From Lactobacillaceae bacterium (lineage in GTDB: Bacteria > Bacillota > Bacilli > Lactobacillales > Lactobacillaceae), in NCBI GenBank assembly GCA_902834055.1, contig CADFHB010000001.1, positions 124,001-188,000 of the forward strand: 64,000 bases of DNA. Direction: 5' to 3'. The position numbers were made by a program, and so were the translations under genes. Shown one piece after another: positions 1 to 64,000 of the stretch (its first letter is position 1; each line of letters begins with the position of its first letter). Below the pieces are notes generated by a model, which was not told the DNA's origin, did not search any database, and saw nothing but the letters and a program-made list of their open reading frames with translations.

Positions 1-64
1 AACCATAATAGTCACCTCTTTTTATAAGAAGATGATTCAAGTATATCAGAAGGGAAGTGATGGA

Positions 65-418
65 ATGCAGTCAGGAATAGTGATGACAGAGCAAGGCCTA
101 AAAGACTACGGCCGCAGCATTGCAGAAGAAACAGCTAGGAAAATTATTCAGCAACTTACTGAGCTTGGGGCCATAGCCGAGCCTGAGCCTGAGTATCTAA
201 GCTCAAAGGATGTGAGAAAGAAGTACGGGATTGGTAACATGACTTTGTGCAAGTGGCGTGACTTAATCGCTGATGAGTATGGAGATACCAATCCTATCTA
301 TCACAAGACGGGCAACAAGATCTATCATAACCCGGTTCTGCTTGATAAGTGGGTCATGGGTCAGCTCAAGGCAAAAGAAGAGCGTAAGAAGATTGACCCA
401 CGTATGGAGGATATGTAG
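65..418 (+). CDS. Small phage helix-turn-helix protein
   Basis: A 117-residue protein. The C-terminal half has the look of a winged helix-turn-helix of the MerR/excisionase type: a segment beginning LSSKDVRKKYGIGNMTL would be the recognition helices, followed by a tyrosine and lysine rich hairpin and a helix ending in WVMGQL. The N-terminal 40 residues are a polar helix. An ATG at 32 is possible in the same frame, but the one at 65 has an AGAAGGGA ribosome site at the right distance. In Gram-positive temperate phages such small DNA-binding proteins sit in the early region. The target is not known. Confidence 0.65.
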   Translation: MQSGIVMTEQGLKDYGRSIAEETARKIIQQLTELGAIAEPEPEYLSSKDVRKKYGIGNMTLCKWRDLIADEYGDTNPIYHKTGNKIYHNPVLLDKWVMGQLKAKEERKKIDPRMEDM

Positions 419-496
419 ATGTTCACTTTTGTATTTAGTTTGCCAGCGATCGTGCTGGCGGTGTTCGGACTTTACAAAATCTTTTCTGGGAGGTGA
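419..496 (+). CDS. 25-residue membrane peptide
   Basis: A short reading frame starting MFTFVFSLPAIVLAVFGLYK, ending in a basic SGR tail, so it is one membrane span with a positively charged C-terminus. It has a good ribosome site (GGAGG, 405-409) ten bases before the ATG and starts one base after the stop of the upstream gene, which suggests translational coupling. Its own stop overlaps the ribosome site of the next gene. Peptides of this kind are common in phage early regions but have no assigned job. Real expression is an inference from the spacing. Confidence 0.5.
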   Translation: MFTFVFSLPAIVLAVFGLYKIFSGR

Positions 497-500
497 GATC

Positions 501-677
501 ATGAAATACTTTGCAGGTTTTGCACTCGGCGTTGCGATGACGATTAGCATGATGTACGGCTTTTTCACAGTTTTCTGCATCTGCTTGTTTGTCAGTTTTG
601 TTCTAGCGCTTAGCGTATGCAAGCCGATGATGGACGACGAAGGCAAAAAGAAAAGCGCTAGTGCCCGGCAGCACTAA
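501..677 (+). CDS. Small two-span membrane protein
   Basis: A 58-residue protein with two hydrophobic stretches (roughly residues 3-20 and 22-42) and a charged, lysine-rich C-terminal tail. The start at 501 is chosen because of the GGGAGGTGA ribosome site just upstream; the same frame is open further upstream but that part overlaps the previous genes. Function unknown; by position it belongs to the set of small accessory early genes next to the replication module. Confidence 0.6.
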   Translation: MKYFAGFALGVAMTISMMYGFFTVFCICLFVSFVLALSVCKPMMDDEGKKKSASARQH

Positions 678-715
678 CGCTCAAAAATAAATCAACTACA
701 AGGAGATTATAACAC

Positions 716-898
716 ATGATGGATGAAAAAGAAGAGGCCTGTGAATGGATTGTAGCCTTTAAGCACAACCTCAGAAAGGCTATTTTTGAAGATTACAGAG
801 TTACGGTCGGTGATACCCAGACCGTCGAACATTACTACGAAGCACAGGCAAGCTTCGATCGTGAGCTTTGCAAACGAATGGGGTGGGATTATGAATAA
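716..898 (+). CDS. Hypothetical early phage protein
   Basis: A 60-residue acidic and aromatic protein starting MMDEKEEACEWIVAFKHN. It has a strong AAGGAG site; either of two consecutive ATG codons (716 or 719) could be used. Predicted to be a small helical soluble protein. It overlaps the next gene by eight bases, so the two are probably translated together. No family recognised. Confidence 0.6.
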   Translation: MMDEKEEACEWIVAFKHNLRKAIFEDYRVTVGDTQTVEHYYEAQASFDRELCKRMGWDYE

Positions 899-1310
899 AA
901 AATATAGGAAAAGCCTTGTGCCAGTTACAAGAATCGTAGTTGTCCGTGAAGGCAATATATACGTGCCTGGTGAATACGATTTAGTCAAAACAAAACTTCA
1001 GGCAGCCAAAAAAGGTGAAACCCCCATTCGTGGGTATTTTGAACTTAGCGTCTTCTCGTGGATTACAAAGCAAAGGCTCAAATCTGGCATTTTAAAAATT
1101 AAGAAATCCTATAACGATTCTAGTTATTCTGACTTGATGACGGTGGAAAGAAAAACTATCCAAAACAGTAAGGTCACTTCAATTAACCAATGTTCATGGG
1201 AAGAAGCCCCTACTAGAATATACCTCGCTAGGCCTGACGATCCTTGGACCAAGGACTTACTAAAGTGGCTTGTTAAAAATAATTTAATGAGCCCTAAATC
1301 AACTGACTGA
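891..1310 (+). CDS. Hypothetical early phage protein
   Basis: A 139-residue basic protein beginning MNKKYRKSLVPVTRIVVV. The frame is open upstream, but the ATG at 891 lies inside the end of the previous gene and has a GGGTGGG ribosome site, which fits phage gene packing. The first third looks like a small beta-rich domain (IVVVREGNIYVPGEYDL), the rest is mixed. No catalytic motif or membrane segment is visible and no family was recognised. Confidence 0.6.
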   Translation: MNKKYRKSLVPVTRIVVVREGNIYVPGEYDLVKTKLQAAKKGETPIRGYFELSVFSWITKQRLKSGILKIKKSYNDSSYSDLMTVERKTIQNSKVTSINQCSWEEAPTRIYLARPDDPWTKDLLKWLVKNNLMSPKSTD

Positions 1311-1336
1311 ATACCTTTATTTAAGGAGAAAAAGCA

Positions 1337-1477
1337 ATGAACAACATTGATTGGGACGACTTGCAACGACAATATGACGAATCAAATCCATATTGTCCAT
1401 GGATTGAAGATGAACCTAGCTGGTATGACAAGCAACGTGAAAAAGAAGAGTACCAAGCAGATATGGAGGAAGAGTAA
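1337..1477 (+). CDS. Small acidic phage protein
   Basis: A 46-residue, strongly acidic and tryptophan-containing peptide (WDDLQRQYDESNPYCPW near the start). It has an AAGGAGAA ribosome site seven bases before the ATG. Its stop codon shares one base with the ATG of the next gene (TAATG), which suggests coupled translation. Function unknown. Confidence 0.6.
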   Translation: MNNIDWDDLQRQYDESNPYCPWIEDEPSWYDKQREKEEYQADMEEE

Positions 1478-1965
1478 TGGAAGAAAAAACTAAACGGTTA
1501 GAGTCGGAGGAAGACTTATACAAGGCACTTTATTGGCGACACCAAATTGAAATGGAACAACAAAAGGACGACAAGCAGCGGCAAAAAGAAATTGACGAAA
1601 CAAATAGTTGGTACGAACCGGCACGAGACCAACGTCAAAATGCCTTGGGCTATGTCAACTCACTGATTGACGATTTCTTTATGCGCCAGTACGAAAAAAA
1701 TCCTCACTATCGGTATCGTTCACGTAATGGTTCTGTTTCTAAACGTGAGATTACTACGTTTAATCATGACGATAGCAAGCTCCTAACTCATATTCCTAAT
1801 AAGTTCATTGCAACAAACCCAAAGGTTAAATGGGGCGAATACAAGAAGACATTAACGGCCACCGACGATGGGCGTGCTGTTAACGAAGATGGCGAAATCG
1901 TTGACGGTGTGACTACCACTAAAGGTATCAAAGTAATTATTAAATCACCGGAGGAAGAAAGGTAA
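1477..1965 (+). CDS. Gam-like host-nuclease inhibitor candidate
   Basis: A 162-residue protein with an N-terminal charged helix (about residues 1-65, likely coiled coil) and a compact C-terminal half with the pattern VKWGEYKKTL, then DGRAVNEDGEIVDGV. That helix-then-small-domain layout and the position directly before an ERF annealing protein and SSB fit the Gam-like proteins that protect phage DNA ends from host exonuclease. The assignment rests on layout and on resemblance of the C-terminal segment, not on a decisive motif. Coupled by TAATG overlaps to both neighbours. Confidence 0.5.
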   Translation: MEEKTKRLESEEDLYKALYWRHQIEMEQQKDDKQRQKEIDETNSWYEPARDQRQNALGYVNSLIDDFFMRQYEKNPHYRYRSRNGSVSKREITTFNHDDSKLLTHIPNKFIATNPKVKWGEYKKTLTATDDGRAVNEDGEIVDGVTTTKGIKVIIKSPEEER

Positions 1966-2465
1966 TGGTAGAAGCCGCTAAATCAACCGAGACCGATAAG
2001 CAGGAGCTTTTTAAGGCACTAGCTCAGTTCCACCAGAATTTAAAGCAACCTAGTAAGGACGCTAAAAACCCTTATTTTAATAATGACTATGTATCACTAG
2101 AAGGAGTACAAAAAGCTGTCGATGAAGCCTGCAAAGGCACAGGACTGACCTATACACAACTGGTCTTTGATGACCCTAAAGGAACCGGAAAATCGGTTAT
2201 GACAGTAGTCCTTCATTCAAGTGGTCAGTCATTGAAAAGTGGAGCTTTAACTCTAGTACCACAAAAGAAAGACCCACAAGGATATGGGTCGGCAATCACA
2301 TACGCTAAGCGTTATCAGCTAGCGGCTATCTTTGGGATTAGTTCAGAACTTGACGATGACGGTAATGATAGCTCTCAAACCGCTCAAAAGGTTATGCAAC
2401 AACGTAATTATCAACAACGTGGATACCAGCAAAACAGATACAACAACGGAGGCAATAATCGATGA
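1965..2465 (+). CDS. erf: ERF-family single-strand annealing protein
   Basis: A 166-residue protein of the ERF recombinase family, which anneals complementary single strands during phage recombination and end repair. The family core is visible: an N-terminal ALAQFHQNLKQPSKDAKNP stretch, the NPYFNNDYVSLEGVQKAV segment and the GYGSAITYAKRYQLAAIFGI motif (about residues 103-122). The C-terminus is a glutamine, asparagine and arginine rich tail (about residues 140-166) of low complexity, as often seen after the ERF core. It lies between the Gam-like gene and ssb, with a GGAGGAAGAAAGG site upstream. Confidence 0.92.
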   Translation: MVEAAKSTETDKQELFKALAQFHQNLKQPSKDAKNPYFNNDYVSLEGVQKAVDEACKGTGLTYTQLVFDDPKGTGKSVMTVVLHSSGQSLKSGALTLVPQKKDPQGYGSAITYAKRYQLAAIFGISSELDDDGNDSSQTAQKVMQQRNYQQRGYQQNRYNNGGNNR

Positions 2466-2998
2466 TTTACACAGCATTTAACGGACGTTTAACTCGCAAC
2501 CCAGAACAAGGCCAAACCCAACGAGGCACTCAATATGTGACCGTGAACGTTGCCACAGATAGTTCTCGTCGTGACCAGAACGGTGAATACCTTACTACGT
2601 TTGTACGTGTCACGGTATGGGGACAACGTGGCGACTTCGTTCTACAACACTTTGTAAAAGGTGACCCTATCTTTGTAGCAGGTGAGCTTGTTCTCACCAC
2701 CTACCAGACACGGGAAGGCGAACAACGGTCTTCACTAGAGCTAACGGCTGACAACGTTGGTTTCGTGCCACAGGCTCCTAAGAACCGTGCTCCACAAGCC
2801 CCACAACAAACACCACAAATGATTAATCGTCAGGCCCAACGTCCACAGCAGAATGCACCACAAGCTCCGCAAGGACAAAATATTAACTATCCACAAGCAC
2901 CACAGCAAAATAACCAACCGCAGGGGCAACCTAACAACGCTGGCACACAATACGACCAGCAATCTTTAGACAACTTAGAACAGAATCTACCATTCTAG
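2462..2998 (+). CDS. ssb: Phage single-stranded DNA-binding protein
   Basis: A 178-residue SSB. The OB fold occupies about residues 1-108 (MIYTAFNGRLTRNPE, then VRVTVWGQRGDFVLQHFVKG). A Q/P/N-rich linker of about 60 residues follows, and the protein ends in NLEQNLPF, close to the acidic hydrophobic tip through which bacterial SSBs recruit partner proteins. The tip has fewer acidic residues than the usual DDDLPF. The ATGA overlap with the ERF gene indicates coupled synthesis. Expected to coat single-stranded phage DNA during replication and ERF-mediated annealing. Confidence 0.95.
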   Translation: MIYTAFNGRLTRNPEQGQTQRGTQYVTVNVATDSSRRDQNGEYLTTFVRVTVWGQRGDFVLQHFVKGDPIFVAGELVLTTYQTREGEQRSSLELTADNVGFVPQAPKNRAPQAPQQTPQMINRQAQRPQQNAPQAPQGQNINYPQAPQQNNQPQGQPNNAGTQYDQQSLDNLEQNLPF

Positions 2999-3001
2999 CT
3001 T

Positions 3002-3700
3002 ATGTTACCCGGTAAAGCGTACTACCAAGACGGACGCTGGGTGATTCTCTTAGACGAGGAACCCAACTTTGACAGGGTACGCACGCTCAATGATGGCAAA
3101 AGTAATGGTGCCCCGGTGCAAGTAGAGTTTACTGACCCTCGTAAGGCTCGCCCCAAACAACGGGCACTCTTCTTTGCCTTGCTTGGTGATATTAGCAAGT
3201 GGTCAGGTGTTCCGGTTAAGTGGTTGAAAGAATACTTCTACACACGATACACGGTAAAAACTGCTGGTAAGGAAATTAGTCTAGCAAATGATACTCAAAG
3301 TACGGTAACGGACGCTACTGTACTTCTCGACGACGTAATCAGATATGTATTTGAGTTTAGTGTACCTATCAATGAAGCTTACCTGCTGCTTCCCAAAGAC
3401 GAGAACATCTTTCAATACGAATGTATCAAGCACCGTGATTGCCTTATCTGTGGCCGTCACGCTGATATACACCACTTGGAAGACGTTGCAGGTAATAACG
3501 TTGGCATGGGTCGAAACCGTCGCTATATGGACCATACGAAGTCCAGACTGGTTGCTTTATGTAGGAAGCACCACAACGAGATTCACCAAGTAGGAACAAC
3601 CAAGTTTTGTCAGATACACCATTTAACGAATATCGGAATCAAAGTTGATGCAGCAACGCTTAAAAGGATAGGAGTGCAAGGGAATTATGGTAAAGATTAG
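3002..3700 (+). CDS. Putative HNHc nuclease, recombination module
   Basis: A 232-residue protein with two parts. The first 130 residues resemble the NinB/Rap-like fold of phage recombination proteins (KARPKQRALFFALLGDI). The C-terminal part is an HNH-type nuclease: CLICGRHADIHHLEDV supplies a zinc-binding CxxC and the HH pair, and LVALCRKHHNEIH the second zinc site and last histidine. This arrangement matches the family called putative HNHc nuclease in phage genomes, found beside erf/recT and ssb. No clear ribosome site precedes the ATG, so translation is probably coupled to ssb, whose stop is four bases upstream. Confidence 0.85.
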   Translation: MLPGKAYYQDGRWVILLDEEPNFDRVRTLNDGKSNGAPVQVEFTDPRKARPKQRALFFALLGDISKWSGVPVKWLKEYFYTRYTVKTAGKEISLANDTQSTVTDATVLLDDVIRYVFEFSVPINEAYLLLPKDENIFQYECIKHRDCLICGRHADIHHLEDVAGNNVGMGRNRRYMDHTKSRLVALCRKHHNEIHQVGTTKFCQIHHLTNIGIKVDAATLKRIGVQGNYGKD

Positions 3701-4415
3701 GCGTGACAAATCAAACCATGTAACGATACTTGACCAGCAACTAGTTCGTGACAGTCGACTATCTTGGAAGGCACGAGGCATTTTTGCCTACTTATGGTCA
3801 CAGGCGGACGAATGGGAGTTTAGTGAAGTTGAAGTATCCCGACACGCTAAAGACGGCAGAGATTCATTGCGCTCCGGTTTAAACGAGCTTGAACAATATG
3901 GATATTTAGATAGAAAACGTGTCAGGAACAACGCGGGCCAAGTAAGTTCTTCCAAGTGGATTTTGCACGAGAAACCTATGTTGGAAAATCACACACAGGA
4001 AAATCCTACACAGGAAAACGGCACACAAAGATACCATCAAGAGAAGATAACATCAAAGAAAGATAACATCAAAAGAAGTAATAGTCAGGCAGGGCCTGAC
4101 AACACCTCCCACATTCGTAAAGAAGTCATTGAGTATCTCAATCAGAAGCTAGGAACTAGCTATAAATCAAACGCTTCTAAAAATAAGACAGTTATCAATG
4201 CACGGGTTAACGAAGGCTACACAGTAGAAGATTTTAAAACCGTTATTAATAACAAGGTCAACGATTGGGGCAGTGATTCTAAAATGTCTAAATATCTTAG
4301 ACCAGAGACACTGTTCGGAACGAAGTTTGATTCTTATCTAAACGAAAAACAAATCAACAGTCAGCAACCTACTCACCAAGGAAAGGATTGGTTCGCTGGT
4401 TTTAATAGGGAGTGA
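3687..4415 (+). CDS. Phage replication initiator-like protein
   Basis: A 242-residue protein. Residues 1-95 form a winged helix domain of the DnaD/helix-turn-helix type (LSWKARGIFAYLWSQADEW). A lysine and glutamine rich linker follows (about 97-135), and residues 140-225 match the conserved phage C-terminal domain found in such initiators (VIEYLNQKLGTSYK through RPETLFGTKFDSYL). The protein is expected to bind the phage origin and recruit the helicase loader encoded next. The linker DNA carries three 16-bp direct repeats, so the origin is probably inside this gene, as in many temperate phages. Confidence 0.85.
   Translation: MVKIRRDKSNHVTILDQQLVRDSRLSWKARGIFAYLWSQADEWEFSEVEVSRHAKDGRDSLRSGLNELEQYGYLDRKRVRNNAGQVSSSKWILHEKPMLENHTQENPTQENGTQRYHQEKITSKKDNIKRSNSQAGPDNTSHIRKEVIEYLNQKLGTSYKSNASKNKTVINARVNEGYTVEDFKTVINNKVNDWGSDSKMSKYLRPETLFGTKFDSYLNEKQINSQQPTHQGKDWFAGFNRE
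3993..4018 (+). repeat. Paired 11-bp direct repeat in the initiator gene
   Basis: ACACAGGAAAA occurs at 3993-4003 and again at 4008-4018, 15 bases apart, with a weaker third match starting near 4022. The spacing follows codons for a repeated QEN-like peptide, so a protein-level cause is possible. It directly precedes the 16-bp iterons and may belong to the same origin. Confidence 0.55.
4029..4076 (+). repeat. Three 16-bp iterons, candidate phage origin
   Basis: The 12-base core AGATAMCATCAA starts at 4029, 4045 and 4061, exactly 16 bases apart. The first copy reads ACC where the others read AAC. Since 16 is not a multiple of three, the three copies encode different amino acids, so the repetition is kept at the DNA level. 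Iterons inside the initiator gene are the usual form of the origin in lambdoid and many Gram-positive temperate phages; that this is the origin is inferred. Confidence 0.7.
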
Positions 4416-4420
4416 TAGAT

Positions 4421-5200
4421 ATGGAAGCTATTGGTTCCTTTATCAATATGAAACAGGTACGTGAGCTCGCTAAGCGTAACGGAGCTAACGTAGACGACCC
4501 TAACCTAACCGATAACGTTAAAGATTATAGGCAGGGTATTTATCAAACGTGGGTTAAGTCTGCTAAGCAGAATAAGAATGACTACTACAACTCACTATCA
4601 CTATATGACGGTGGGCAGAAGGTGTCGTTTGAATTCTCACTGTGGAAACCAGAGCTGCAAGCAAACGTCCAGAAAGCAAAAGACGTTGGCAATCAGGCGT
4701 TCATGTTGGCTAAGCAAATGCTAGAGAAACCAATGAAGGTTGTTATGGTTGGTGGCCCCGGAGTAGGGAAGACGTCGCTAGCTTTAGCAATGCTAAGCAC
4801 TCTAAAAGAACATGGCAAAAGCACGCTGTTTGTGTCGAGTGCTGAGTTTACAACTATGTACGGCGAACGATACGACTACCCGGATATTAAAAAACGCCTA
4901 GAGAGTGTCTCTAAGGCGATGAAAGAGGTAGATGTATTAGTTATCGATGACTTCGGTACAGAAGGCGGTGTGCGTTCTGAGAGGGCTGTTAGACGTGACG
5001 TTATGTCTGAATTAGAGCACGTTGCCAATGCCCGCTTTGATATTCAGAACAACCGCACACTAAAGAGCACCATCGTGACGACAAACAACAACATTCAGGA
5101 GCTACAAAACATTTACAGCCCCAAGATGATTAGTCGGTTAATGCCACATAAGGCAGCTAATCAAATCATCTTTGACGGACTAGAAGATATGAGGGAATGA
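4421..5200 (+). CDS. dnaC: DnaC-like helicase loader ATPase
   Basis: A 259-residue AAA+ ATPase. The Walker A motif is GGPGVGKTS, Walker B is VLVIDDFG, and sensor 1 is the STIVTTNNN stretch, followed by the ISRLMPH arginine region. This is the layout of DnaC/DnaI-type helicase loaders, which deliver the replicative helicase to the origin. A GTG at 4412 is in frame, but the ATG at 4421 has GGGAG at a proper distance and is preferred. It sits directly after the initiator-like gene, overlapping or abutting it. Confidence 0.9.
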   Translation: MEAIGSFINMKQVRELAKRNGANVDDPNLTDNVKDYRQGIYQTWVKSAKQNKNDYYNSLSLYDGGQKVSFEFSLWKPELQANVQKAKDVGNQAFMLAKQMLEKPMKVVMVGGPGVGKTSLALAMLSTLKEHGKSTLFVSSAEFTTMYGERYDYPDIKKRLESVSKAMKEVDVLVIDDFGTEGGVRSERAVRRDVMSELEHVANARFDIQNNRTLKSTIVTTNNNIQELQNIYSPKMISRLMPHKAANQIIFDGLEDMRE

Positions 5201-5201
5201 C

Positions 5202-5540
5202 GTGGAACATTTTGGAAAGAAAGTAAAACTAGACGGGTACACCTTTGATTCACAGAAAGAAGCACAGTTCTATCAAAGGTTTATCAAAGACTGCGGTCAT
5301 AGATATAAAGTCCACCCGTCTTATCCGCTACTAGATAAGTGTTTGGTTGGTGGTTATGATATGAAAGCACACGGCTACCGACCAGACTTTGTTGTCTACG
5401 ACTGTGATGAAGTAGCACACGTCTATGACGTTAAGACGTCGCTAGATAATCGTGCAGTAGACGCTTCGGCGAAGTTACGCTTCGCAATCAAAGGTATCTA
5501 TGGGAAAAACATTACGGTAGGAAAATCCCAAAGGGAATGA
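5202..5540 (+). CDS. DUF1064 family protein, nuclease-like
   Basis: A 112-residue protein of the DUF1064 family seen in phage replication modules. The pattern FDSQKEAQFY, then YRPDFVVYD and VYDVKT is that of a PD-(D/E)xK nuclease fold, with E19 or nearby, the D of RPDF and the K of DVKT as possible metal-site residues. The start is GTG with a GAGGG site six bases upstream. Members are often annotated as Holliday junction resolvase-like, but activity here is only inferred. Confidence 0.75.
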   Translation: MEHFGKKVKLDGYTFDSQKEAQFYQRFIKDCGHRYKVHPSYPLLDKCLVGGYDMKAHGYRPDFVVYDCDEVAHVYDVKTSLDNRAVDASAKLRFAIKGIYGKNITVGKSQRE

Positions 5541-5896
5541 TACTGGTTTTCCTTGACGGCAATAAAAACAATTTCGACATAAACAACATTGCCACTATTA
5601 CACGAGCAGAATCACTATATCTTACCGACCATCATTTGTGGTTCAAAGATACAGAGCTGTCTAAGACTGGTACGTTGATTGCTAAGGTTGCTGTCAAAGC
5701 TAAGGAGAAATCTAGGAACGTGAAAAAGAAAGTAACTGTTTATTTGGACGATGGTCATACTGCTATTGCGCATGATTGTACTCTGCAACAATTTATAGAC
5801 TCATTGAAGAAAACTCGCTTTAAGCAATTCATGGTTGCAAATAACGCAATGCTAAACGTAGACCATGTTGTGAAGGTTGTTGAGGAAGATGAGTGA
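5537..5896 (+). CDS. Hypothetical phage protein
   Basis: A 119-residue basic protein with alternating beta-like stretches (MILVFLDGN, VTVYLDDGHTAIAHD) and a C-terminal VDHVVKVVEEDE. Its ATG overlaps the end of the DUF1064 gene by four bases (ATGA), so it belongs to the same transcript. No recognised family. Immediately after it a 13-codon frame (5889-5930) overlaps its stop but is too short to support. Confidence 0.55.
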   Translation: MILVFLDGNKNNFDINNIATITRAESLYLTDHHLWFKDTELSKTGTLIAKVAVKAKEKSRNVKKKVTVYLDDGHTAIAHDCTLQQFIDSLKKTRFKQFMVANNAMLNVDHVVKVVEEDE

Positions 5897-5934
5897 CGAG
5901 GAATTAGTCGGATATGGATTTAAGGAGTGAGAAC

Positions 5935-6072
5935 TTGGGAAAGTTGATGGCTACTATAGATTTATTCCTTGTAGCGATTTATATAACCACGACAAGTGGA
6001 ACGGAATTGACGAACCTCTTTCTAGCTCTTTCGATTATTAACTTGGCGGTAATTATTAGTGGAATGAGGTGA
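5935..6072 (+). CDS. Small membrane peptide, TTG start
   Basis: A 45-residue frame with a long hydrophobic centre (IDLFLVAIYITTSG, then FLALSIINLAVII) and no charged residues there, so one or two membrane spans. It starts with TTG, seven bases after AAGGAG; an ATG at 5947 in frame is a possible alternative. The stop overlaps the ribosome site of the next gene. Function unknown. Confidence 0.45.
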   Translation: MGKLMATIDLFLVAIYITTTSGTELTNLFLALSIINLAVIISGMR

Positions 6073-6077
6073 CAACA

Positions 6078-6278
6078 ATGGAAAAAGAAACAGACATGGG
6101 TCAAGGATTCATGATGAATAGTGAAAAAGGAATCACGAAAGACGGCAAAGTTGTATTTACGCAAGACCAATTAACCGCACTAATTCTTTACTACGACTTA
6201 TGCAAAGACATTAGGACACAAATATTCGCCGGTGGTTTTGGCGAAGTGTTTGAGAATTTTTTTAAAGGAGAAAAGTAA
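6078..6278 (+). CDS. Hypothetical early phage protein
   Basis: A 66-residue protein beginning MEKETDMGQGFMMNSEKG. The upstream GTG at 6069 lies inside the GAGGTG ribosome site, so the ATG at 6078 is chosen. The middle forms an amphipathic helix (FTQDQLTALILYYDLCKDIR). No family recognised. Its stop overlaps the start of the next, broken, gene (TAATG). Confidence 0.55.
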   Translation: MEKETDMGQGFMMNSEKGITKDGKVVFTQDQLTALILYYDLCKDIRTQIFAGGFGEVFENFFKGEK

Positions 6279-6574
6279 TGATCAAAAATTATATGGCAAG
6301 CCAGATTAACTGACCTATTAAAGAAACACCAACGATTACCGAACAGCAAAAGAATTGTCCGTACTGTCACCCTGGAAGCAAGATTAACGGTATTGAGGCT
6401 TGGTATGACGGTGAATTGGCTTTAGGAGAAGTGTTAGACGCTGGCGACTATATCGAGCTTTACTTTAACCCAGTTAATCAGTATTTAGATGCTGAAGGTG
6501 AAGATTCTCTCTTTGTTGATGTGAAGTTTTGTCCTTGGTGCGGGCGTCCATTAAACGAGGAGGAAAAACAATGA
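6278..6574 (+). pseudogene. Zinc-ribbon-like phage gene with an in-frame TGA
   Basis: From the ATG at 6278, with AAAGGAG upstream, the frame runs 11 codons to a TGA at 6311-6313. The same frame then stays open for 86 more codons to the TGA at 6572-6574. The downstream part has a clear two-CxxC architecture (NCPYCHPGSK near its start and FCPWCGRPL near its end), typical of small phage zinc-ribbon proteins. There is no ATG between the stop and the first CxxC. The next gene overlaps its end by four bases, exactly as the intact genes do here. One base change (for example TGG to TGA) would explain the break; readthrough is the alternative. Confidence 0.75.
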
Positions 6575-6768
6575 CGATTGAAGAAGCTATTAAGGCCATG
6601 CAGAATAAACAACATGTTTATTACATGGGTGACTGCTATGACATCATTTACTGCAAGCAGAGCACGACAGGTGATGTTGCAATAGTACAGCGGCGGTCAC
6701 TCAATAACCGTTTTGGCCCGGTTCCAATTGAACCAAGGTATTTAAGTTTGGAGGCGAATCATGTTTGA
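6571..6768 (+). CDS. Hypothetical phage protein
   Basis: A 65-residue protein beginning MTIEEAIKAMQNKQHVYYMG. The start is fixed by GAGGAGG nine bases upstream and by the ATGA overlap with the broken zinc-ribbon gene. It looks like a compact alpha/beta domain. Its end overlaps the next small gene. No family recognised. Confidence 0.6.
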   Translation: MTIEEAIKAMQNKQHVYYMGDCYDIIYCKQSTTGDVAIVQRRSLNNRFGPVPIEPRYLSLEANHV

Positions 6769-6877
6769 GCGAATCATGATTATAACGATAGTTACGCTGT
6801 GGGTGATAATGACGACTGTAGTTATCGTGCAATGGGCAATATGGCTAGTAGGAAATATTATGCATTTGTTTTTTTAA
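6761..6877 (+). CDS. 38-residue membrane peptide
   Basis: The frame MFERIMIITIVTLWVIMTTV continues hydrophobically to its end, so one or two membrane spans with a charged N-terminal FER. The ribosome site is GGAGG, inside the end of the upstream gene, and the ATG overlaps that gene by eight bases. Function unknown. Confidence 0.5.
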   Translation: MFERIMIITIVTLWVIMTTVVIVQWAIWLVGNIMHLFF

Positions 6878-6887
6878 GAGGTAGAGA

Positions 6888-7244
6888 ATGAAACATCAAG
6901 CAGAGGAAGAACTACTAAAGACGCTGAACGGGCAGTTAAACGAACTGCCGGGCGTTGCTAAAACGATGGTGCAACAGTATCAAATGTCAGCGATAGTTTT
7001 ATCGATATTAAACGGTGTGCTATTTATTGCGGCACTGGCTGCCACGATATGGTTATCGGTATTTTTCTATAAAAAGTACCATAGTGATGATGATGACTAT
7101 TACTATTACAGTTTAGGGCTTACTTTCTCCGCGTTGTTAGGGGGAATTCTAAGTCTAGGATTACTTTGTACACTAAGCATAAACATTATCCATGCTTGTG
7201 CACCAATTGCTTCGATTGTTAGTAGCTTAATAGGAACTAATTAG
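6888..7244 (+). CDS. Small membrane protein
   Basis: A 118-residue protein with a soluble N-terminal helix (about residues 1-30), a membrane span (about 34-58), a very acidic and tyrosine-rich loop (HSDDDDYYYYS) and two further hydrophobic stretches to the end. It has a GAGGTAGAG site. No family recognised; membrane topology is the only firm statement. Confidence 0.6.
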   Translation: MKHQAEEELLKTLNGQLNELPGVAKTMVQQYQMSAIVLSILNGVLFIAALAATIWLSVFFYKKYHSDDDDYYYYSLGLTFSALLGGILSLGLLCTLSINIIHACAPIASIVSSLIGTN

Positions 7245-7326
7245 AAAACAAAAAAGGCGCTCACCTGGAGCACCCCTTGAGATATAAATAAAACCAATTT
7301 AATTATATCACAAGGAGCGGGGAACG

Positions 7327-7773
7327 TTGGTAGACAGTGTATTTGGTAATCTTGACCGCAAACGAACAACGGAAGCATTTAAGCAATATTTGAAGGAATG
7401 GAAGAAGTGGAAACTTAAAGCACTACAACGTTTCCCAGCTGTGGGATCGCCTAGTATGGACGGGCAACCTAATGACGGTACGCCACACGACCCTGACGCT
7501 CGGTTTGTTAGTTTCTCAGAAGCTAGCTATCAGTATCAAACACGGGTTAAATGTTGCACGGTATTGATGAGTGTAGGTGAAGAAGAAGAAATACTAGGTG
7601 ATATCTTACTGCACCGTTTTATTAAGGGCTGGTCAGCGGTAAGAACGATGAATTACATTAATGAGAAATATAACGCTTATATGAGTGATAGAACCTTTAA
7701 TGTTAAGCAGGAACAAGCGTTGTGGGAAGGAGCATTGATGTGTCCAGATGATTCTGTCCGAATACGAAAATAA
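7327..7773 (+). CDS. ArpU-family late transcription regulator
   Basis: A 148-residue protein of the ArpU/RinA-like group that switches on the phage late operon. Features typical of the group are the N-terminal basic helix (FKQYLKEWKKWKLKALQRFP), the ARFVSFSEASYQYQTRVKCC segment and a C-terminal helix-turn-helix region (LHRFIKGWSAVRTMNYINEKY). It starts with TTG after AAGGAG. It lies exactly between the early region and the packaging genes, as such regulators do, and directly before the structured RNA region, so that region could hold the late promoter it acts on. Confidence 0.8.
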   Translation: MVDSVFGNLDRKRTTEAFKQYLKEWKKWKLKALQRFPAVGSPSMDGQPNDGTPHDPDARFVSFSEASYQYQTRVKCCTVLMSVGEEEEILGDILLHRFIKGWSAVRTMNYINEKYNAYMSDRTFNVKQEQALWEGALMCPDDSVRIRK

Positions 7774-7774
7774 A

Positions 7775-8290
7775 AGGCTGCAGATAATCTGCGCATTAAT
7801 TGCGGAAAGCCTGCATAAAGTCAGCAGATTACGGCCGAAAATCCATCGTATTATGATATTGTTCGATAATTTAATCGAACTCATGATTACTAAATACACG
7901 ACCTGAACAACGTCGTTAAAAGGTTCTATATACGTTGTTGATGAAGATGTTCTGCGTATACTCACATATACTCATGATCTCGTGTTAGACGTATAACCGG
8001 AACGGTGGAAAACCGTCTTGATTAGTGTGAGTCTATAATCCGGCTTTCACCCGGGAATACAATTTGATGTCATTAGAATGCTTTTAATAATTAATCTCCC
8101 TAAAATAAATTAAGTAAAGTCACTATGCAGTATCAATCTTTCCCGGGTGTCCGGCGCAATGCGCAAAGAAGCTCGCAATCTGCTTCAACGGCTTGGGGTT
8201 GCACGGTAAGGCAAGCTAAGATTACCCTTTGCATTTGGAAGAGCAGTAGATACTCTACGGAGCCTGCTGCGGGGTAACGCCTTACATTAC
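7775..8290 (+). ncRNA. Large structured RNA candidate (ROOL/GOLLD-like)
   Basis: Over 700 bases after the ArpU stop hold no supportable protein gene but many perfect helices. Examples: AGGCT/AGCCT 7775-7779 with 7808-7812, enclosing GCAGA/TCTGC; a 7-bp hairpin 7861-7867/7874-7880; AACAACG/CGTTGTT 7906-7912/7933-7939; ACGGT/ACCGT 8002-8006/8012-8016; a 10-bp long-range helix CACCCGGGAA 8048-8057 with 8140-8149; GCGC-AAT-GCGC 8154-8164; GAAGC/GCTTC 8168-8186. A nested arm 8206-8285 stacks GTAAGGC/GCCTTAC, TTACCC/GGGTAA, AGCAG/CTGCT and a GTAGA/TCTAC triloop. Size, prophage location and a tRNA-like neighbour match the large phage RNAs ROOL and GOLLD known from Lactobacillales. Family membership is inferred, and both ends are approximate. 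Confidence 0.7.
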
Positions 8291-8391
8291 GCTGATGTGT
8301 GAAGCAGAAAACTCACTGCAATGTGCAGGGTTGGGTGCTGTTCATGGTCATTATGGGTTACCATAAGGCGGTTCGATTCCGCCCATCAGCA
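8291..8391 (+). other. tRNA-like module at the 3' side of the structured RNA
   Basis: GCTGATG (8291-8297) pairs perfectly with CATCAGC (8384-8390), followed by a discriminator-like A. Just inside it is a perfect T-arm: GGCGG, loop TTCGATT, CCGCC (8367-8383). The rest is not canonical: a 4-bp D-stem candidate GTGA/TCAC encloses a loop without GG, and an extra hairpin CTGCA/TGCAG and a long variable-arm-like hairpin ATGGT/ACCAT are present. A degraded anticodon arm near 8325-8341 would present UGG (proline) with a following G. At 101 bases it is too long for a normal tRNA and no CCA is encoded. Either a decayed tRNA or a tRNA mimic. Confidence 0.6.
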
Positions 8392-8393
8392 TT

Positions 8394-8439
8394 GAGCAAC
8401 GCATCATTTCACTGAGTGGTCAGAGGAGTTCAGTTGCTC
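8394..8439 (+). other. Hairpin between tRNA-like module and terminator
   Basis: GAGCAAC (8394-8400) pairs with GTTGCTC (8433-8439). It sits directly after the tRNA-like module and before the terminator, so it is likely part of the same transcript's 3' end. Confidence 0.45.
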
Positions 8440-8452
8440 GAAATATCACCCA

Positions 8453-8479
8453 AGCCTAGTCATTTGACTGGGCTTTTTG
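8453..8479 (+). terminator. Intrinsic terminator after the structured RNA
   Basis: AGCCTAGTC (8453-8461) and GACTGGGCT (8466-8474) form a 9-bp stem with one G-T pair and an ATTT loop, followed by TTTT. The flanks also pair: ATATCACCC just before and GGGTGATAT just after. It would end a transcript of about 700 bases starting after the ArpU gene. Confidence 0.85.
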
Positions 8480-8502
8480 TATTATTGTTTTGGGTGATAT
8501 AT

Positions 8503-9324
8503 ATGGACAAAAAAGAAGAACTTAAAGCAATAATGGAGCATCCTGAGTATATGCTAATTGCTGAAAATAAGACATTAAAGCAGAGAATTAATTCTAAAAA
8601 GATAGGAAAGGAGGATGTCAAAAAAGCCGTGGCAGTAACAGCTAAAAATAAAGGTAAATCTTTAGTTTCGGATGTATTGAATGGTAAATGGTTCGATCTA
8701 GTATATGACTTTGTAAATACAGGTGAGCAATTAAGAGATAAGCTAGATGATGCTAAAAAAATGCGTTTAATTGGTGAATGTTTGCAAAAGTCAGATAACC
8801 ATGAAAAAATGTTGAACAGCCTTGTTGATTTGATTACTAATCCATATGGACTGACGTTATATTTGAAAATAGTTAACTTGCTTTCAGAAGCTCCAGTAGA
8901 CGGCGATATGCTTGATATACTGTCCGATTATTTAAGTAATCTTGCAAAGGAAGATAACTTAGAAAAGGCATTTTCAAGAAACAAAACAATTCTAAACTTG
9001 ATTGATAAGTGTTCCCCTCAGGCGTTAATTCTTTTAAGAAGGGCTGATGAATGGCCTTTGGTAAAAGGAGTAAAGGTTTTAGAAATAAATAACGGCTATG
9101 TTCAAGGGGACAATAGTCGGCCAATTGCTAAATCTTTTGTAGAAGCTAAGCAATTTAGTTCAATACCAGTTGATGATATGCAAATGGCCATTATTGATTT
9201 AGATACAAATGGATTAGCTAAATTAGTATATGGTACTATGATGTCCAATCCATCAAGGAAAATTACAGTTGAACAGTTAACTGATTTAGGTAGGATTGTT
9301 AGAGAAGCAATAACGAGAAAGTAG
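8503..9324 (+). CDS. Unknown accessory protein (phage moron candidate)
   Basis: A 273-residue, mostly helical soluble protein starting MDKKEELKAIMEHPEYML. The frame is open upstream through the terminator, but the ATG at 8503 is the first start outside it; the ribosome site is weak (GGGTGAT). The gene is clearly more AT-rich than the head and tail genes, and is framed by a terminator on each side, the pattern of an independently acquired moron. Residues about 185-205 (LIDKCSPQALILLRRADEW) and 250-270 (ITVEQLTDLGRIVREAI) recall the layout of the DUF4393/Abi-alpha group, but this is only a resemblance. Function unknown. Confidence 0.65.
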   Translation: MDKKEELKAIMEHPEYMLIAENKTLKQRINSKKIGKEDVKKAVAVTAKNKGKSLVSDVLNGKWFDLVYDFVNTGEQLRDKLDDAKKMRLIGECLQKSDNHEKMLNSLVDLITNPYGLTLYLKIVNLLSEAPVDGDMLDILSDYLSNLAKEDNLEKAFSRNKTILNLIDKCSPQALILLRRADEWPLVKGVKVLEINNGYVQGDNSRPIAKSFVEAKQFSSIPVDDMQMAIIDLDTNGLAKLVYGTMMSNPSRKITVEQLTDLGRIVREAITRK

Positions 9325-9340
9325 ATAATCATTAATTGAA

Positions 9341-9363
9341 GTCAGCCTAGCGCTGGCTTTTTT
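9341..9363 (+). terminator. Intrinsic terminator, first copy of a repeated element
   Basis: GTCAGCC, then TAGCGCT, then GGC and a T run. AGCC pairs with GGCT, or CAGC with GCTG. The 23 bases are identical to 9625-9647. It ends the moron gene upstream. Confidence 0.8.
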
Positions 9364-9382
9364 GTTTGGGGAGGCAATATAA

Positions 9383-9634
9383 ATGGACATAAAAACACTA
9401 TTATTCAAACTAAATCAAATCGATTGTGTTATAGCAACTTGTAAAGATTCATTTCTAACAATTAGAATGCTAAAGTTTAAGCCTTTATTTGTAGACCTTG
9501 CGAGCGATACATATAACGTAAACTACTTGCCACCATTGCCTCCGGTAGAATGGATGCAATTAGCAGGACGAAGAGATTATGACAGATGGCATGAAGTCTT
9601 TAACGTGCTAAGAAAATATTATGAGTCAGCCTAG
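9383..9634 (+). CDS. Hypothetical small phage protein
   Basis: An 83-residue protein beginning MDIKTLLFKLNQIDCVIATC, with a GGGGAGG ribosome site. It has a proline-rich middle (YLPPLPPVEWMQL) and an aromatic C-terminus. Its stop codon TAG lies inside the following terminator hairpin, so translation and termination overlap. No family recognised. Confidence 0.6.
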   Translation: MDIKTLLFKLNQIDCVIATCKDSFLTIRMLKFKPLFVDLASDTYNVNYLPPLPPVEWMQLAGRRDYDRWHEVFNVLRKYYESA

Positions 9635-9647
9635 CGCTGGCTTTTTT
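9625..9647 (+). terminator. Intrinsic terminator, second copy
   Basis: Identical over 23 bases to 9341-9363 and again followed by a GGAGG ribosome site and a new small gene. The last codons of the upstream gene are encoded by the hairpin itself. Confidence 0.8.
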
Positions 9648-9663
9648 TATTGGAGGAATACAT

Positions 9664-9741
9664 ATGATTGGAAAGGTAATCTTATTCATCTTCTTAGCGG
9701 CCATTTGCTACTTCATCTACAAAACGTGGAGTGAACGCTGA
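9664..9741 (+). CDS. 25-residue membrane peptide
   Basis: The frame MIGKVILFIFLAAICYFIYK with a short charged tail is one membrane span. The ribosome site is TTGGAGG, eight bases before the ATG, inside a motif (GGAGG-AATACATATG) that recurs almost unchanged before the gene at 10,630. Its TGA overlaps the ATG of the next frame. Function unknown. Confidence 0.5.
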   Translation: MIGKVILFIFLAAICYFIYKTWSER

Positions 9742-9887
9742 TGAAAAACACTAAACGCTTTGGCCTGGTATCAAGCTGGCAAGAGTATCTAATGCTATGC
9801 CGTGCCGAGAGGCATATGAGACAAAAGAAAAAGCCGACAGGTCAACGCTTGCCGGCTTTTAAAGTGGGTAAAAATATTAAACACTAA
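9741..9887 (+). CDS. Small basic peptide
   Basis: A 48-residue lysine and arginine rich frame beginning MKNTKRFGLVSSWQEYLMLC, coupled to the previous gene by a one-base stop-start overlap (TGATG). Its 3' half runs through a terminator hairpin and its last bases overlap hicB on the other strand, so it may be little more than a short leader of that terminator. Coding status is uncertain. Confidence 0.4.
   Translation: MKNTKRFGLVSSWQEYLMLCRAERHMRQKKKPTGQRLPAFKVGKNIKH
9828..9861. terminator. Bidirectional terminator before hicB
   Basis: AAAAGCCG (9829-9836) pairs with CGGCTTTT (9853-9860), giving A and T tracts on both sides. It separates plus-strand late transcription from the reverse hicA-hicB transcript. 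Confidence 0.75.
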
Positions 9888-10260
9888 GTTTTTCTTTCAA
9901 TGCAGTTGTCATTACTTCACTGAAGTTAATGCCATTTTCCTTACCTAATTCGTTCAAGTAATTAGGAATAGTAATGGTTTTTTTGATTACCTTGTTATCA
10001 TGCTTGCGTTTATATTCTGAAACGTTAACGGTGACAAGGGTAACGGTTGCATCATCCTTAGCTTGAGGCAATTTGGTATTTGACTCAGGTAACTTATCTT
10101 CGAGGGAGTAAGTACCGATGTAGTCTTTTGCCATTTCCATTGCATCTGCAATTGACTTGCCTTCAGTTATTCCATCAATATCTGGAATTTCGACAAAGTA
10201 AGGGTAGTCGCTGTCATCGTCTTTAGTAATGATAATTGGAAATACTTTAATCTCGTCCAT
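9877..10260 (-). CDS. hicB: HicB-family antitoxin
   Basis: A 127-residue antitoxin. The N-terminal part is the HicB partial RNase H fold (FPIIITKDDDSDYPYFVEIPDIDG, given here in two pieces: FPIIITKDD and YFVEIPDIDG, followed by a helix with EMAKDYIG). The C-terminal part (about residues 85-127) ends in a helix pair, ITIPNYLNELGKENGINFSE-type, fitting a ribbon-helix-helix or HTH DNA-binding domain. HicB blocks the HicA nuclease and represses the operon. It lies downstream of hicA on the same reverse transcript. Confidence 0.9.
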   Translation of the reverse strand: MDEIKVFPIIITKDDDSDYPYFVEIPDIDGITEGKSIADAMEMAKDYIGTYSLEDKLPESNTKLPQAKDDATVTLVTVNVSEYKRKHDNKVIKKTITIPNYLNELGKENGINFSEVMTTALKEKLSV

Positions 10261-10319
10261 AGTGATCCTCCTTAAATTTGGTACACAAAAGTTTGGCTCG
10301 ATTAGGAGCCTTGCCTTTG

Positions 10320-10505
10320 CTATTTCAGGTTGAATTTTCTTATCAAAGCGTTATAGAGCTTATCGCTGAACTTCGGGTGACGTGGTAGTTGGGTTTTAAT
10401 TTTACCGTTTGACCAAATATCATGGTTGCCACCGTGTCTTACGAAATACCAGCCATTGTCTTTGAACTTCTTTACAACCTTGCGACGTTGTACCAAATAG
10501 TTCAC
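10320..10505 (-). CDS. hicA: HicA-family mRNA interferase toxin
   Basis: A 61-residue toxin with a double-stranded RNA-binding-like fold. The motif VRHGGNHDIWSN carries the conserved glycine and the histidine needed for RNA cleavage, and PRHPKF follows as in the family. It starts with GTG after GAAGGGA. HicA cleaves mRNA and arrests growth when HicB is lost. The gene precedes hicB by 59 bases and has its own promoter and operator upstream. Confidence 0.9.
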   Translation of the reverse strand: MNYLVQRRKVVKKFKDNGWYFVRHGGNHDIWSNGKIKTQLPRHPKFSDKLYNALIRKFNLK

Positions 10506-10523
10506 TTCCCTTCAACACTTATT

Positions 10524-10552
10524 ATAATACACGTATTTAATACGTATGTCAA
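10524..10552 (-). promoter_or_regulatory. hicAB promoter with palindromic operator
   Basis: On the reverse strand a perfect TTGACA (10547-10552 complement) and TATTAT (10524-10529 complement) are 17 bases apart. The spacer holds a perfect inverted repeat ACGTATT-T-AATACGT (10531-10545). A repressor bound there would block RNA polymerase, which fits HicB autorepression. Confidence 0.8.
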
Positions 10553-10584
10553 TATGCTAATATATATTTAGCACATATTTTTAA

Positions 10585-10614
10585 GGCGATAGTATTAGCT
10601 ACCGTCTTTTTTTT
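10585..10614 (+). terminator. Intrinsic terminator before the packaging region
   Basis: GGCGATAG (10585-10592) pairs with CTACCGTC (10599-10606) with one mismatch and one wobble, followed by eight T. It stands between hicA's upstream region and the next plus-strand gene. Confidence 0.65.
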
Positions 10615-10629
10615 ATGGAGGTAATACAT

Positions 10630-10797
10630 ATGCAATGGTTAGCAATCATACTAACGGCACTATTCGTAGCCGCTAAGCTGGTTGAATTAATTAGTTGGAG
10701 TTGGTGGTTGGTATTCTTACCAGCATTAATCTACTTAGGTATCTGGCTGCTGTTCTTTATCGTAGCGTTTGTGGTAGCAATGATGGAGGATTACTGA
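10630..10797 (+). CDS. Small membrane protein
   Basis: A 55-residue, almost wholly hydrophobic and tryptophan-rich protein with two spans (residues about 3-20 and 27-48) and an acidic end MMEDY. The ATG at 10630 is chosen for the GGAGG eight bases upstream. It is followed one base later by the HNH gene. Function unknown. Confidence 0.6.
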   Translation: MQWLAIILTALFVAAKLVELISWSWWLVFLPALIYLGIWLLFFIVAFVVAMMEDY

Positions 10798-10798
10798 T

Positions 10799-11335
10799 AT
10801 GTCTAAGTATAGACGGTGCAGGCAGCCTGGTTGCCATGCGATGGTTGCATTCCCTAATCACTATTGCACTAAGCACTTCGAACATGAGGCTGAGTACCTA
10901 GCTAATAGGCAGCGTTGGGCACGTAAGCACGCCGAACAATACCAGCACCATGATAAGAGATATGCTAAGCACTACAATACTGTGACTCGTAATCGTAATG
11001 AAGAACGTAGTGAACAGTATAAGTTCTATCGTAGTAAACAATGGGTCGACTTAAGGCAATCGGTGTTAGACCGTGACCATTACCTATGTCAATACTGCAA
11101 AGCATATGGCAAGCTAACACCAAACAGCAAAACAGTTGATCACATTGTGCCGATTGCATATGACAACTCGATAATGGCAAGCAAGGACAACCTTGCAACA
11201 ATCTGTCGAGAATGTCACAGGCTCAAGACACAGTGGGAGCAATCCTACTATGGAACCGGTCAAAACAATACCAAAAAGGATGTCCCGGAGATCCACGACA
11301 TCCACCGGATATCTATTTTGATGCGACGAAAATAA
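10799..11335 (+). CDS. HNH endonuclease beside the terminase
   Basis: A 178-residue protein. The N-terminus has a small zinc-binding region (CRQPGCHAMV, then HYCTKH), a charged helix follows, and residues about 95-150 form the HNH domain: LCQYCKAYGK, VDHIVPIAYD, and ICRECHRLKT. In HK97-type cos phages an HNH protein encoded next to the terminase genes assists cutting at cos during packaging. Position immediately before a cos-like region and terS supports that role. Confidence 0.88.
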   Translation: MSKYRRCRQPGCHAMVAFPNHYCTKHFEHEAEYLANRQRWARKHAEQYQHHDKRYAKHYNTVTRNRNEERSEQYKFYRSKQWVDLRQSVLDRDHYLCQYCKAYGKLTPNSKTVDHIVPIAYDNSIMASKDNLATICRECHRLKTQWEQSYYGTGQNNTKKDVPEIHDIHRISILMRRK

Positions 11336-11461
11336 TTTTTATCCCCCCGGGTGGTATAGACCAGAGAAGAGCGGCACACAATGCAACCGTCTTGCACGCA
11401 AGCGACATTTTTCAAAATTTTACCCCAGGGGGGCTAACCAAGACTGAAAGGAGGGCATTAA
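11336..11461 (+). other. Candidate cos region
   Basis: The 126 bases between the HNH gene and terS are unusually rich in G and C runs: CCCCCCGGG at 11343-11351 and CCCCAGGGGGG at 11423-11433, which are partly complementary to each other and partly self-complementary. The place is where cos lies in many HNH-terminase phages. An open frame crosses here (11212-11469) but overlaps the HNH gene out of frame and looks incidental. Confidence 0.4.
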
Positions 11462-11917
11462 GTGGTTAAAAAGGCTTATTATCAGCAGAATAACGGGCAT
11501 TTACCGGCTACACCGCCGCATTATTTAGGCACTCTAGCTAGTGCCTGTTGGCGCAAAATCGTGCCCTTTTTAGAATCGACTGGACGGGTTGAACGAATCG
11601 ACGTTGGTTTGGTCGAACAATACTGTGCCAACTATGAAATCTACCGGAATGCTTACCAGGATATCCAGGATAACGGAATTCAAGCTAAGATCTTTACTTC
11701 ATTACAAGATTCAACTGGAAAAATCGTTGGTAAGGACTTTGCAGGCTTTAGGAAGAACCCGGCGGTGGCTACCATGAAGGACGCTCTGAATCAGCTCAAC
11801 TCAGTTGGCATTCAGCTAGGGCTATCGCCTAAGAGTCGGCAGGAACTAATGCGGATTGCCAGTCGTAAGAAAGAGAAGTCAATGGCACAACAACTTAAGG
11901 AGGCTGGACTTGTATGA
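11462..11917 (+). CDS. terS: Terminase small subunit, P27 family
   Basis: A 151-residue protein that recognises phage DNA for packaging. It matches the P27 family: an N-terminal LPATPPHYLGTLASACWRKI segment, a central LVEQYCANYEIYRNAYQDIQ helix and the C-terminal QLGLSPKSRQELMRIA motif. The start is GTG, preceded by AAAGGAGG. Its end overlaps terL by four bases. Confidence 0.92.
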   Translation: MVKKAYYQQNNGHLPATPPHYLGTLASACWRKIVPFLESTGRVERIDVGLVEQYCANYEIYRNAYQDIQDNGIQAKIFTSLQDSTGKIVGKDFAGFRKNPAVATMKDALNQLNSVGIQLGLSPKSRQELMRIASRKKEKSMAQQLKEAGLV

Positions 11918-13785
11918 TTGATTTAACCCAAAGTCATGACGTGCTAGGTGCATACCATAACATCGACTTTGACGACATTCGAAAAGAATATACTGACCCG
12001 GCCACTAAATATGCCTTTGACGTGCTAGATGAGAAGGTGACCACTGGTTATCTAATGAAGCTAGCTTGTTTTCGGCACGTTCGGGACTTGCAACGCGTTA
12101 ATGATGATAATTTTGGCTTCTATTACGATATCAATGAGGTTGATAAGATTCTTAAGTTTGCTGCTATCGCTCCGAATGTGGATACTAACGAACCAACTAA
12201 GTTGATGGCCTGGCAAAAGTTTATTTTTGCTATGCTGTTTGGCTGGCGTGACAGCTTAGGAACCAAACGGTTTACTCGTGTGGTCTTGTCAGTTGCCCGT
12301 GGTCAAGGCAAGTCTTACCTAATGGCTATTTATATGGCCTATTCGTTTCTGATTGAATCGATGGGGCTATCTAACCAAGACTTCCTGGTTACCGCCGAAA
12401 ACTATGACCAAACTGGTAAGCTATATGGCTACATTGCCAACATGCTTAAGAGCATCATTGACCAGCAACCTGTGTTTAAGAAACTAGCCGAAGAGGATGA
12501 CTTGGTTATCCACGAGCATACCGGTATCTCAATGCGAAAATTTAATAACAATCTTCGACCGCTGTCGTTCAATGCTGGTAAGTATGACTCTTATCACTTT
12601 ACGACGGCGGTTTTTGATGAGGTCGGCAATATTAAGACCCGTGAGGGAACAAAGAAGATTGTTTCCGGGCAGGTTAAGGTACCTAACCATCAGTACATTG
12701 AGATCTCAACGTCTTATCCTGACCCTTCTGTCCCGTTTCACGATGAACAGAAGACAATTCAGCAAGCTATGGAACAAGACTACAGTCGGGAAGCTGATCG
12801 TACACTTGGCCTTATATGGGCCCAGGACAGCCTAGACGAGACTTTTAAGGAGGATACGTGGATTAAGTCGAACCCACTGTTAGGATTGCCTAGCCAGCGT
12901 GACGTACTCTTAGATGGGCTCCGCGATAAACGTGACTCCGATATGTTAGCTGGTACGGTTGACGATTTTCAAAATAAGAACCTCAACCTCTGGCTACAGG
13001 AAGCTACTAATAGCTATCTAAAGTTGTCTGATATTGAACGGGCTATTGTGCCTAGTTTCGATATTCGGGGCCGGGACGTTTATATTGGCTTTGACTACTC
13101 GATGTTTAGTGATAACACGGCGATTGCCTTCGTTTATCCTTATCAGGACGGTGATGGTCGACAGAAATGGCACATTGAGCAGCATAGCTTTATCCCGTGG
13201 GAAAAGGCTGGTTCAATCCAGGCCAAGGAAAAACAAGATGGGATTGACTACCGGCAGTTAGCTAAAAAAGGTTTCTGCACGATTACCAGTCATCCGCAAG
13301 GCTTAATCAATGACGACCAGGTATATAACTGGCTACTGAGTTACGTTGAGAGGAATAACTTACACGTTATTTTCTTTGGTTATGATGCTTGGGGCGCTAC
13401 GAATGCCATTAAACAAATGGATATTAATACCGATTTTCCTTTGGAAGCAATTCGGCAACGTACCTCAGAACTAAAAGACCCAACGAAGTTCCTGCAAAAG
13501 ATTTTTGTGGAGGGTAATTGTAGCCGTCTAGACGACAAAATCATGGAAAAGGCTCTGATTAACGCCGAAATCTACGAGGATAAGATTGGTATCCAAGTTG
13601 ATAAGGCAAAAGCAACTCTAAAGATTTATGTGGTCGATGCAATCATTGATGCACTCTATCAAGGTATGTATCACTTTGAAGACTTTGGGATTGCTAACGA
13701 TAAGAGCCAACAGGTTGACCGCATGACGGCCGAACAGGTTAAGAAATGGTTTGAAAGTGAGGATAGTGGTTTACTTGATAACTAA
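11914..13785 (+). CDS. terL: Terminase large subunit
   Basis: A 623-residue packaging motor and nuclease. The ATPase part shows a Walker A-like VLSVARGQGKSYL (about residues 125-137) and Walker B-like TTAVFDEVGN. The nuclease part begins with DVYIGFDYSMFSDNTAIAF (about 387-405), whose aspartates would bind metal. Length and motifs fit the HK97-type family. It is coupled to terS by the ATGA overlap. Confidence 0.95.
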   Translation: MIDLTQSHDVLGAYHNIDFDDIRKEYTDPATKYAFDVLDEKVTTGYLMKLACFRHVRDLQRVNDDNFGFYYDINEVDKILKFAAIAPNVDTNEPTKLMAWQKFIFAMLFGWRDSLGTKRFTRVVLSVARGQGKSYLMAIYMAYSFLIESMGLSNQDFLVTAENYDQTGKLYGYIANMLKSIIDQQPVFKKLAEEDDLVIHEHTGISMRKFNNNLRPLSFNAGKYDSYHFTTAVFDEVGNIKTREGTKKIVSGQVKVPNHQYIEISTSYPDPSVPFHDEQKTIQQAMEQDYSREADRTLGLIWAQDSLDETFKEDTWIKSNPLLGLPSQRDVLLDGLRDKRDSDMLAGTVDDFQNKNLNLWLQEATNSYLKLSDIERAIVPSFDIRGRDVYIGFDYSMFSDNTAIAFVYPYQDGDGRQKWHIEQHSFIPWEKAGSIQAKEKQDGIDYRQLAKKGFCTITSHPQGLINDDQVYNWLLSYVERNNLHVIFFGYDAWGATNAIKQMDINTDFPLEAIRQRTSELKDPTKFLQKIFVEGNCSRLDDKIMEKALINAEIYEDKIGIQVDKAKATLKIYVVDAIIDALYQGMYHFEDFGIANDKSQQVDRMTAEQVKKWFESEDSGLLDN

Positions 13786-13957
13786 CATTTTTAAATTCAT
13801 ATGGAAATACTTTGACGTTATCTGCTTCCTAGCTGCGATTCTCTTTGCAGTGTGGGGCTTTTTTCTTCTTAGCTTCACAGCTGGTATTTTTAGCGTTGCT
13901 GTTAGCCTTGTCGTACTTGGTTTTCTAACAGAACGGATTGCGTCCACCCTTCAATGA
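13775..13957 (+). CDS. Small membrane protein between terL and portal
   Basis: About 60 residues with two hydrophobic spans (FDVICFLAAILFAVWGFFLL and a second, VSLVVLGFL). The frame overlaps the end of terL. The start is unclear: TTG at 13775 or GTG at 13766, with GAGG near 13760. Small membrane proteins are often found at this place in lactobacillus phages; function unknown. Confidence 0.5.
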   Translation: MITNIFKFIWKYFDVICFLAAILFAVWGFFLLSFTAGIFSVAVSLVVLGFLTERIASTLQ

Positions 13958-13973
13958 AAGGAGGTGAATGTAA

Positions 13974-15161
13974 TTGCCGCTATTTAATCAGAAAGTTAGT
14001 CCGGGGCTAACAATTGCGGATGATACTGACATTCTGCACTTTCTCAACCCGGACGATAACGATAAGTATATCGACGCTCGAACGGCGTTAAAGAATTCGG
14101 ATATTTACTCGATTATTTTTCAGCTTAGTGCAGATTTAGCAAATGGAAAGCTAAAGGCAGACGCACCGCGCGCCCAAGGAATTCTTAATAATCCTACACA
14201 GACAAGTAATGCACATGCTTTTTGGCAATCGATGTTTGCACAGTTGCTACTCGGTGGCGAGGCGTTTGCTTACCGGTGGCGTAATCAAAACGGAACAGAC
14301 ATGACATGGGAGTATCTGCGGCCTTCGCAAGTTACTCCTTTTTTGTTAGAGGACGGTTCTGGTCTGATTTACAACGTCACTTTTGACGAGCCTGAGATTG
14401 GTGTTATGCAAGCAATTCCTCAGGCGGACATGATTCATATCCGTTTGCTTAGTCAAAACGGTGGGAAAACAGGTATGAGCCCACTTTACGCATTGGCTAA
14501 TGAACTTCAAATAAAGGACCAGTCAAACAAACTCACGTTAAGTGCTCTGGGGCGTTCTGTCATTGCACCGGGTGTTTTAACGATTAAGCATGGAGGACTG
14601 GTTAACGACAAGATGAAGGCTTCTCGTTCGCGCAAATTTATGAAGCAGATGTCTGATTCCCAAAACGGTCCAATCGTACTTGATGACCTGGAAGAATACA
14701 CGCCGCTAGAAGTGAAGAGTAATGTAGCTCAATTACTCAACCAGGTTAATTGGACTGGTGCACAGATTGCTAAGGTTTACGGTGTCTCAGACAGCATTAT
14801 CAACGGGCAAGGTGATCAACAATCGTCAATTCAGATGATGGGTAATGCTTACGTCAAGTCACTGTCGCGGTTTGCTAAGGCAGTCACGGGAGAACTTAAT
14901 AACAAGCTAAACGCTGACATCACATTAGACTTGCGGTCGGCAATTGACCCGTTAGGCGATGAGTACGCTTCAACCGTTTCCAACTTGCAGAAGAACGGCA
15001 CGCTTGGTGCAAACCAAGCAGCCTGGCTTCTCCAACAAGCTAATTACTTGCCTGACGACATGCCGGAGAAGGAAGAACCAAAGGTACAGGTTCAACCTGT
15101 ACAGATGGTGTCTAGCAATAAGCAATCATCGGAAGGAGGTGAGAATGATGACGAAAATTAA
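13974..15161 (+). CDS. Portal protein, HK97 type
   Basis: A 395-residue portal, the ring through which DNA enters the head. Typical features are the N-terminal DIYSIIFQLSADLANGK stretch, the central GGEAFAYRWRNQNG and DMIHIRLLSQNGGKTGMSPL segments and the GVSDSIINGQGDQQSSIQMM motif before the C-terminal helices. The start is TTG, with AAAGGAGGTG upstream. The C-terminal 35 residues are polar and overlap the protease gene. Confidence 0.93.
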   Translation: MPLFNQKVSPGLTIADDTDILHFLNPDDNDKYIDARTALKNSDIYSIIFQLSADLANGKLKADAPRAQGILNNPTQTSNAHAFWQSMFAQLLLGGEAFAYRWRNQNGTDMTWEYLRPSQVTPFLLEDGSGLIYNVTFDEPEIGVMQAIPQADMIHIRLLSQNGGKTGMSPLYALANELQIKDQSNKLTLSALGRSVIAPGVLTIKHGGLVNDKMKASRSRKFMKQMSDSQNGPIVLDDLEEYTPLEVKSNVAQLLNQVNWTGAQIAKVYGVSDSIINGQGDQQSSIQMMGNAYVKSLSRFAKAVTGELNNKLNADITLDLRSAIDPLGDEYASTVSNLQKNGTLGANQAAWLLQQANYLPDDMPEKEEPKVQVQPVQMVSSNKQSSEGGENDDEN

Positions 15162-15900
15162 CGTCAAAGGTGCTGTTGTTAGTAATGACGATGCAGAAAT
15201 CTATAGTTGGCTGGGCTATGACAATGTTAGCCCTCGCCAAGTAGAGGATGCATTAAATAACGATACTGATGGTCAAGTACAAGTAAACATCAACTCTGGT
15301 GGCGGTAGCGTGTTTGCCGCTAGCGAAATTTACACGATGCTGAAGGCTTACTCCGGTAAGGTAACGGTCAACGTGCAGGGATTAGCCGCTTCCGCTGCTT
15401 CTGTGATTGCAATGGCTGGAGACGTGGTTAACATGTCACCAACTGCTCAAATGATGATCCATAAGGCATCGACTATTTCTATGGGGAATGCTGATGACTT
15501 TGCGCACGACTCAAAAATGTTAGATGTTACAGATCAGTCGATCGTAAATGCCTATGCAGCCAAGACCGGCATGGATCGTGCAGATATTTTACAAATGATG
15601 GCTAATACCACCTTTATGACAGCCCAAGATGCGGTTGATAAAGGGTTCGCTGACAGCATCTCAACCGGCGCTGAGGAAAATAGCCAAGTGCCACAGGTAG
15701 TTAATGCGATTAACACGCCAATCATTGGTAATAATGCCATTTCAAAAATCAAGACACTTATGGCTAAGGTACGGAGTGCTAAGCCAAAAAATAAGGTGGA
15801 AACGCCTAATAATAATGAAAGCAAGCCAACTTCTAGTCTAAAAGATCAGAAGCTGGCAATTTTATTTGGCAGAAAGGATGATGACAATGCCAACGATTAA
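15145..15900 (+). CDS. Head maturation protease, ClpP-like (S14)
   Basis: A 251-residue ClpP-like protease that cleaves the capsid scaffold. The catalytic serine lies in GLAASAASVIAMAG and the histidine in MMIHKAST, with the VNINSGGGSVFAASEIY oxyanion strand before them. The frame extends far upstream but that part is inside the portal gene; ATG at 15145 or 15148 follows GGAAGGAGGTGA. The C-terminal 60 residues are a lysine and asparagine rich tail, possibly a scaffold segment. Confidence 0.93.
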   Translation: MMTKINVKGAVVSNDDAEIYSWLGYDNVSPRQVEDALNNDTDGQVQVNINSGGGSVFAASEIYTMLKAYSGKVTVNVQGLAASAASVIAMAGDVVNMSPTAQMMIHKASTISMGNADDFAHDSKMLDVTDQSIVNAYAAKTGMDRADILQMMANTTFMTAQDAVDKGFADSISTGAEENSQVPQVVNAINTPIIGNNAISKIKTLMAKVRSAKPKNKVETPNNNESKPTSSLKDQKLAILFGRKDDDNAND

Positions 15901-17071
15901 TGATTTAAATGACGCCTGGATTGCAAAGGGTCAACAGGTGTCAGACTTAGATAACAAGTTAAACGCCGCTGTTCTTGATGATAACTTTACTAAGGACAAG
16001 TTTACTGAATTGAAGGAACAACGTGACAACGCTAAGGCTCAACGTGATGCTATCAAGGATCAACTTGAAGAAGCACGAGCATTAGAAGTTAAGAACATGG
16101 GTGAGAAGGATAAGAAGCCTTTAAACAAGAAGGAATTGGATATTAAAGACCAGTTTGTTAAGGACTTCAAGAACATGGTTACGTCTGGTAAGACCGGTGC
16201 TGGTAATGGTGGCTTGACTATTCCAGACGACATTCAATACGCTATCCACAAGCTGGTACGGCAATTCGCTACGTTACAAAACTTGGTTAACGTTGAATCT
16301 GTAACTACTACAACTGGTTCGCGTACTTACGAAAAGCTTTCTGACATTACTCCAATGACGGACTTGGATGATGAAACAGCAGCTATTCCAGATATGGACG
16401 ATCCAGAATTAACGCTGATCAAGTACGCTATTCACCGCTATGCAGCCATTCAAACAGTTACTAACAGCCTTTTGAAGGATACTGTAGAAAACATCCTTGC
16501 ATGGCTGTCAGACTGGGTAGCCAAGAAGGTAACTGTAACTCGGAACACCAAGATTATTGAAGCAATGGGCAAGCCATCTAAGAAACCAACCATTGCCAAC
16601 TTTGACGACATCAAGGACCTGGAAAACAACACACTTGATCCGGCTATTATGGCCAGTTCCAGCTTTGTCACTAACCAGTCTGGTTACAACGTACTTTCTA
16701 AGGTGAAGGATGCTGAAGGCCGTTATATGCTGCAACGTGATGTAACTCAGCCAGATGTTTACCGCTTAGACGGCAAGACTATCACTGTCGTTGCTGACAA
16801 GTGGTTGCCTGACATCTCTGGTGCTCACCCGCTTTACTATGGTGATTTGAAGCAAGGTATCACGCTTTATGACCGTGAACATATGTCCTTGCTATCTACT
16901 AACATTGGTGCCGGTGCCTTTGAACATGATCTTTACAAGGTTCGTGTCATTGACCGGTTCGATGTGGAAGTTATCGATGATGGTGCATGGGCTGTCGCCT
17001 CATTTAAGACGGTTGCTAATCAAAAAGCGACTGCTCCAGAAGCCTCTGGCGCAACGGGGGCTGGTAAGTAA
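15887..17071 (+). CDS. Major capsid protein, HK97 fold
   Basis: A 394-residue capsid protein. Residues 1-105 are a charged coiled coil acting as scaffold (LNDAWIAKGQQVSDLDNKLN), removed by the protease. The mature part begins near GNGGLTIPDDIQ and shows the family patterns FATLQNLVNVESVTTTTGS and YYGDLKQGITLYDREHM. The ATG at 15887 has AAAGG ten bases upstream and overlaps the end of the protease gene. Confidence 0.95.
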   Translation: MPTINDLNDAWIAKGQQVSDLDNKLNAAVLDDNFTKDKFTELKEQRDNAKAQRDAIKDQLEEARALEVKNMGEKDKKPLNKKELDIKDQFVKDFKNMVTSGKTGAGNGGLTIPDDIQYAIHKLVRQFATLQNLVNVESVTTTTGSRTYEKLSDITPMTDLDDETAAIPDMDDPELTLIKYAIHRYAAIQTVTNSLLKDTVENILAWLSDWVAKKVTVTRNTKIIEAMGKPSKKPTIANFDDIKDLENNTLDPAIMASSSFVTNQSGYNVLSKVKDAEGRYMLQRDVTQPDVYRLDGKTITVVADKWLPDISGAHPLYYGDLKQGITLYDREHMSLLSTNIGAGAFEHDLYKVRVIDRFDVEVIDDGAWAVASFKTVANQKATAPEASGATGAGK

Positions 17072-17085
17072 TGAGGTGATTGGCA

Positions 17086-17436
17086 ATGAGCGGTGAACAA
17101 CAACTAGATCCGTTAGTACCTCGGGTTCGTGACATGCTTTATCTTGATGATGATAGCGACGACCAGTTGCTCGATTCATATATTAAAGCCGCTCAAGCCT
17201 TTGTTCACAATGCCGTCGGTGAGGACGTCAACGGTTTCTATGAAGACGCAGGCGTTTCTTCACTGGTGACCTTAGCCGTGATGTCGTTAGCTGGTACGTA
17301 CTACCAAAATCGATTGGCCTTATCCGATGTGCAAGCATATCGGGTGGACTTAACGATGAACAGCATCATCGGTCAGCTACGTGGGCTAAGGGATACCTTT
17401 GCAGAAAAGGAAGTGAACGATGATGGCAAGAACTAA
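17086..17436 (+). CDS. Head-tail connector, gp6-like
   Basis: A 116-residue, helical, acidic protein of the HK97 gp6-like connector group. The patterns DDSDDQLLDSYIKAAQAFV and LVTLAVMSLAGTYYQNR are typical. It forms a ring under the portal. The ATG at 17086 is chosen over the TTG at 17080 because of GAGGTG spacing. It overlaps the next gene. Confidence 0.88.
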   Translation: MSGEQQLDPLVPRVRDMLYLDDDSDDQLLDSYIKAAQAFVHNAVGEDVNGFYEDAGVSSLVTLAVMSLAGTYYQNRLALSDVQAYRVDLTMNSIIGQLRGLRDTFAEKEVNDDGKN

Positions 17437-17800
17437 TTACCGTTATCCACTTCACAGAATGCGTCATAAGGCCAAGTTCGGCTCGATTAAGAGTCACCAA
17501 AACAAGATGGGTGTCAATGTGATGGGGTTCGTTGACGAATTTACTCTGCATTACGCAAAGATTAACCTCACACTCTCACAACGTTATGGTGTGGCCGGCT
17601 CTACACTTGAGCACTCAACGGTGATCGCTATTCGGCACAATCCAAAGGTCAAAGAACCGATGTTAGTCAAACTGGCAGACGGTGTAACGTACTCAATTAC
17701 TAATATTTCGGCCAATAACGATGACTACATTTCTTATGACCTTTTGACTTTGACGAGATATCAAAAAGGCGGAGGTGGTGCCGATGGCCGACGGAGTTAG
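17420..17800 (+). CDS. Head closure / head-tail adaptor protein
   Basis: A 126-residue mostly beta protein following the gp6-like connector, in the place of the SPP1 gp16-like head-tail adaptor. The segment LSQRYGVAGSTLEHSTVIAI and the GVTYSITNISANN stretch fit that family. ATG at 17420 or 17423. The glycine-rich end overlaps the next gene. Confidence 0.8.
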   Translation: MMARTNYRYPLHRMRHKAKFGSIKSHQNKMGVNVMGFVDEFTLHYAKINLTLSQRYGVAGSTLEHSTVIAIRHNPKVKEPMLVKLADGVTYSITNISANNDDYISYDLLTLTRYQKGGGGADGRRS

Positions 17801-18221
17801 CATGGATGAGTTTCTCCAGCAATGGCTTGATAAGGTCAAAAAGATCAGTACCGACCTTACACCGAAGGAAAAAGAGCGTATCACCGCAGCGGGTGGCCAG
17901 GTTTTTAAAGAGAAACTGACCCAAACTACTCGAGAAAAGCACTATTCTAACCACAATGACCGGGCCTACGGTCACGCCGCAGATAATATCGATTTAATGA
18001 AGTCCGATGTTGATGGTGACCATAATGGTAATGTCACGGTTGGCTGGAATAATCATTATCATGCAATGAACATGATGCGGCTTAATGACGGCTACAAAGG
18101 CTATACGGCCGACCATTTCATTACGAATCTGATTCAAGATAATGATGTCTCAAATGCTGTTTTGAAAGCAGAATCGGAAGAATACCAGAAAATGATAAAA
18201 GAAAAGGGTGGTGACGAGTAA
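17784..18221 (+). CDS. HK97 gp10-like tail component
   Basis: A 145-residue protein of the HK97-gp10 family, a neck component linking head and tail. Recognisable are FLQQWLDKVKKISTDLTPKE and VTVGWNNHYHAMNMMRLNDG. The ATG at 17784 follows GGAGG by eight bases; the GTG at 17775 lies within that site. Its stop shares a base with the next start (TAATG). Confidence 0.85.
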   Translation: MADGVSMDEFLQQWLDKVKKISTDLTPKEKERITAAGGQVFKEKLTQTTREKHYSNHNDRAYGHAADNIDLMKSDVDGDHNGNVTVGWNNHYHAMNMMRLNDGYKGYTADHFITNLIQDNDVSNAVLKAESEEYQKMIKEKGGDE

Positions 18222-18595
18222 TGCTTGCAATTCTACGGGCCCAAAAGCTTATGCAAAGCATGAAAGACACCACTTTAGACGCAGTATATACGAGTAACCT
18301 TCCTGTGGAAGAAGTTGATGATTCTTCACGAACGGTTGCACTGATTACTGATGTTCGTTCTGACTTAGCATTACCTGGTAACGGTGATTTTCATGCACAA
18401 GACAAGCAGGTTGAGGTACAAATCTACTACAAACTTGACGGGGACGACCCTGACGAGTTTGAGACAAAGCTAAAACATTTATTCATCCAAAACGGGTGGG
18501 TTATGTTTGATAATCGTGGTCACACTGTTGACCCTAACACTCAACAGCTAACGGCTACGTTTTATTTTGACTATTTTGAAATTGAGACTGCTTAG
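18221..18595 (+). CDS. DUF806 family tail terminator
   Basis: A 124-residue alpha/beta protein matching DUF806, common in lactobacillus phages at the tail-terminator position. Note VEVQIYYKLDGDDPDEFETK and the final TATFYFDYFEIET. It would cap the tail tube where it joins the neck. A terminator-like hairpin begins inside its last codons. Confidence 0.82.
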   Translation: MLAILRAQKLMQSMKDTTLDAVYTSNLPVEEVDDSSRTVALITDVRSDLALPGNGDFHAQDKQVEVQIYYKLDGDDPDEFETKLKHLFIQNGWVMFDNRGHTVDPNTQQLTATFYFDYFEIETA

Positions 18596-18606
18596 GCGGT
18601 CTTTTT
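18586..18606 (+). terminator. Terminator-like hairpin before the major tail gene
   Basis: GACTGC (18586-18591), loop TTAG, GCGGTC (18596-18601) and five T. It stands within the late operon, so it probably acts as a partial terminator or mRNA end that adjusts expression of the tail tube gene. Confidence 0.55.
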
Positions 18607-18633
18607 ATTTTTATAAAGAAAGAAGGATATTAA

Positions 18634-19260
18634 ATGCTTATTCACGGTATTAAAAAGGCTTGGGTTGCCCTTAAGAGTGCCGATGGTAAGAGTTTACTTA
18701 CTGGCGAAAAGGGGCTTTCGCAAAACGGCCTTTACGAGTTAGACCACAACGTTTTAGGTGTGGCTAGTGCTGAATTAAAGGGGCTTGATGGTTCTAAGTT
18801 GGAAAAAATCAGTGGGAACAACATCGTTCAATACAGCTACGCTGACCCACTAAACCCACAAGCAACGTTGTCTATTAACAACTTACCTATGGATATTCTG
18901 GCAAAGCTAGTTGGTATGGAAAAACAAGGGACTGGTTGGCAGATGGCCGACACTAAGCCAACTGGGGCTTTGATTGTTGAAGCACCATCAATGACTACTG
19001 ATGACGCAGTTTACTTCGCCTTCCCGTCTGGTAACTTCCTGATGGGTGACAAGAAGCTTGATACTGATACGGATTCAAAGAAGACACCGGTTACTGACCA
19101 AATGACTTTTGCCGCTATCGATGACCCTAACATCAATGATCTGTACCGGATTTACGCCACTACTGACACTGACTGGAAGGACGAAGACACGATGTTCAAG
19201 GAACTATTCCCTGACTACTCTGCTTCTCCAACTTCCCCAACCGTTAAGCCGACTGTCTAG
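18634..19260 (+). CDS. Major tail tube protein
   Basis: A 208-residue protein in the position of the tail tube subunit, between the tail terminator and the chaperones. It has its own strong AGAAGGA ribosome site. Patterns such as QPSYADPLNPQATL-like (IVQYSYADPLNPQATLSINN) and DAVYFAFPSGNFLMGD fit the phi13-type major tail family. The C-terminal 15 residues are S/T/P rich. Confidence 0.88.
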   Translation: MLIHGIKKAWVALKSADGKSLLTGEKGLSQNGLYELDHNVLGVASAELKGLDGSKLEKISGNNIVQYSYADPLNPQATLSINNLPMDILAKLVGMEKQGTGWQMADTKPTGALIVEAPSMTTDDAVYFAFPSGNFLMGDKKLDTDTDSKKTPVTDQMTFAAIDDPNINDLYRIYATTDTDWKDEDTMFKELFPDYSASPTSPTVKPTV

Positions 19261-19323
19261 CTAAACTGAGTCGCCTAAGAAATACACAGTACGCAAGGGC
19301 GGCTTTTAGAAAGGATTTTGAGA

Positions 19324-19668
19324 ATGGAAATTTACGTAAAACTCTTTGATAAAAAGTTCGATGTTAAATCCTCTAACAAAGCGGTTCGTAATGCTTTAAA
19401 GATGCAATACGAGTTTGCGAAGATGAACAATACGGCCGACAAAGACGCAACCGAAGTCTTTGCCGCTCAAATTGAGGTTATTGACGAAGCCGAATCCTTT
19501 ATGAAGGACGTTTTGAAACTGACTAAGAAGCAGGCCGAAGCATTAGATGAAATGGACTTCCAGGAAACCATGTCTGCCGTTGGTTATATCTGTAATCGCA
19601 TGATGGGTATGTCCGATGAACAAATCAAGGAAGATACAGAAAAGGTACGTGAAGACCCAAAAAAGTAA
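19324..19668 (+). CDS. Tail assembly chaperone, short form (gpG-like)
   Basis: A 114-residue helical protein preceding the tape measure gene. Its last codons run over a slippery site, CCC AAA AAA G, just before the TAA stop. Most ribosomes would stop here and give the short chaperone; a fraction would shift back one base and continue to 19898. The pair coats the tape measure protein during tail assembly. ATG at 19324 follows AAAGGAT. Confidence 0.88.
   Translation: MEIYVKLFDKKFDVKSSNKAVRNALKMQYEFAKMNNTADKDATEVFAAQIEVIDEAESFMKDVLKLTKKQAEALDEMDFQETMSAVGYICNRMMGMSDEQIKEDTEKVREDPKK
19656..19665 (+). promoter_or_regulatory. -1 ribosomal frameshift site
   Basis: The sequence CCCAAAAAAG is in the zero frame as C CCA AAA AAG, so it contains both C CCA AAA and A AAA AAG, two good -1 slippery heptamers, one base before the TAA stop. 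The -1 frame is open straight through the site and for 77 codons beyond. Confidence 0.85.
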
Positions 19669-19898
19669 ATTGGAAGGCACGCGAGTGGGAACTAAAAAAT
19701 CGGCTAGAAGACTTTGACTTTGCTGAAAAGCAAGCAATTTCTAATTTTGGTTGGTCGATTGAAACCTTCGATAAGGCCGATTATTACCGTATGCATGAGA
19801 TTATGTCTGCTAAGGACACTAAAGACCGTGCTGTTGACCCACTCAGTGCAATCATGGGTATTCGTACTGCACAATCAAAACGGAAAGGAGGTAAATAA
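19665..19898 (+). CDS. Tail assembly chaperone, frameshift extension (gpT-like)
   Basis: The -1 frame after the slippery site encodes VNWKAREWELKNRLEDFDFA and continues for 77 codons to the TAA at 19896-19898. It has no good start codon of its own near its beginning and no ribosome site, as expected for a frameshift extension. The fused product would be about 190 residues. The stop overlaps the ATG of the tape measure gene. Confidence 0.85.
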   Translation, partial: VNWKAREWELKNRLEDFDFAEKQAISNFGWSIETFDKADYYRMHEIMSAKDTKDRAVDPLSAIMGIRTAQSKRKGGK

Positions 19899-22800
19899 TG
19901 CCAAAAGTAAGTAATGTTATAGCGACTAAGATTGCCCTCGATATGGTCGAAGCTAGTACGTCGATTCGTAATCTGACTACTGTGGTTAACAGTGCTACCC
20001 AAGCTTGGAAGGCTAATGAAGCTAACATGCGGGCAGCCGGTGACTATGCCGGTGCTGCTCGTGCTAAGTATGAGGGCCTTGGTAATGTTATTAGTGCTCA
20101 ACGGGACAAAATTGAAGCCCTTGAACGTAAGCAATCTGAGATGAATACGATTGATAAAAAGGCGGCTGACCAGTACCTCGAGTTGCGGTCAAAGCTTAAC
20201 GAATATCGTGAAGAGATGGATAAGCTCGATACCACTACTGAAAAAGGCAAGGCACGGTATAAAGAACTTGACGAGGCAATTACCCGTACTAAGCAGGAAC
20301 TTGATAGCCTTGACACTGGGACGGTTAAGTCAGCCGAACAATTCTTAAAGTACGGTCAGGAAGTTGACCGGGCTAAGGCTAAGTTAGCTAGTTTGGAATC
20401 ACAACAACGGCGGGCCGCTCAACAAGTTGACCTTGAAAACAGCGGTGTTGTTCGTCTGAATGCGACTATGCGGGCCCAAGGGGCACTGGCTTCTGCAACC
20501 GCTGAGCGACTGCGCTCCGAAGGCCAGAACTACCAAGCGATGACCGTTGAAGTCAATAACCTTCGTTCTCGTCTTGATACCTTACGGAATATCCAACAGC
20601 GGGAAGTGCAGTTGCTTAGTTCAACCCGTGCTCGTATGGGTGAAACTTCAACCGAGTACATGAAGCAAGCAACTCGGGTACAGGAACTTGGTACTAAGAT
20701 TCAAGACACCCGGAGCAAAATCGCTGAATTAAATGCGACTATGCAACGGACACCAACAGGCTGGCTTGGCAACGTGGCCTCACGTCTTGACAGTATTCAA
20801 GGCAGAGCCGACCGGGTATCGACTACCTTTGGTCGAATTTTTGGTGCAACCGCCGCCGCTAACCTTTTCACCAACGCTTTAGGTTCAATTAGCGCTCGTA
20901 TGGGCGACTTAATTAAGTCCGGTGTTGAATACAACGTTGAGCAAAATAAGATGGTATCAACCTGGACAACCTTGACTGGTTCTGCTTCCAAGGCTAAACC
21001 GATGATCGACTCAATTAATCGTATGTCGAAGGCAACTGGGCAGAACGTTGATGTTGTTAATGAGCTGGAACAAGGCTTTTACCACCTGAATTCAAGTAAG
21101 TCACAAGCCGACGGAATGACTAGTTCTCTGCTTAACATGGCCGACGCCGTTGGCTTGAATGGTGAACAGATCCGGGCCGTTGAGCAAGACATGGTTCACG
21201 GAATGGCCACTGGTAAGATCACTCAGGGTGAACTGAACCAGATTAGCCAGTACTTCCCGATGATTGATGCAGCAATGGCTAAACACTTCCACACGACTAT
21301 TAAGGGAATGCGACAAATGGCCAAAGCTGGGAAGATTACTTCTAAGGACCTACAAGATGTCTTTGAACAACTAGGTAATGGCAAGTACAAGAAAGCTGCC
21401 GAAAACATGATGAACTCATACTTCGGTGTTTTCCGTACCATTAGGGCTAGTTCCAAAAGACTGATGGGCGATATTGAAGCGCCTTTTATGACAGCTACTA
21501 ATCCAATTTTGCAAGCTACAAGAAAATGGATTAACGATGACAGAACCGATAAGGAATTCTCACGGTTTGGTAAACATATTTCAAAAGCCTTAAACAAGGT
21601 AATCAGTGCCTTTGGTGGTTCAAATTTCAGTACTAAAACTCTTGATAATGCCCTTAAGTCTGCAACGCGTGGAGTAGATGAATTAGGTGATGTTATTTCT
21701 AGGCACCATGCTCAAATTTCTAGTTTCTTTAGAGCTTTTAAGGCCGGATCAGCCGCGCAAATTAAGATCTTCGCGGCCGTCTTTGTTGACCTGTCTAAGG
21801 TACTATTGCCAGTTCTAAACTTGATGGCACGCTTCCCAAAGACTAGTGCTGCTTTGGTGACTGGTATGCTTTTAGCATCACGTGCTGTTCGAACATTACA
21901 AGCTGGTATCAGCGGCTTTGAAACGTTGAAGGATGTTAGCCAAAAAATTCGGAAATTTGGAAGGAATCTCAAAAATATTCCTGAAAAGAAAACGATTGCT
22001 GTCAATGCTTTGACTGAAAAAGCGCAGACAAAAATGTCAACGTTTAAGAAAACGGTCGCAAGCATTCAGAAGGATTTTGAAGTTCGTGGTCATGCGGCTG
22101 TTGCAACAGGGATCACTAATATTAAGCGTTTTGGAACAGCTATATTACAGTTGCCTAAGAGAGTTATAGTACGAACAAGAGCAATTATTACTAGTGCTAT
22201 TTCAAATACTCGACGCTTAGGAGCAACGCTTCGGTCAATTCCACATAGGATTGTTGTAAGCACTCAATCAGCTGTTGCAAGTTTACGACGTTTAAGATTA
22301 GGAGCACGTCTAGCAGCTACCACTTCTAAAGCTGCATTTACCACGATTGGAATCGGTGCAAGAGCCGCAGGAATGGCTATTGACGCGATGGGTGGCCCAA
22401 TCGGTGTTGCAATAATGGCCTTTACTACCCTTTATTCTCACAGTGCAAAATTCCGCAAATTCTGTAACGGTATTATTTCTGGCGCGGCAAAAGCTGGTAA
22501 AGCGTTAGTTTCGGGAATTGGTGGGGCTATAACGAAGACTGCTAATTTCGTGAAAAATAATTGGAAAGAAATTGGCCTCTACTTAGTCAATCCGATTGCA
22601 GGAGCTCTAAATAGCTTGTATAAGCACAATGCTAAATTTCGTAAATTTGTTAATGGAATTGCATCTGGTGCTATGAAAGCTGGTAAAGCGTTAGTTTCAG
22701 GCATCGGTGGAGCAGTAACTAAATCGATAAGCTTTGTTAAAAACAACTGGAAAGAAATTGGCCTATACTTAGTTAACCCAGTGGCAGGAGCCATCAATAG

Positions 22801-24784
22801 TTTATATAAGCACAACGCTAGATTCAGAAAATTTGCTAATGGAATAGCAAATGCTGCTAAGTCAATGGCTGGCAAAGTAGGCCGTTGGTTCAGCAATATG
22901 GCTAATACTGCTGGTAAGCATATTAGTCGAATGGCTCAATCTGCTCGACGTGGTTGGAACAACATGAATCGTGAGACACAACGGTTTTCGCGACAACAAC
23001 AGCGTGCTACTCAGCAGATGTGGAACCGTATGGGGCGGACAATCCAGCAAGGCTGGAACCGTTCGTTACGGTTTGCAATTCGTGGTATTCAACGTGAACG
23101 CCGTCAACATCAGATCTTCACTCGGCAGGTTGACCGCCTTCACAATCGCATGTGGCGTAACTTAGCTCGTTATGTCACTCAAGGTTGGAACCGTAGCAAT
23201 CGTTTGACTCGTCAAGGCACACTTCGTCAGATGAGACAACATCAAACGATGTCCACACGAATTGCGCAATTCAACGCAAATATGTGGAAGAATATCCAGA
23301 AAACTTCCTCTGACGGTATGTCCATAACTCAACAGATTAACCTTACCGGGTTAAAGACTATCAGTAGCGGATGGAATAGTACCTGGAATAACTTAAGAGA
23401 CTTCTTTAGTAAAATTTGGGATGCTATTAAGAAACTTGCTGCCGATGGTATGAATGCTGTTATCGGTGTCATTGATGGTGGTATTAGTGCGATTGATAAA
23501 GTTTGGAGTTTCTTCACTGGACATGGTTCTGGTATTGGTAAGCTCCCCAAGGTTCACCTGGCTCAAGGTGGTGTCGTTCACCGCTCACTGGCCGTTGTTA
23601 ACGACGGCACTGGTAGCAACTGGAAGGAACTAATGCAATTTCCTGACGGTTCTTGGGGAATGAGTCAGGAACGGAATGCAACCTTAATGCTCCCGGTTGG
23701 TACCCGTGTTTATAACGGGGAAGAAACCAAAGGAATCATGAACGCCGCCGGAATTGAGCGCTACGCTACCGGTGGTGTTGTCGGTGTTCAGCACTTTGCC
23801 GGTGGTGGTTTCGTCCGTACACTTGAAAACTGGGTAGCTGGTATCGGTGACGCTATCGGCGGTCTTGGTGAAAAGTTCCGGTCAATGGAAGATTACCTTG
23901 AGACACCTGTGCAGAAAATGAAGAACCTTATCCAAAATGCCGTTGGTGGCGACTATGGTCAAATTGGCCACTGGGGTGAATTAGCCCACGGTGAATGGGA
24001 CAAAATCACAGACGGTATGACTCACTGGGTACGTCACACCATCACTGATTTCCTCTACTCATTTGAGAACCAATCTTTATCTCGTGACATGATGCGGGCT
24101 GCCGCTACCATTAACAAGCTAAAGCCTAGCGATGGTTTCTTTGGCTTATTGTGGCAAGTAATTATGAGTGAATCTGGTGGACGTAATATCATGCAACAGA
24201 TTCATGATGTTAACTCCGGCGGTAATGAAGCCGGTGGTATTTTGCAATATACGCCTGGTACCTTTGCTAAATATGCTTTACCTGGACACGGTGTGCGTAT
24301 GAATGACTTTAACCAACTGCTTGCTTTCTTTAACAACAGCGATTGGCTTAACTCGATTGGTTCGACCATTATTCGTGGTGTAAGCAAGATCGACTGGTTG
24401 CACTCTGGCCCACAGGGGGGACGGCGTGATAATTTCTGGCCACATTTTGCTGACGGTGGGATTGCTACTCAGCCTTCTATCTTTGGTGAAGCAGGGGCTG
24501 AAATGGCTATTCCACTGGACACAATGAAGTCCTCACGTGCATGGCAATTAATGCGGCAAGTAGTCAACTACTACTCTGACTCAACCGAGACGGCTTCGCA
24601 GAGTGAGCCAACGGACTTATCCAAGCTGGAAAAGAAGTTTGACTCTCTACTCTCACAAAATCAAGCTATGATCAGCCTACTCGATAAGCTGATTGGTGTA
24701 ACGGCAACAGCTACCGACCCTAACGCCCGGTATAAGCGTACTCAGCGTGACATTAACTTGGCTCACGCTCAATCATTCGTATAG
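19898..24784 (+). CDS. Tail tape measure protein
   Basis: A 1,628-residue protein that sets tail length. Residues 1-290 are coiled coil; a conserved tape measure core follows (VEYNVEQNKMVSTWTTLTG to about 540); then hydrophobic segments, and a 62-residue repeat (about 851-974). A tryptophan and arginine rich part (about 1030-1150) follows. Near the C-terminus LLWQVIMSESGGRN with GGILQYTPGTFAKYA looks like a lytic transglycosylase-type domain, with the E of SESGG as possible catalytic residue. That would help DNA entry through the wall. AAAGGAGG precedes the ATG. Confidence 0.95.
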   Translation: MPKVSNVIATKIALDMVEASTSIRNLTTVVNSATQAWKANEANMRAAGDYAGAARAKYEGLGNVISAQRDKIEALERKQSEMNTIDKKAADQYLELRSKLNEYREEMDKLDTTTEKGKARYKELDEAITRTKQELDSLDTGTVKSAEQFLKYGQEVDRAKAKLASLESQQRRAAQQVDLENSGVVRLNATMRAQGALASATAERLRSEGQNYQAMTVEVNNLRSRLDTLRNIQQREVQLLSSTRARMGETSTEYMKQATRVQELGTKIQDTRSKIAELNATMQRTPTGWLGNVASRLDSIQGRADRVSTTFGRIFGATAAANLFTNALGSISARMGDLIKSGVEYNVEQNKMVSTWTTLTGSASKAKPMIDSINRMSKATGQNVDVVNELEQGFYHLNSSKSQADGMTSSLLNMADAVGLNGEQIRAVEQDMVHGMATGKITQGELNQISQYFPMIDAAMAKHFHTTIKGMRQMAKAGKITSKDLQDVFEQLGNGKYKKAAENMMNSYFGVFRTIRASSKRLMGDIEAPFMTATNPILQATRKWINDDRTDKEFSRFGKHISKALNKVISAFGGSNFSTKTLDNALKSATRGVDELGDVISRHHAQISSFFRAFKAGSAAQIKIFAAVFVDLSKVLLPVLNLMARFPKTSAALVTGMLLASRAVRTLQAGISGFETLKDVSQKIRKFGRNLKNIPEKKTIAVNALTEKAQTKMSTFKKTVASIQKDFEVRGHAAVATGITNIKRFGTAILQLPKRVIVRTRAIITSAISNTRRLGATLRSIPHRIVVSTQSAVASLRRLRLGARLAATTSKAAFTTIGIGARAAGMAIDAMGGPIGVAIMAFTTLYSHSAKFRKFCNGIISGAAKAGKALVSGIGGAITKTANFVKNNWKEIGLYLVNPIAGALNSLYKHNAKFRKFVNGIASGAMKAGKALVSGIGGAVTKSISFVKNNWKEIGLYLVNPVAGAINSLYKHNARFRKFANGIANAAKSMAGKVGRWFSNMANTAGKHISRMAQSARRGWNNMNRETQRFSRQQQRATQQMWNRMGRTIQQGWNRSLRFAIRGIQRERRQHQIFTRQVDRLHNRMWRNLARYVTQGWNRSNRLTRQGTLRQMRQHQTMSTRIAQFNANMWKNIQKTSSDGMSITQQINLTGLKTISSGWNSTWNNLRDFFSKIWDAIKKLAADGMNAVIGVIDGGISAIDKVWSFFTGHGSGIGKLPKVHLAQGGVVHRSLAVVNDGTGSNWKELMQFPDGSWGMSQERNATLMLPVGTRVYNGEETKGIMNAAGIERYATGGVVGVQHFAGGGFVRTLENWVAGIGDAIGGLGEKFRSMEDYLETPVQKMKNLIQNAVGGDYGQIGHWGELAHGEWDKITDGMTHWVRHTITDFLYSFENQSLSRDMMRAAATINKLKPSDGFFGLLWQVIMSESGGRNIMQQIHDVNSGGNEAGGILQYTPGTFAKYALPGHGVRMNDFNQLLAFFNNSDWLNSIGSTIIRGVSKIDWLHSGPQGGRRDNFWPHFADGGIATQPSIFGEAGAEMAIPLDTMKSSRAWQLMRQVVNYYSDSTETASQSEPTDLSKLEKKFDSLLSQNQAMISLLDKLIGVTATATDPNARYKRTQRDINLAHAQSFV
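22448..22834 (+). repeat. 186-bp tandem repeat in the tape measure gene
   Basis: Two full copies, starting at 22448 and 22634, and the beginning of a third at 22820 encode a 62-residue unit starting KFRKF and containing KAGKALVSGIGGA and FVKNNWKEIGLYLVNP. The copies differ at silent positions, so the duplication is not recent. Copy number changes would alter tail length. Confidence 0.8.
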
Positions 24785-24796
24785 GAGGTGACGTGA

Positions 24797-25672
24797 TTGG
24801 CAGGAAAAGATTTAGACATCTCACATATCCGGTATAACTGGCCGAAGTTATTCATTAAGCCGCCGGATGGTGATGAGATTGACGCAGAAGATATTACCAG
24901 CGGGTTGCGTTATCTCGATGATGACTCAGACCCGATTCTTACTAACACTTACGCACAAGATGCGGTTACGGACGGTCAAGCGTACTCGTACTCACAGATT
25001 GGTATGAATACGATCAACAGCCGTTTTTTCTTGAAGTATAGTGACTGGTACGACTACAAAATGAAGAAACATGAAATTGCTCGCTTCTTCATGCAAAAGG
25101 GGTTATATCGGATCAGGACCGATGCAGAACCCGGGATCGTTAAATTCGTTCGTGCTGGTAACTTTGAGATTAAAAATCCAGAGGATGGCACACACATCGT
25201 GCAGTTTACAATCCCGTTCGATAATCCATCTGGAGTTAAGTGGTCGTATGCGTATAGTGACGAGTTAATGGAGTACGATAAGAATCTTTGGCAATACGGT
25301 ATGAACTTACCGAATGGTCAAGATCTGCAATATCACTTCGTTAATACACACAATTTCGACATCTACAACGCTAGCGACATTGACATGGATCCACGTGAGA
25401 AGTACCCAGTACAAATTATTGTGACGGGCTTTCATGGGAAGTTTGACATGATTAACGAAACCACTGGGGACGAGATTATCTACACCGAACCACTAGCCCC
25501 CGAAGACACGCTGGTTTGGGATAAACTATCTGTCTTCAAAAACGGCAAACTTGATAATGGTGCAACTAATCTTGCTTGGGTTCGCTTAAAACGGAAGTGG
25601 AACCACTTTAAAATCTACGGTTATGACAACGTGGATATCCGGTTCCATTTCCGCTTTGTTTACTTGAATTAA
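24797..25672 (+). CDS. Distal tail protein (Dit-like)
   Basis: A 291-residue protein between the tape measure and hub genes, in the position of Dit, which forms the ring joining tube and baseplate. Its middle, MKKHEIARFFMQKGLYRIRT and the FEIKNPEDGTHIVQFTIPFD stretch, fits the phage tail family with N-terminal Dit fold; the C-terminal part (about 185-291) is an added beta domain. The start is TTG after GGAGGTGAC. Its stop lies six bases before the hub gene. Confidence 0.85.
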   Translation: MAGKDLDISHIRYNWPKLFIKPPDGDEIDAEDITSGLRYLDDDSDPILTNTYAQDAVTDGQAYSYSQIGMNTINSRFFLKYSDWYDYKMKKHEIARFFMQKGLYRIRTDAEPGIVKFVRAGNFEIKNPEDGTHIVQFTIPFDNPSGVKWSYAYSDELMEYDKNLWQYGMNLPNGQDLQYHFVNTHNFDIYNASDIDMDPREKYPVQIIVTGFHGKFDMINETTGDEIIYTEPLAPEDTLVWDKLSVFKNGKLDNGATNLAWVRLKRKWNHFKIYGYDNVDIRFHFRFVYLN

Positions 25673-25678
25673 GGAGGT

Positions 25679-27859
25679 GTGACTATGATTTCAGCATTAG
25701 AAGCATTAGATCAATATCGCTACACTTACTTTGGATTCATGTCGCACCCGACTGACAAGGATCCTTGGCAAGCAACACCGATGATGGCCGTGTCTAACAA
25801 CTTGGTTGAATGGGAAGAAGTCGGCGGTTTTGATCAACTCAACGGTTTACGCGATGGCTATCTAAAGAAGATCGGCGATTACTATTACATCATCGGCACG
25901 GGCGGTTTCTACAAAACTAATGACTTCATTACTTTTACGTCGCTCAAGGGGCTAAAGACCGATAAATTTAAAGACGTGTGGGCACCTGAAATCTTTCAGG
26001 ATAACGACGAGAATTATCATATTGTTTACTGTGCTGGCGATATGGATAAAGGTATCTTTGATGTTTATATTGCCGACTTTGATCCTAAAAAAGACGAAAT
26101 TGCCACGCAAGGCCAGCAAGTATGTTTCTATGCTGATGATATAGATAATACTTGGAGAATCGATCCTGACATTACAGTGATCCACGGTATTTACTATCTC
26201 ACCTTAGCTGGTAACTATATTTTTAGTTCCAACAACTATATTGGGCCATATCAGAAATTCCCAGTTAACTTCGCCCCGACGCCGCAAAAGTTTGGCTCTC
26301 ACGACAGCCTGATCGATGGTTGGGTTGAGGGCCCTAACATGTTCGTGGATGGTGATACTGTAAGGCTGTTTGCCGATCAAGCTGCTGGCAATGGACTAGT
26401 TTTTCGATCGGCGACTGTTGGCAACATGTTCGACTGGACGGCTATCGAAAAGACGCATTGTTCATTTAAAATGCGGCACGGCTCAATTGTGGTTAACGAC
26501 TCGATAAACGCTAGTGTCCCAGCTGAGATTGACGACGCCCCAAAGATCGATGACAAGATGACAATCCAAGGGTTGCATGATAAGCACCCGGTTGCTCTCA
26601 CTTGCTTCATGAAGAACTCCTTTCAATGGCAGTATGAGAACAATCAGACTAATCAAATCCAATTCATCGCCTATAATGATGGATCACCGTCGTTCTCGTG
26701 TATCGCGATTGAATCAACGATTGCCTTTAATAACGACTTGTTCATCATTAAGAACATCGAAGAAGACGATAACGGTTCGGAGCTTTACACGGTTACGGCC
26801 ATGCAATACGTCAATTCGGAAATTGGCCGGGTACGTCAACGAAACGTCCGTAATGGTACGCTAACGTACACGGTTGACGCCGTGCTGGATTACTTCTTAA
26901 ACGACAAAAAAGCCAATCCCTTTGGTTTTACGTATCACGTTTTTGGTGATTTTGATAAACAACAAATCGAAAATCTCGGTGCCTGCTCGGGTAAGGATAT
27001 GATCAGTAAGATCATTGAGACCTGGCCAGGCACCGTCGTTTATCCAAGGGGCAAGACAATCAATGTCTATGCGCCGGGTGCTTTTAAGAAGAATTACGGC
27101 CGGCGCATTGTATATAAGTACCATTCATCCGATATGAAGCTGACCGAGGACTCAACCAACATCGTTAACCAGGTTTTGGCCATTGGCGCTACTAAAGAGA
27201 ACAACGACAATCAGGCCGATAATCAAAACGGTGGTAGCAGCAATACGAACAACGGTACGAGTGCTAACACTGGTGGTAGCGGAAACGGTAATTCTGGGGG
27301 TGGCAATAACAACCCTCAACAGCCAACTGTTACTCCTGGCGCTAGTGTTGCCAATGCGGTTGCTTTTGCTAAATCTCCAATCAACGCAGACTTTGGAGTT
27401 AACAAAGCGGCAATGATTGCAGACTTTTCTCGTCGATCACGAAGGCTCAGATACCTGGGTGCTGATGCTAACAAGTTATACGACACCATTAAAGGACAAG
27501 GAATTAGTCCAGAATGGTTCTTTGCTTACGAACTACAAGAAGACCTGAACCCACGTTGGGGTTGGCTCAACCATACTTATCCGCATGGTGATGCTTATTC
27601 CGATGCTGTTTATATCTGTAATTGGATTAAACAGTGGGCCAACAGTAATGGCTTCCGTGCTGCAACTGAAGGCGGTCTTGGGAACCAATCAATGGCCGCT
27701 CAATGGAATGTTGAATTCCCCAAAGGCACCATTGGTCGATTATATCTGCAAGCTACTGCCGCCGCTTCTGCTGAAATGCTGGGACAAAACGGTGGATACT
27801 ACGGCAAGCCTCTAGCTGGTTGTGCGGCACAAATTCGAGCATGGGGAGGTCATAGCTAA
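25679..27859 (+). CDS. Tail hub, first part, with GH43-like propeller and wall-lytic-like domain
   Basis: A 726-residue protein in three parts. Residues 1-275 look like a five-bladed beta propeller of the GH43 kind: RDGYLKKIGDYYYIIGTGG, VWAPEIFQDND, IDPDITVIHGIYYLTL and WVEGPNMFVDGDTVRLFADQ, with D59, D162 or D164 and E217 as possible catalytic residues. Residues about 290-505 are the first half of the siphophage hub (gp44/endopeptidase-tail type). A G/N/S linker (506-553) leads to a domain with GISPEWFFAYELQED and NVEFPKGTIGRLYLQATAAA, which resembles phage tail lysozyme or glucosaminidase domains. The stop overlaps the next start (TAATG). Confidence 0.75.
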   Translation: MTMISALEALDQYRYTYFGFMSHPTDKDPWQATPMMAVSNNLVEWEEVGGFDQLNGLRDGYLKKIGDYYYIIGTGGFYKTNDFITFTSLKGLKTDKFKDVWAPEIFQDNDENYHIVYCAGDMDKGIFDVYIADFDPKKDEIATQGQQVCFYADDIDNTWRIDPDITVIHGIYYLTLAGNYIFSSNNYIGPYQKFPVNFAPTPQKFGSHDSLIDGWVEGPNMFVDGDTVRLFADQAAGNGLVFRSATVGNMFDWTAIEKTHCSFKMRHGSIVVNDSINASVPAEIDDAPKIDDKMTIQGLHDKHPVALTCFMKNSFQWQYENNQTNQIQFIAYNDGSPSFSCIAIESTIAFNNDLFIIKNIEEDDNGSELYTVTAMQYVNSEIGRVRQRNVRNGTLTYTVDAVLDYFLNDKKANPFGFTYHVFGDFDKQQIENLGACSGKDMISKIIETWPGTVVYPRGKTINVYAPGAFKKNYGRRIVYKYHSSDMKLTEDSTNIVNQVLAIGATKENNDNQADNQNGGSSNTNNGTSANTGGSGNGNSGGGNNNPQQPTVTPGASVANAVAFAKSPINADFGVNKAAMIADFSRRSRRLRYLGADANKLYDTIKGQGISPEWFFAYELQEDLNPRWGWLNHTYPHGDAYSDAVYICNWIKQWANSNGFRAATEGGLGNQSMAAQWNVEFPKGTIGRLYLQATAAASAEMLGQNGGYYGKPLAGCAAQIRAWGGHS

Positions 27860-29511
27860 TGGCTAACTTAGGCTGGGGCTGGCCGTTCCCTAATATTCCG
27901 GCTAATGGTAGACCCACTGTTACAGAAAATGGTCAGCAATACGGACATACTGGCTGGATCCGTCCGGGTTCTACTAACGATTATCACGATGGCTTCGACT
28001 TTGGTGCCGGGCTCTATAACGGTAATGTTTTAGCCGTTCACCCAGGTACCGTTTTCCAGATTGGATCATATACCTATTGGTGGTTTATCTGGATTAAGTC
28101 CCCAGACGGGTACAACATCGTATACCAGGAAGGCTTTAGGCGTAGTGACATCTATGTCAATGTTGGTCAACAGGTTAATGTTGGTACACCTTTAGCGAGA
28201 GTAACTCAAGACCACACGCATATTGGTATTAGTAACAAGCCAATTGCGGTTGCTTATCAGCACGCCTTTATGGACGACGGCACCTGGCTAAACCCGGTTG
28301 ATGTCATCGCTAACGGGATTGCTAGTGGCGGCACTAAGGTGCCGGATCCACCTAAACAGCAACAACAGGTACAGACGAAAGTTATCACCGAGGATAACAG
28401 TGCTCAATTTATTGCGGACGCCAAAAAATATCTTGGTGTTCCGTATGTCTGGGGTGGCCACAATAAGGCTAACCCCTGGGCAGGTATGGACTGTTCCGGA
28501 TATGTAAGCCAGGTCTATCACGACTATGGGATTGAGATTCCGGCCTACACGATTGCGATGGAACATAACTTCAGAGAGATACCTTACTCAGAGGTTACAA
28601 CCGGTGATGTTGCCTTTTTCGGCCCTCATGGTGGTACACACCACATTGAACTAATGCTGGATCATAACACTTGTATCTATGAGCCACAACCGGGTGAGGT
28701 TTGCAAAATGGAACCAATCAGTGTGAACCCGGCAACTTGGTATGGCCGTAACGACGAGATGCATAGTAAGATTTTTCCAACTAAGACGGTTACGACAAAT
28801 GTTTCGACAAGCAATGACAATTCCTCATCGTCAGATCAGGAATCCTACTACTTCCAGCCGTTCATCGTGCAGGACGACCACTCGATCGACATGTGGGGCC
28901 TGCATCCTGGAGATGATGTACAGGACGATCGTTTCAAAGATCCTGAATCAATGAAGAAGTATGCACTAACTCAGCTGGTGCCTGACCCTGTGATCAGCAT
29001 TGAAGTTATCACTGAGACGAATCTAACGCCTGTGCCGGGTGAAGAGGTCTATCTTACTATTCCTGAGCGGGGAACCTTGATCGAACAATCTGACTCAACT
29101 ACGCAGAGCGCTTATAATACGACGGTTACGGTCGTCGGGTTTACGGTTTATCCGTTCGATCCTTCTCAGGGGACAGACATCACTTACGAAAACCTCCAAG
29201 CGTCTATCCTTCATGCACGAACCTATAGTGCTGACTTGAAAAGAATGGAACAGCTAGCTAACGCGATGCTGGATAGAATGCCTGAGGTCTACTACACCAA
29301 AAAAGACCCTACTAGTGCCCACACGGTTAAACCCGGCGCTATATGGGCCAATCCATATAGTAGTAAGGAACTAAAAGAAAAAGGGGGTGACAACAACGGC
29401 GGAAAGCACGACTCCGGAACAACCAACAACTCCGGTACAACCGACAACACCAGCAAGCCAAGCACCGGCGGACAGTCAGGCTCAACAACCAGTCCTCCAA
29501 GCGCACACTAA
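27859..29511 (+). CDS. Tail hub, second part, with M23 and NlpC/P60 peptidases
   Basis: A 550-residue protein. Residues about 20-150 are an M23 (LytM) zinc peptidase: HDGFDFGAG holds H43 and D47, and DHTHIGIS holds H119 and H121. Residues about 180-300 are NlpC/P60: MDCSGYVSQVYHDYG contains the cysteine C212, and GGTHHIELMLDHN the histidine. Residues about 330-480 resume the hub structure (YYFQPFIVQDDHSIDMWG). The end is a T/S/G linker. Enzymes thus sit inside a scaffold shared with the previous gene. Both peptidases would cut peptidoglycan cross-links during DNA entry. Confidence 0.88.
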   Translation: MANLGWGWPFPNIPANGRPTVTENGQQYGHTGWIRPGSTNDYHDGFDFGAGLYNGNVLAVHPGTVFQIGSYTYWWFIWIKSPDGYNIVYQEGFRRSDIYVNVGQQVNVGTPLARVTQDHTHIGISNKPIAVAYQHAFMDDGTWLNPVDVIANGIASGGTKVPDPPKQQQQVQTKVITEDNSAQFIADAKKYLGVPYVWGGHNKANPWAGMDCSGYVSQVYHDYGIEIPAYTIAMEHNFREIPYSEVTTGDVAFFGPHGGTHHIELMLDHNTCIYEPQPGEVCKMEPISVNPATWYGRNDEMHSKIFPTKTVTTNVSTSNDNSSSSDQESYYFQPFIVQDDHSIDMWGLHPGDDVQDDRFKDPESMKKYALTQLVPDPVISIEVITETNLTPVPGEEVYLTIPERGTLIEQSDSTTQSAYNTTVTVVGFTVYPFDPSQGTDITYENLQASILHARTYSADLKRMEQLANAMLDRMPEVYYTKKDPTSAHTVKPGAIWANPYSSKELKEKGGDNNGGKHDSGTTNNSGTTDNTSKPSTGGQSGSTTSPPSAH

Positions 29512-32500
29512 TGTCGCGGTACCGCATTCGATTGCTGACTATGATACCGACCTAATTCAGTTGAACGTGTGGACAGGTACTAAGTGGGTCAATATCTTTG
29601 ATGGTAACGATATGAATAACCTGAGTATTGACCTACACCGAGTAGCAAAGGTGGTTGATGACCAGGTTGTACAAATCAATGATGCTGTTAAACGTGCCGA
29701 TGATGCGGTCAAACAAGCTGGTAAGGCTATCGATGACTCTGCTACTAATAAACAGGCTATCGATGACGTTAATAAAGCTGTCGATGAGGCTAAGCAAAGC
29801 GCTAGCGACGCGCTGGATAGGATTAAGAATCTTGCCACTGGTAGTGCAATTCAGGATATCCAAAACAGTATCAAGCAAACGACCGATGATGTCACCAAAC
29901 TGAGAGACGACCAGGTTGCCCAATTAAAAAACGTCACTGGTCAAATTAATGACGCAGTAGCACAAGCTAAGGCCGCCGCTGATTCGCTTAATGCCAAAAC
30001 AGAAGCCTTACAGTCAGCCGTTAAAAACGCCCAGAGTGACGCAACGGTTGCTACTCAAACGGCTAGTTCTGCTAACCTAACGGCTATCGATGCTAAGAGT
30101 GATGCGGCAGTGGCAACGGCTACGGCTAAGCAAGTTACCGTCGATATGACTAACGTAAAAAGCGATGTGGTTGCTATCAAGGCTACGGCTAGTGAAGCAA
30201 CTATCACGGCTGGTAATGCTGCTAGTGATGCAGCTACGGCAAAGGTAACTGCTAGTGAAGCTTCGGTTACTGCTACCGACGCAAAAAGCGATGTCGCACA
30301 AGTTAAAACAACGGCGCAATCAATCTCATCTCGTGTGAGTGCGGTCGAGTCCGATGCTAATAAAAGGATTGCCGCTAATAGTACAGCGATTGAACAAAAC
30401 AAAAGTGCTATTACCCTTAAGGCTGACCAATCATCAATTGACAAGCTCGATGGTGAAATGAGCAGTGCGACTGCTCAACTAGAAGTGCAAGCCGGTCAGA
30501 TTAGTAGTAAGGCCGAATCAACAGAACTAAAAAAGGTATCTGATAAGGCCGACAGTGCGCAGTCGGACGCCCAAGCCGCTTCGACTAAGGCAGATAGTGC
30601 GATAGCTTCGGCTGCTAAGAACACGACGGCGATTGACCAGAACAGTAAGGCAATTGCCCTAAAAGCTGACCAGACAACCGTTGATAAGATTAATAAAACC
30701 GCTACTGATAATTCGGCAGCGGTTAATGTTTTAAATAATGAGATTAAGTTGAAGGTCGATAGTACGACAGTCAACAAGATGATTGACGACAAGGGATTTA
30801 CAACGGCTAAGCAAGCCCAAGCCTTAGTCGACCAATCTGCTACTAAGCTTAGTAGTACCATCACTGAGTTAAAGACGACCGTTGATAACAACGGCAGTCT
30901 GATTAACTCGACTAACGACCGGTTAACCAATGTCACACAGGCTATTGATGGTTTGCAGACAACCGTAAAGGATAAGGCTAACCAGTCACAAATAACTCAG
31001 TTAGCTAACGCCTTACAAGTCAAGTTATCTGGTTCAATCATTGCCCAAGCAACTGATGTTACTCTTACTTACACAGGCAAGGAAAACGAGTACCCGCCTA
31101 TCGCTCCTTTGGCTGGTATGAACGACGTTGATAAAGGCTCAACGCTGATACTGTCATTTGACTATGTTGCCAGCGACGATACGAAACTGACTCCACAACT
31201 AGACGGTGACCCTTGGGTTCCTTGGGGAACCATTGTTAACGCCACTCCTGCAGCTAAAGGCAAGAAGGGCAGCTATAGTATGACGATAACTGTCAATGAT
31301 GATTCCTGGCAAAAGGGTAACGCCAAGAACCTATGTATTCGTTGTGACGGTTTCAAAGGCACGATTGAGATTACCAACTTAGTTCTTAAGTATGCTGACA
31401 CGACCCTTAATGACGTCCAGAGTAGCTTCGATATGCTCCGTGACGACATTAACCTACGTGTCACTAAAGGTGATTTGTTATCTCAAATTAATATCGCAGC
31501 TGGGCATACCTTAATTCAATCTAACAAGATTTTCCTGGACGCTGACTCAGTAGTCTTCGGTGGAACGGCGTTTATTCCTTCTGCGGCAATTGTAGATATT
31601 GCGGCGGATAAGATTACGTCGGGAACACTGGACGCCGGTAACATTCGAGTGATTAACCTCACCGCTGACAATATCCACGGTGGGACACTTGACGTGGGTA
31701 ATATGCACGTTAAAAACTTCTCAGCCAATGATATTGAAGCTGGTTTGCTATCAGGGGTTACCTTTCGTTCGGGAACCAAAAGCCGGTTTTTTCAGACTTC
31801 AAAAGATAATATCTATTGGTTTAAGGACCTTAGTGCCCCTCTCGATGCCGGTGGTAGCTCAATGATTGGGGCTGATACCTATATCAACCCAGCCGGTGGT
31901 TTAACAGTTGCGGACACCAAGTTAATTCAACTTACGACATGGGGCGGTGGGAATCTCAACCCTGATGGAACCGTTACTGGGGTATCAGGTACGATGGGAC
32001 ACCCGAAATTAATGGTTGATTTAGATGGTGTTTTTAACCCCCTGGACGAATTCGGTAACGATTATGTTAATGGAGGAGCAAAAACATCTTCAATTTACCA
32101 ATGGGTAAGTGACCATGAATTTACAAGGCTATCACGGCATTTTGGTTTCCAAGTTTACCTTAACAGTAAGATTGACCATTCCGAATTTTACGTTCAAAAG
32201 GACAACAAAGTGGGTGCTTATTTTGGTGGGGGAAACAACGGCAACGAAATCACTTTTTCAACCGGTGGTGACGGCACAATTAATTTTAACTCGCCCCTAA
32301 ATGTGTATGGCCCTCTTAACGTCACTGGTGCTAAGCACTCGATTGTCAAGACCTCTCAGGGCTATGTTGGTGTCAACGCTTACGAAACGGCTGAGTATTA
32401 TTTTGGTGACATTGGCGAAGCAAACACCGGCGATGGTAGTCAAGTGATTATCGGAATCGACAAAATCTTTAGTGAAACGATTAATACGAAAGTTTCATAT

Positions 32501-32692
32501 CAAGTATTTATTACACCATATAGCGATTGTCACGTCTGGGTAGACCAGCGGTTTGGCAATCGCTTTGTTGTTAAATCGGATAAGCCCAACGCCCAATTCG
32601 GTTGGGAGCTAAAGGCTAAGCGTAAAGGGTATGAGAATTACCGTTTACGCCATGTTGACGGTATTAAAGAAAAAGGAGAATTCAAAGTATGA
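29387..32692 (+). CDS. Long tail fibre protein
   Basis: An 1,101-residue protein. After a T/P/Q linker, a conserved start SIADYDTDLIQLNVWTG leads to a very long alanine, lysine and aspartate rich coiled coil (about residues 75-560) with loose repeats (SDAATAKVTASEASVTATD). Two phage fibre repeats follow (DKITSGTLDAGNIRVINL) and a C-terminal beta domain ends VSYQVFITPYSDCHVWVDQR and YENYRLRHVDG. It probably carries the host contact tip. The first 125 bases overlap the hub gene in another frame; the GTG start has no well-spaced ribosome site. Confidence 0.85.
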   Translation: MTTTAESTTPEQPTTPVQPTTPASQAPADSQAQQPVLQAHTNVAVPHSIADYDTDLIQLNVWTGTKWVNIFDGNDMNNLSIDLHRVAKVVDDQVVQINDAVKRADDAVKQAGKAIDDSATNKQAIDDVNKAVDEAKQSASDALDRIKNLATGSAIQDIQNSIKQTTDDVTKLRDDQVAQLKNVTGQINDAVAQAKAAADSLNAKTEALQSAVKNAQSDATVATQTASSANLTAIDAKSDAAVATATAKQVTVDMTNVKSDVVAIKATASEATITAGNAASDAATAKVTASEASVTATDAKSDVAQVKTTAQSISSRVSAVESDANKRIAANSTAIEQNKSAITLKADQSSIDKLDGEMSSATAQLEVQAGQISSKAESTELKKVSDKADSAQSDAQAASTKADSAIASAAKNTTAIDQNSKAIALKADQTTVDKINKTATDNSAAVNVLNNEIKLKVDSTTVNKMIDDKGFTTAKQAQALVDQSATKLSSTITELKTTVDNNGSLINSTNDRLTNVTQAIDGLQTTVKDKANQSQITQLANALQVKLSGSIIAQATDVTLTYTGKENEYPPIAPLAGMNDVDKGSTLILSFDYVASDDTKLTPQLDGDPWVPWGTIVNATPAAKGKKGSYSMTITVNDDSWQKGNAKNLCIRCDGFKGTIEITNLVLKYADTTLNDVQSSFDMLRDDINLRVTKGDLLSQINIAAGHTLIQSNKIFLDADSVVFGGTAFIPSAAIVDIAADKITSGTLDAGNIRVINLTADNIHGGTLDVGNMHVKNFSANDIEAGLLSGVTFRSGTKSRFFQTSKDNIYWFKDLSAPLDAGGSSMIGADTYINPAGGLTVADTKLIQLTTWGGGNLNPDGTVTGVSGTMGHPKLMVDLDGVFNPLDEFGNDYVNGGAKTSSIYQWVSDHEFTRLSRHFGFQVYLNSKIDHSEFYVQKDNKVGAYFGGGNNGNEITFSTGGDGTINFNSPLNVYGPLNVTGAKHSIVKTSQGYVGVNAYETAEYYFGDIGEANTGDGSQVIIGIDKIFSETINTKVSYQVFITPYSDCHVWVDQRFGNRFVVKSDKPNAQFGWELKAKRKGYENYRLRHVDGIKEKGEFKV

Positions 32693-32844
32693 ATGAAAAA
32701 GTAGATGCAAACGAAGTTATTGCAGAATTGCAAAGTGACATTGCTGAAAAGGCACTGCAAATTGCCTTGCTAAAGGCACAATTAAAGGCTGCTAAGAAGG
32801 TAGAAGCAAAGCCAGAAGAACCAGCACAAGGAGATGAACAATAA
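32689..32844 (+). CDS. Small coiled-coil tail-associated protein
   Basis: A 51-residue protein starting MNEKVDANEVIAELQSDIAE, a single amphipathic helix with heptads and an acidic end. Ribosome site AAAGGAGAA. It overlaps the fibre gene by four bases and the next gene by one (TAATG). Small helical proteins of this kind accompany baseplate genes in lactobacillus phages. Confidence 0.65.
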   Translation: MNEKVDANEVIAELQSDIAEKALQIALLKAQLKAAKKVEAKPEEPAQGDEQ

Positions 32845-33107
32845 TGAACATTTACATGAATAAGTTTACCTACGACTACGATGCTGACGGTAAGATTTCC
32901 GATGCTCAAGTTGGTTTGTACGGTAACGATTCTGACGGTGAATACGTTAGTTGTAATTTGACTATCAAGACTGACGAATTGGGTAAGGATAAGACCTTTG
33001 ACAACGTCACAATTTCAGACGTGATGAATCTGGCTAAGGCTAAGGCACTTAAGTACCTGCAACCTGATGATAAGAAAGCTGCAGATACAACTAACACAAC
33101 TGTATAA
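32844..33107 (+). CDS. Hypothetical tail-region protein
   Basis: An 87-residue protein starting MNIYMNKFTYDYDADGKISD. It has a beta-rich N-terminal half and a helix VMNLAKAKALKYLQ near the end. Expected to belong to the baseplate by position; similar small proteins occur after fibre genes in related phages. No catalytic motif. Confidence 0.6.
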   Translation: MNIYMNKFTYDYDADGKISDAQVGLYGNDSDGEYVSCNLTIKTDELGKDKTFDNVTISDVMNLAKAKALKYLQPDDKKAADTTNTTV

Positions 33108-33120
33108 GGAGGCGGTCTAA

Positions 33121-33591
33121 ATGGCTGATTCAATGCCTGACTTAGATATCTGGTACGAACCGTCGCCGTTCCAAAACTCACAAGCTTACGAACAGAAGAA
33201 CCACAACTGGTCGGTGCTTGCCAACTACGGTAAGTACTTAGGTAACTACCTGAAAGGCATTACGGACGGTTGGGAAGTTCGTTTTGCCGCCCAACTTAAT
33301 CAAATTCCACAACCGAATGAAGTCATTGATGCGCGCGTAGATATTGAGAACCACACATTCCCGGATTTACACGCGCATTTGATTAACATCGAAAAAACGC
33401 GATTGAAGTTTGAAGAGTCTGACTATGAAGGGGCAGGCTCTGGTTCGTTGGCTATCAACCTTAAGGTTCGTGACTTAGGAACGGATTCGGCTGGTATGTC
33501 TTACTCACCGCAAGGCACGGTGCAGGAAGACACACCTCGCATGGGTTATACAGAATGCCAGATTAAAGACTTATCGATTGTGCCAGGTTAG
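33121..33591 (+). CDS. Hypothetical baseplate-region protein
   Basis: A 156-residue protein beginning MADSMPDLDIWYEPSPFQNS with AGGAGG upstream. The C-terminal half, from about residue 70, looks like a beta sandwich with the DIENHTFPDLHAHLINIE stretch. Position among tail genes suggests a baseplate or fibre accessory role; family not recognised. Confidence 0.55.
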   Translation: MADSMPDLDIWYEPSPFQNSQAYEQKNHNWSVLANYGKYLGNYLKGITDGWEVRFAAQLNQIPQPNEVIDARVDIENHTFPDLHAHLINIEKTRLKFEESDYEGAGSGSLAINLKVRDLGTDSAGMSYSPQGTVQEDTPRMGYTECQIKDLSIVPG

Positions 33592-33602
33592 GAGGTCAGA
33601 TT

Positions 33603-33788
33603 ATGAGTTTTAACACACACGTAAAGCTGTTCGTTGAAGACGACGAAGGCAATAAGCGGCAGGTCTACCCCGAGACCGATATCGAATCATTAATTGGGTT
33701 TGGTGATAAGAACGGTGACTTGGTAGACCGTATTGCAAAGCTAGAAAAGAAAGTGGACAACCTAGATAACCTTGTCCGCTACCACTAA
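33603..33788 (+). CDS. Small coiled-coil protein, XkdX-region type
   Basis: A 61-residue protein with a beta-like start (THVKLFVEDDEGNKRQVYP) and a C-terminal leucine heptad (DRIAKLEKKVDNLDNLV). Such proteins are found just before the receptor-binding or holin genes. Ribosome site TTAGGAGG. Confidence 0.6.
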   Translation: MSFNTHVKLFVEDDEGNKRQVYPETDIESLIGFGDKNGDLVDRIAKLEKKVDNLDNLVRYH

Positions 33789-33802
33789 AAGGAGGAATGA
33801 AT

Positions 33803-34300
33803 ATGGTTGAAGCTACTAAAGCCTATTTACGATATAAAGATAATAAGAACCTACTGGTCGGCTCTGATTGGTCAATCATTCAAAATAAGCCAAAAAATCT
33901 TGCAACAACTGACCAGCTAGGTAAGCTATCAGCTTGGAAACGTGACGGCATCCAGTATGAAAATGGCGGCTACGATTTTGATCACGTAAACAACGGAATG
34001 AACTGTGCTTATCGGGTAGCCGATATGGGGAGCTTTAAGCTTGTTGAGCTGCGGCTGGCTTTTGCATGCAGCAAAGATGTACCGGCGGGTGCTGGTGATT
34101 TAAAAGTCATTGACCTTCCAAAGGCGATTCAAGCAGATGGCGATGAAGAAATCTGGGCAGCCACCGGCGTTGCAAATGTTTTCGTTCATTTTCGGAATGA
34201 AAATGTTAGTATCTACTGTCAGCAGCTTCCTACTGGCGGCGGCCAGTATACACATGATGTTTTGTTGACTTTCCACACTGTTTACTTCACGACTCTCTAG
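33803..34300 (+). CDS. Baseplate or receptor-binding-like protein
   Basis: A 165-residue protein with an N-terminal linker and a C-terminal beta domain from about residue 65 (MNCAYRVADMGSFKLVELRL), of the compact jelly-roll type common at phage tail tips. The ATG at 33803 has AGGAGG at seven bases; the ATG at 33797 is too close. Direct host binding is only a guess from place and fold pattern. Confidence 0.55.
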   Translation: MVEATKAYLRYKDNKNLLVGSDWSIIQNKPKNLATTDQLGKLSAWKRDGIQYENGGYDFDHVNNGMNCAYRVADMGSFKLVELRLAFACSKDVPAGAGDLKVIDLPKAIQADGDEEIWAATGVANVFVHFRNENVSIYCQQLPTGGGQYTHDVLLTFHTVYFTTL

Positions 34301-34311
34301 GATGTGATACT

Positions 34312-34692
34312 ATGAAACGTAATATTTTCTTAGTCCTTAATGGGCTAGAAACGATTGCAGTTGGTATCTACCTTTTAGTTCAGCGTAACGCGTTATTGGA
34401 CGACCATAGCAGTCGTGTAATGCACATGGTTCATGAAATGGGTAATGCACAATGGGCAGTAATTCTGATTGCTGTTGGAGTCTTAGCAATGATAGTTGGC
34501 TTATGTAATATCAATCGAGGCGCTATTCAAACGGTTATCTTAATTGTTTTAGGTGGCTTATGGTTTGCTTATGCAGTGTTCTTTACCTTTAGTGACTTGC
34601 ATTTCATGACACCATTTCACTTAGGGACATTGCTTAGTTGGTTCGTCTTTATACAGATTCTTTTTGAGGCATATTTTGGGGAGGTCAGATAA
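34312..34692 (+). CDS. Four-span membrane protein
   Basis: A 126-residue protein with four hydrophobic segments (about residues 5-22, 45-65, 70-88, 102-120). It lies just before the lysis genes and ends where the next gene begins. It might be a holin partner or anti-holin, but similar proteins also act in phage exclusion. No family recognised. Confidence 0.55.
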   Translation: MKRNIFLVLNGLETIAVGIYLLVQRNALLDDHSSRVMHMVHEMGNAQWAVILIAVGVLAMIVGLCNINRGAIQTVILIVLGGLWFAYAVFFTFSDLHFMTPFHLGTLLSWFVFIQILFEAYFGEVR

Positions 34693-35106
34693 ATGCACTG
34701 GCTAAACTCACTTCTTGGTGGAGGTGTCTTAGGTTCAATCATTACCGGTGCGCTCGTTTACTTGCAATCCCTTAACAAGAATAATGCCGATTTGGTAAAA
34801 GAGTACGCTCACTATACGCCAGACCTTTTTAAACGAATCGATAATCTCACTGAAGAACGAGACCGTTCAGCAAAGCAGGCGATCAAACTGCAAAAAAAGG
34901 TTGATGAATTAGAAGAAACAGTGAATGAACAAGATACAACCATCAAAGAACAAACAAAAACGATTGGTAGTCTAAGAGAACAAGTTGGCAAGCAAAGTCA
35001 GATTATCGATGAACTTAATAATAAGATCGGACAAATGTCTGACAAGCTTGACCACTTAGGCATCCTGGAAAAGGAGAAAATTAAAGATGATGAAATTAAT
35101 AAATGA
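34693..35106 (+). CDS. Membrane-anchored coiled-coil protein, lysis region
   Basis: A 137-residue protein with one N-terminal membrane span (LLGGGVLGSIITGALVYLQS) and then a coiled coil to the end (LQKKVDELEETVNEQDTTIK). It overlaps the holin gene by 20 bases. Its layout resembles a spanin-like or holin-accessory protein; the role is not established. Confidence 0.55.
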   Translation: MHWLNSLLGGGVLGSIITGALVYLQSLNKNNADLVKEYAHYTPDLFKRIDNLTEERDRSAKQAIKLQKKVDELEETVNEQDTTIKEQTKTIGSLREQVGKQSQIIDELNNKIGQMSDKLDHLGILEKEKIKDDEINK

Positions 35107-35476
35107 TGTTGCATATTGGTTAATCTCTAGCGGCGCTTTATCAGCGCTTTTTATTTTTGCCTGGAAATACTTAAAGCCGGTCATGGTAGCTAAGCAAAAG
35201 CACGTTAAAACCGTGCAGGAAAAAGAACTGCTGGGCCTGGTTAATCAGTTAGCTGACAACGCTGTTAGCTCGCTAGTAAGTACCCAGGGCGTTACTGGGC
35301 ATGATAAGTTTAAGCAAGCAACAACAATCGTCGGTAGTACCTTAGCCGACAAGGGCTTCGATGTACACCAGGAAACGGTCGAACACGCTGTCCAGGCTGC
35401 TTACGAAAAGAGCGACTTGACCCCAACTGTTGACCCCAATAAGGAACCACAGACGGGAGTGGTAGTTCATGGCTAA
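35087..35476 (+). CDS. Holin, LL-H family
   Basis: A 129-residue protein with one membrane span near the N-terminus (LISSGALSALFIFAWKYLKP), a basic loop and a soluble helical tail (LVNQLADNAVSSLVSTQGVT). This pattern fits the phage holin family of lactobacillus phage LL-H. It would open the membrane for the lysin encoded next, which it overlaps by eight bases. Confidence 0.82.
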   Translation: MMKLINDVAYWLISSGALSALFIFAWKYLKPVMVAKQKHVKTVQEKELLGLVNQLADNAVSSLVSTQGVTGHDKFKQATTIVGSTLADKGFDVHQETVEHAVQAAYEKSDLTPTVDPNKEPQTGVVVHG

Positions 35477-36914
35477 CTATGGCTATGTGCTTGATGTGTC
35501 CGCTTTCCAGCCACAGGCTTGCTACTACAATTTTTGGCAACGCTGGAAAGCACGGGGCGTTAAAGGTGGAATCGTAAAGCTGTCAGAAGGGACGGGCTGG
35601 ACTAACGGATATGGTGCAGGCCAGATTGCTGCTATCAAGCATGAAGGATTGGCTGTTAGTGGTTATCACTTTAGCCGTTTCCGTGGGAATAGTTATCAGG
35701 CCGTATCTGAGGCTAACCTCGCTATTACCTGTGCCCGCCAGATGGGATTACCGCAAGGCGCTCCACTGGTACTAGATTACGAAGAACGATTGGGCTATCG
35801 AACAAGCAACACACAAGCAGCCATCGCCTTCTTGAAGTGCATCAAAGCTGCTGGGTATGTACCGGTCTTTTACTCGTATTCCGGCATGGCTAGTTTATGG
35901 GACTTTGAAGCTATCCACACGGCTACTGGTGCTGTCATGTGGATTGCGGCCTATCCTACGCTTGCGGGGGTTACTTCACCTGCAATGGGCTACTTCCCAG
36001 GTATCAGCAATTTTATCTGTGCTTGGCAGTTTACTGATAACTTTTACGGTGAGCACATTGACGGTTCGATTGATTTAACGGGGGTGTTTACACGAATGGC
36101 ACAAACAAAGATTACACAAGGTGGACACCTTGACGGGTACCGCTTTGAAAATAACAAGTTAGTAGTAGATGGTTGGTTTGCCAGTGATAAGACACAGGGC
36201 AAGCCATTTTCTTATGTCATTATTACCGATAATAATGGTCATGAATTTGCACGGGCAGCAGTTAACCTGACTGACCGGCCGGACGTATCTAAGACTTTTC
36301 CTGATATTCCAGGGGCTGGTAAATCCGGTTTTAGTGCAAGTTTTGACTATGTATCTGGTATGGCTGGCAAGACCTTAAAGGTTATCTTCCGCTACACCGA
36401 TGATAAGGACGGCAATGGTAACTTCCTTGACTACACCGCACCGATTACGCTTAATAAATCGGAAGCCTTCTTAGACAGCAAGTCGGTCACAGTCGACACT
36501 AATGACTTGTATGTTTCAGGCTGGTTCACCAGTGATTACGCATTGGGTAAGAAGAGCCAGTACCTTATCTTGTATGACGTTAATGCAAAGAAGGAACTAC
36601 AACGAATCAAGACAACACCTATCGAACGGAAGGACGTAGCCGCACAGCATGCTGATATTTACGGTTCTGCTGTATCTGGCTTCGGCGGTCGGTTCAAGTA
36701 TGACGGTAATCTGGTAGGACGTAAGCTACAGGTCATTGCCCGTTGGTCAGATGACGACAAATTTGGTGAAGGCCAGCACGTTGACTACTGGTTTGAACCA
36801 TTTAATGGACCAGCAATGCCGATGTTAAATGGCGACACGTCTATCACGATTCGTTGCCATGACTTCTCCGCCAAGCGTTTTGACGACGACACAATTGAAG
36901 TAACTATGAAGTAA
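35469..36914 (+). CDS. GH25 endolysin with two wall-binding-like repeats
   Basis: A 481-residue lysin. Residues 1-205 are a GH25 muramidase: DVSAFQPQ at the first strand, GYHFSRF, LVLDYEE with D103 and E105 as the catalytic pair, and ICAWQFTDN. The rest is two related beta domains of about 115 residues (beginning LVVDGWFASDKTQGK and LYVSGWFTSDYALGK), likely cell wall binding. No signal peptide is present, which fits release through the holin. Confidence 0.92.
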   Translation: MANYGYVLDVSAFQPQACYYNFWQRWKARGVKGGIVKLSEGTGWTNGYGAGQIAAIKHEGLAVSGYHFSRFRGNSYQAVSEANLAITCARQMGLPQGAPLVLDYEERLGYRTSNTQAAIAFLKCIKAAGYVPVFYSYSGMASLWDFEAIHTATGAVMWIAAYPTLAGVTSPAMGYFPGISNFICAWQFTDNFYGEHIDGSIDLTGVFTRMAQTKITQGGHLDGYRFENNKLVVDGWFASDKTQGKPFSYVIITDNNGHEFARAAVNLTDRPDVSKTFPDIPGAGKSGFSASFDYVSGMAGKTLKVIFRYTDDKDGNGNFLDYTAPITLNKSEAFLDSKSVTVDTNDLYVSGWFTSDYALGKKSQYLILYDVNAKKELQRIKTTPIERKDVAAQHADIYGSAVSGFGGRFKYDGNLVGRKLQVIARWSDDDKFGEGQHVDYWFEPFNGPAMPMLNGDTSITIRCHDFSAKRFDDDTIEVTMK

Positions 36915-36926
36915 GGAGGCGAAACA

Positions 36927-38984
36927 ATGCCATTAAAAGGAACCGCAATTGAAGGCGTTGATATCGATGTCAGTGCTTTTAAGCACGGCGATACGACCGT
37001 TGACTTTCATATCAACTTAAGTAACATTTATGGTGATCCGGTGCGGGCTAACACATTGCATACCTTCACCGCTAAGGTGGCTAATAATTCAGGATATATT
37101 GGTGACTACCCATGTACGATCGATGGGGTAAACCTGTTAATCGATAGTAATGAGTTTTTCCAATTGCCACCGGATAACTACTCAATGGAAATTTGGGAAA
37201 CATGGACTAACCTTGATGGGACTAAGGACACGGCAATCTATCCATCACCATCAAAGGTCCTTCAATTCACGATTAACGAAAATATTAAGGATAAGACCGG
37301 TGAAATTGTTAAGCGATTTGACTTTCAAGAAGCGGTTGAAAATACGATTAAGAGCTTCCTGAAGAATCACCCAGGTAGTGGCGATGTTGATCTTCGGGAT
37401 TATGCGAAAAAGAGCGACATTCAACGTCAACTTGGGGACTATGTTAAGAAAACCGAACTGCCCAAGATCGTTCTGGATGAAAGAAGCCGGGTACTAGACA
37501 TTAATGGCCAAGAGCTCACCATTCCAGAAAGCGTTGATCTATCTGGATATGCTAAAAAGGGTGAGGTCCCACAAGTCACTTATGATGCCGAGCATCGGTT
37601 ACTGACCGTCAATGGGGTAGCGGTTGATCTCCCGGCCAGTGTGGACTTATCAAACTATTACACTAAGGCTGAAATGGATGGCAAACTCAGCAAGGTCGCC
37701 ACTGGTGGGACAGTAGATTTGACTGGCTACTTGAAAGTTGCGGACGCTGACAAGAAGTATGCCACTAAGCAGGAAATTCCTGATGTATCTGGCTTAGCTA
37801 AAAAGACTGATCTGGACGACTACGCTAAGAAGTCGGCGGTACCGGTAATTAGTCTTGATTCAGAAGCTCGGAAGTTAACCCTTAATGGAACTGCTATAGA
37901 CATTCCGGCTGCTGTGGACCTATCTGGATATGCGACTAAGCAAGAACTGCCCAAGATCACATATGATCAGGAAACGAAGTCGTTGACCATCAACGGTACG
38001 AAGATTGAGCTACCAAGCAATGTTGATCTCTCGGGATACTACACTAAGAGTGAAGTCGATGGCAAGCTAGCACAAGCAGCCAGTGGCGGCAAGGTTGATC
38101 TAGCTGGATACCTTACTAAGACAGATGCTAGTAAGACCTACGCCACTAAGGCCGAGCTACCAAGTGTTAGTGGCTTAGCTAAGGAAAGCGATCTGCCTAA
38201 GATTACTATAGACACTGAAAAACGGATTATCACGATCAATGGTAAAAGCATCGTGATTCCTGACAACGTCAGTCTCGATAATGTTAAGACAAATGCGTAT
38301 CCCGTTAGTGAAGGCGAAAGCCCAAGCGCAACTTTAACTAAGGATCAAGATGGGACTTATGCCATTAGTTTTGGGGTACCACAAGGAGCTACTGGCCCTG
38401 CTGGTCACGATGGAAAAAATGGTTATGATGGGACTACCCCTCACGTTGACACTGCCACTGGAGACTGGTTCTTAGGTGACAAAGATACCGGTGTCCACGC
38501 TCAAGGCGAGCAAGGTAAAACCGGCCAAACCGGTAAAGATGGGATTACCCCGCACATTGATAAAACCACGGGTAACTGGTTTATCGGCGATAACGACACT
38601 GGGACTCACGCTCAGGGTGCTACTGGGAAGACTGGTCAAGATGGTAAAGACGGGGTTACTCCACACATCGGCGATAACGGCGACTGGTTTATCGGCGATC
38701 AGGACACCAATCTTCCATCTCGTGGAGTACAAGGACCACAGGGTGAACCAGGTAAAGATGGCCAGCCAGGTGTTCACGGTGCACCAGGTAAGGACGGAGA
38801 TACGCCTTATATCGGATCCAATGGCAACTGGTATCTTGGCTCAAGAGACACTGGAAAGCCTTCACAAGGCAGAGCTGGTAATGATGGCAAGACCCCAATC
38901 CGAGGCACTGACTATTGGACCGATGAGGATAAAGCCGAGATTAAAAAGTGGGTTGATGATGCAATCCTAAACGGGAAGTGGTGA
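36927..38984 (+). CDS. Baseplate upper protein with collagen-like repeats
   Basis: A 685-residue protein. The first 130 residues resemble the BppU N-terminal domain (VDFHINLSNIYGDPVRANTL). Then come alternating short repeats (SVDLSGYAKKGEVPQVTYDA, LTVNGVAVDLPA) and, from about residue 487, collagen-like Gly-X-Y stretches (GPQGEPGKDGQPGVHGAPGK) separated by TPHI and GDWFIGDxDT units. Such rods hold receptor-binding tips. It is unusual that it follows the lysin. Confidence 0.85.
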   Translation: MPLKGTAIEGVDIDVSAFKHGDTTVDFHINLSNIYGDPVRANTLHTFTAKVANNSGYIGDYPCTIDGVNLLIDSNEFFQLPPDNYSMEIWETWTNLDGTKDTAIYPSPSKVLQFTINENIKDKTGEIVKRFDFQEAVENTIKSFLKNHPGSGDVDLRDYAKKSDIQRQLGDYVKKTELPKIVLDERSRVLDINGQELTIPESVDLSGYAKKGEVPQVTYDAEHRLLTVNGVAVDLPASVDLSNYYTKAEMDGKLSKVATGGTVDLTGYLKVADADKKYATKQEIPDVSGLAKKTDLDDYAKKSAVPVISLDSEARKLTLNGTAIDIPAAVDLSGYATKQELPKITYDQETKSLTINGTKIELPSNVDLSGYYTKSEVDGKLAQAASGGKVDLAGYLTKTDASKTYATKAELPSVSGLAKESDLPKITIDTEKRIITINGKSIVIPDNVSLDNVKTNAYPVSEGESPSATLTKDQDGTYAISFGVPQGATGPAGHDGKNGYDGTTPHVDTATGDWFLGDKDTGVHAQGEQGKTGQTGKDGITPHIDKTTGNWFIGDNDTGTHAQGATGKTGQDGKDGVTPHIGDNGDWFIGDQDTNLPSRGVQGPQGEPGKDGQPGVHGAPGKDGDTPYIGSNGNWYLGSRDTGKPSQGRAGNDGKTPIRGTDYWTDEDKAEIKKWVDDAILNGKW

Positions 38985-38988
38985 TCAA

Positions 38989-39921
38989 ATGTCATTAGAC
39001 GGCGAGATGACAGAGCTGGCTGATGCCATTAGGAGTAAAACTGGAAAAACCGGCAAATTGTCAATTCCTAAGATGGTTAGTGCACTGACTCCAAGTGAAA
39101 TCGTATACTGGAATGGTGACATGTCAGGCGGTGTAAGTACACACTTGTTGGCTAAGCCGATTCCTGCCCATACTAAGATTAGTGACATTATTGTCACTTC
39201 TGATAAGCCTACCGATAGTACTTCCGGTTTCATGTACTTATATTTTAAGAATCCAGAAAAAGTTCGTTCGTCATATATTTTTTATTCACAAGGCAGGTGG
39301 ATCATTGATACTAATGTAGCTAATCACTATGAACCTGGAACCGAGCTGCCTGATGACCTAATTGAGATTCGCACATTTGCAACAGTCAACAATCTGAAAA
39401 TAGTCGTTAAGGGAGCTGATAGTGGTAGTAGTGAATTACCTATGTATACAACGGTTCTTCAGGCTTATACGGGACTTGCTAATGCCATTAAAAAGAGTAC
39501 CAGTACTTCTGGGAAATTAACCATTGAAGAAATGATTACTTTATTAGGTGGTACGACATCAAAAGACGATACCCCAGTTACTCCTTCTCAGCCAGCTACT
39601 CCTTCCAAGCCAGTCACCGTTTTTTAAAATTTACAAATTTCGACCTTCGGTGGGGGATCGTATGATTTCACGAGTCCTGTGCCGTTAGGAGATACGAGAT
39701 TAGAAGTAACATTGCAAGTAGTTAATAGCGGTACGGGTTCTGTTACAATTTCAATCCCAGGAACATCGATCAGTAAAACGATTGCGCCAGGAGGAAGAGG
39801 ATATCAAAATGTTACTGCAACACTTGATATACCTAGTGGAATGGCAAAATCCATTAAAGCGATAGAGGTAGACGTTGGTCATCGAAACGCACTAAAACAG
39901 CTAACTGTTGTAGCCAAATAA
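38989..39921 (+). pseudogene. Receptor-binding-like tail gene with an in-frame TAA
   Basis: The frame runs 212 codons to TAA at 39625-39627 and then stays open in the same frame for 98 more codons to 39921. The first part carries two related fibre motifs (LADAIRSKTGKTGKLSIPKM and LANAIKKSTSTSGKLTIEEM), a beta domain and a T/P/S linker. The part after the stop, beginning NLQISTFGGGSYDF, is a small beta domain (VTLQVVNSGTGSVTISIPG). No ribosome site fits an independent start. One A-to-T change of an AAA codon would create the stop. Confidence 0.75.
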
Positions 39922-39958
39922 TTTCATAGTAAAAATAAATAGTATATTATAGTACAAA

Positions 39959-40032
39959 AAAGAGGTGAAAATTCCTCTTTCAATTTAACCGTGACCCGGA
40001 GGCGTGTGGAAAGCGTCTGCCGGGTCTTTTTG
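39959..40032 (+). terminator. Late operon terminators
   Basis: Two hairpins follow the last structural gene. AAAGAGG (39959-39965) pairs with CCTCTTT (39974-39980). GACCCGG (39993-39999) pairs with CCGGGTC (40020-40026), extended inside by AGGCG/CGTCT, and is followed by five T. Confidence 0.85.
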
Positions 40033-40046
40033 TGTTCTCAGATGCA

Positions 40047-40140
40047 TGCTATAATATAGATAATCATAAAGCTTACTTGAGTCAGTCGTGGAAAAGGCTG
40101 GCTCTTTTTCGTATAATTTTTAATAGTAAGCTTTATGATT
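40047..40140 (+). promoter_or_regulatory. Promoter and hairpin leader of the terminal membrane gene
   Basis: An extended -10 promoter TGCTATAAT (40047-40055) predicts a start near 40062. There begins a perfect 15-bp inverted repeat: AATCATAAAGCTTAC (40062-40076) with 40126-40140. Inside it is an intrinsic terminator, GAGTCAGTC (40079-40087) with GGCTGGCTC (40096-40104) and five T. The layout resembles an attenuator or a small RNA gene. Confidence 0.6.
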
Positions 40141-40153
40141 AGAGGTAAGATTT

Positions 40154-40912
40154 ATGAAATGGAAGAAGATCGGTAATTTTGTGGGCATGGTTCTGGGAAC
40201 GGCCTATCTATTTGCTGTTCTTTGGCTAGAGGAGACAAAGAAATTGGATTGGAAATCGTTGGCTGGTCTGGTTATTCTTTTCCTAATCTGGGGACTTATG
40301 ATTTTTGCTAATTTGGCTGCATTCTTCGATAATAAGGAAATAAGCTTTTTGGGGATAAAAATTGCTTCAAATAAGAAAGCAGAAACCGAAACACCTAGCA
40401 TCGATCCAAATGATTTCGATAAATTACAAAAGAGAACTGAAAAGCTTGAGAAAGACGTACATGACCTGAAAGAAAAGTTGGACGCCTCTAACAAGGAGGA
40501 TTTCCACAAGGAATTTGAGCAATTCAGGCTATCTAAACCGGACTTAGACGTTATTATGGTGGAAGGGTACGAGTCGCCAAGCCGATTAACCGAGTTCACC
40601 AATCTAGTTAAGCGGGCCAAGACAAATGGCTACGACTTATCCAGTGACACTACATATCAAGGACTGACTAAAGGCTATCGTCAGCATATTACCGATCAGC
40701 TAAAAACTGTGTTAAAAACGCTTGATTATAGTAGTGAGTTTTCAGGACGAATGCAAAAACTCCTCGAAAATGCGATGGTATCAGTTCCAACTAATCAAGA
40801 AGTCATCGCAAGTATTAAAAAAGAACTCATTAGTGCTAACGAGAACAACAAGCTGGAAATCAGTGATGTGTTTTTTAAGGCTACCAATGACTTAAAGAAG
40901 CTCAAACCATGA
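40154..40912 (+). CDS. Prophage-end membrane protein (moron candidate)
   Basis: A 252-residue protein with two membrane spans (about residues 8-26 and 36-58), a coiled coil (about 85-120, FDKLQKRTEKLEKDVHDLKE) and a helical soluble C-terminal domain. It has its own promoter-like leader and is separated from the late operon by terminators. Genes at this end of a prophage are often expressed in the lysogen and change host traits or block other phages. Nothing in the sequence identifies the exact role. Confidence 0.6.
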   Translation: MKWKKIGNFVGMVLGTAYLFAVLWLEETKKLDWKSLAGLVILFLIWGLMIFANLAAFFDNKEISFLGIKIASNKKAETETPSIDPNDFDKLQKRTEKLEKDVHDLKEKLDASNKEDFHKEFEQFRLSKPDLDVIMVEGYESPSRLTEFTNLVKRAKTNGYDLSSDTTYQGLTKGYRQHITDQLKTVLKTLDYSSEFSGRMQKLLENAMVSVPTNQEVIASIKKELISANENNKLEISDVFFKATNDLKKLKP

Positions 40913-41221
40913 CATGTCAGAAGAAGCATTAACAGCTCCGTGCTAAGTGGTGGCCTAACTATCAGAATAAATAAAAAACGGCGGCTCAATTAAGGGCCGT
41001 CGCTTTGCACATCATCAAATTTGCCGAAATAGCGATAGTAATCAATAACTTAATCTGGTAACATATATATAGATCCAAATGCTGACCTGCCTTTTCCCAA
41101 GAGGCAGGTCTTTAATTTTAAAAGGGGTAAAAAAGGGGAATTTATTTTAACAAGGCATGAACAAGAGTGAATATAAACGAATGTTTAAAATGCTTTTCTT
41201 CCTATTATAGTAACAGAGTGA
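40913..41221 (+). other. Prophage right end, no gene, terminators and presumed attR
   Basis: These 309 bases hold no supportable gene. A weak hairpin ACGGC/GCCGT lies at 40978-41000. A strong terminator is at 41084-41118. Then come A/G-rich runs (two GGGG blocks separated by TAAAAAA, about 41123-41141), a type of composition found near phage attachment sites. The junction with host dprA is near 41,222-41,245. Confidence 0.5.
41084..41118 (+). terminator. Intrinsic terminator at prophage end
   Basis: GACCTGCCT (41084-41092) and AGGCAGGTC (41102-41110) form a perfect 9-bp stem followed by TTTAATTTT. Confidence 0.85.
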
Positions 41222-41491
41222 ATGCTAGTGAAAACGGGCAAATACCTTGTGCACTTCCCGGAAAGGAACAGGGTAATTGCGGGCCTCTGCTCGACGGTCC
41301 TGGTGGTGGAGGCTAAGAAAAAGAGTGGGAGCCTGATCACGGCAAACATTGCTCTAGAGGAAAATCGGACGGTCTGCGCGGTCCCTGGACGAATTGATAC
41401 TTACCGTTCATTAGGCTGTAATGAATTAATTGCCGCGGGTGCGAAACCAATCCTTCGGGCACAGGACATTCTCGAAGAGTACATGCTATGA
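41222..41491 (+). pseudogene. dprA: dprA, C-terminal fragment cut by the prophage
   Basis: The frame encodes the last 85-89 residues of DprA, which loads RecA on incoming DNA during transformation. Family-typical parts are HFPERNRVIAGL, VLVVEAKKKSGSLITA, ALEENRTVCAVPG and GCNELIAAGAK. DprA proteins are usually about 280-370 residues, so the N-terminal three quarters, including most of the Rossmann-like fold, is missing. A stop lies directly before the first ATG. topA follows, the usual dprA-topA order. A functional protein is not expected from this part. Confidence 0.88.
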
Positions 41492-41541
41492 GTAAAGATC
41501 CTTGCATTTTATAATAATTTCTTCTAAAATACGATTTCCAT

Positions 41542-41571
41542 TTGACAGACCATGGTGAAATGGAATAATAA
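41542..41571 (+). promoter_or_regulatory. topA promoter
   Basis: TTGACA (41542-41547) and ATAATA or TAATAA (41565-41571) are 17-18 bases apart. Since dprA is cut, this promoter can serve topA alone. Confidence 0.65.
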
Positions 41572-41619
41572 TGTTATATATGAAGAAATAAACAAATAAA
41601 AATGTGAGGAGCCTCTTTT

Positions 41620-43755
41620 ATGGCAACCAAAACAGCCAAGAAAAGTACTAAGACGACGGCAAAGCGGAAGACAACGCGGCGCCGTTCTAAGATTAAGAAA
41701 AATTTGGTGATTGTTGAGTCACCATCAAAAGCAAAGACGATTGGTCGTTTCCTGGGCCGCTCGTATAAAGTTGTTGCGAGTCTTGGCCATGTGCGCGACT
41801 TACCGAAGAGCCGGATGGGGGTTGATATTGAAAATAACTACCAACCGGACTATATTTCGATTCGCGGGAAGGGTGACGTTATCAAGGAACTTCGTAAGGA
41901 TGCGAAGAATGCCAAGGCCGTTTACCTGGCATCAGACCCGGACCGTGAGGGGGAAGCCATCGCCTGGCATGTCTCCAACATTTTAAAGCTTGATGATAAT
42001 GAGAAGAACCGGGTTACCTTTAACGAAATTACGAAGGACGCGGTTAAAAACGCCTTTAAGGAACCGCGGACGATTAATATGGACCTGGTTGACGCCCAGC
42101 AGGCGCGGCGGGTCCTTGACCGGCTTGTCGGTTACTCAATTAGTCCCATCCTCTGGAAAAAGGTTAAGAAGGGACTGAGTGCCGGTCGTGTTCAGTCGGT
42201 GGCACTAAATCTGATCATCCAGCGGGAAAATGAGATCCGTAATTTCAAACCAGAAGAGTACTGGACGATTGATGCGGACTTCAAACACGCCCGGGACAAA
42301 TTTAAGGCTGTCTTTTACGGTGAGAACGGTAAGAAGACAAAGCTGGCCGACAATGCGGATGTTCAAAAGGTCCTTGGTAAGCTGGATAAAAAGCAGGACT
42401 TTGCCATTTCAAAGGTCACTAAAAAGGAACGGCGTCGGCAACCCCAGCCACCATATACCACTTCAACGATGCAGCAGGATGCTAACCGGCGACTTAACTT
42501 CCGAACCCGGAAGACCATGATGGCCGCTCAAATGCTGTATGAAGGAATCGACATTAAGCAGGGGGCGCCGGTCGGCCTGATCACCTACATGCGAACCGAC
42601 TCCACGCGGATTGCATCGATTGCTAAGCACGAGGCCTCTAAGTTTATCCATGAGGAGTATGGGGGCGAGTATGCGGCCATCAAACCGGTAAAGGGTAAGT
42701 TGCCGGAGGGGGCTCAGGATGCCCACGAAGCCATTCGGCCAACTTCTGTCTACCGAACACCGGCCAAGATGAAGCCCTACCTGAACAATGACCAATATAA
42801 GTTGTACAGCCTTATCTGGTCCCGCTTCGTGGCCAGTCAGATGACGCCGGAAGTAATTGATACAATGACGGTCGACCTCCAGCAAAACGGGGTAACCTTC
42901 CGGGCAAACGGGTCTAAAGTTAAGTTTGCCGGTTTCTCCAAGGTTTATAAGCGGGGAGAAGAAAAGGACAACCTCTTACCAGACCTTAGTGAAGGTGACC
43001 ATGCGCGGATGGTCAATGACAACCCCGCCCAGCACTTTACCCAGCCGCCGGCCCGATACACTGAAGCGGCATTAATCAAGACGCTGGAAAGCAACGGGGT
43101 CGGTCGGCCATCAACTTATGCGCCAACCTTGGATACAATTCAGCGGCGTTACTATGTCCGCCTCGTTTCTCGTCACTTTGAACCGACGGAATTAGGGGAA
43201 ATTGTTAATAAGATTATTGCTAAGCAGTTCCCCGACATCGTCAATGCCAAGTTCACGGCAGATGTTGAAGGTGAACTTGACCAGGTTGAAGCAGGGAAAC
43301 AGAACTGGATTAAGGTTGTCGACAGTTTCTATAAGCCGTTTTCTAAGGAAGTTCAGGATGCAGAGGACAAGGTTGCCAAGATTCAGATGAAGGATGAACT
43401 TGCCGGGAGTGATTGTGAAATCTGCGGTGCACCGATGGTAATCAAGATGGGTCGCTATGGTAAGTTCTACGCATGCTCGCGCTTTCCAAAGTGCCGTAAT
43501 ACCAAGGCCATCGTGAAGGAAATTGGTGTGACCTGCCCAGTATGCCATAAGGGGAACGTTGTTGAACGGAAGTCGAAAAAGAACCGCACCTTCTACGGGT
43601 GTTCACGGTACCCTGACTGCGATTTTGTCTCCTGGGATAAGCCAATTGGGCGTGATTGCCCTAAGGATGGCCACTTCCTCGTCGAAAAGAAGGTTAAGGG
43701 TGGCAAACAGGTTGTTTGTCCAAACGGTGATTATGAGGAAGCCGTCCAAAAGTAG
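41620..43755 (+). CDS. topA: DNA topoisomerase I
   Basis: A 711-residue type IA topoisomerase, relaxing negative supercoils. A lysine-rich extension of about 28 residues precedes the Toprim start ([19 protein letters not shown]); [16 protein letters not shown] holds the acidic metal-binding residues; [14 protein letters not shown] carries the catalytic tyrosine near residue 322. The C-terminus has zinc ribbons (CEICGAPM with CSRFPKC, and CPVCHKGN with CSRYPDC) and a third, partial one. A GAGGAG site precedes the ATG. Complete. Confidence 0.97.
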
Positions 43756-43757
43756 GT

Positions 43758-43797
43758 AAAAGTCAGTAAAACTGTTTATGTAGTTTTACTGACTTTT
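43758..43797 (+). terminator. topA terminator
   Basis: AAAAGTCAGTAAAACT (43758-43773) pairs over 16 bases with 43782-43797, with an 8-base loop. A and T tracts on both sides allow action in both directions. Confidence 0.85.
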
Positions 43798-43899
43798 ACT
43801 TACTATGATGTTGAAAGCGCCGTCATTATTTGGTATTGTGCAAGTAAACATTGTTCTATATACTTGATGATAAACGTTTAGCAACAAAGGGGTAATAAA

Positions 43900-44775
43900 A
43901 TGATTAAAATTCAAAACAAAGAACTCGCCGTCGAAATCAATGAGCTAGGGGCCCAGCTACATAGCATCAAGCGGCAAGATAACGGGATTGAATACCTCTG
44001 GCAGGGCTCGCCGGATAGCTGGGGACGGCAAGCACCAATTCTTTTTCCATTTGTTGGTCGTCTTAAGGATGATCAGTACCAGTTTAACGGCCAAACTTTC
44101 CACCAAACTCAACACGGCTTTGCTCGTGACCGCCAATTCACGGTCACGGAACAACTGGATGATCGGGTAGTCCTCGAACAACGTGCCGGTGATGATACCA
44201 AGAAGGTGTATCCGTTTGACTTTATCCTCAGGGTCACTTATGAACTGGTTGGTGACCGTTTAGCGGTATCCTATAAGGTAATTAATCCGGCCCGCCAGTC
44301 GTTAATTTACGAAATTGGTGCCCACCCTGGTTTCAACATGCCCCTTACTCCACAGGGCTCCTATGAAAATGTGGAATTTAGTGTTATCCCAGCGGAAAAA
44401 TACTCCCGAATTATTTTGGATGGGCCCTACAATGATTCTGGTCATCCCCAGATGATTGATATGACCAAGCCATTCATGCTCAACCACGACCTCTTCAACC
44501 ATGATGCAATCATCTTTAAGACTTGTGGGAGTGACTTTACCGCAACCCTTGCTGACAAGACTAGTGGTCACGGGGTTAGTGTCGCAACCACAGGAACCCA
44601 GTACGTGGGTCTGTGGTCGGCTTACCCAGCAACAGGGAACTTTGCCTGCATCGAACCATGGTGGGGGATTGCTGATAATGTCAATGCCGATGGTCTGCTT
44701 TTGCACAAGCAGGGAATGTACCGCCTGGCTCCGGGACAGGAACGGGACTACCATTTCAGCATTCGGCCATTTTAG
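43900..44775 (+). CDS. Aldose 1-epimerase family protein
   Basis: A 291-residue protein of the galactose mutarotase-like family (LacX-type subgroup), interconverting sugar anomers or acting on a related sugar phosphate. Seen are the early LGAQLHSIKRQDNGIEYLWQ, the histidine in THAFARD-like QHGFARDRQF, a second histidine in YEIGAHPGFNMPL, and the C-terminal FACIEPWWGIADN with the catalytic glutamate in CIEPW. It has its own AAAGGGG ribosome site and stands between two terminators, so it is a single-gene unit. The exact substrate is not shown. Confidence 0.88.
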   Translation: MIKIQNKELAVEINELGAQLHSIKRQDNGIEYLWQGSPDSWGRQAPILFPFVGRLKDDQYQFNGQTFHQTQHGFARDRQFTVTEQLDDRVVLEQRAGDDTKKVYPFDFILRVTYELVGDRLAVSYKVINPARQSLIYEIGAHPGFNMPLTPQGSYENVEFSVIPAEKYSRIILDGPYNDSGHPQMIDMTKPFMLNHDLFNHDAIIFKTCGSDFTATLADKTSGHGVSVATTGTQYVGLWSAYPATGNFACIEPWWGIADNVNADGLLLHKQGMYRLAPGQERDYHFSIRPF

Positions 44776-44793
44776 CGTGATATTATGATTAAC

Positions 44794-44834
44794 AAAAAAC
44801 GGTCGCCGCATTTTTTGTGCGGTGACCGTTTTTT
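44794..44834. terminator. Bidirectional terminator
   Basis: AAAAACGGTC and GACCGTTTTT with inner CCGCA/TGCGG form a long stem between convergent genes (aldose epimerase and plsY). Confidence 0.88.
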
Positions 44835-44843
44835 CACAGGTAT

Positions 44844-45470
44844 TTATTTTGACTGATGGTGCCGGCGGTAGTAGACCAGGCCAAAGGGAACGAGGGATTC
44901 CTTCCCGGTGCAGATTCTTTTGATATTGCTCTTGTGGCGGTAGAGAACCACTAGGGTCAAGAAACCAGCAACCAGGGAAAGAATAAGGTCGTGTTCAAAC
45001 ATGGCAATTATAAAGATGGCACTAATGCCGATGATACTGGCCGCACTGGCCATCGAGGTCAGAAGGAGTGTCCCGATGAAAATCAGGCAGGCAACCAGGA
45101 AGAGAAAGGGGTTATAGGCTAGTAAAATCCCCGCACTGGTTGCCACTGCCTTTCCGCCATGAAAGTGGTCAAAGATGGAAACCGTGTGGCCCAGTGATGC
45201 GAAGAGCCCAATCAGTAGGGGGTTAACGCTGTGCGAAATACCTAAAATGTAAGGTTGGCTGGCGGCTAACGTCCCCTTTAATACGTCCATAAAGAGGACC
45301 ACCGTCCCGGCCTTGGGACCCAGTGTTCTGAAAGTGTTGGTTGTACCAATGTTTCCGCTGCCCAACTTGCGAATATCCTTATGGTAGAAAATTTGGCCGA
45401 TCCATAGGCCAGAAGGGATGGAGCCTAAGAGGTAAGAAATGATCACCATTCCCAATATTTCAAATATCAT
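44844..45470 (-). CDS. plsY: Glycerol-3-phosphate acyltransferase PlsY
   Basis: A 208-residue integral membrane enzyme that puts the first acyl chain on glycerol-3-phosphate from acyl phosphate. The three family motifs are visible: SYLLGSIPSGLWIG, GSGNIGTTNTFRTLG and GHTVSIFDHFHGGKAVATSAG. Five or so membrane spans and the length are normal. GAGGAGC precedes the ATG. It is divergent from parE, the common arrangement in lactic acid bacteria. Confidence 0.96.
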   Translation of the reverse strand: MIFEILGMVIISYLLGSIPSGLWIGQIFYHKDIRKLGSGNIGTTNTFRTLGPKAGTVVLFMDVLKGTLAASQPYILGISHSVNPLLIGLFASLGHTVSIFDHFHGGKAVATSAGILLAYNPFLFLVACLIFIGTLLLTSMASAASIIGISAIFIIAMFEHDLILSLVAGFLTLVVLYRHKSNIKRICTGKESLVPFGLVYYRRHHQSK

Positions 45471-45638
45471 AATTATTGCTCCTCATGAATTAAAGTATAT
45501 CTCAAAGTTTAAGAATACCATGAATCGCTCGTTGGTGGTAGAGCGCAAAAAGCAAATTGCCGTTTGCCAAATGAAATGGATTTGAGTATTATCAATACTG
45601 TAACTATTTACCAGGGCCGGGTCTCATCTATTTGCTAG

Positions 45639-45667
45639 TTGACCGCGTCCATGATAATATTAACTAT
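45639..45667 (+). promoter_or_regulatory. Possible parE promoter
   Basis: TTGACC (45639-45644) and AACTAT (45662-45667) are 17 bases apart within the 242-base plsY-parE interval. The -10 is weak, so this is tentative. The rest of the interval shows no other feature. Confidence 0.4.
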
Positions 45668-45712
45668 ATCGAACATATGTTTTAGAAATGAAATGATACG
45701 GGAGGTCATTTT

Positions 45713-47689
45713 GTGACCACGAAAAAGGTAAAATATGATGAATCGTCAATTCAGGTATTAAAGGGGCTTGAAGCTGTCCGTAAGCGTCCAGGGATGTATA
45801 TCGGGTCCACAGACGCACGGGGGCTCCACCACCTGGTGTATGAAATCGTTGATAACGCCGTTGATGAAGCATTATCTGGCTACGGTGATGAAATTAACGT
45901 GACAATTGAGGCGGATAATTCAATTACTGTCCAGGACCATGGTCGGGGGATGCCCGTGGGGATGCACGCTTCAGGGAAGCCTACTCCGGAAGTTATTATG
46001 ACGGTCCTCCATGCAGGGGGAAAGTTTGGCCAGGCGGATGGTTATAAGACCTCTGGTGGTCTCCACGGGGTTGGTGCGTCGGTCGTTAATGCTCTCTCCA
46101 CAAATTTAAAGTTAACGATTGTTCGTGACCATGTTCGTTACCAAGAGAAGTTTAAAAACGGTGGCCAACCGGTTGGAACGTTGAAGAAACTTGGTAAAAC
46201 CCGGGAGCAAAGTGGGACAACTGTCTCGTTTAAACCGGACCCGGCAATCTTCACCACGACGGTTTACGACTACAACACCCTCGCTAATCGTTTGCGGGAA
46301 TCGGCCTTCCTTTTGAAGGGAATCAAAATTGTGCTGACCGATAAGCGGGCAGGACAGGAAAAGCAGGATGTCTTCCAGTACAAGGATGGCATTCAGGAGT
46401 TTGTTTCCTACCTTAATGAGGGAAAGGATACCCTGGGAAAGATCATGTACTTTGACGGTAAGGACCAGGGGGTTGAAGTAGAAGTGGCCGCTCAGTATAA
46501 CGATGGTTACTCTGAGACCCTCCTATCCTTTGTTAATAACGTTCGGACACCGGATGGGGGTACCCATGAGGCGGGATTCAGAAGCGCCTGGACCAAGACC
46601 TTCAACGAGTATGCTAAGCGGGTCGGCCTGTTAAAGAACAACGATAAAAACCTGGAGGGGAGCGACGTCAGAGAAGGGCTCACGGCCGTTATCTCCGTGC
46701 GGATTCCAGAACGACTGTTGCAATTTGAAGGACAGACCAAGGATAAGCTTGGTACGCCAGAAGCCCGCAAGATTGTTGATACGATTGTCAGTGAGCAATT
46801 GAACTATGCCCTAATGGAAAATGGTGACTTCACTCAGATGTTAATCCGCAAGTCCCTGAAGGCCCGCGAAGCTCGTGAGGCTGCCCGGAAAGCCCGTAAC
46901 CAGGCCCGGGGTGGCAAACGGAAGAGCCGCAAGGAACGTAACCTTTCCGGTAAGCTAACGCCGGCCCAGTCAAAGAATGCCCAGAAAAATGAGCTTTTCT
47001 TAGTCGAAGGGGATTCAGCCGGTGGTTCCGCAAAGCAGGGTCGGGACCGCAAGTTCCAGGCGATCTTGCCATTACGGGGTAAGGTTCTGAATACGGAAAG
47101 GGCAAAGCTAGATGACGTCTTGAAAAACGAGGAGCTAAACACCATTATCTACACGGTTGGTGCTGGCGCTGGCTCGGAGTTTGACGTTAAAGACGCCAAC
47201 TACGATAAGATCATCATCATGACCGATGCCGATGACGACGGGGCCCACATCCAGATTCTTCTTCTTACCTTCTTTTATAAGTACATGCGGCCAATGATTG
47301 AAGCCGGCAAGATTTATATCGCGTTACCACCCCTTTACCGTCTTCAGCAGGGGCGGGGAGCAAAGACGAAGATTACCTATGCCTGGACAAACGAAGAGCT
47401 TACTAAGCTGACCAAGAGAATGGGTAAGACTGCCCAATTGCAACGTTTCAAGGGGCTCGGTGAAATGAATGCGGACCAACTTTGGGAAACTACCATGAAC
47501 CCAGCCACCCGGACCTTGATCAGGGTCCGAATTGAGGATGCTGAACTAGCCGAACGGCGGGTCACAACCCTGATGGGGAACAAGGTTGAGCCCCGGCGGG
47601 AGTGGATTGAAAACAACGTTCAATTTACCCTTAGTGATGACCAAGAATCCGATAAACTGGTTGCCAGCAAGAAGCATTTGAATAAGTAA
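45713..47689 (+). CDS. parE: DNA topoisomerase IV subunit B
   Basis: A 658-residue GHKL ATPase subunit of topoisomerase IV, which separates daughter chromosomes. ATP-binding parts are VYEIVDNAVDEALSGY and DHGRGMPVGMH; the Toprim part has EGDSAGGSAKQGRDRKFQAI and MTDADDDGAHIQ. Between them is a lysine and arginine rich stretch typical of ParE/GyrB. The start is GTG with GGGAGG upstream. It is followed 17 bases later by parC. Confidence 0.97.
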   Translation: MTTKKVKYDESSIQVLKGLEAVRKRPGMYIGSTDARGLHHLVYEIVDNAVDEALSGYGDEINVTIEADNSITVQDHGRGMPVGMHASGKPTPEVIMTVLHAGGKFGQADGYKTSGGLHGVGASVVNALSTNLKLTIVRDHVRYQEKFKNGGQPVGTLKKLGKTREQSGTTVSFKPDPAIFTTTVYDYNTLANRLRESAFLLKGIKIVLTDKRAGQEKQDVFQYKDGIQEFVSYLNEGKDTLGKIMYFDGKDQGVEVEVAAQYNDGYSETLLSFVNNVRTPDGGTHEAGFRSAWTKTFNEYAKRVGLLKNNDKNLEGSDVREGLTAVISVRIPERLLQFEGQTKDKLGTPEARKIVDTIVSEQLNYALMENGDFTQMLIRKSLKAREAREAARKARNQARGGKRKSRKERNLSGKLTPAQSKNAQKNELFLVEGDSAGGSAKQGRDRKFQAILPLRGKVLNTERAKLDDVLKNEELNTIIYTVGAGAGSEFDVKDANYDKIIIMTDADDDGAHIQILLLTFFYKYMRPMIEAGKIYIALPPLYRLQQGRGAKTKITYAWTNEELTKLTKRMGKTAQLQRFKGLGEMNADQLWETTMNPATRTLIRVRIEDAELAERRVTTLMGNKVEPRREWIENNVQFTLSDDQESDKLVASKKHLNK

Positions 47690-47706
47690 AGAAAGGGATC
47701 ATTTTA

Positions 47707-50181
47707 GTGAGAGACGCAAAAATTGAGACAATGTCGCTCGAAAAGTTGATGGGGGAGCGGTTTGGTCGCTATTCCAAATCAATTATCCAGGAGCGGGCAC
47801 TGCCAGATATTCGCGATGGACTTAAACCCGTTCAGCGGCGGATCCTATACGCAATGAACAAGGACGGTAATACTTATGACAAGGGCTTTCGGAAGTCAGC
47901 AAAGTCGGTCGGTAACGTCATGGGTAACTTCCACCCCCACGGTGACAGTTCAATATACGAAGCCCTGGTCCGCCTTAGCCAGGACTGGAAACTACGTGAA
48001 CCACTGGTCGAAATGCACGGGAACAACGGGTCAATGGACGGGGACCCTGCAGCAGCAATGCGTTACACCGAAGCGCGCTTAAGCAAAATTGCGGGACTGA
48101 TGCTGCAAGACATTGATAAGGACACGGTCGAAATGACCCTGAACTTTGATGATACCGAAAAGGAACCGGTTGTCCTCCCGGCCCGGATCCCGAACCTCCT
48201 CGTTAATGGGGCCACGGGAATTTCGGCAGGGTACGCAACCGAAATTCCCACCCATAACCTGGGCGAAGTCTTTGATGCCCTAATTTACCTCCTGAAGCAC
48301 CCGTCAGCGAGTCTCGAAAAGTTGATGGATTTTATCCCCGGTCCAGATTTTCCCACTGGTGGAATTGTCCAGGGGGTTGACGGGATAAAGAAGGCCTACA
48401 AGACCGGTCGGGGCAGAATTGTTGTCCGGGCGAAGACAGCAATTGAAACCCTCCGTGGTGGCCGTCAGCAGATTAACGTCACCGAGATTCCCTATGAAGT
48501 CAACAAGGCCCAGTTAGTGAAGCGGATTAATGACCTTCGCCTCGCTAAAAAGGTTGAGGGGATTGTTGAAGCCCGTGACGAGACCGACCGGAGTGGCCTG
48601 CGGATTGCCATCGAATTGAAACGGAACGCTAACGCTGAAGGAATCCTTAACTACCTCCTGAAAAATACTGACCTGCAGATAAACTATAACTTTAACATGG
48701 TCGCCATTGATAAGCAGCGGCCAATGCGGGTGGGACTAAAGCATATCCTGACGTCATACCTCGCCTTTCAAAAGGAAGTTGTAAGGCGGCGGACCAACTA
48801 CAACTTGCAGAAGGCCCAACACCGCCTCCACATTGTTGAAGGTCTGATTAAGGCCCTTTCTATTCTCGACCAGGTAATCAAGACAATCCGGGCCAGCAAA
48901 AACCGGAAGGATGCTAAACAGAACCTGGTTGAAGAGTATGACTTCACCGCAGAGCAGGCTGAAGCAATCGTCACCTTACAGCTGTACCGCCTGACTAATA
49001 CAGACGTGACTGAGCTTGAGGATGAACAAGCCCATTTAAATAAGTTGATATCAGAATACCAGTTGATCTTGGGTGACGATGATGAGCTTGCCAAGGTGGT
49101 TGAGCGCGAGATGAAGGCCATCAAGAAGGAATTCGGCAACCCACGGCGGACCAAGATTGAAGACCAGGTACAAAAGTTGGAAATCGATACGAAGGTCACC
49201 GTTGCTAATGAGGACGTGGTTGCTCTTGTCTCCCACGCTGGTTACATCAAGCGTTCTAGCTTGCGATCATTCAAGGCCTCGTCACTGGATGAAAACGGCC
49301 TCCGAGAAGACGATTACCCATTACTAGTTGAACAGACCACCACCTTGGCCCACCTCTTTATGTTCACGAATCTCGGGCATGTGATTTACCGGCCGGTTCA
49401 TGAGCTAGCTGATGTTCGTTGGAAGGATACGGGTGAACACATCTCACAGACAATCGGGCTAGCAGAAAACGAAGAGATTATTAAGGCAATGGTATTTGAC
49501 CGCCTGGACCTACCAGGAAACCTAATTTTTGCCACCAGTGATGGTCAGGTTAAGCAGTCCGCCTACCAGGACTACCAGCCGGGCTCACGCTATAAGAGTC
49601 ATGCTAGCATGGCGATTAAGCTCAAGAGTAAAGGTGCTCAAGTGGTCAGCGTTGATTACTATGAACCAACAAATGAGAACCGCTCGCTGCTGGCAATCAG
49701 TCGTGAGGGTTACGCGGTCCGCTTCGACGTTGCGGATGTCCCGGTTACCGGCTTGCGGACTGCCGGGGTGCGGGCAATTAACCTCAAGGATGACGATGAA
49801 TTAGTCGATCTTGCAATCGTTGCTGATGGGCAGCGGATTGCCTCAATTACCCAGCGGGGGGCCTTTAAGGAAATGCCGGTTGACGAAATTGCCGTCGGTG
49901 CCCGGGCCCGCCGGGGTGAACTTGTCCTCCACCGACTCAAGACGCATCCGCACCGGATTGCTGACTTTACTGCTTACGATCCTGACTTCACGGGTTACTT
50001 TGAGGTGATTACTGACCGGCCGCTCTTCCAGGATATCTCCGTTAGTGACCACCACCTGGGTTCGATCAAGTCCAATGGTACCTTTGTGATTGATACCGAG
50101 ACCCAGGGGACCCCAGTAAAGCTGCGCGTCAAGCAGGCAAATATTTTAAACGATCCTGAGCAACAATCACTCCTGAAATGA
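47707..50181 (+). CDS. parC: DNA topoisomerase IV subunit A
   Basis: An 824-residue breakage-reunion subunit. The catalytic tyrosine is in AAMRYTEARLS (about residue 120). The quinolone-determining region reads NFHPHGDSSIYEALVRLSQD, with the serine and glutamate usual in sensitive strains. The C-terminal third contains the beta-pinwheel repeats. The start is GTG after AAAGGGA. It forms an operon with parE. Confidence 0.97.
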   Translation: MRDAKIETMSLEKLMGERFGRYSKSIIQERALPDIRDGLKPVQRRILYAMNKDGNTYDKGFRKSAKSVGNVMGNFHPHGDSSIYEALVRLSQDWKLREPLVEMHGNNGSMDGDPAAAMRYTEARLSKIAGLMLQDIDKDTVEMTLNFDDTEKEPVVLPARIPNLLVNGATGISAGYATEIPTHNLGEVFDALIYLLKHPSASLEKLMDFIPGPDFPTGGIVQGVDGIKKAYKTGRGRIVVRAKTAIETLRGGRQQINVTEIPYEVNKAQLVKRINDLRLAKKVEGIVEARDETDRSGLRIAIELKRNANAEGILNYLLKNTDLQINYNFNMVAIDKQRPMRVGLKHILTSYLAFQKEVVRRRTNYNLQKAQHRLHIVEGLIKALSILDQVIKTIRASKNRKDAKQNLVEEYDFTAEQAEAIVTLQLYRLTNTDVTELEDEQAHLNKLISEYQLILGDDDELAKVVEREMKAIKKEFGNPRRTKIEDQVQKLEIDTKVTVANEDVVALVSHAGYIKRSSLRSFKASSLDENGLREDDYPLLVEQTTTLAHLFMFTNLGHVIYRPVHELADVRWKDTGEHISQTIGLAENEEIIKAMVFDRLDLPGNLIFATSDGQVKQSAYQDYQPGSRYKSHASMAIKLKSKGAQVVSVDYYEPTNENRSLLAISREGYAVRFDVADVPVTGLRTAGVRAINLKDDDELVDLAIVADGQRIASITQRGAFKEMPVDEIAVGARARRGELVLHRLKTHPHRIADFTAYDPDFTGYFEVITDRPLFQDISVSDHHLGSIKSNGTFVIDTETQGTPVKLRVKQANILNDPEQQSLLK

Positions 50182-50193
50182 TGAGGTGGTAAT

Positions 50194-50712
50194 GTGGGAA
50201 TTGTTGAGCGTCAAATTCAGCCACTTGTAAGTGCCTTCCGTCTTCCCCGCTATGATGAGTTACCCAAGATGGGTCTTTATCTGGACCAAGTGGTTCAATA
50301 CATCAATGGCTACTTCCCGGAAGCAATGGGGATAAAGATGACTAATACAATGGTCAGTAGCTATGTTAAGCATGGGTTGCTAAACCATCCTCGGCACCGA
50401 CAGTACGATCGGGACCAGCTGGCAAGCCTGTTTCTAATTACTATTAGCCGTCAGGTCCTTTCCCTTCATGAGATTCAGACCCTCCTCCATTTTCGGGGAG
50501 GGCAGCAAAGTGTTGAAGATGGTTACAACTACCTCTGTGCTGCCTTCGAGTTGGCCCTGCGCCAGGCATTTTCTGCAGGTGTCCAGGTGGAAAAAATTAC
50601 CGTTCCGGATAGTGAGGAAAAGCGCCTGCTCGATCGACTAGTCCAAATGATAAGTTGTCGCGTATACTTAAGGATGTATCTTGACCAGGTTCAGGAAAAC
50701 CATAGCTCTTAA
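50194..50712 (+). CDS. DUF1836 family protein
   Basis: A 172-residue protein of DUF1836. The family segment LPRYDELPKMGLYLDQVVQY, then MTNTMVSSYVKHGLL and LASLFLITISRQVLS is present; the middle looks like a helix-turn-helix of the MerR type, so DNA binding is likely. It starts with GTG, 12 bases after parC, and probably shares its transcript. Biological role unknown. Confidence 0.82.
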   Translation: MGIVERQIQPLVSAFRLPRYDELPKMGLYLDQVVQYINGYFPEAMGIKMTNTMVSSYVKHGLLNHPRHRQYDRDQLASLFLITISRQVLSLHEIQTLLHFRGGQQSVEDGYNYLCAAFELALRQAFSAGVQVEKITVPDSEEKRLLDRLVQMISCRVYLRMYLDQVQENHSS

Positions 50713-50724
50713 AGGAGGGGTAAA

Positions 50725-51195
50725 ATGGCGTACATTGCAGATTTACGTTCACAAGTTGGTCACATGCCGCTGATCTTGACGAGTGCCTCAGGTGCACTTG
50801 TCAACGCAGACGGTGCCGTCCTGCTACAGGCCCGGGCCGATACCGGCGACTGGGGGTTCCCGGGTGGCTACATGGAATTTGGGGAACGATTTACCGATAC
50901 CGTCAGACGCGAATTTAAGGAGGATGCGGGACTCGCTGTTGAGCCGGTCTGCCTCTTAAAAATACTGGATAATGACCAATATACTTACCCCAATGGGGAT
51001 GCTGTGCAGCCAGTCAATGCCTTTTACCTTGTTCGGCAGGTCACTGATCAACACTTTCCAGTTAAGCCGAGCGAGACGGTTACGACAAGATACTTTGCCC
51101 TGCAAGGACGACCACCGCGCTTTTTTAACCACCAACATGAGAAAATGTGGGCAATTTTGAATGAATATTGGACAAAGAAGCATAATGTTAAATAA
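50725..51195 (+). CDS. Nudix hydrolase
   Basis: A 156-residue Nudix protein. The Nudix box lies at about residues 47-70: GGYMEFGERFTDTVR, then REFKEDAGL. The usual EE pair before the last glycine is ED here, which should still bind metal. It would hydrolyse a nucleoside diphosphate linked compound; the substrate cannot be told. AAAGGAGGGG precedes the ATG. Likely the last gene of the parE-parC transcript. Confidence 0.9.
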   Translation: MAYIADLRSQVGHMPLILTSASGALVNADGAVLLQARADTGDWGFPGGYMEFGERFTDTVRREFKEDAGLAVEPVCLLKILDNDQYTYPNGDAVQPVNAFYLVRQVTDQHFPVKPSETVTTRYFALQGRPPRFFNHQHEKMWAILNEYWTKKHNVK

Positions 51196-51286
51196 TAATG
51201 CGGACGAGAACTATTTATCGTGATAAAATGAATAGTGAAAATTGCTTTAGTTGTATTGTTGAAGCACAAACAGGAGGAATTACTTT

Positions 51287-52222
51287 ATGGAAAAAGAATT
51301 AGTCTTTGGACATCAAAAGCCAGATACAGATGCAATCACTGCGGCAATGGCTTTTTCATACTACCAAAACCAATTGGGCTATGAAACGGAAGCAGTTGCC
51401 CTCGGCGAACCAAACGCCGAAACGCAATACGCTCTTAAGAAGTTCGGTATGAAGGCCCCACGGGTTATCAAAACCGCTGCTAACGAAGTCGACAAGGTAA
51501 TGCTGGTCGACCACAACGAACCACAACAAAGTGTTAGTGACATCGACAAGGTTACGGTTACCCACCTTGTTGACCACCACCGGATTGCAAACTTCAATAC
51601 TGCTCAACCACTGTGGGCAACTTGCCGCCCATATGGCTGTGTTTCAACAATTTTGACGGAAATGTTCCAACAAAAGCACATTGATATTCCAGCTAACTTA
51701 GCGGGGATGATGCTTTCCGCAATCATTTCTGATACCCTGTTACTTAACTCCCCAACTACTACGGACCACGACCGTGAAGCGGTTAAGTACTTAGCTAAGG
51801 TTGCCGGCGTTGATGACTACAACAAGTACGGGGTTGCCATGCTGAAGGCGGGCGCTGATGTTGATGCTAAGTCCGATGCCGACATTGTTGATGGTGATGC
51901 TAAGACCTTTGAACTTGGTGGCACCAAGATGCGGATCGGTCAAGTAAACGCGGTTGAACTCGACGATGTCTTCAAGCGGCAAGCTGACCTTGAAAAGAAG
52001 ATGCACGAATTGATGGATGCCAATGGTTACCAATTGTTCATTCTGATTGCCACTAACATTCTTAATAGTGACTCCGAATTGCTGGTTGTTGGTGACAACA
52101 CCGACAAAGTTGAAAAGGCATTCGGTCACAAACTTGATGCTAATAAGCGGATGAACCTGCCGGGCGTTGTTTCACGGAAGAAGCAAGTTGTTCCTCCATT
52201 GACAGATGCCTTTGAAGGCTAA
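51287..52222 (+). CDS. ppaC: Manganese-dependent inorganic pyrophosphatase
   Basis: A 311-residue DHH-family (family II) pyrophosphatase. Metal-binding motifs are [27 protein letters not shown] and [12 protein letters not shown]; the C-terminal domain ends with the substrate-binding [11 protein letters not shown]. It removes pyrophosphate to drive biosynthesis. ACAGGAGG precedes the ATG; a strong terminator follows, so it is a single-gene unit. Confidence 0.97.
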
Positions 52223-52247
52223 TCTTTATAGATAATGGTAATAAAAG

Positions 52248-52276
52248 GACCTGGGAAAATTTTCCAGGTCTTTTTT
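52248..52276 (+). terminator. ppaC terminator
   Basis: GACCTGG (52248-52254) pairs with CCAGGTC (52264-52270), followed by six T. Confidence 0.9.
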
Positions 52277-52418
52277 GTTGCTGCATCCGTCTCTTAAAAA
52301 TTAGTTAACCCCCTTAAAGATTGGTAAATAGCGTATCTTATTTATCGCTGATTTTTATATAATAAGAATAGAAAATAATTGACATAGAAGCGGAAATCCA
52401 ACTATAAGGAGGCTAGTT

Positions 52419-52913
52419 ATGAACAGAAAACCATTGTACTGCCGACCATGGCTATGGATTGTCGTCCTTTTGCTACTAATTGCAGGCGGCTGGTTTATCA
52501 ACCATCGCAGTCAAACCCAAGAAGCGCAGAGGGACACAGTCGCTAAGACCAGTAAAAAGACGGATAAGAAGAAAAAAGTAGCCAAGAAACCGCAAGATAA
52601 AGAAAAAGATCATTCCCTTACTAAACCGGCAAGCGGTGGACAAACGGAAGTCAATGGTACAGGGCAAACAGTGAACACGACCGTACCACAACAGCCAAGC
52701 ATGGCCGAAAATACGGTTCCAGCCAATACTCAGGAAAAAGAGCCGTGGGTTGATCCCAATAACTATGAGCCAAATTCGATTATTGGTGACCGCTCAACCA
52801 TGTATTGTTACCTCCCGGGCCAATACCCAGATCCCGGAATTGCTCCTGAAAATGTCGTCTACTTTGACTCGCTAGCTGATGCTCAGGCAGCTGGATACCG
52901 TACCCACCAATAG
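52419..52913 (+). CDS. Membrane-anchored protein with small C-terminal domain
   Basis: A 164-residue protein. One membrane span near the N-terminus (WLWIVVLLLLIAGGWFIN) anchors it, with a basic start. A lysine-rich then S/T/P/Q-rich linker (about residues 35-105) extends outside. The C-terminal 45 residues (STMYCYLPGQYPDPGIAPEN, then VVYFDSLADAQAAGYR) resemble the small domain found after nucleases and in Ada-like metal-binding modules, where a cysteine pattern is usual; only one cysteine is present. TAAGGAGG upstream. Function unknown. Confidence 0.7.
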   Translation: MNRKPLYCRPWLWIVVLLLLIAGGWFINHRSQTQEAQRDTVAKTSKKTDKKKKVAKKPQDKEKDHSLTKPASGGQTEVNGTGQTVNTTVPQQPSMAENTVPANTQEKEPWVDPNNYEPNSIIGDRSTMYCYLPGQYPDPGIAPENVVYFDSLADAQAAGYRTHQ

Positions 52914-52928
52914 AATCAGGTATTAAAA

Positions 52929-52978
52929 AAGTGTCCGCCAATTGCAAGACCACATTGTCTAACGGTTGGCGAACACTT
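52929..52978. terminator. Bidirectional terminator
   Basis: AAGTGTCCGCCAA (52929-52941) pairs with TTGGCGAACACTT (52966-52978) with one mismatch, between two convergent genes. Confidence 0.75.
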
Positions 52979-52983
52979 AACCT

Positions 52984-54513
52984 TTATTTGGCTCCATTTT
53001 CTTGGAGCTGGGCAATTGTTGAGTAGGCGGGGGACAAGAGCCCTTCGACCTGCTGGAAGAGGGGAAGGTACTTCTGGTAAATAGCGACCGTTGCTGGATC
53101 TGGACGGTAAGTATCCTCTTCACCAATGAAGTTTTGCACAACTTGGTAACTGTTGACCAGGTTTAAGCTCTTCATTGCCATTGTAACAGCACCGAGGCAA
53201 CCTGATTCGAACGATTCCGGAATGTCGACCGGACAGTCTAACACGTCGGCAAGCATTTGTCGCCAAACGTGGGACCGGGCGAATCCACCAGTAGCCGTTA
53301 TGGATTTTGGCTGGCCCACCAGGTCACAGACGGCCTTGAAGACCGTCGCGATGTTCATGTTGATTCCTTCCATGACCGCCCGGAGCATGTCCGCCCGGGT
53401 ATGGAGGTTATTGAGCCCAAAGAAACTTCCCCGGGCGTTGGCATCCCACAGTGGGGCCCGTTCACCACCTAAGAAAGGGAGAAACAGCAGGCCGTGGGCA
53501 CCGGCGGGGACATCAGAAATTACCCGACTTGCCAGGGTGTAGGGGTCAACCTGCTCGTTAGCGACCGCACTCGGGGTAACCAGGTGTTTAACGGCCCACT
53601 GGTAGACATCACCGCCGTTATTAAGCGGCCCACCTACCACCCAGCTATGGTTATCAACCGCATAGCAGAATAGGCGCCGGTGAGGGTCAATCACGGGATG
53701 GTCGGTGATTACCCGGACGGCCGCCGAGGTACCGATGGTAATCGCCACAGTATCTGGTTTGAGTGCTCCCACGCCGAGGTTCGATAGGGCACCATCGAAC
53801 GCCCCGTAGATAAATGGGGTATCGGCAGGAATTCCCATCCTTGCCTGGGCTTTTGGCAGGAGGCCGGTAGCCTGGTAGGTACCGTTAACGATTTCCGGTA
53901 GCTGTTCCTGGCGAATACCAACCAGGTTTAACGCCGTTGGGTCCCAGTCACCGGAATTGATGTTCATCATCCCGGTGCAACTGGCAATTGAAATGTCGAC
54001 CTTGAATGTGCCGAAAAAGCGGCAAAAGAGGTAGGACTTTATGTCACCAATATAGGCGGCTTGGGAAAGAAGTTCGGGTGCCGCTTCCTTGAGCCAGAGA
54101 AGTTTTGTCAAAGGTGACATTGGGTGAATGGGGGTACCGGTGTTCACATACAACTGTCTCCCCAAGGCGGACCGTTTCAATTGGTTTGCCGCGTGCCGTG
54201 CCCGGGTATCGGCCCAGGTGATCAACCGTGACTGAGGGCGGAACGCCTGGTCGAGGAGGATCAGACTCTGGTTTGCACTAGAAAAGGCAACGGCAAGTAG
54301 TCTTTCTTTGGAAAAGTTAATTCGCTGGGCGGCATCCCCAATTACCTTTTCCACTGCGTTGACAATCGTGGTCGGGTCTTGCTCGGCCATGCCGTTAGGG
54401 TGGCGGAAGAGGGGGTAGGACTGGCTGAATCGTTTGATTACGTGGGTGTGTTCATCATAGAGAACCGCTTTTGTACTGGTTGTTCCCACGTCAACACCGA
54501 TAAAGTAATTCAT
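52984..54513 (-). CDS. gntK: Gluconokinase-type FGGY carbohydrate kinase
   Basis: A 509-residue sugar kinase. The ATP-binding start FIGVDVGTTSTKAVLYD, the central AFDGALSNLGVGAL and the second FGGY signature region GGERAPLWDANARGSFFGL are visible. The closest type is gluconate kinase, which makes 6-phosphogluconate for the phosphoketolase pathway; FGGY kinases are hard to assign by sequence alone. The ATG complement at 54513 is chosen over an upstream one at 54573 because AAGGAG precedes it. No permease is adjacent. Confidence 0.85.
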   Translation of the reverse strand: MNYFIGVDVGTTSTKAVLYDEHTHVIKRFSQSYPLFRHPNGMAEQDPTTIVNAVEKVIGDAAQRINFSKERLLAVAFSSANQSLILLDQAFRPQSRLITWADTRARHAANQLKRSALGRQLYVNTGTPIHPMSPLTKLLWLKEAAPELLSQAAYIGDIKSYLFCRFFGTFKVDISIASCTGMMNINSGDWDPTALNLVGIRQEQLPEIVNGTYQATGLLPKAQARMGIPADTPFIYGAFDGALSNLGVGALKPDTVAITIGTSAAVRVITDHPVIDPHRRLFCYAVDNHSWVVGGPLNNGGDVYQWAVKHLVTPSAVANEQVDPYTLASRVISDVPAGAHGLLFLPFLGGERAPLWDANARGSFFGLNNLHTRADMLRAVMEGINMNIATVFKAVCDLVGQPKSITATGGFARSHVWRQMLADVLDCPVDIPESFESGCLGAVTMAMKSLNLVNSYQVVQNFIGEEDTYRPDPATVAIYQKYLPLFQQVEGLLSPAYSTIAQLQENGAK

Positions 54514-54544
54514 ATTTGTACTCCTTATATGTTGTAATAGCTTC

Positions 54545-54573
54545 AATATACTGGCCAGTAGGGTGGATGTCAA
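54545..54573 (-). promoter_or_regulatory. gntK promoter
   Basis: On the reverse strand TTGACA (54568-54573 complement) and TATATT (54545-54550 complement) are exactly 17 bases apart. Confidence 0.75.
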
Positions 54574-54659
54574 TTAGTTGTGTGAAAGCAGAATAATTTA
54601 CATTAAGGCCACGCATCTTTAAAATTAAAATACCAATCTTTCAAGGAGGGATAAGGACA

Positions 54660-55049
54660 ATGAAATTAACCTTCACCACAGAGGCCATTGAACGCCTGAA
54701 GAAGTACGTAGCTAAAGACAAGCAAATCCTGCTTGATTTTGAGGACGGGGTCGGCCCTTTCTCTGCCGTTGGTAGCTGCTCACTCGACGGTGGTTACCGG
54801 CTAATTTTTATTGACAAGGGGCTAAACCTGAAGGATTTCGACACTCAGATTGATTCAAATCTGGGACCGGTAAAGATAAAGGGGGAATCACGCGCGCAGT
54901 TTGATGACCAGATGACGATTCGCTTTAATCGGCACCTCTTTACTCTGCCGTTGGTTTCAGACAGGAGGACCCTGACAGAAAACGTTGAGGTGGTTGATTA
55001 CAGTCGCGGTAACTTCCCGGAAAAGTCGCGTGGTCAGCATGACTGTTAA
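54660..55049 (+). CDS. Iron-sulfur cluster biosynthesis family protein
   Basis: A 129-residue protein of the HesB/IscA-like group found in lactobacilli (iron-sulfur cluster biosynthesis family). The start MKLTFTTEAIERLKKYV and the VGPFSAVGSCSLDGGYRLIF part fit. The paired C-terminal cysteines of true A-type carriers are absent; only one C lies near the end. AAGGAGGG precedes the ATG. Biochemical role uncertain. Confidence 0.75.
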   Translation: MKLTFTTEAIERLKKYVAKDKQILLDFEDGVGPFSAVGSCSLDGGYRLIFIDKGLNLKDFDTQIDSNLGPVKIKGESRAQFDDQMTIRFNRHLFTLPLVSDRRTLTENVEVVDYSRGNFPEKSRGQHDC

Positions 55050-55108
55050 GTAGTGAAACAGAAATAGCTTGCTTTTCGCTGCGAAGCAAGTCTTTAGAAA
55101 GCATAAAA

Positions 55109-55151
55109 GGGACGCTAGTATTCGGAAAAATCCGAATGCTAGCGTCCCTTT
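55109..55151. terminator. Long hairpin terminator
   Basis: An 18-base arm from 55109 pairs with 55131-55148 with one mismatch, loop AAAA, then CTTTG. It lies between convergent genes. A second, smaller hairpin CTTGCTT/AAGCAAG is upstream at about 55070-55090. Confidence 0.8.
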
Positions 55152-55241
55152 GTTTACTGCGCTGTAGCTTTTTCAACTTGCATATCCGGCCGATTGTCAA
55201 GCTACTCAACTGCTTTGTAAGATTTGTCCCTTCTTCCGTAG

Positions 55242-55562
55242 TTAGAGAATGAACTTAAAGATAATTACGAGGATAATTGAAATCCCACACAAAGCGGTTG
55301 CTCCCCAGTAATGGCGGTTCCCGTTATCTGCTTGGATGGCGCGGTAGATAAAGACAATGGCCAAAATAATTGCTAAAAATAGGGCAACCATCATCGTACA
55401 AAACGCCAAGCTCCCGCTTAATGTATGATAAAGGTTGGCGTAAAAGATGACCGCACCAGCATACATAACAAAGGAATAAGCATAGTTCCCCTTTTTAAAA
55501 TTCCGTGATAGGCCGTAACCAAATGCAAACACCAGGATTAGGCTGGTTAGACTATCGAGCAT
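55242..55562 (-). CDS. Small four-span membrane protein
   Basis: A 106-residue hydrophobic protein with about four membrane spans (beginning LTSLILVFAFGYGLSRNFKK). Purely structural description is possible; no family recognised. It is transcribed away from the glucosidase operon. Confidence 0.65.
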   Translation of the reverse strand: MLDSLTSLILVFAFGYGLSRNFKKGNYAYSFVMYAGAVIFYANLYHTLSGSLAFCTMMVALFLAIILAIVFIYRAIQADNGNRHYWGATALCGISIILVIIFKFIL

Positions 55563-55695
55563 TATAATTCCTTCTTTTTTGCAATTTCCTTTTTATTATA
55601 AGACAAACCGGGCATTAAAGTACAATAGGACAGTAAAAAAGTTCAGTAATATAAGCTTGTAGAGTTAATTTTACTAAGAACTTATATAAAAATGA

Positions 55696-55772
55696 ATGCG
55701 TTTACATAATTAGGGTTGATTATCTGGATGATAGTGTTATTATTTGAATTGTAGGAAATGCAAACGGTTACA
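55696..55772 (+). promoter_or_regulatory. Promoter and cre-type site of the glucosidase operon
   Basis: TTGATT (55716-55721) and TATTAT (55738-55743), 16 bases apart, form the promoter. ATGCAAACGGTTACA (55758-55772) fits the catabolite repression consensus WTGNAANCGNWNNCW at every fixed position and lies just after the expected start, so binding would block transcription. A shorter related site ATGCGTTTACAT is at 55696-55707. CcpA or another LacI-family regulator could bind. Confidence 0.75.
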
Positions 55773-55806
55773 TAAAGCAATCATGGAATGAAAGGTGCTG
55801 TTATTG

Positions 55807-57489
55807 ATGGAAAATAAACATTGGTGGAATAACTCGGTTGTTTACCAAATTTACCCGAAGAGTTTTCAGGATAGTAATGGTGATGGAGTTGGTGACCTCC
55901 GGGGAATCATTAACCGCTTAGACTACCTCAAGAAGCTTGGAGTTGACATTATCTGGTTGAACCCGATCTACAAGTCGCCCCAAGTTGATAACGGGTACGA
56001 CATTAGTGACTACCAGGCAATCAACCCAACCTTAGGTAACATGGCTGATTTCCAGGAATTAATTAATGGTATCCACCACCGCGGAATGAAGTTGGTGATG
56101 GACCTGGTTGTCAACCACACCTCTGACCAGCACAAGTGGTTTGAAGAATCCAAGAAGAGCAAGGATAACCCGTATCGGGATTACTACATTTGGCGGGATG
56201 GTAAGAATGGTAAGGAACCCAATAATTGGGGTTCCTACTTCTCGGGACCGGCTTGGAAGTACGATCCGGAAACCGACCAGTACTACCTCCACCTCTTTGC
56301 TCCCCAGCAACCCGACTTGAACTGGGAAAATCCAAACGTTCGCCACAGTGTTTACGATATGATGAACTGGTGGGCTGCCAAGGGTGTTGATGGCTTCCGG
56401 ATGGACGTTATCAACCTGATCTCCAAGCCAAAGGAACTCACTGATGGGCCACTGACGGGGGATGAAAAGTACGCCAACGTTGAAAAACTTGTACCTAATG
56501 GTCCGCGGATGCACGAGTTCCTGCAGGAGATGAACCGTAATGTCATGAGTAAGCATAAGATGATTACGGTCGGCGAAATGCCCGGGACCACACCGGAACA
56601 GGCTAAGGCATACGCTAACCTGGATAATAAGGAGCTTAACATGATCTTCCAGTTTGAACACATGGGGCTCGATGGCAATAGTAACCCGGCACTGGGGAAG
56701 TGGAACGATCAGAAGACGAAGCTGGTTGACCTGCGGGCTAACTTCACAAAGTGGCAGAAGGGCCTGATGGGGACCGCTTGGAACTCCCTTTACTGGAATA
56801 ACCACGACCAGCCGCGGGTTGTCTCCCGCTTCGGTGATGACAGTAACGAAGAAAATCGTCTAAAGTCTGCCAAGATGCTGGCAACCATGCTGCATTTCCA
56901 GCAAGGAACCCCATATATTTACGAGGGTGAAGAGATTGGAATGACAAACGTCTACTTCGACAAGCTCGCAGATTACGTTGACCTTGAGTCGATTAACGCA
57001 TACCACCAGCTCGTTGACGACCAGCACCTCCTTGATGGAAAAACGATGCTGAAGTATCTGGCAATGCATAGTCGGGACAACGCGCGGACACCAATGCAAT
57101 GGGATGATAGCAAGAATGCGGGCTTCTCCACTGGAACGCCATGGGAAAAGGTCAACCCGAACTACCCGACCATCAACGTCGAAAAGGCGCTGGCGGACCA
57201 AAACTCAATCTTCTATTACTACCAGAAGTTGATTAAACTCCGTCATGAGCTTCCGGTAATTACTAACGGTGATTTTCAATTGGTCGCTGGCAACGAGGAT
57301 GATCCAGCTGTATTTGCCTACCGCCGGCAAAATGCTGATACCACCCTGCTCGTCATTACCAACTACACCGACCAAACACTGCAACGCCACTACGACGTTC
57401 CGGACGGTGCCAAACTTTTAATTACTAACTATGCTGATGATGCGGGAGAGACGATTCGTCCTTATGAAGCAAAGGTTTACCAATACTAA
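55807..57489 (+). CDS. GH13 alpha-glucosidase, oligo-1,6-glucosidase type
   Basis: A 560-residue intracellular GH13 enzyme. Conserved regions: DLVVNHTSDQHKW, GFRMDVINLISK with the catalytic aspartate, TVGEMPG with the acid glutamate, and NNHDQPRVVSRFG. The residue after the nucleophile is valine, which in this subfamily (GH13_31) marks preference for alpha-1,6 bonds as in isomaltase. No signal peptide. ATG at 55807 is preferred over a GTG at 55795 because of AAAGG spacing. The transporter gene follows 17 bases later. Confidence 0.93.
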   Translation: MENKHWWNNSVVYQIYPKSFQDSNGDGVGDLRGIINRLDYLKKLGVDIIWLNPIYKSPQVDNGYDISDYQAINPTLGNMADFQELINGIHHRGMKLVMDLVVNHTSDQHKWFEESKKSKDNPYRDYYIWRDGKNGKEPNNWGSYFSGPAWKYDPETDQYYLHLFAPQQPDLNWENPNVRHSVYDMMNWWAAKGVDGFRMDVINLISKPKELTDGPLTGDEKYANVEKLVPNGPRMHEFLQEMNRNVMSKHKMITVGEMPGTTPEQAKAYANLDNKELNMIFQFEHMGLDGNSNPALGKWNDQKTKLVDLRANFTKWQKGLMGTAWNSLYWNNHDQPRVVSRFGDDSNEENRLKSAKMLATMLHFQQGTPYIYEGEEIGMTNVYFDKLADYVDLESINAYHQLVDDQHLLDGKTMLKYLAMHSRDNARTPMQWDDSKNAGFSTGTPWEKVNPNYPTINVEKALADQNSIFYYYQKLIKLRHELPVITNGDFQLVAGNEDDPAVFAYRRQNADTTLLVITNYTDQTLQRHYDVPDGAKLLITNYADDAGETIRPYEAKVYQY

Positions 57490-57506
57490 GTTGGGAGATA
57501 GTTATT

Positions 57507-58889
57507 ATGGATAAAAAGACTAACGAAGATAATCGAATTGATCTTGATGCGGGGATGCCGTCATTATCCAAGAGCCAAATTTTCTCAATTACATTTGCCT
57601 TCTTTGGAATTAACATGGCTTTCTCACTGCAAAGCTCACAAATGAGCCGGATTTGTCAGACGATTGGTGCTAACCCAAACAGCCTCGGCTTCTTCTTCAT
57701 CTTCCCACCGTTAATGGGAATGATTGTTCAGCCGATCTTGGGTCAACTGTCTGACCGGACCTGGAACCGCTTCGGTCGGCGGTTACCATACCTCCTCTTT
57801 GGGACCCCAATTGCGGCCTTAGTCTTGATCATGCTACCGTTTTCCGGGTCGTTTGGCTTCGGGTATGGTTCGCTGGCCGCAATGACCTACGCTGCCGTTG
57901 CTATCTGTTTCATGGACCTGTTCTCCAACGTCTGCATGCAGCCATTACGGATGCTGGTTGGTGACATGGTTAACAACAAGCAAAAGAACGCCGCTTGGTC
58001 ATGGCAACAGGTCTTCTCTAATGGTGGGGCAATTCTCGCCACGATCCTGCCGTTCCTGTTCACCGCGTTTGGGATGTCCAACACGGCTAAGCGGGGAGTT
58101 GTTCCGCACACTGTTATTTGGGCTTACCTCTGTGCCGCTGCTGTCCTGCTGATTACGGGACTGTGGACCGTCTTCAACGTTAAGGAATACGATCCGAAGA
58201 CTTATGCCAATTACCACCACATCGACGTCAATGAGGCGCACGAGAAGGTCAGTCTCTGGAAGCTCGTTAAGCAGGCACCCCGGTCCTTCTGGGAAATCAA
58301 CCTGGTCCAATTATTCTCTTGGTTTGCAATTATGTATGTTTGGACTTACACGACCGGGACGGTTGCCAAGAATATCTGGCACACCACTGACGTCAGCTCT
58401 GCCGGCTACCAGGCCGCTGGTAACTGGTATGGGATCTTAACCGCCGTTTACAGTATCGCTGGTATTATTTGGGGCCTGCTCTACGCCAAAGCCAAGGCTA
58501 ACTCCCGGAAGAAATGGTATGTTTTGGGGATGGTCCTCGGTGCTATCGGTCTCGGCAGCATGGCGTTTATCACTTCCAAGACTCTCTCAATCATCGCAAT
58601 GATTCTCTTTGGAATTGCTAACTTTAGTATTAACACGATTCCATTTACCCTACTGACTTCCTCATTAAACGGGAAGAACGAAGGAGCCTACCTTGGCCTG
58701 TTTAATGTCGGAATCTGTGTTCCCCAGATCCTGGCCTCCCTATGCAGCTTCATCATTTTCCCACTCGTGGGGCACAACCAAACAATGATGATGCTGATCG
58801 CTGGATTATCACTTCTGGTCGGGGCCCTCGTTGTTCCAAGAATTCATGAAGGGGTCACGGTACAAAAGGCTAGTGAAGAAGCTAAGTAA
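57507..58889 (+). CDS. GPH/SLC45-type sugar transporter
   Basis: A 460-residue MFS carrier with 12 membrane spans. The region after span 2, QLSDRTWNRFGRRLPYLLFG, is the typical loop motif of GPH/SLC45 disaccharide carriers. No PTS IIA-like domain is attached. Cotranscribed with the glucosidase, it most likely brings in maltose- or isomaltose-type sugars. GGGAG precedes the ATG. Confidence 0.92.
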   Translation: MDKKTNEDNRIDLDAGMPSLSKSQIFSITFAFFGINMAFSLQSSQMSRICQTIGANPNSLGFFFIFPPLMGMIVQPILGQLSDRTWNRFGRRLPYLLFGTPIAALVLIMLPFSGSFGFGYGSLAAMTYAAVAICFMDLFSNVCMQPLRMLVGDMVNNKQKNAAWSWQQVFSNGGAILATILPFLFTAFGMSNTAKRGVVPHTVIWAYLCAAAVLLITGLWTVFNVKEYDPKTYANYHHIDVNEAHEKVSLWKLVKQAPRSFWEINLVQLFSWFAIMYVWTYTTGTVAKNIWHTTDVSSAGYQAAGNWYGILTAVYSIAGIIWGLLYAKAKANSRKKWYVLGMVLGAIGLGSMAFITSKTLSIIAMILFGIANFSINTIPFTLLTSSLNGKNEGAYLGLFNVGICVPQILASLCSFIIFPLVGHNQTMMMLIAGLSLLVGALVVPRIHEGVTVQKASEEAK

Positions 58890-58914
58890 ACGGATTTATA
58901 AATTTAATCAATAG

Positions 58915-58958
58915 AAAAGGATGCTTAACCGTTGAAATGACGGGATGGCATCCTTTTT
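58915..58958 (+). terminator. Terminator of the glucosidase-transporter operon
   Basis: AAAAGGATGC (58915-58924) pairs perfectly with GCATCCTTTT (58948-58957). Confidence 0.85.
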
Positions 58959-59127
58959 ATATTATACAAATTTATTGATAATAGACAAAAATTACTTTTA
59001 AGTCGATAACATGAATGTTGATATTTATTTCATATAAGCTAATTTAAATATTGCCTTTTTGATGTTCTATGGGCCCTATTAATGGTCATAAGGCGCTATT
59101 TGACAGCGTTTATTACCAACCCCTATC

Positions 59128-59156
59128 TTGACTATCACCCGCAATGGAAGTATAGT
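59128..59156 (+). promoter_or_regulatory. Adhesin promoter
   Basis: TTGACT (59128-59133) and TATAGT (59151-59156) with a 17-base spacer, about 90 bases before the YSIRK signal peptide start. Confidence 0.75.
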
Positions 59157-59248
59157 TTTCATGATGATTTATGGTTGCATTTTCAATGGCAAATAAGTGG
59201 AATTAGGTGCCAATGTAAACATGAATGTTATGGGAGAAGGTAAGTTCT

Positions 59249-59476
59249 ATGTCAAAGAATAATCAAAATGAGTATATGAAGCGAATGGAGCCCCAACGGC
59301 AGCGGTTTGCGCTCCGCAAACTGACTGTCGGCGTGGCTTCTGTTTTATTGGGGGTTACGTTTTTTGTGGGCGGTGCCCAGGCAGATGCTGATACCCCGAC
59401 TACACCGGCAACGACGGGTGAAACGACGGGTGAAACGACGGCTACTCCTGCGGCAGCGCCGACGGTCAGCAAGTAA
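59249..59476 (+). pseudogene. YSIRK-type signal peptide fragment of the adhesin
   Basis: A 75-residue frame with an export signal of the YSIRK-G/S type: MEPQRQRFALRKLTVGVASV stands for the YSIRK motif (here RFALRKLTVGVAS), followed by LLGVTFFVGG and the cleavage-like AQADA. A T/P/G linker with two 12-bp repeats follows and the frame ends at TAA (59474-59476). The adhesin body continues in another frame from here. GGGAGAAGG precedes the ATG. On its own it is only an export signal with no cargo. Confidence 0.82.
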
Positions 59477-62400
59477 TGGCTCGTAATGACAATGTTCAAG
59501 TGACGGTCAATTACCAGAATGATCGTTTACCAGCTGGTCAACCAATCACGATTTCTTACAGTAATCCGAGTCAGTGGACAGTTGTTGACTGGGAAACCGG
59601 CGTTAGCAAGCAGCTGAGCAATGACCTGACTGCTACAAACAATGGCAATGGGACCTTTACGGTTAAGTCGAACGTGGGTAAAGATTTGGACATCAACTTT
59701 GACTTGCACTTTGCCCTGCAATACGCCGATGATGTAAAGAATAATACGCCTACGCCACTGGTCATCACAACAAAGCGGGGGAGCACCACCGTTAACACAA
59801 CGACGGTCAAGCCGATTATTATCCCTTATAAGGACAATGTTGTCGCCGACGAAATTGCCCATGGTTGGGCAGCCAAGGATGTTCATAAAGTAAAGACGAA
59901 CTTTGATAATACCCATGATATTCTTAGCGGTACAAAGGCAACGACAGGCAAGGAAGCTGACAACCGCGAAGTAATGCAGTACATGATTGAATGGAACTAC
60001 GGGAAGGCGGGTAACACCAAAGGTACGACCCTCAGCCCCCTGCAGACCGCAGACTTTACGGCTTACCTGTCAAAGGGCCAGACGATGCTGCCGGATACCA
60101 TTAAGGTCTTCCGGGTCTACCAGCCAAATGCCGTCGACGGGAACGGTCAGCGGGTAAGCATCTATAAATCGTATAGTAAGATTACTGACTGCGTAAACGG
60201 TGTCTTTGTTAACGAAGACCCGGCATTTGAACAGTTCCTGAAAGACCACTTGACAGTGACCGTTAACAATTCGACAACGCAGCTTTCCTGGCGTGATTAT
60301 CAGGCGGCCCTGCAGAAGGCAAAGCATGACGGAACCGAACCGCCGCTGGTTAACGGTATTCATCTGAACGAAAGTAACATGGCCCACGTTAAACTTTCAA
60401 CGGACGCTAATGGGCAGTCACACAATTTCTCAGTAAATGTCGGTAACAATGAGGACAGTACAGTTAAGAGTCCCCATTCAACATTCTTTATTCAGTTCGA
60501 TATCCTGTTGGACTACAACATGCCGGTTTCATGGACAAAACCGGGTGATGGCCCTTCAATTTCCTACAACCGGGCATCAGGAAAGTTTGATGGTATTGGA
60601 ACTCAGATCAACAAGTCAACTTCGAAAGTCTTCCAGGGTGGTGGTAATGGCTTTACCCACCAAATCGCTTACGAGGCAACCCTTCACTTTGCAGATATTA
60701 CCAATACGGGTGATGTTGCATCACTTGACACGAGGCACGGGGTCGGTGTTTTGAACGGTCACGATGAAGAAAATGCCTCTGGAAGTACAGACATTACTTT
60801 TGACGGCCAGTCGGATGCAATTAAGAAACTTGAAGAAGATGGTTACCAGCTGGTTGGTGCATCCAAGGGAACCTTAACCAGTGGTAAGTATAATGGTTCT
60901 AACCTTTATGATAGCACGGGTACAATAAGTTACGGTACATACGGACAGGGGACTAAGAAGGCTAGTGACCCTTATACCTATGTGACAAGCTTTACCCTCC
61001 AGTTTGTCCGTACGGCAGCGCTACAGCATGTCTCCAAGACAGCCACGCGGACGGTTTATTACAAAAAAGCTGACGCTAATCAACCCGACCCGGCCAAGCT
61101 GGTTGATCTTGCTAAGAAAGTCGATCAGTCCGTTAGTTTCAGTGGTAGTCAATACCAGGACGCTCAGGGTAAGCCTGTTGCAGTTGTAACCCTAGAGAAA
61201 TTCAAGAACGACAACAAGTTACATGTTAATAAGGGGGATGACAAGGTTTACGTTATCAACCCCGCAGCGGAGCCAGAAAAAGTTACGTGGCAGCCAAAAG
61301 CCGGTGAAAACTCCACATTGAGTAAGTCAACCGTCTCTTTTAATGACGAAAACCGACAGACTATTAAGGACAAGGATGGTAACATCTGGTATATTACGCC
61401 GGCAACTCAGAAGCTGGGTATTGAGGAAGTTGTTCCTTCTACTAAGGCGGATAAGGATCATACTGATGTTTACCTGATCTATGACCGTGGCCAGCGGGCC
61501 CTGCTTCGGTACCATGATGATGATGCTCAAGCATTTTTGGATAAACTTGCACAGCCAATCAACGCCGCCGGTCAAACCGGGGATGCAATTGCCTTTAGCA
61601 ATGACCAGCAGGAATTGAACGACTTGCTTAATAAGCATTACATCTATGTTGGCATTTCCAGGACGAATGAAAAGCATCCGGTGGACGGAGCCAAACTAGG
61701 ACAATACAAGTTTGGCAATTTTGATAACATTGAAGATCAACAGGCAGCACCTTCCCAGATTTTTGTTGTCCATGTTAAGCATGCTAAAAAAGTGGTAACG
61801 AACCTTAGCAGTGAGCAGCGAGTCATTAAGTATTTCGATGCCCAAACCAACGAAGAATTAAATAAAAAGACAAAGCTTGCTGACGAGGTTGTTCAGCCAG
61901 TATCCTGGAAGCAAACCGCAATTGTGGACCAAGTAATGAATAATAAGGTAGTGGGCTATAACCTTACTGGTAAAAAAGACGCTAATAACAACTTGCTTGT
62001 AGAAACCAAGGATCCAGCAAAGTCGTGGGTTGTGACGTCTAAAGCTAGTGACTATTCGGCAGTTAAGTCCCCATACCTCACCTTCCTGGGTTATGAGAAA
62101 TTGCCATCATTTAGCCGGAAGAGCAATCAGCAGGATGCTGCGGTAGTCGAGAAGAAGGCTGCTCAGCCGAATGTCCCTGGTGGAGAAGTTGACGTTTATT
62201 ACTTCCACGCTCATGCGCCACAGAGCCGGACAGTAAAGGTTAACGAGGTTATTCACTATCGGTACAAGGATACTGGTAAGACTGCAGCTCCGGACTTTGT
62301 AGCCAAGCCACTTTCGTTTACCCAAACCGGTTACAAGGACATGGTTACCAATGTTGTTGTCTGGAACGGTCAGTGGACACCTGCTCAAGAGTTTAAAGCG

Positions 62401-63120
62401 GTAACCAGTCCGGAGATCAGGGACTACACACCTGATAAGTCAGTCATTCAAGCTCAACGCGTTGAGCATAACTCACCCGACCTCGAATTCTTAGTCCTAT
62501 ATTCCAAGAAGGCCCAACCAACGCAGCCGACTCAACCTACGGTACCAACGCAGCCGACAAAGCCAACAGTGCCGACGCAGCCGACTAAACCAACGGCACC
62601 AACACAGCCGACAAAGCCAACAGTACCGACGCAGCCGATTAGACCAACAGTACCGACACAGCCAACAAAGCCAACGGTACCGACGCAGCCGACAAAGCCA
62701 ACAGTGCCGACTCAGCCGACAAAGCCAACAGTACCAACGCAGCCAACAAAGCCGACGGTACCGACGCAACCGACAAAGCCAACAGTGCCGACGCAGCCGA
62801 CAAAGCCAACAGTACCAACGCAGCCAACAAAGCCGACGGTACCGACTCAGCCGACAAAGCCGACAGTGCCAACGCAACCAGCACGGCCGACAGTACCGAC
62901 TGCGCCAACAAGTCCAACCCAACCGACGCGACCTACCCAACCAACCAATCCAGTACAACCAACTCAGTTGACGGCACCAACTGAACCGCAGACGCCTAAG
63001 CAACCTAACCGCCAGTTACCACAAACTGGTCGTAAAGGGAACATGGGCATCGTTGCTGGTGCTCTTGCCGCAATGTTTGCGGGTAGCCTTGGACTTGGAT
63101 TTAAGAAGCGTAGAAATTAA
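59476..63120 (+). CDS. LPxTG-anchored mucus-binding-type adhesin body
   Basis: A 1,214-residue frame. It starts with a beta-rich domain (MARNDNVQVTVNYQNDRLPA), then several repeated beta domains; from about residue 780 MucBP/Mub-like patterns appear (VIKYFDAQTNEELNKKTKLA and VIHYRYKDTGKTAAPDFVAK, which are related). A P/T/Q/K stalk (about 1014-1150) and the sortase signal LPQTG, a hydrophobic segment and KKRRN end it. It has no signal peptide in its own frame; the matching one is in the preceding frame. It should be a wall-bound protein when joined. Confidence 0.85.
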   Translation: MARNDNVQVTVNYQNDRLPAGQPITISYSNPSQWTVVDWETGVSKQLSNDLTATNNGNGTFTVKSNVGKDLDINFDLHFALQYADDVKNNTPTPLVITTKRGSTTVNTTTVKPIIIPYKDNVVADEIAHGWAAKDVHKVKTNFDNTHDILSGTKATTGKEADNREVMQYMIEWNYGKAGNTKGTTLSPLQTADFTAYLSKGQTMLPDTIKVFRVYQPNAVDGNGQRVSIYKSYSKITDCVNGVFVNEDPAFEQFLKDHLTVTVNNSTTQLSWRDYQAALQKAKHDGTEPPLVNGIHLNESNMAHVKLSTDANGQSHNFSVNVGNNEDSTVKSPHSTFFIQFDILLDYNMPVSWTKPGDGPSISYNRASGKFDGIGTQINKSTSKVFQGGGNGFTHQIAYEATLHFADITNTGDVASLDTRHGVGVLNGHDEENASGSTDITFDGQSDAIKKLEEDGYQLVGASKGTLTSGKYNGSNLYDSTGTISYGTYGQGTKKASDPYTYVTSFTLQFVRTAALQHVSKTATRTVYYKKADANQPDPAKLVDLAKKVDQSVSFSGSQYQDAQGKPVAVVTLEKFKNDNKLHVNKGDDKVYVINPAAEPEKVTWQPKAGENSTLSKSTVSFNDENRQTIKDKDGNIWYITPATQKLGIEEVVPSTKADKDHTDVYLIYDRGQRALLRYHDDDAQAFLDKLAQPINAAGQTGDAIAFSNDQQELNDLLNKHYIYVGISRTNEKHPVDGAKLGQYKFGNFDNIEDQQAAPSQIFVVHVKHAKKVVTNLSSEQRVIKYFDAQTNEELNKKTKLADEVVQPVSWKQTAIVDQVMNNKVVGYNLTGKKDANNNLLVETKDPAKSWVVTSKASDYSAVKSPYLTFLGYEKLPSFSRKSNQQDAAVVEKKAAQPNVPGGEVDVYYFHAHAPQSRTVKVNEVIHYRYKDTGKTAAPDFVAKPLSFTQTGYKDMVTNVVVWNGQWTPAQEFKAVTSPEIRDYTPDKSVIQAQRVEHNSPDLEFLVLYSKKAQPTQPTQPTVPTQPTKPTVPTQPTKPTAPTQPTKPTVPTQPIRPTVPTQPTKPTVPTQPTKPTVPTQPTKPTVPTQPTKPTVPTQPTKPTVPTQPTKPTVPTQPTKPTVPTQPTKPTVPTQPARPTVPTAPTSPTQPTRPTQPTNPVQPTQLTAPTEPQTPKQPNRQLPQTGRKGNMGIVAGALAAMFAGSLGLGFKKRRN
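62541..62905 (+). repeat. 27-bp tandem repeat (PTKPTVPTQ stalk)
   Basis: About thirteen 27-base units encode PTKPTVPTQ, with some changes (PTA, PIR, PAR). Third-position differences alternate between units in blocks, which points to repeated duplication of two or three units at once. Units keep the frame, so copy number changes only alter stalk length. Confidence 0.9.
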
Positions 63121-63159
63121 GCTTAAATTTCACTAAATTAATATAATTAGGTGACAAAA

Positions 63160-63197
63160 AGACCCAGCCTTCAAACCAATGAAGACTGGGTCCTTTT
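63160..63197. terminator. Bidirectional terminator after the adhesin
   Basis: GACCCAGCCTTC (63161-63172) pairs with GAAGACTGGGTC (63181-63192) with one mismatch; A and T tracts flank it. It serves the adhesin and the convergent regulator gene. Confidence 0.85.
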
Positions 63198-63204
63198 GTT
63201 TGTG

Positions 63205-64000
63205 TTAAATATTCTTGACACTTGATCGCTCATGGATTGACGTTGGGATGAAAAGTGAGGGTTTGTTATTAAGAAGGTTAACGACACTCTTAACACCCAT
63301 CTGGTAGAAGTCCTGGGTGACACTGGTGAGGGTTGGATTGGTGATTTCACAGATCATGGAACCGTCAATGCAGATAATGGACAACTGGTCGGGGAGGTGG
63401 ATGTGGTGCTTGGTAGCGGCCTTGATCAGCCCGGCGGCCGTCAGGTCACTACCGGCAATTACTGCGGTTAACCCGTGTCCCTCAATCTTTTCGAAAAGTT
63501 CCTGGCCGTTTTGGTAACCATAGTCACCGTAGCAAATCCAGTGGGGGTTAATCGTCAGTTGGGCGGCTGTCATTGCCCGCTGATAACCAAAGAGCCGCTG
63601 CTGCCCGGTAGATGAATGGTCAATTCCCACAATCCCAATCTTTTGGTGCCCATGGGCAATTAAATAGTTGGTTGCCTTCTCGCCAATCGCAACGTTATCT
63701 GAACTGATAAAGCGTTGTTCCGGATGCTGCTGGTCATAAATTGAGATTAAGCGGTAGGGCATGCGGGCCTTATCAAGGATCTTTAGCTGGGCGGGTTCAA
63801 TCTTACCGGAAATAAGGAGAATCCCGGTTGCCTGGTGCTCCAAGGCCTCGTTAACCGTCTCAGTCAGACGGGCAGAGTCATTATTCCCCGCGGAAAAGAT
63901 GATCACCTTGTGGTTTAACTCGTGGGCTCGTTGGAGGATACCGTTAACGATGTCTTTCCAAAAGTTAGTTTGGTGGTAGTTAATGATTACTGCAATCGTG
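63205..64000 (-). CDS. LacI-family regulator, cut by the window edge
   Basis: The reverse frame is open to the end of the window, so the gene starts beyond 64000. At least 264 residues are visible: the periplasmic binding protein-like effector domain (beginning near NYHQTNFWKDIVNGI, then GILLISGKI, HGHQKIGIVGIDHSS and TAVIAGSDLTAAGLIKAA). The DNA-binding N-terminus is outside. The final part TSVTQDFYQMGVKSVVNLL is typical. Its target may be outside the window; a link with the sugar operon at 55,807 is possible but not shown. Confidence 0.88.
   Translation of the reverse strand, partial: TIAVIINYHQTNFWKDIVNGILQRAHELNHKVIIFSAGNNDSARLTETVNEALEHQATGILLISGKIEPAQLKILDKARMPYRLISIYDQQHPEQRFISSDNVAIGEKATNYLIAHGHQKIGIVGIDHSSTGQQRLFGYQRAMTAAQLTINPHWICYGDYGYQNGQELFEKIEGHGLTAVIAGSDLTAAGLIKAATKHHIHLPDQLSIICIDGSMICEITNPTLTSVTQDFYQMGVKSVVNLLNNKPSLFIPTSIHERSSVKNI

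Follow-up and report, generated by a model that had tools for sequence, protein, structure and literature searches.

What is made from a stretch of about 700 bases that lies between the late transcription activator gene and the terminase genes of a phage, and that appears to hold no gene of its own? A preliminary description of the window, by which we mean the whole stretch of 64,000 nucleotides analysed here, had proposed that positions 7774-8480 form a gene-free, highly folded RNA region that belongs to the ROOL or GOLLD family or is a new relative to which a tRNA-like end has been fused. The large terminase shares 92% identity with its counterparts in prophages of Limosilactobacillus fastidiosus and L. 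caviae, which makes it very probable that the window is a Limosilactobacillus prophage. The locus is laid out as follows.

7327-7773, plus strand: late transcription activator gene (phrog_248, 'transcriptional activator', E 9.8e-10).
7774-7838, plus strand: about five 11-bp iterons, counted by eye, that separate the activator gene from the extended -10 element.
7849-7862, plus strand: extended -10 element TATTATGATATTGT, identified with a list of variants.
7898-7926, plus strand: 5′ H-type pseudoknot (stem 7898-7902/7912-7916, loop pairing 7905-7908/7923-7926).
7997-8043, plus strand: multibranch element (closing helix CCGGA/TCCGG, inner hairpin 8002-8016).
8048-8149, plus strand: 10-bp long-range helix, 8048-8057 with 8140-8149 (10/10 paired).
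8136-8202, plus strand: Lacto-phage-1-like domain with an H-type pseudoknot (8168-8172/8182-8186 and 8175-8180/8197-8202).
8206-8285, plus strand: ornate arm closed by GTAAGGC/GCCTTAC (7/7 pairs).
8291-8391, plus strand: tRNA-like unit (acceptor 8291-8297/8384-8390, T arm 8367-8383, discriminator A8391, two odd arms).
8394-8439, plus strand: 3′ hairpin GAGCAAC/GTTGCTC (z -3.75; 1/200 shuffles as good).
8452-8480, plus strand: intrinsic terminator (stem 8452-8461/8466-8475, 10/10 paired, followed by a T run).
8503-9324: gene of unassigned function (phrog_15873), directly 3′ of the folded region.
9338-9360 and 9623-9643, plus strand: two more intrinsic terminators, nearly identical in sequence (GTCAGCCTAGCGCTGGCTT), placed behind the two small genes downstream of the RNA.
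10799-11335: HNH nuclease gene, downstream of the folded region.
11462-11917: small terminase gene, downstream of the folded region.

The description of the region as gene-free and folded was confirmed. The longest complete plus-strand ORF between 7869 and 8480 has 50 aa, and across 20 loci the longest ORF within the core ranges from 19 to 70 aa; in this comparison of lengths no conserved translated frame is seen. A protein gene in 7774-8480 was rejected, as the ORFs are short and their lengths vary between loci. A 110-aa ORF on the minus strand (7633-7965) is mostly antisense to the activator gene, and the gene at 8503 has a long alternative start at 8416. The predicted minimum free energy of 7774-8480 was -221.7 kcal/mol, vs -190.8 ± 6.9 kcal/mol in 20 shuffled sequences (z -4.48).

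The 5′ end of this region has the features of an Ltr/Alt late promoter, namely an activator gene directly upstream, direct repeats and a -10 element. Published Ltr/Alt promoters consist of the activator gene, direct repeats and then the late genes, and the likeness extends across Ltr, Alt and RinA promoters, in which the activator gene lies just upstream with repeats at its 3′ end and late genes follow; they differ from the present locus in that the words 'terminator' and 'non-coding' are absent from the portion of that article considered here (PMC13123087). Pfam gave no match for the activator protein of the window, and the profiles phrog_36 and Alt-like phrog_2198 match proteins in the same place in three other loci (L163, L244 and L246). 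A repeat finder recovered three 13-nt copies in the iteron region, at spacings of 33 and 11, and over 21 loci the self-match was 0.551 at lag 11 (vs 0.256 in the preceding stretch) and 0.509 at lag 22 (vs 0.267). The best 66-nt iteron score at the promoter had a z of 4.7, with a single higher-scoring segment in the 64 kb, at 46155; the window's strongest 11/22-base self-similarity lies there, at 46150-46220, outside the folded region. None of the 15 best iteron-like segments falls between 8480 and the terminase genes. The iteron word varies from phage to phage, as expected if each pairs with its own activator, and the iterons are probably the activator's binding sites. The extended -10 element was present in 20 of 21 loci (the exception being L231), in a search whose list of variants was built from the same sequences. 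Since 7774-7868 holds the promoter repeats and the -10 element, we infer that the RNA starts near 7869. The span originally assigned to the folded RNA therefore holds from about 7869, and its first part, from 7774 to about 7868, is promoter DNA.

The core of the predicted RNA is conserved in structure. We aligned 19 sequences (the window and 18 relatives) from the multibranch element through the end of the Lacto-phage-1 domain, and tested covariation over eight helices and 45 pairs with a structure written from one relative (L221). Two loci were omitted from this alignment, L237, which is without the multibranch element, and L229, which is close to L228; L225, L239, L240 and L241 were left out of the data, and L232, L233 and L220 stood in for L110, L218 and L108, respectively. 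The exclusion goes back to L240 (genome G038, contig 1), in which the blocks end at start and stop codons and their order is reversed relative to the other loci, so that the arrangement looks like an artefact of the record; L241, from the same contig, has the same reversed core.

Paired positions made up 88.3% of core cells, vs a mean of 81.0 in shuffled alignments; two-sided changes were found in 20 of the 45 pairs, vs 10.9; and the covariation score was 0.237, vs 0.128. None of the 500 shuffles reached any of these three values. The number of further pair types in the core was not raised, with 325 of 500 shuffles reaching it. Controls with slid partners paired in 26-44% of cells, although a structure taken from a member sequence tends to beat slid versions in any case. 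The strongest helix was a pseudoknot in which the loop of the last Lacto-phage-1 hairpin pairs with the tail that follows CAACGGCT; it was paired in 100% of cells over the 19 sequences and changed on both sides in four of its six pairs. The weakest (58.8% of cells) encloses the loop of the long-range pairing and is absent from the window. The core fold is thus backed by covariation in 18 relatives, including a pseudoknot that is absent from Rfam's printed structure, and the comparison of related prophages that the preliminary description had called for excludes a lack of compensatory change.

Both of the helical elements singled out at the outset, the long-range pairing and the arm at 8206-8285, were found in place. 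Among hand-listed strands, eight distinct strand pairs of the long-range helix paired at 71/72 positions with their own partners and at 341/504 when mixed, and six distinct strand pairs of the multibranch helix at 30/30 and 91/150. In both elements the hand-listed strands of the window diverge widely from those of the relatives, yet are fully paired. In the alignment, 96.5% of long-range helix cells were paired, a figure in which the window's own 5′ strand is misaligned. For the 5′ pseudoknot, pairs were verified in the window, and the hand-listed strands of relatives are descriptive. The ornate arm had nhmmer matches in L236 (E 1.3e-6) and L237 (E 0.0046), where its closing helix is changed but intact (GCAAGGC/GCCTTGC and GTAAAGC/GCTTTAC, respectively), and the fold of 8203-8290 had a z of -2.53, with 2/200 shuffles as good.

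To which family, then, does this RNA belong? The earlier assignment to ROOL or GOLLD was not borne out. Neither covariance model matched the window at gathering scores; a dedicated search over 7700-8600, of the kind first suggested for this region, found neither at E up to 10, and scans of 14 related terminase loci (gathering scores) and of six phage stretches that share the slot (E up to 0.05) gave no match either. Membership in either family was rejected on these grounds. ROOL and GOLLD RNAs, which form cages, resemble the present RNA in being large, ornate phage RNAs often found near tRNAs or tRNA islands, with tRNAs in some GOLLD linkers (Kretsch et al. 2025, PMC12286853, in the portion considered); here, unlike there, neither model matches and many of the tRNA-like units are without an anticodon arm. 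An abundant megaplasmid RNA of unsettled function has also been described in L. salivarius (Cousin et al. 2017, likewise considered in part). The alternative offered in the preliminary description, a new relative that carries a tRNA-like end, is supported in substance, as a large covarying RNA is joined to a tRNA-like unit; the family guess had the wrong name and was close in kind.

The nearest Rfam family is Lacto-phage-1 (RF03004), at 24.4 bits and E 0.036, below the gathering cut-off of 50. The family was reportedly first described by Weinberg and colleagues in 2017, and we found no paper on it in the literature searched, which covered few subscription papers. Of six loci scanned at the same site, five passed the cut-off (69-98.8 bits) and L124 had no match. 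The two 3′ hairpins of the model and its CAACGGCT junction are present in the window and the alignment, some rows having CAGCGGCT; its first helix is poorly paired in the window and pairs in 58.8% of alignment cells. The Rfam model differs from the RNA described here in that it spans 81 nt and is printed with the tail after the junction unpaired and with no pseudoknot, whereas here it corresponds to one domain of a larger RNA.

A nucleotide search with the window region gave no match in phage or plasmid collections; relatives were reached through the terminase and activator genes and through RF03004. In the genus, 16 of 50 genomes held RF03004 at E up to 0.001, 13 of them over the cut-off and one (G038) a doubtful record. 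In a sample of the family, searched with stricter filters under which weak matches are lost, it was found in 8 of 396 genomes, seven over the cut-off, all from the same genus and already seen there. A profile of the core from L219 matches the window at 7847-8202 (E 2.2e-7). The 5′ part of the RNA is also present in LR1 and LR2, two phages of L. reuteri; in LR1 it is followed by another module and tRNA-like units, with no annotated feature there. A search of viral contigs did not recover the motif TAGATACTCTACGGAGCCTG, which the window has in common with L236, and an 18-base pattern gave 107 stretches there and was unspecific. All occurrences of the ornate core were in Limosilactobacillus phages.

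The 3′ part of the RNA had been called tRNA-like, and this proved sound: the acceptor of the unit pairs at 7/7 and the T arm at 5/5 positions, and its fold had a z of -3.32, with none of 200 shuffles as good. The arm in the anticodon position has a 4-nt loop in the predicted fold and no 7-nt anticodon loop. ARAGORN called neither a tRNA nor a tmRNA in the window, and Rfam made no call for 8291-8391 at its gathering score. A canonical tRNA was rejected, as the acceptor and T arm are there and an anticodon arm with a 7-nt loop is missing from the predicted fold. A tmRNA was rejected too: ARAGORN made no call, there is no tag frame, and the Rfam beta_tmRNA match is limited to the 17-nt T arm (13.7 bits). 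The tRNA-like domain of tmRNA and MALAT1 mascRNA are non-decoding tRNA-like ends processed by tRNA enzymes; the present unit, which looks unable to decode and may be processed in the same way, resembles them and differs in that no tag frame was called and in its place in a phage late leader. A hairpin like that at 8394-8439 was seen by eye in L234, L235, L236 and L110.

Units of this kind recur 3′ of the core. With a looser rule, one to three of them were found in 19 of 22 core-type loci (none in L228, L237 and L112), amounting to 29 units on the late strand and 0 on the other, against a mean of 0.25 in 20 shuffles; L224, in which other sequence follows the core, was omitted from the count. 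ARAGORN called the unit of L113, which has the window's acceptor and place, as a near-normal tRNA-Asn, that of L109 as a tRNA of unknown type, and Trp and Pro tRNAs in L219 and L218.

We then applied a strict rule (acceptor 7/7 pairs, T arm 5/5 pairs, T loop TTCRA) to 141 loci (2.23 Mb), many of them near copies. This gave 73 units on the late strand and one on the other, with 0, 1 and 0 in Markov controls; 49 of the units were distinct, and two of these (L195, and L216 at 2457) look like chance matches within genes. Among the 75 of 110 terminase loci that have at least 5.4 kb of upstream sequence, 41 carried a strict unit in the 7 kb that precede the terminase gene and 34 did not. On these 34 the looser rule gave 58 late-strand vs 22 other-strand hits; because it is noisy in coding DNA, only the strict count was used.

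By the length of their interior, 24 of the 49 distinct units have 25-28 nt, which is too short for an anticodon arm, eight have the normal 39-42 nt and 17 have other lengths. The acceptor and both the D and the T arm are kept in the short units (56-59 nt), where a stretch of 8-10 unpaired bases links the two arms. No distinct unit (0/49) encodes CCA, and 45 of 49 have a T after the discriminator. In 23 aligned armless units the acceptor and T arm were 100% paired, with two-sided change in 7/7 acceptor pairs and 3/5 T-arm pairs; most of these changes separate two groups of 18 and five units, and few occur within the larger. The D-arm helix scored 83.7%, because five units with a 25-26-nt interior are shifted by one column there. 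The D-loop GG and most T-loop bases, which make up the tRNA elbow, were invariant.

One variant of the armless motif occurs in at least 120 viral stretches. The slot, in the order activator, tRNA-like units, terminator and terminase, recurs in other Lactobacillales phages; in Lb and Sha1, for example, the activator gene is followed by units, one or two genes and then terminase. Records of Sha1, phiJL-1 and Lb carry no feature for the units, and in 3-SAC12 they are annotated as 'tRNA-OTHER'. In plantarum- and brevis-type phages, armless units lie upstream of the terminase genes (L163:7509-7567, L126:7118-7174, L244:6000-6056 and others). Two large Leu-like units (L244:6326-6464 and L216:7650-7841) contain, by eye, a second T-arm-like hairpin, as if one tRNA mimic were nested in another. 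The literature searched, which covered few subscription papers, names no tRNA-like or anticodon-less elements of this kind in phages and late leaders.

A terminator after the RNA is a general feature. The strong terminator noted at first was found as described, with its fully paired stem and T run, and a plus-strand terminator lies within 900 nt of the core in 23/23 loci. Among 35 other loci (33 armless, L136 and L168), 33 have one within 800 nt of the unit, the two without being L186 and L213, vs 1/21 upstream control segments; a few of these 33 hits may fall in the next gene.

The order seen in the window, an Alt/Ltr-like activator gene, iterons, an extended -10 element, a pseudoknotted core, a tRNA-like unit and a terminator, is the same in the relatives. 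From the sequence, the explanation that we favour, at a probability of roughly one half, is that the locus makes a late non-coding RNA from which host tRNA enzymes excise tRNA mimics. The RNA would span from about 7869 to the terminator at 8452-8479, some 610 nt, and would be the first product of an activator-dependent late promoter that the activator switches on late in the lytic cycle; most transcripts would end at the 8452 terminator, and some polymerases would continue into the late genes. The acceptor/T-arm unit would be recognised by host RNase P and tRNase Z, with cuts 5′ of 8291 and 3′ of A8391; this would free the core with a defined 3′ end, and a host enzyme would add CCA to the mimic. 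We propose these two enzymes because an acceptor and T arm are the minimal substrate of RNase P and tRNase Z, no CCA is encoded, and a T follows the discriminator in most distinct units. The function most likely resides in the tRNA-like units, as the slot loci share the activator promoter, the units and the terminator, and the core is seen only in Limosilactobacillus.

Other explanations place the function elsewhere. A non-coding RNA and a terminator also lie between the late promoter and the late genes in the lambda PR′ leader (6S RNA) and in HK022 put; the present locus differs from these in its activator-type promoter with 11-bp iterons, its tRNA-like units and the lack of a known antiterminator. 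The RNA might, like put, act in cis and make its own polymerase resistant to terminators, so that it passes 8452 and the two later ones. Such a role is worth testing because three plus-strand terminators (8452, 9338 and 9623) stand between the promoter and the HNH and terminase genes; terminators after the RNA are general across loci, and none of the 15 best iteron-like segments lies from 8480 to the terminase genes. Nevertheless, put is a small RNA of simple structure, terminators without an ornate core are found in the plantarum- and brevis-type leaders examined, and read-through or an unrecognised promoter would suffice. We regard a cis role as rather unlikely, even though Ltr/RinA promoters give a single transcript for packaging, structure and lysis genes, which speaks for it (PMC13123087, in the portion considered).

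The mimics could also work as decoys, CCA-tailed RNAs that absorb host or defence factors for the tRNA acceptor end or elbow and leave decoding undisturbed. This would suit armless units that keep the acceptor, D-loop GG, T loop and discriminator, and loci that have several units; no target is known, however, and acceptor sequences vary between unit groups, and we consider it somewhat less likely still than the cis role. An assembly of the ROOL or GOLLD kind, with the tRNA-like units as cargo or linker, would be in keeping with a large, pseudoknotted, prophage-borne RNA beside tRNAs, with the palindrome CCCGGG in the window's long-range helix, and with the cages and linker tRNAs reported for those families (Kretsch et al., PMC12286853, in the portion considered). 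Given that neither covariance model matches and that units also occur in phages in which no large core was seen, it appears improbable. Least probable of all is that the units are decayed tRNA genes without present function: normal and odd units do stand side by side, the set of units differs between relatives, and L113 has its near-normal unit in the same place, but the decoding part has been lost while the acceptor and T arms persist, on a single strand and at a single site.

Returning to host-cut tRNA mimics, the odd mimics found in many lactobacillus phages where the late region begins are a more surprising result than the RNA of the window itself, and the presence of similarly odd mimics at the same spot in related phages hints at overlooked phage tRNA mimicry. 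A broader proposal, which we offer tentatively and think less probable than the maturation of mimics by host enzymes, is that a class of tRNA mimics, many of them lacking an anticodon arm, is widespread in Lactobacillales phages and has gone unrecognised. These mimics would be the first product of the late promoter, be matured by host enzymes and act on factors that handle tRNA rather than in decoding (decoys against defences directed at the acceptor end would be one example); in Limosilactobacillus they would be joined to a large pseudoknotted RNA, and Lacto-phage-1 would be no more than a piece of it. Were the mimics to mature and act in trans, phage tRNA-like genes, now unannotated or labelled 'tRNA-OTHER', would need re-reading. 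At this locus a large phage RNA is tied to a seemingly non-decoding tRNA mimic as well as to a probable promoter and a terminator, and as LR1 and LR2 carry relatives in a tractable host, the question is open to experiment.

Two observations concern the DNA that follows. The RNA and the two small genes after it each have a terminator, an arrangement reminiscent of a series of small cassettes within the late region. A putative HicA/HicB pair sits in opposite orientation between the RNA and the HNH gene, with a HicB-like antitoxin at 9877-10260 (minus strand, E 8.4e-6, just below the Pfam cut-off) and a HicA toxin at 10320-10505 (minus strand, E 6.7e-8, above the Pfam cut-off).
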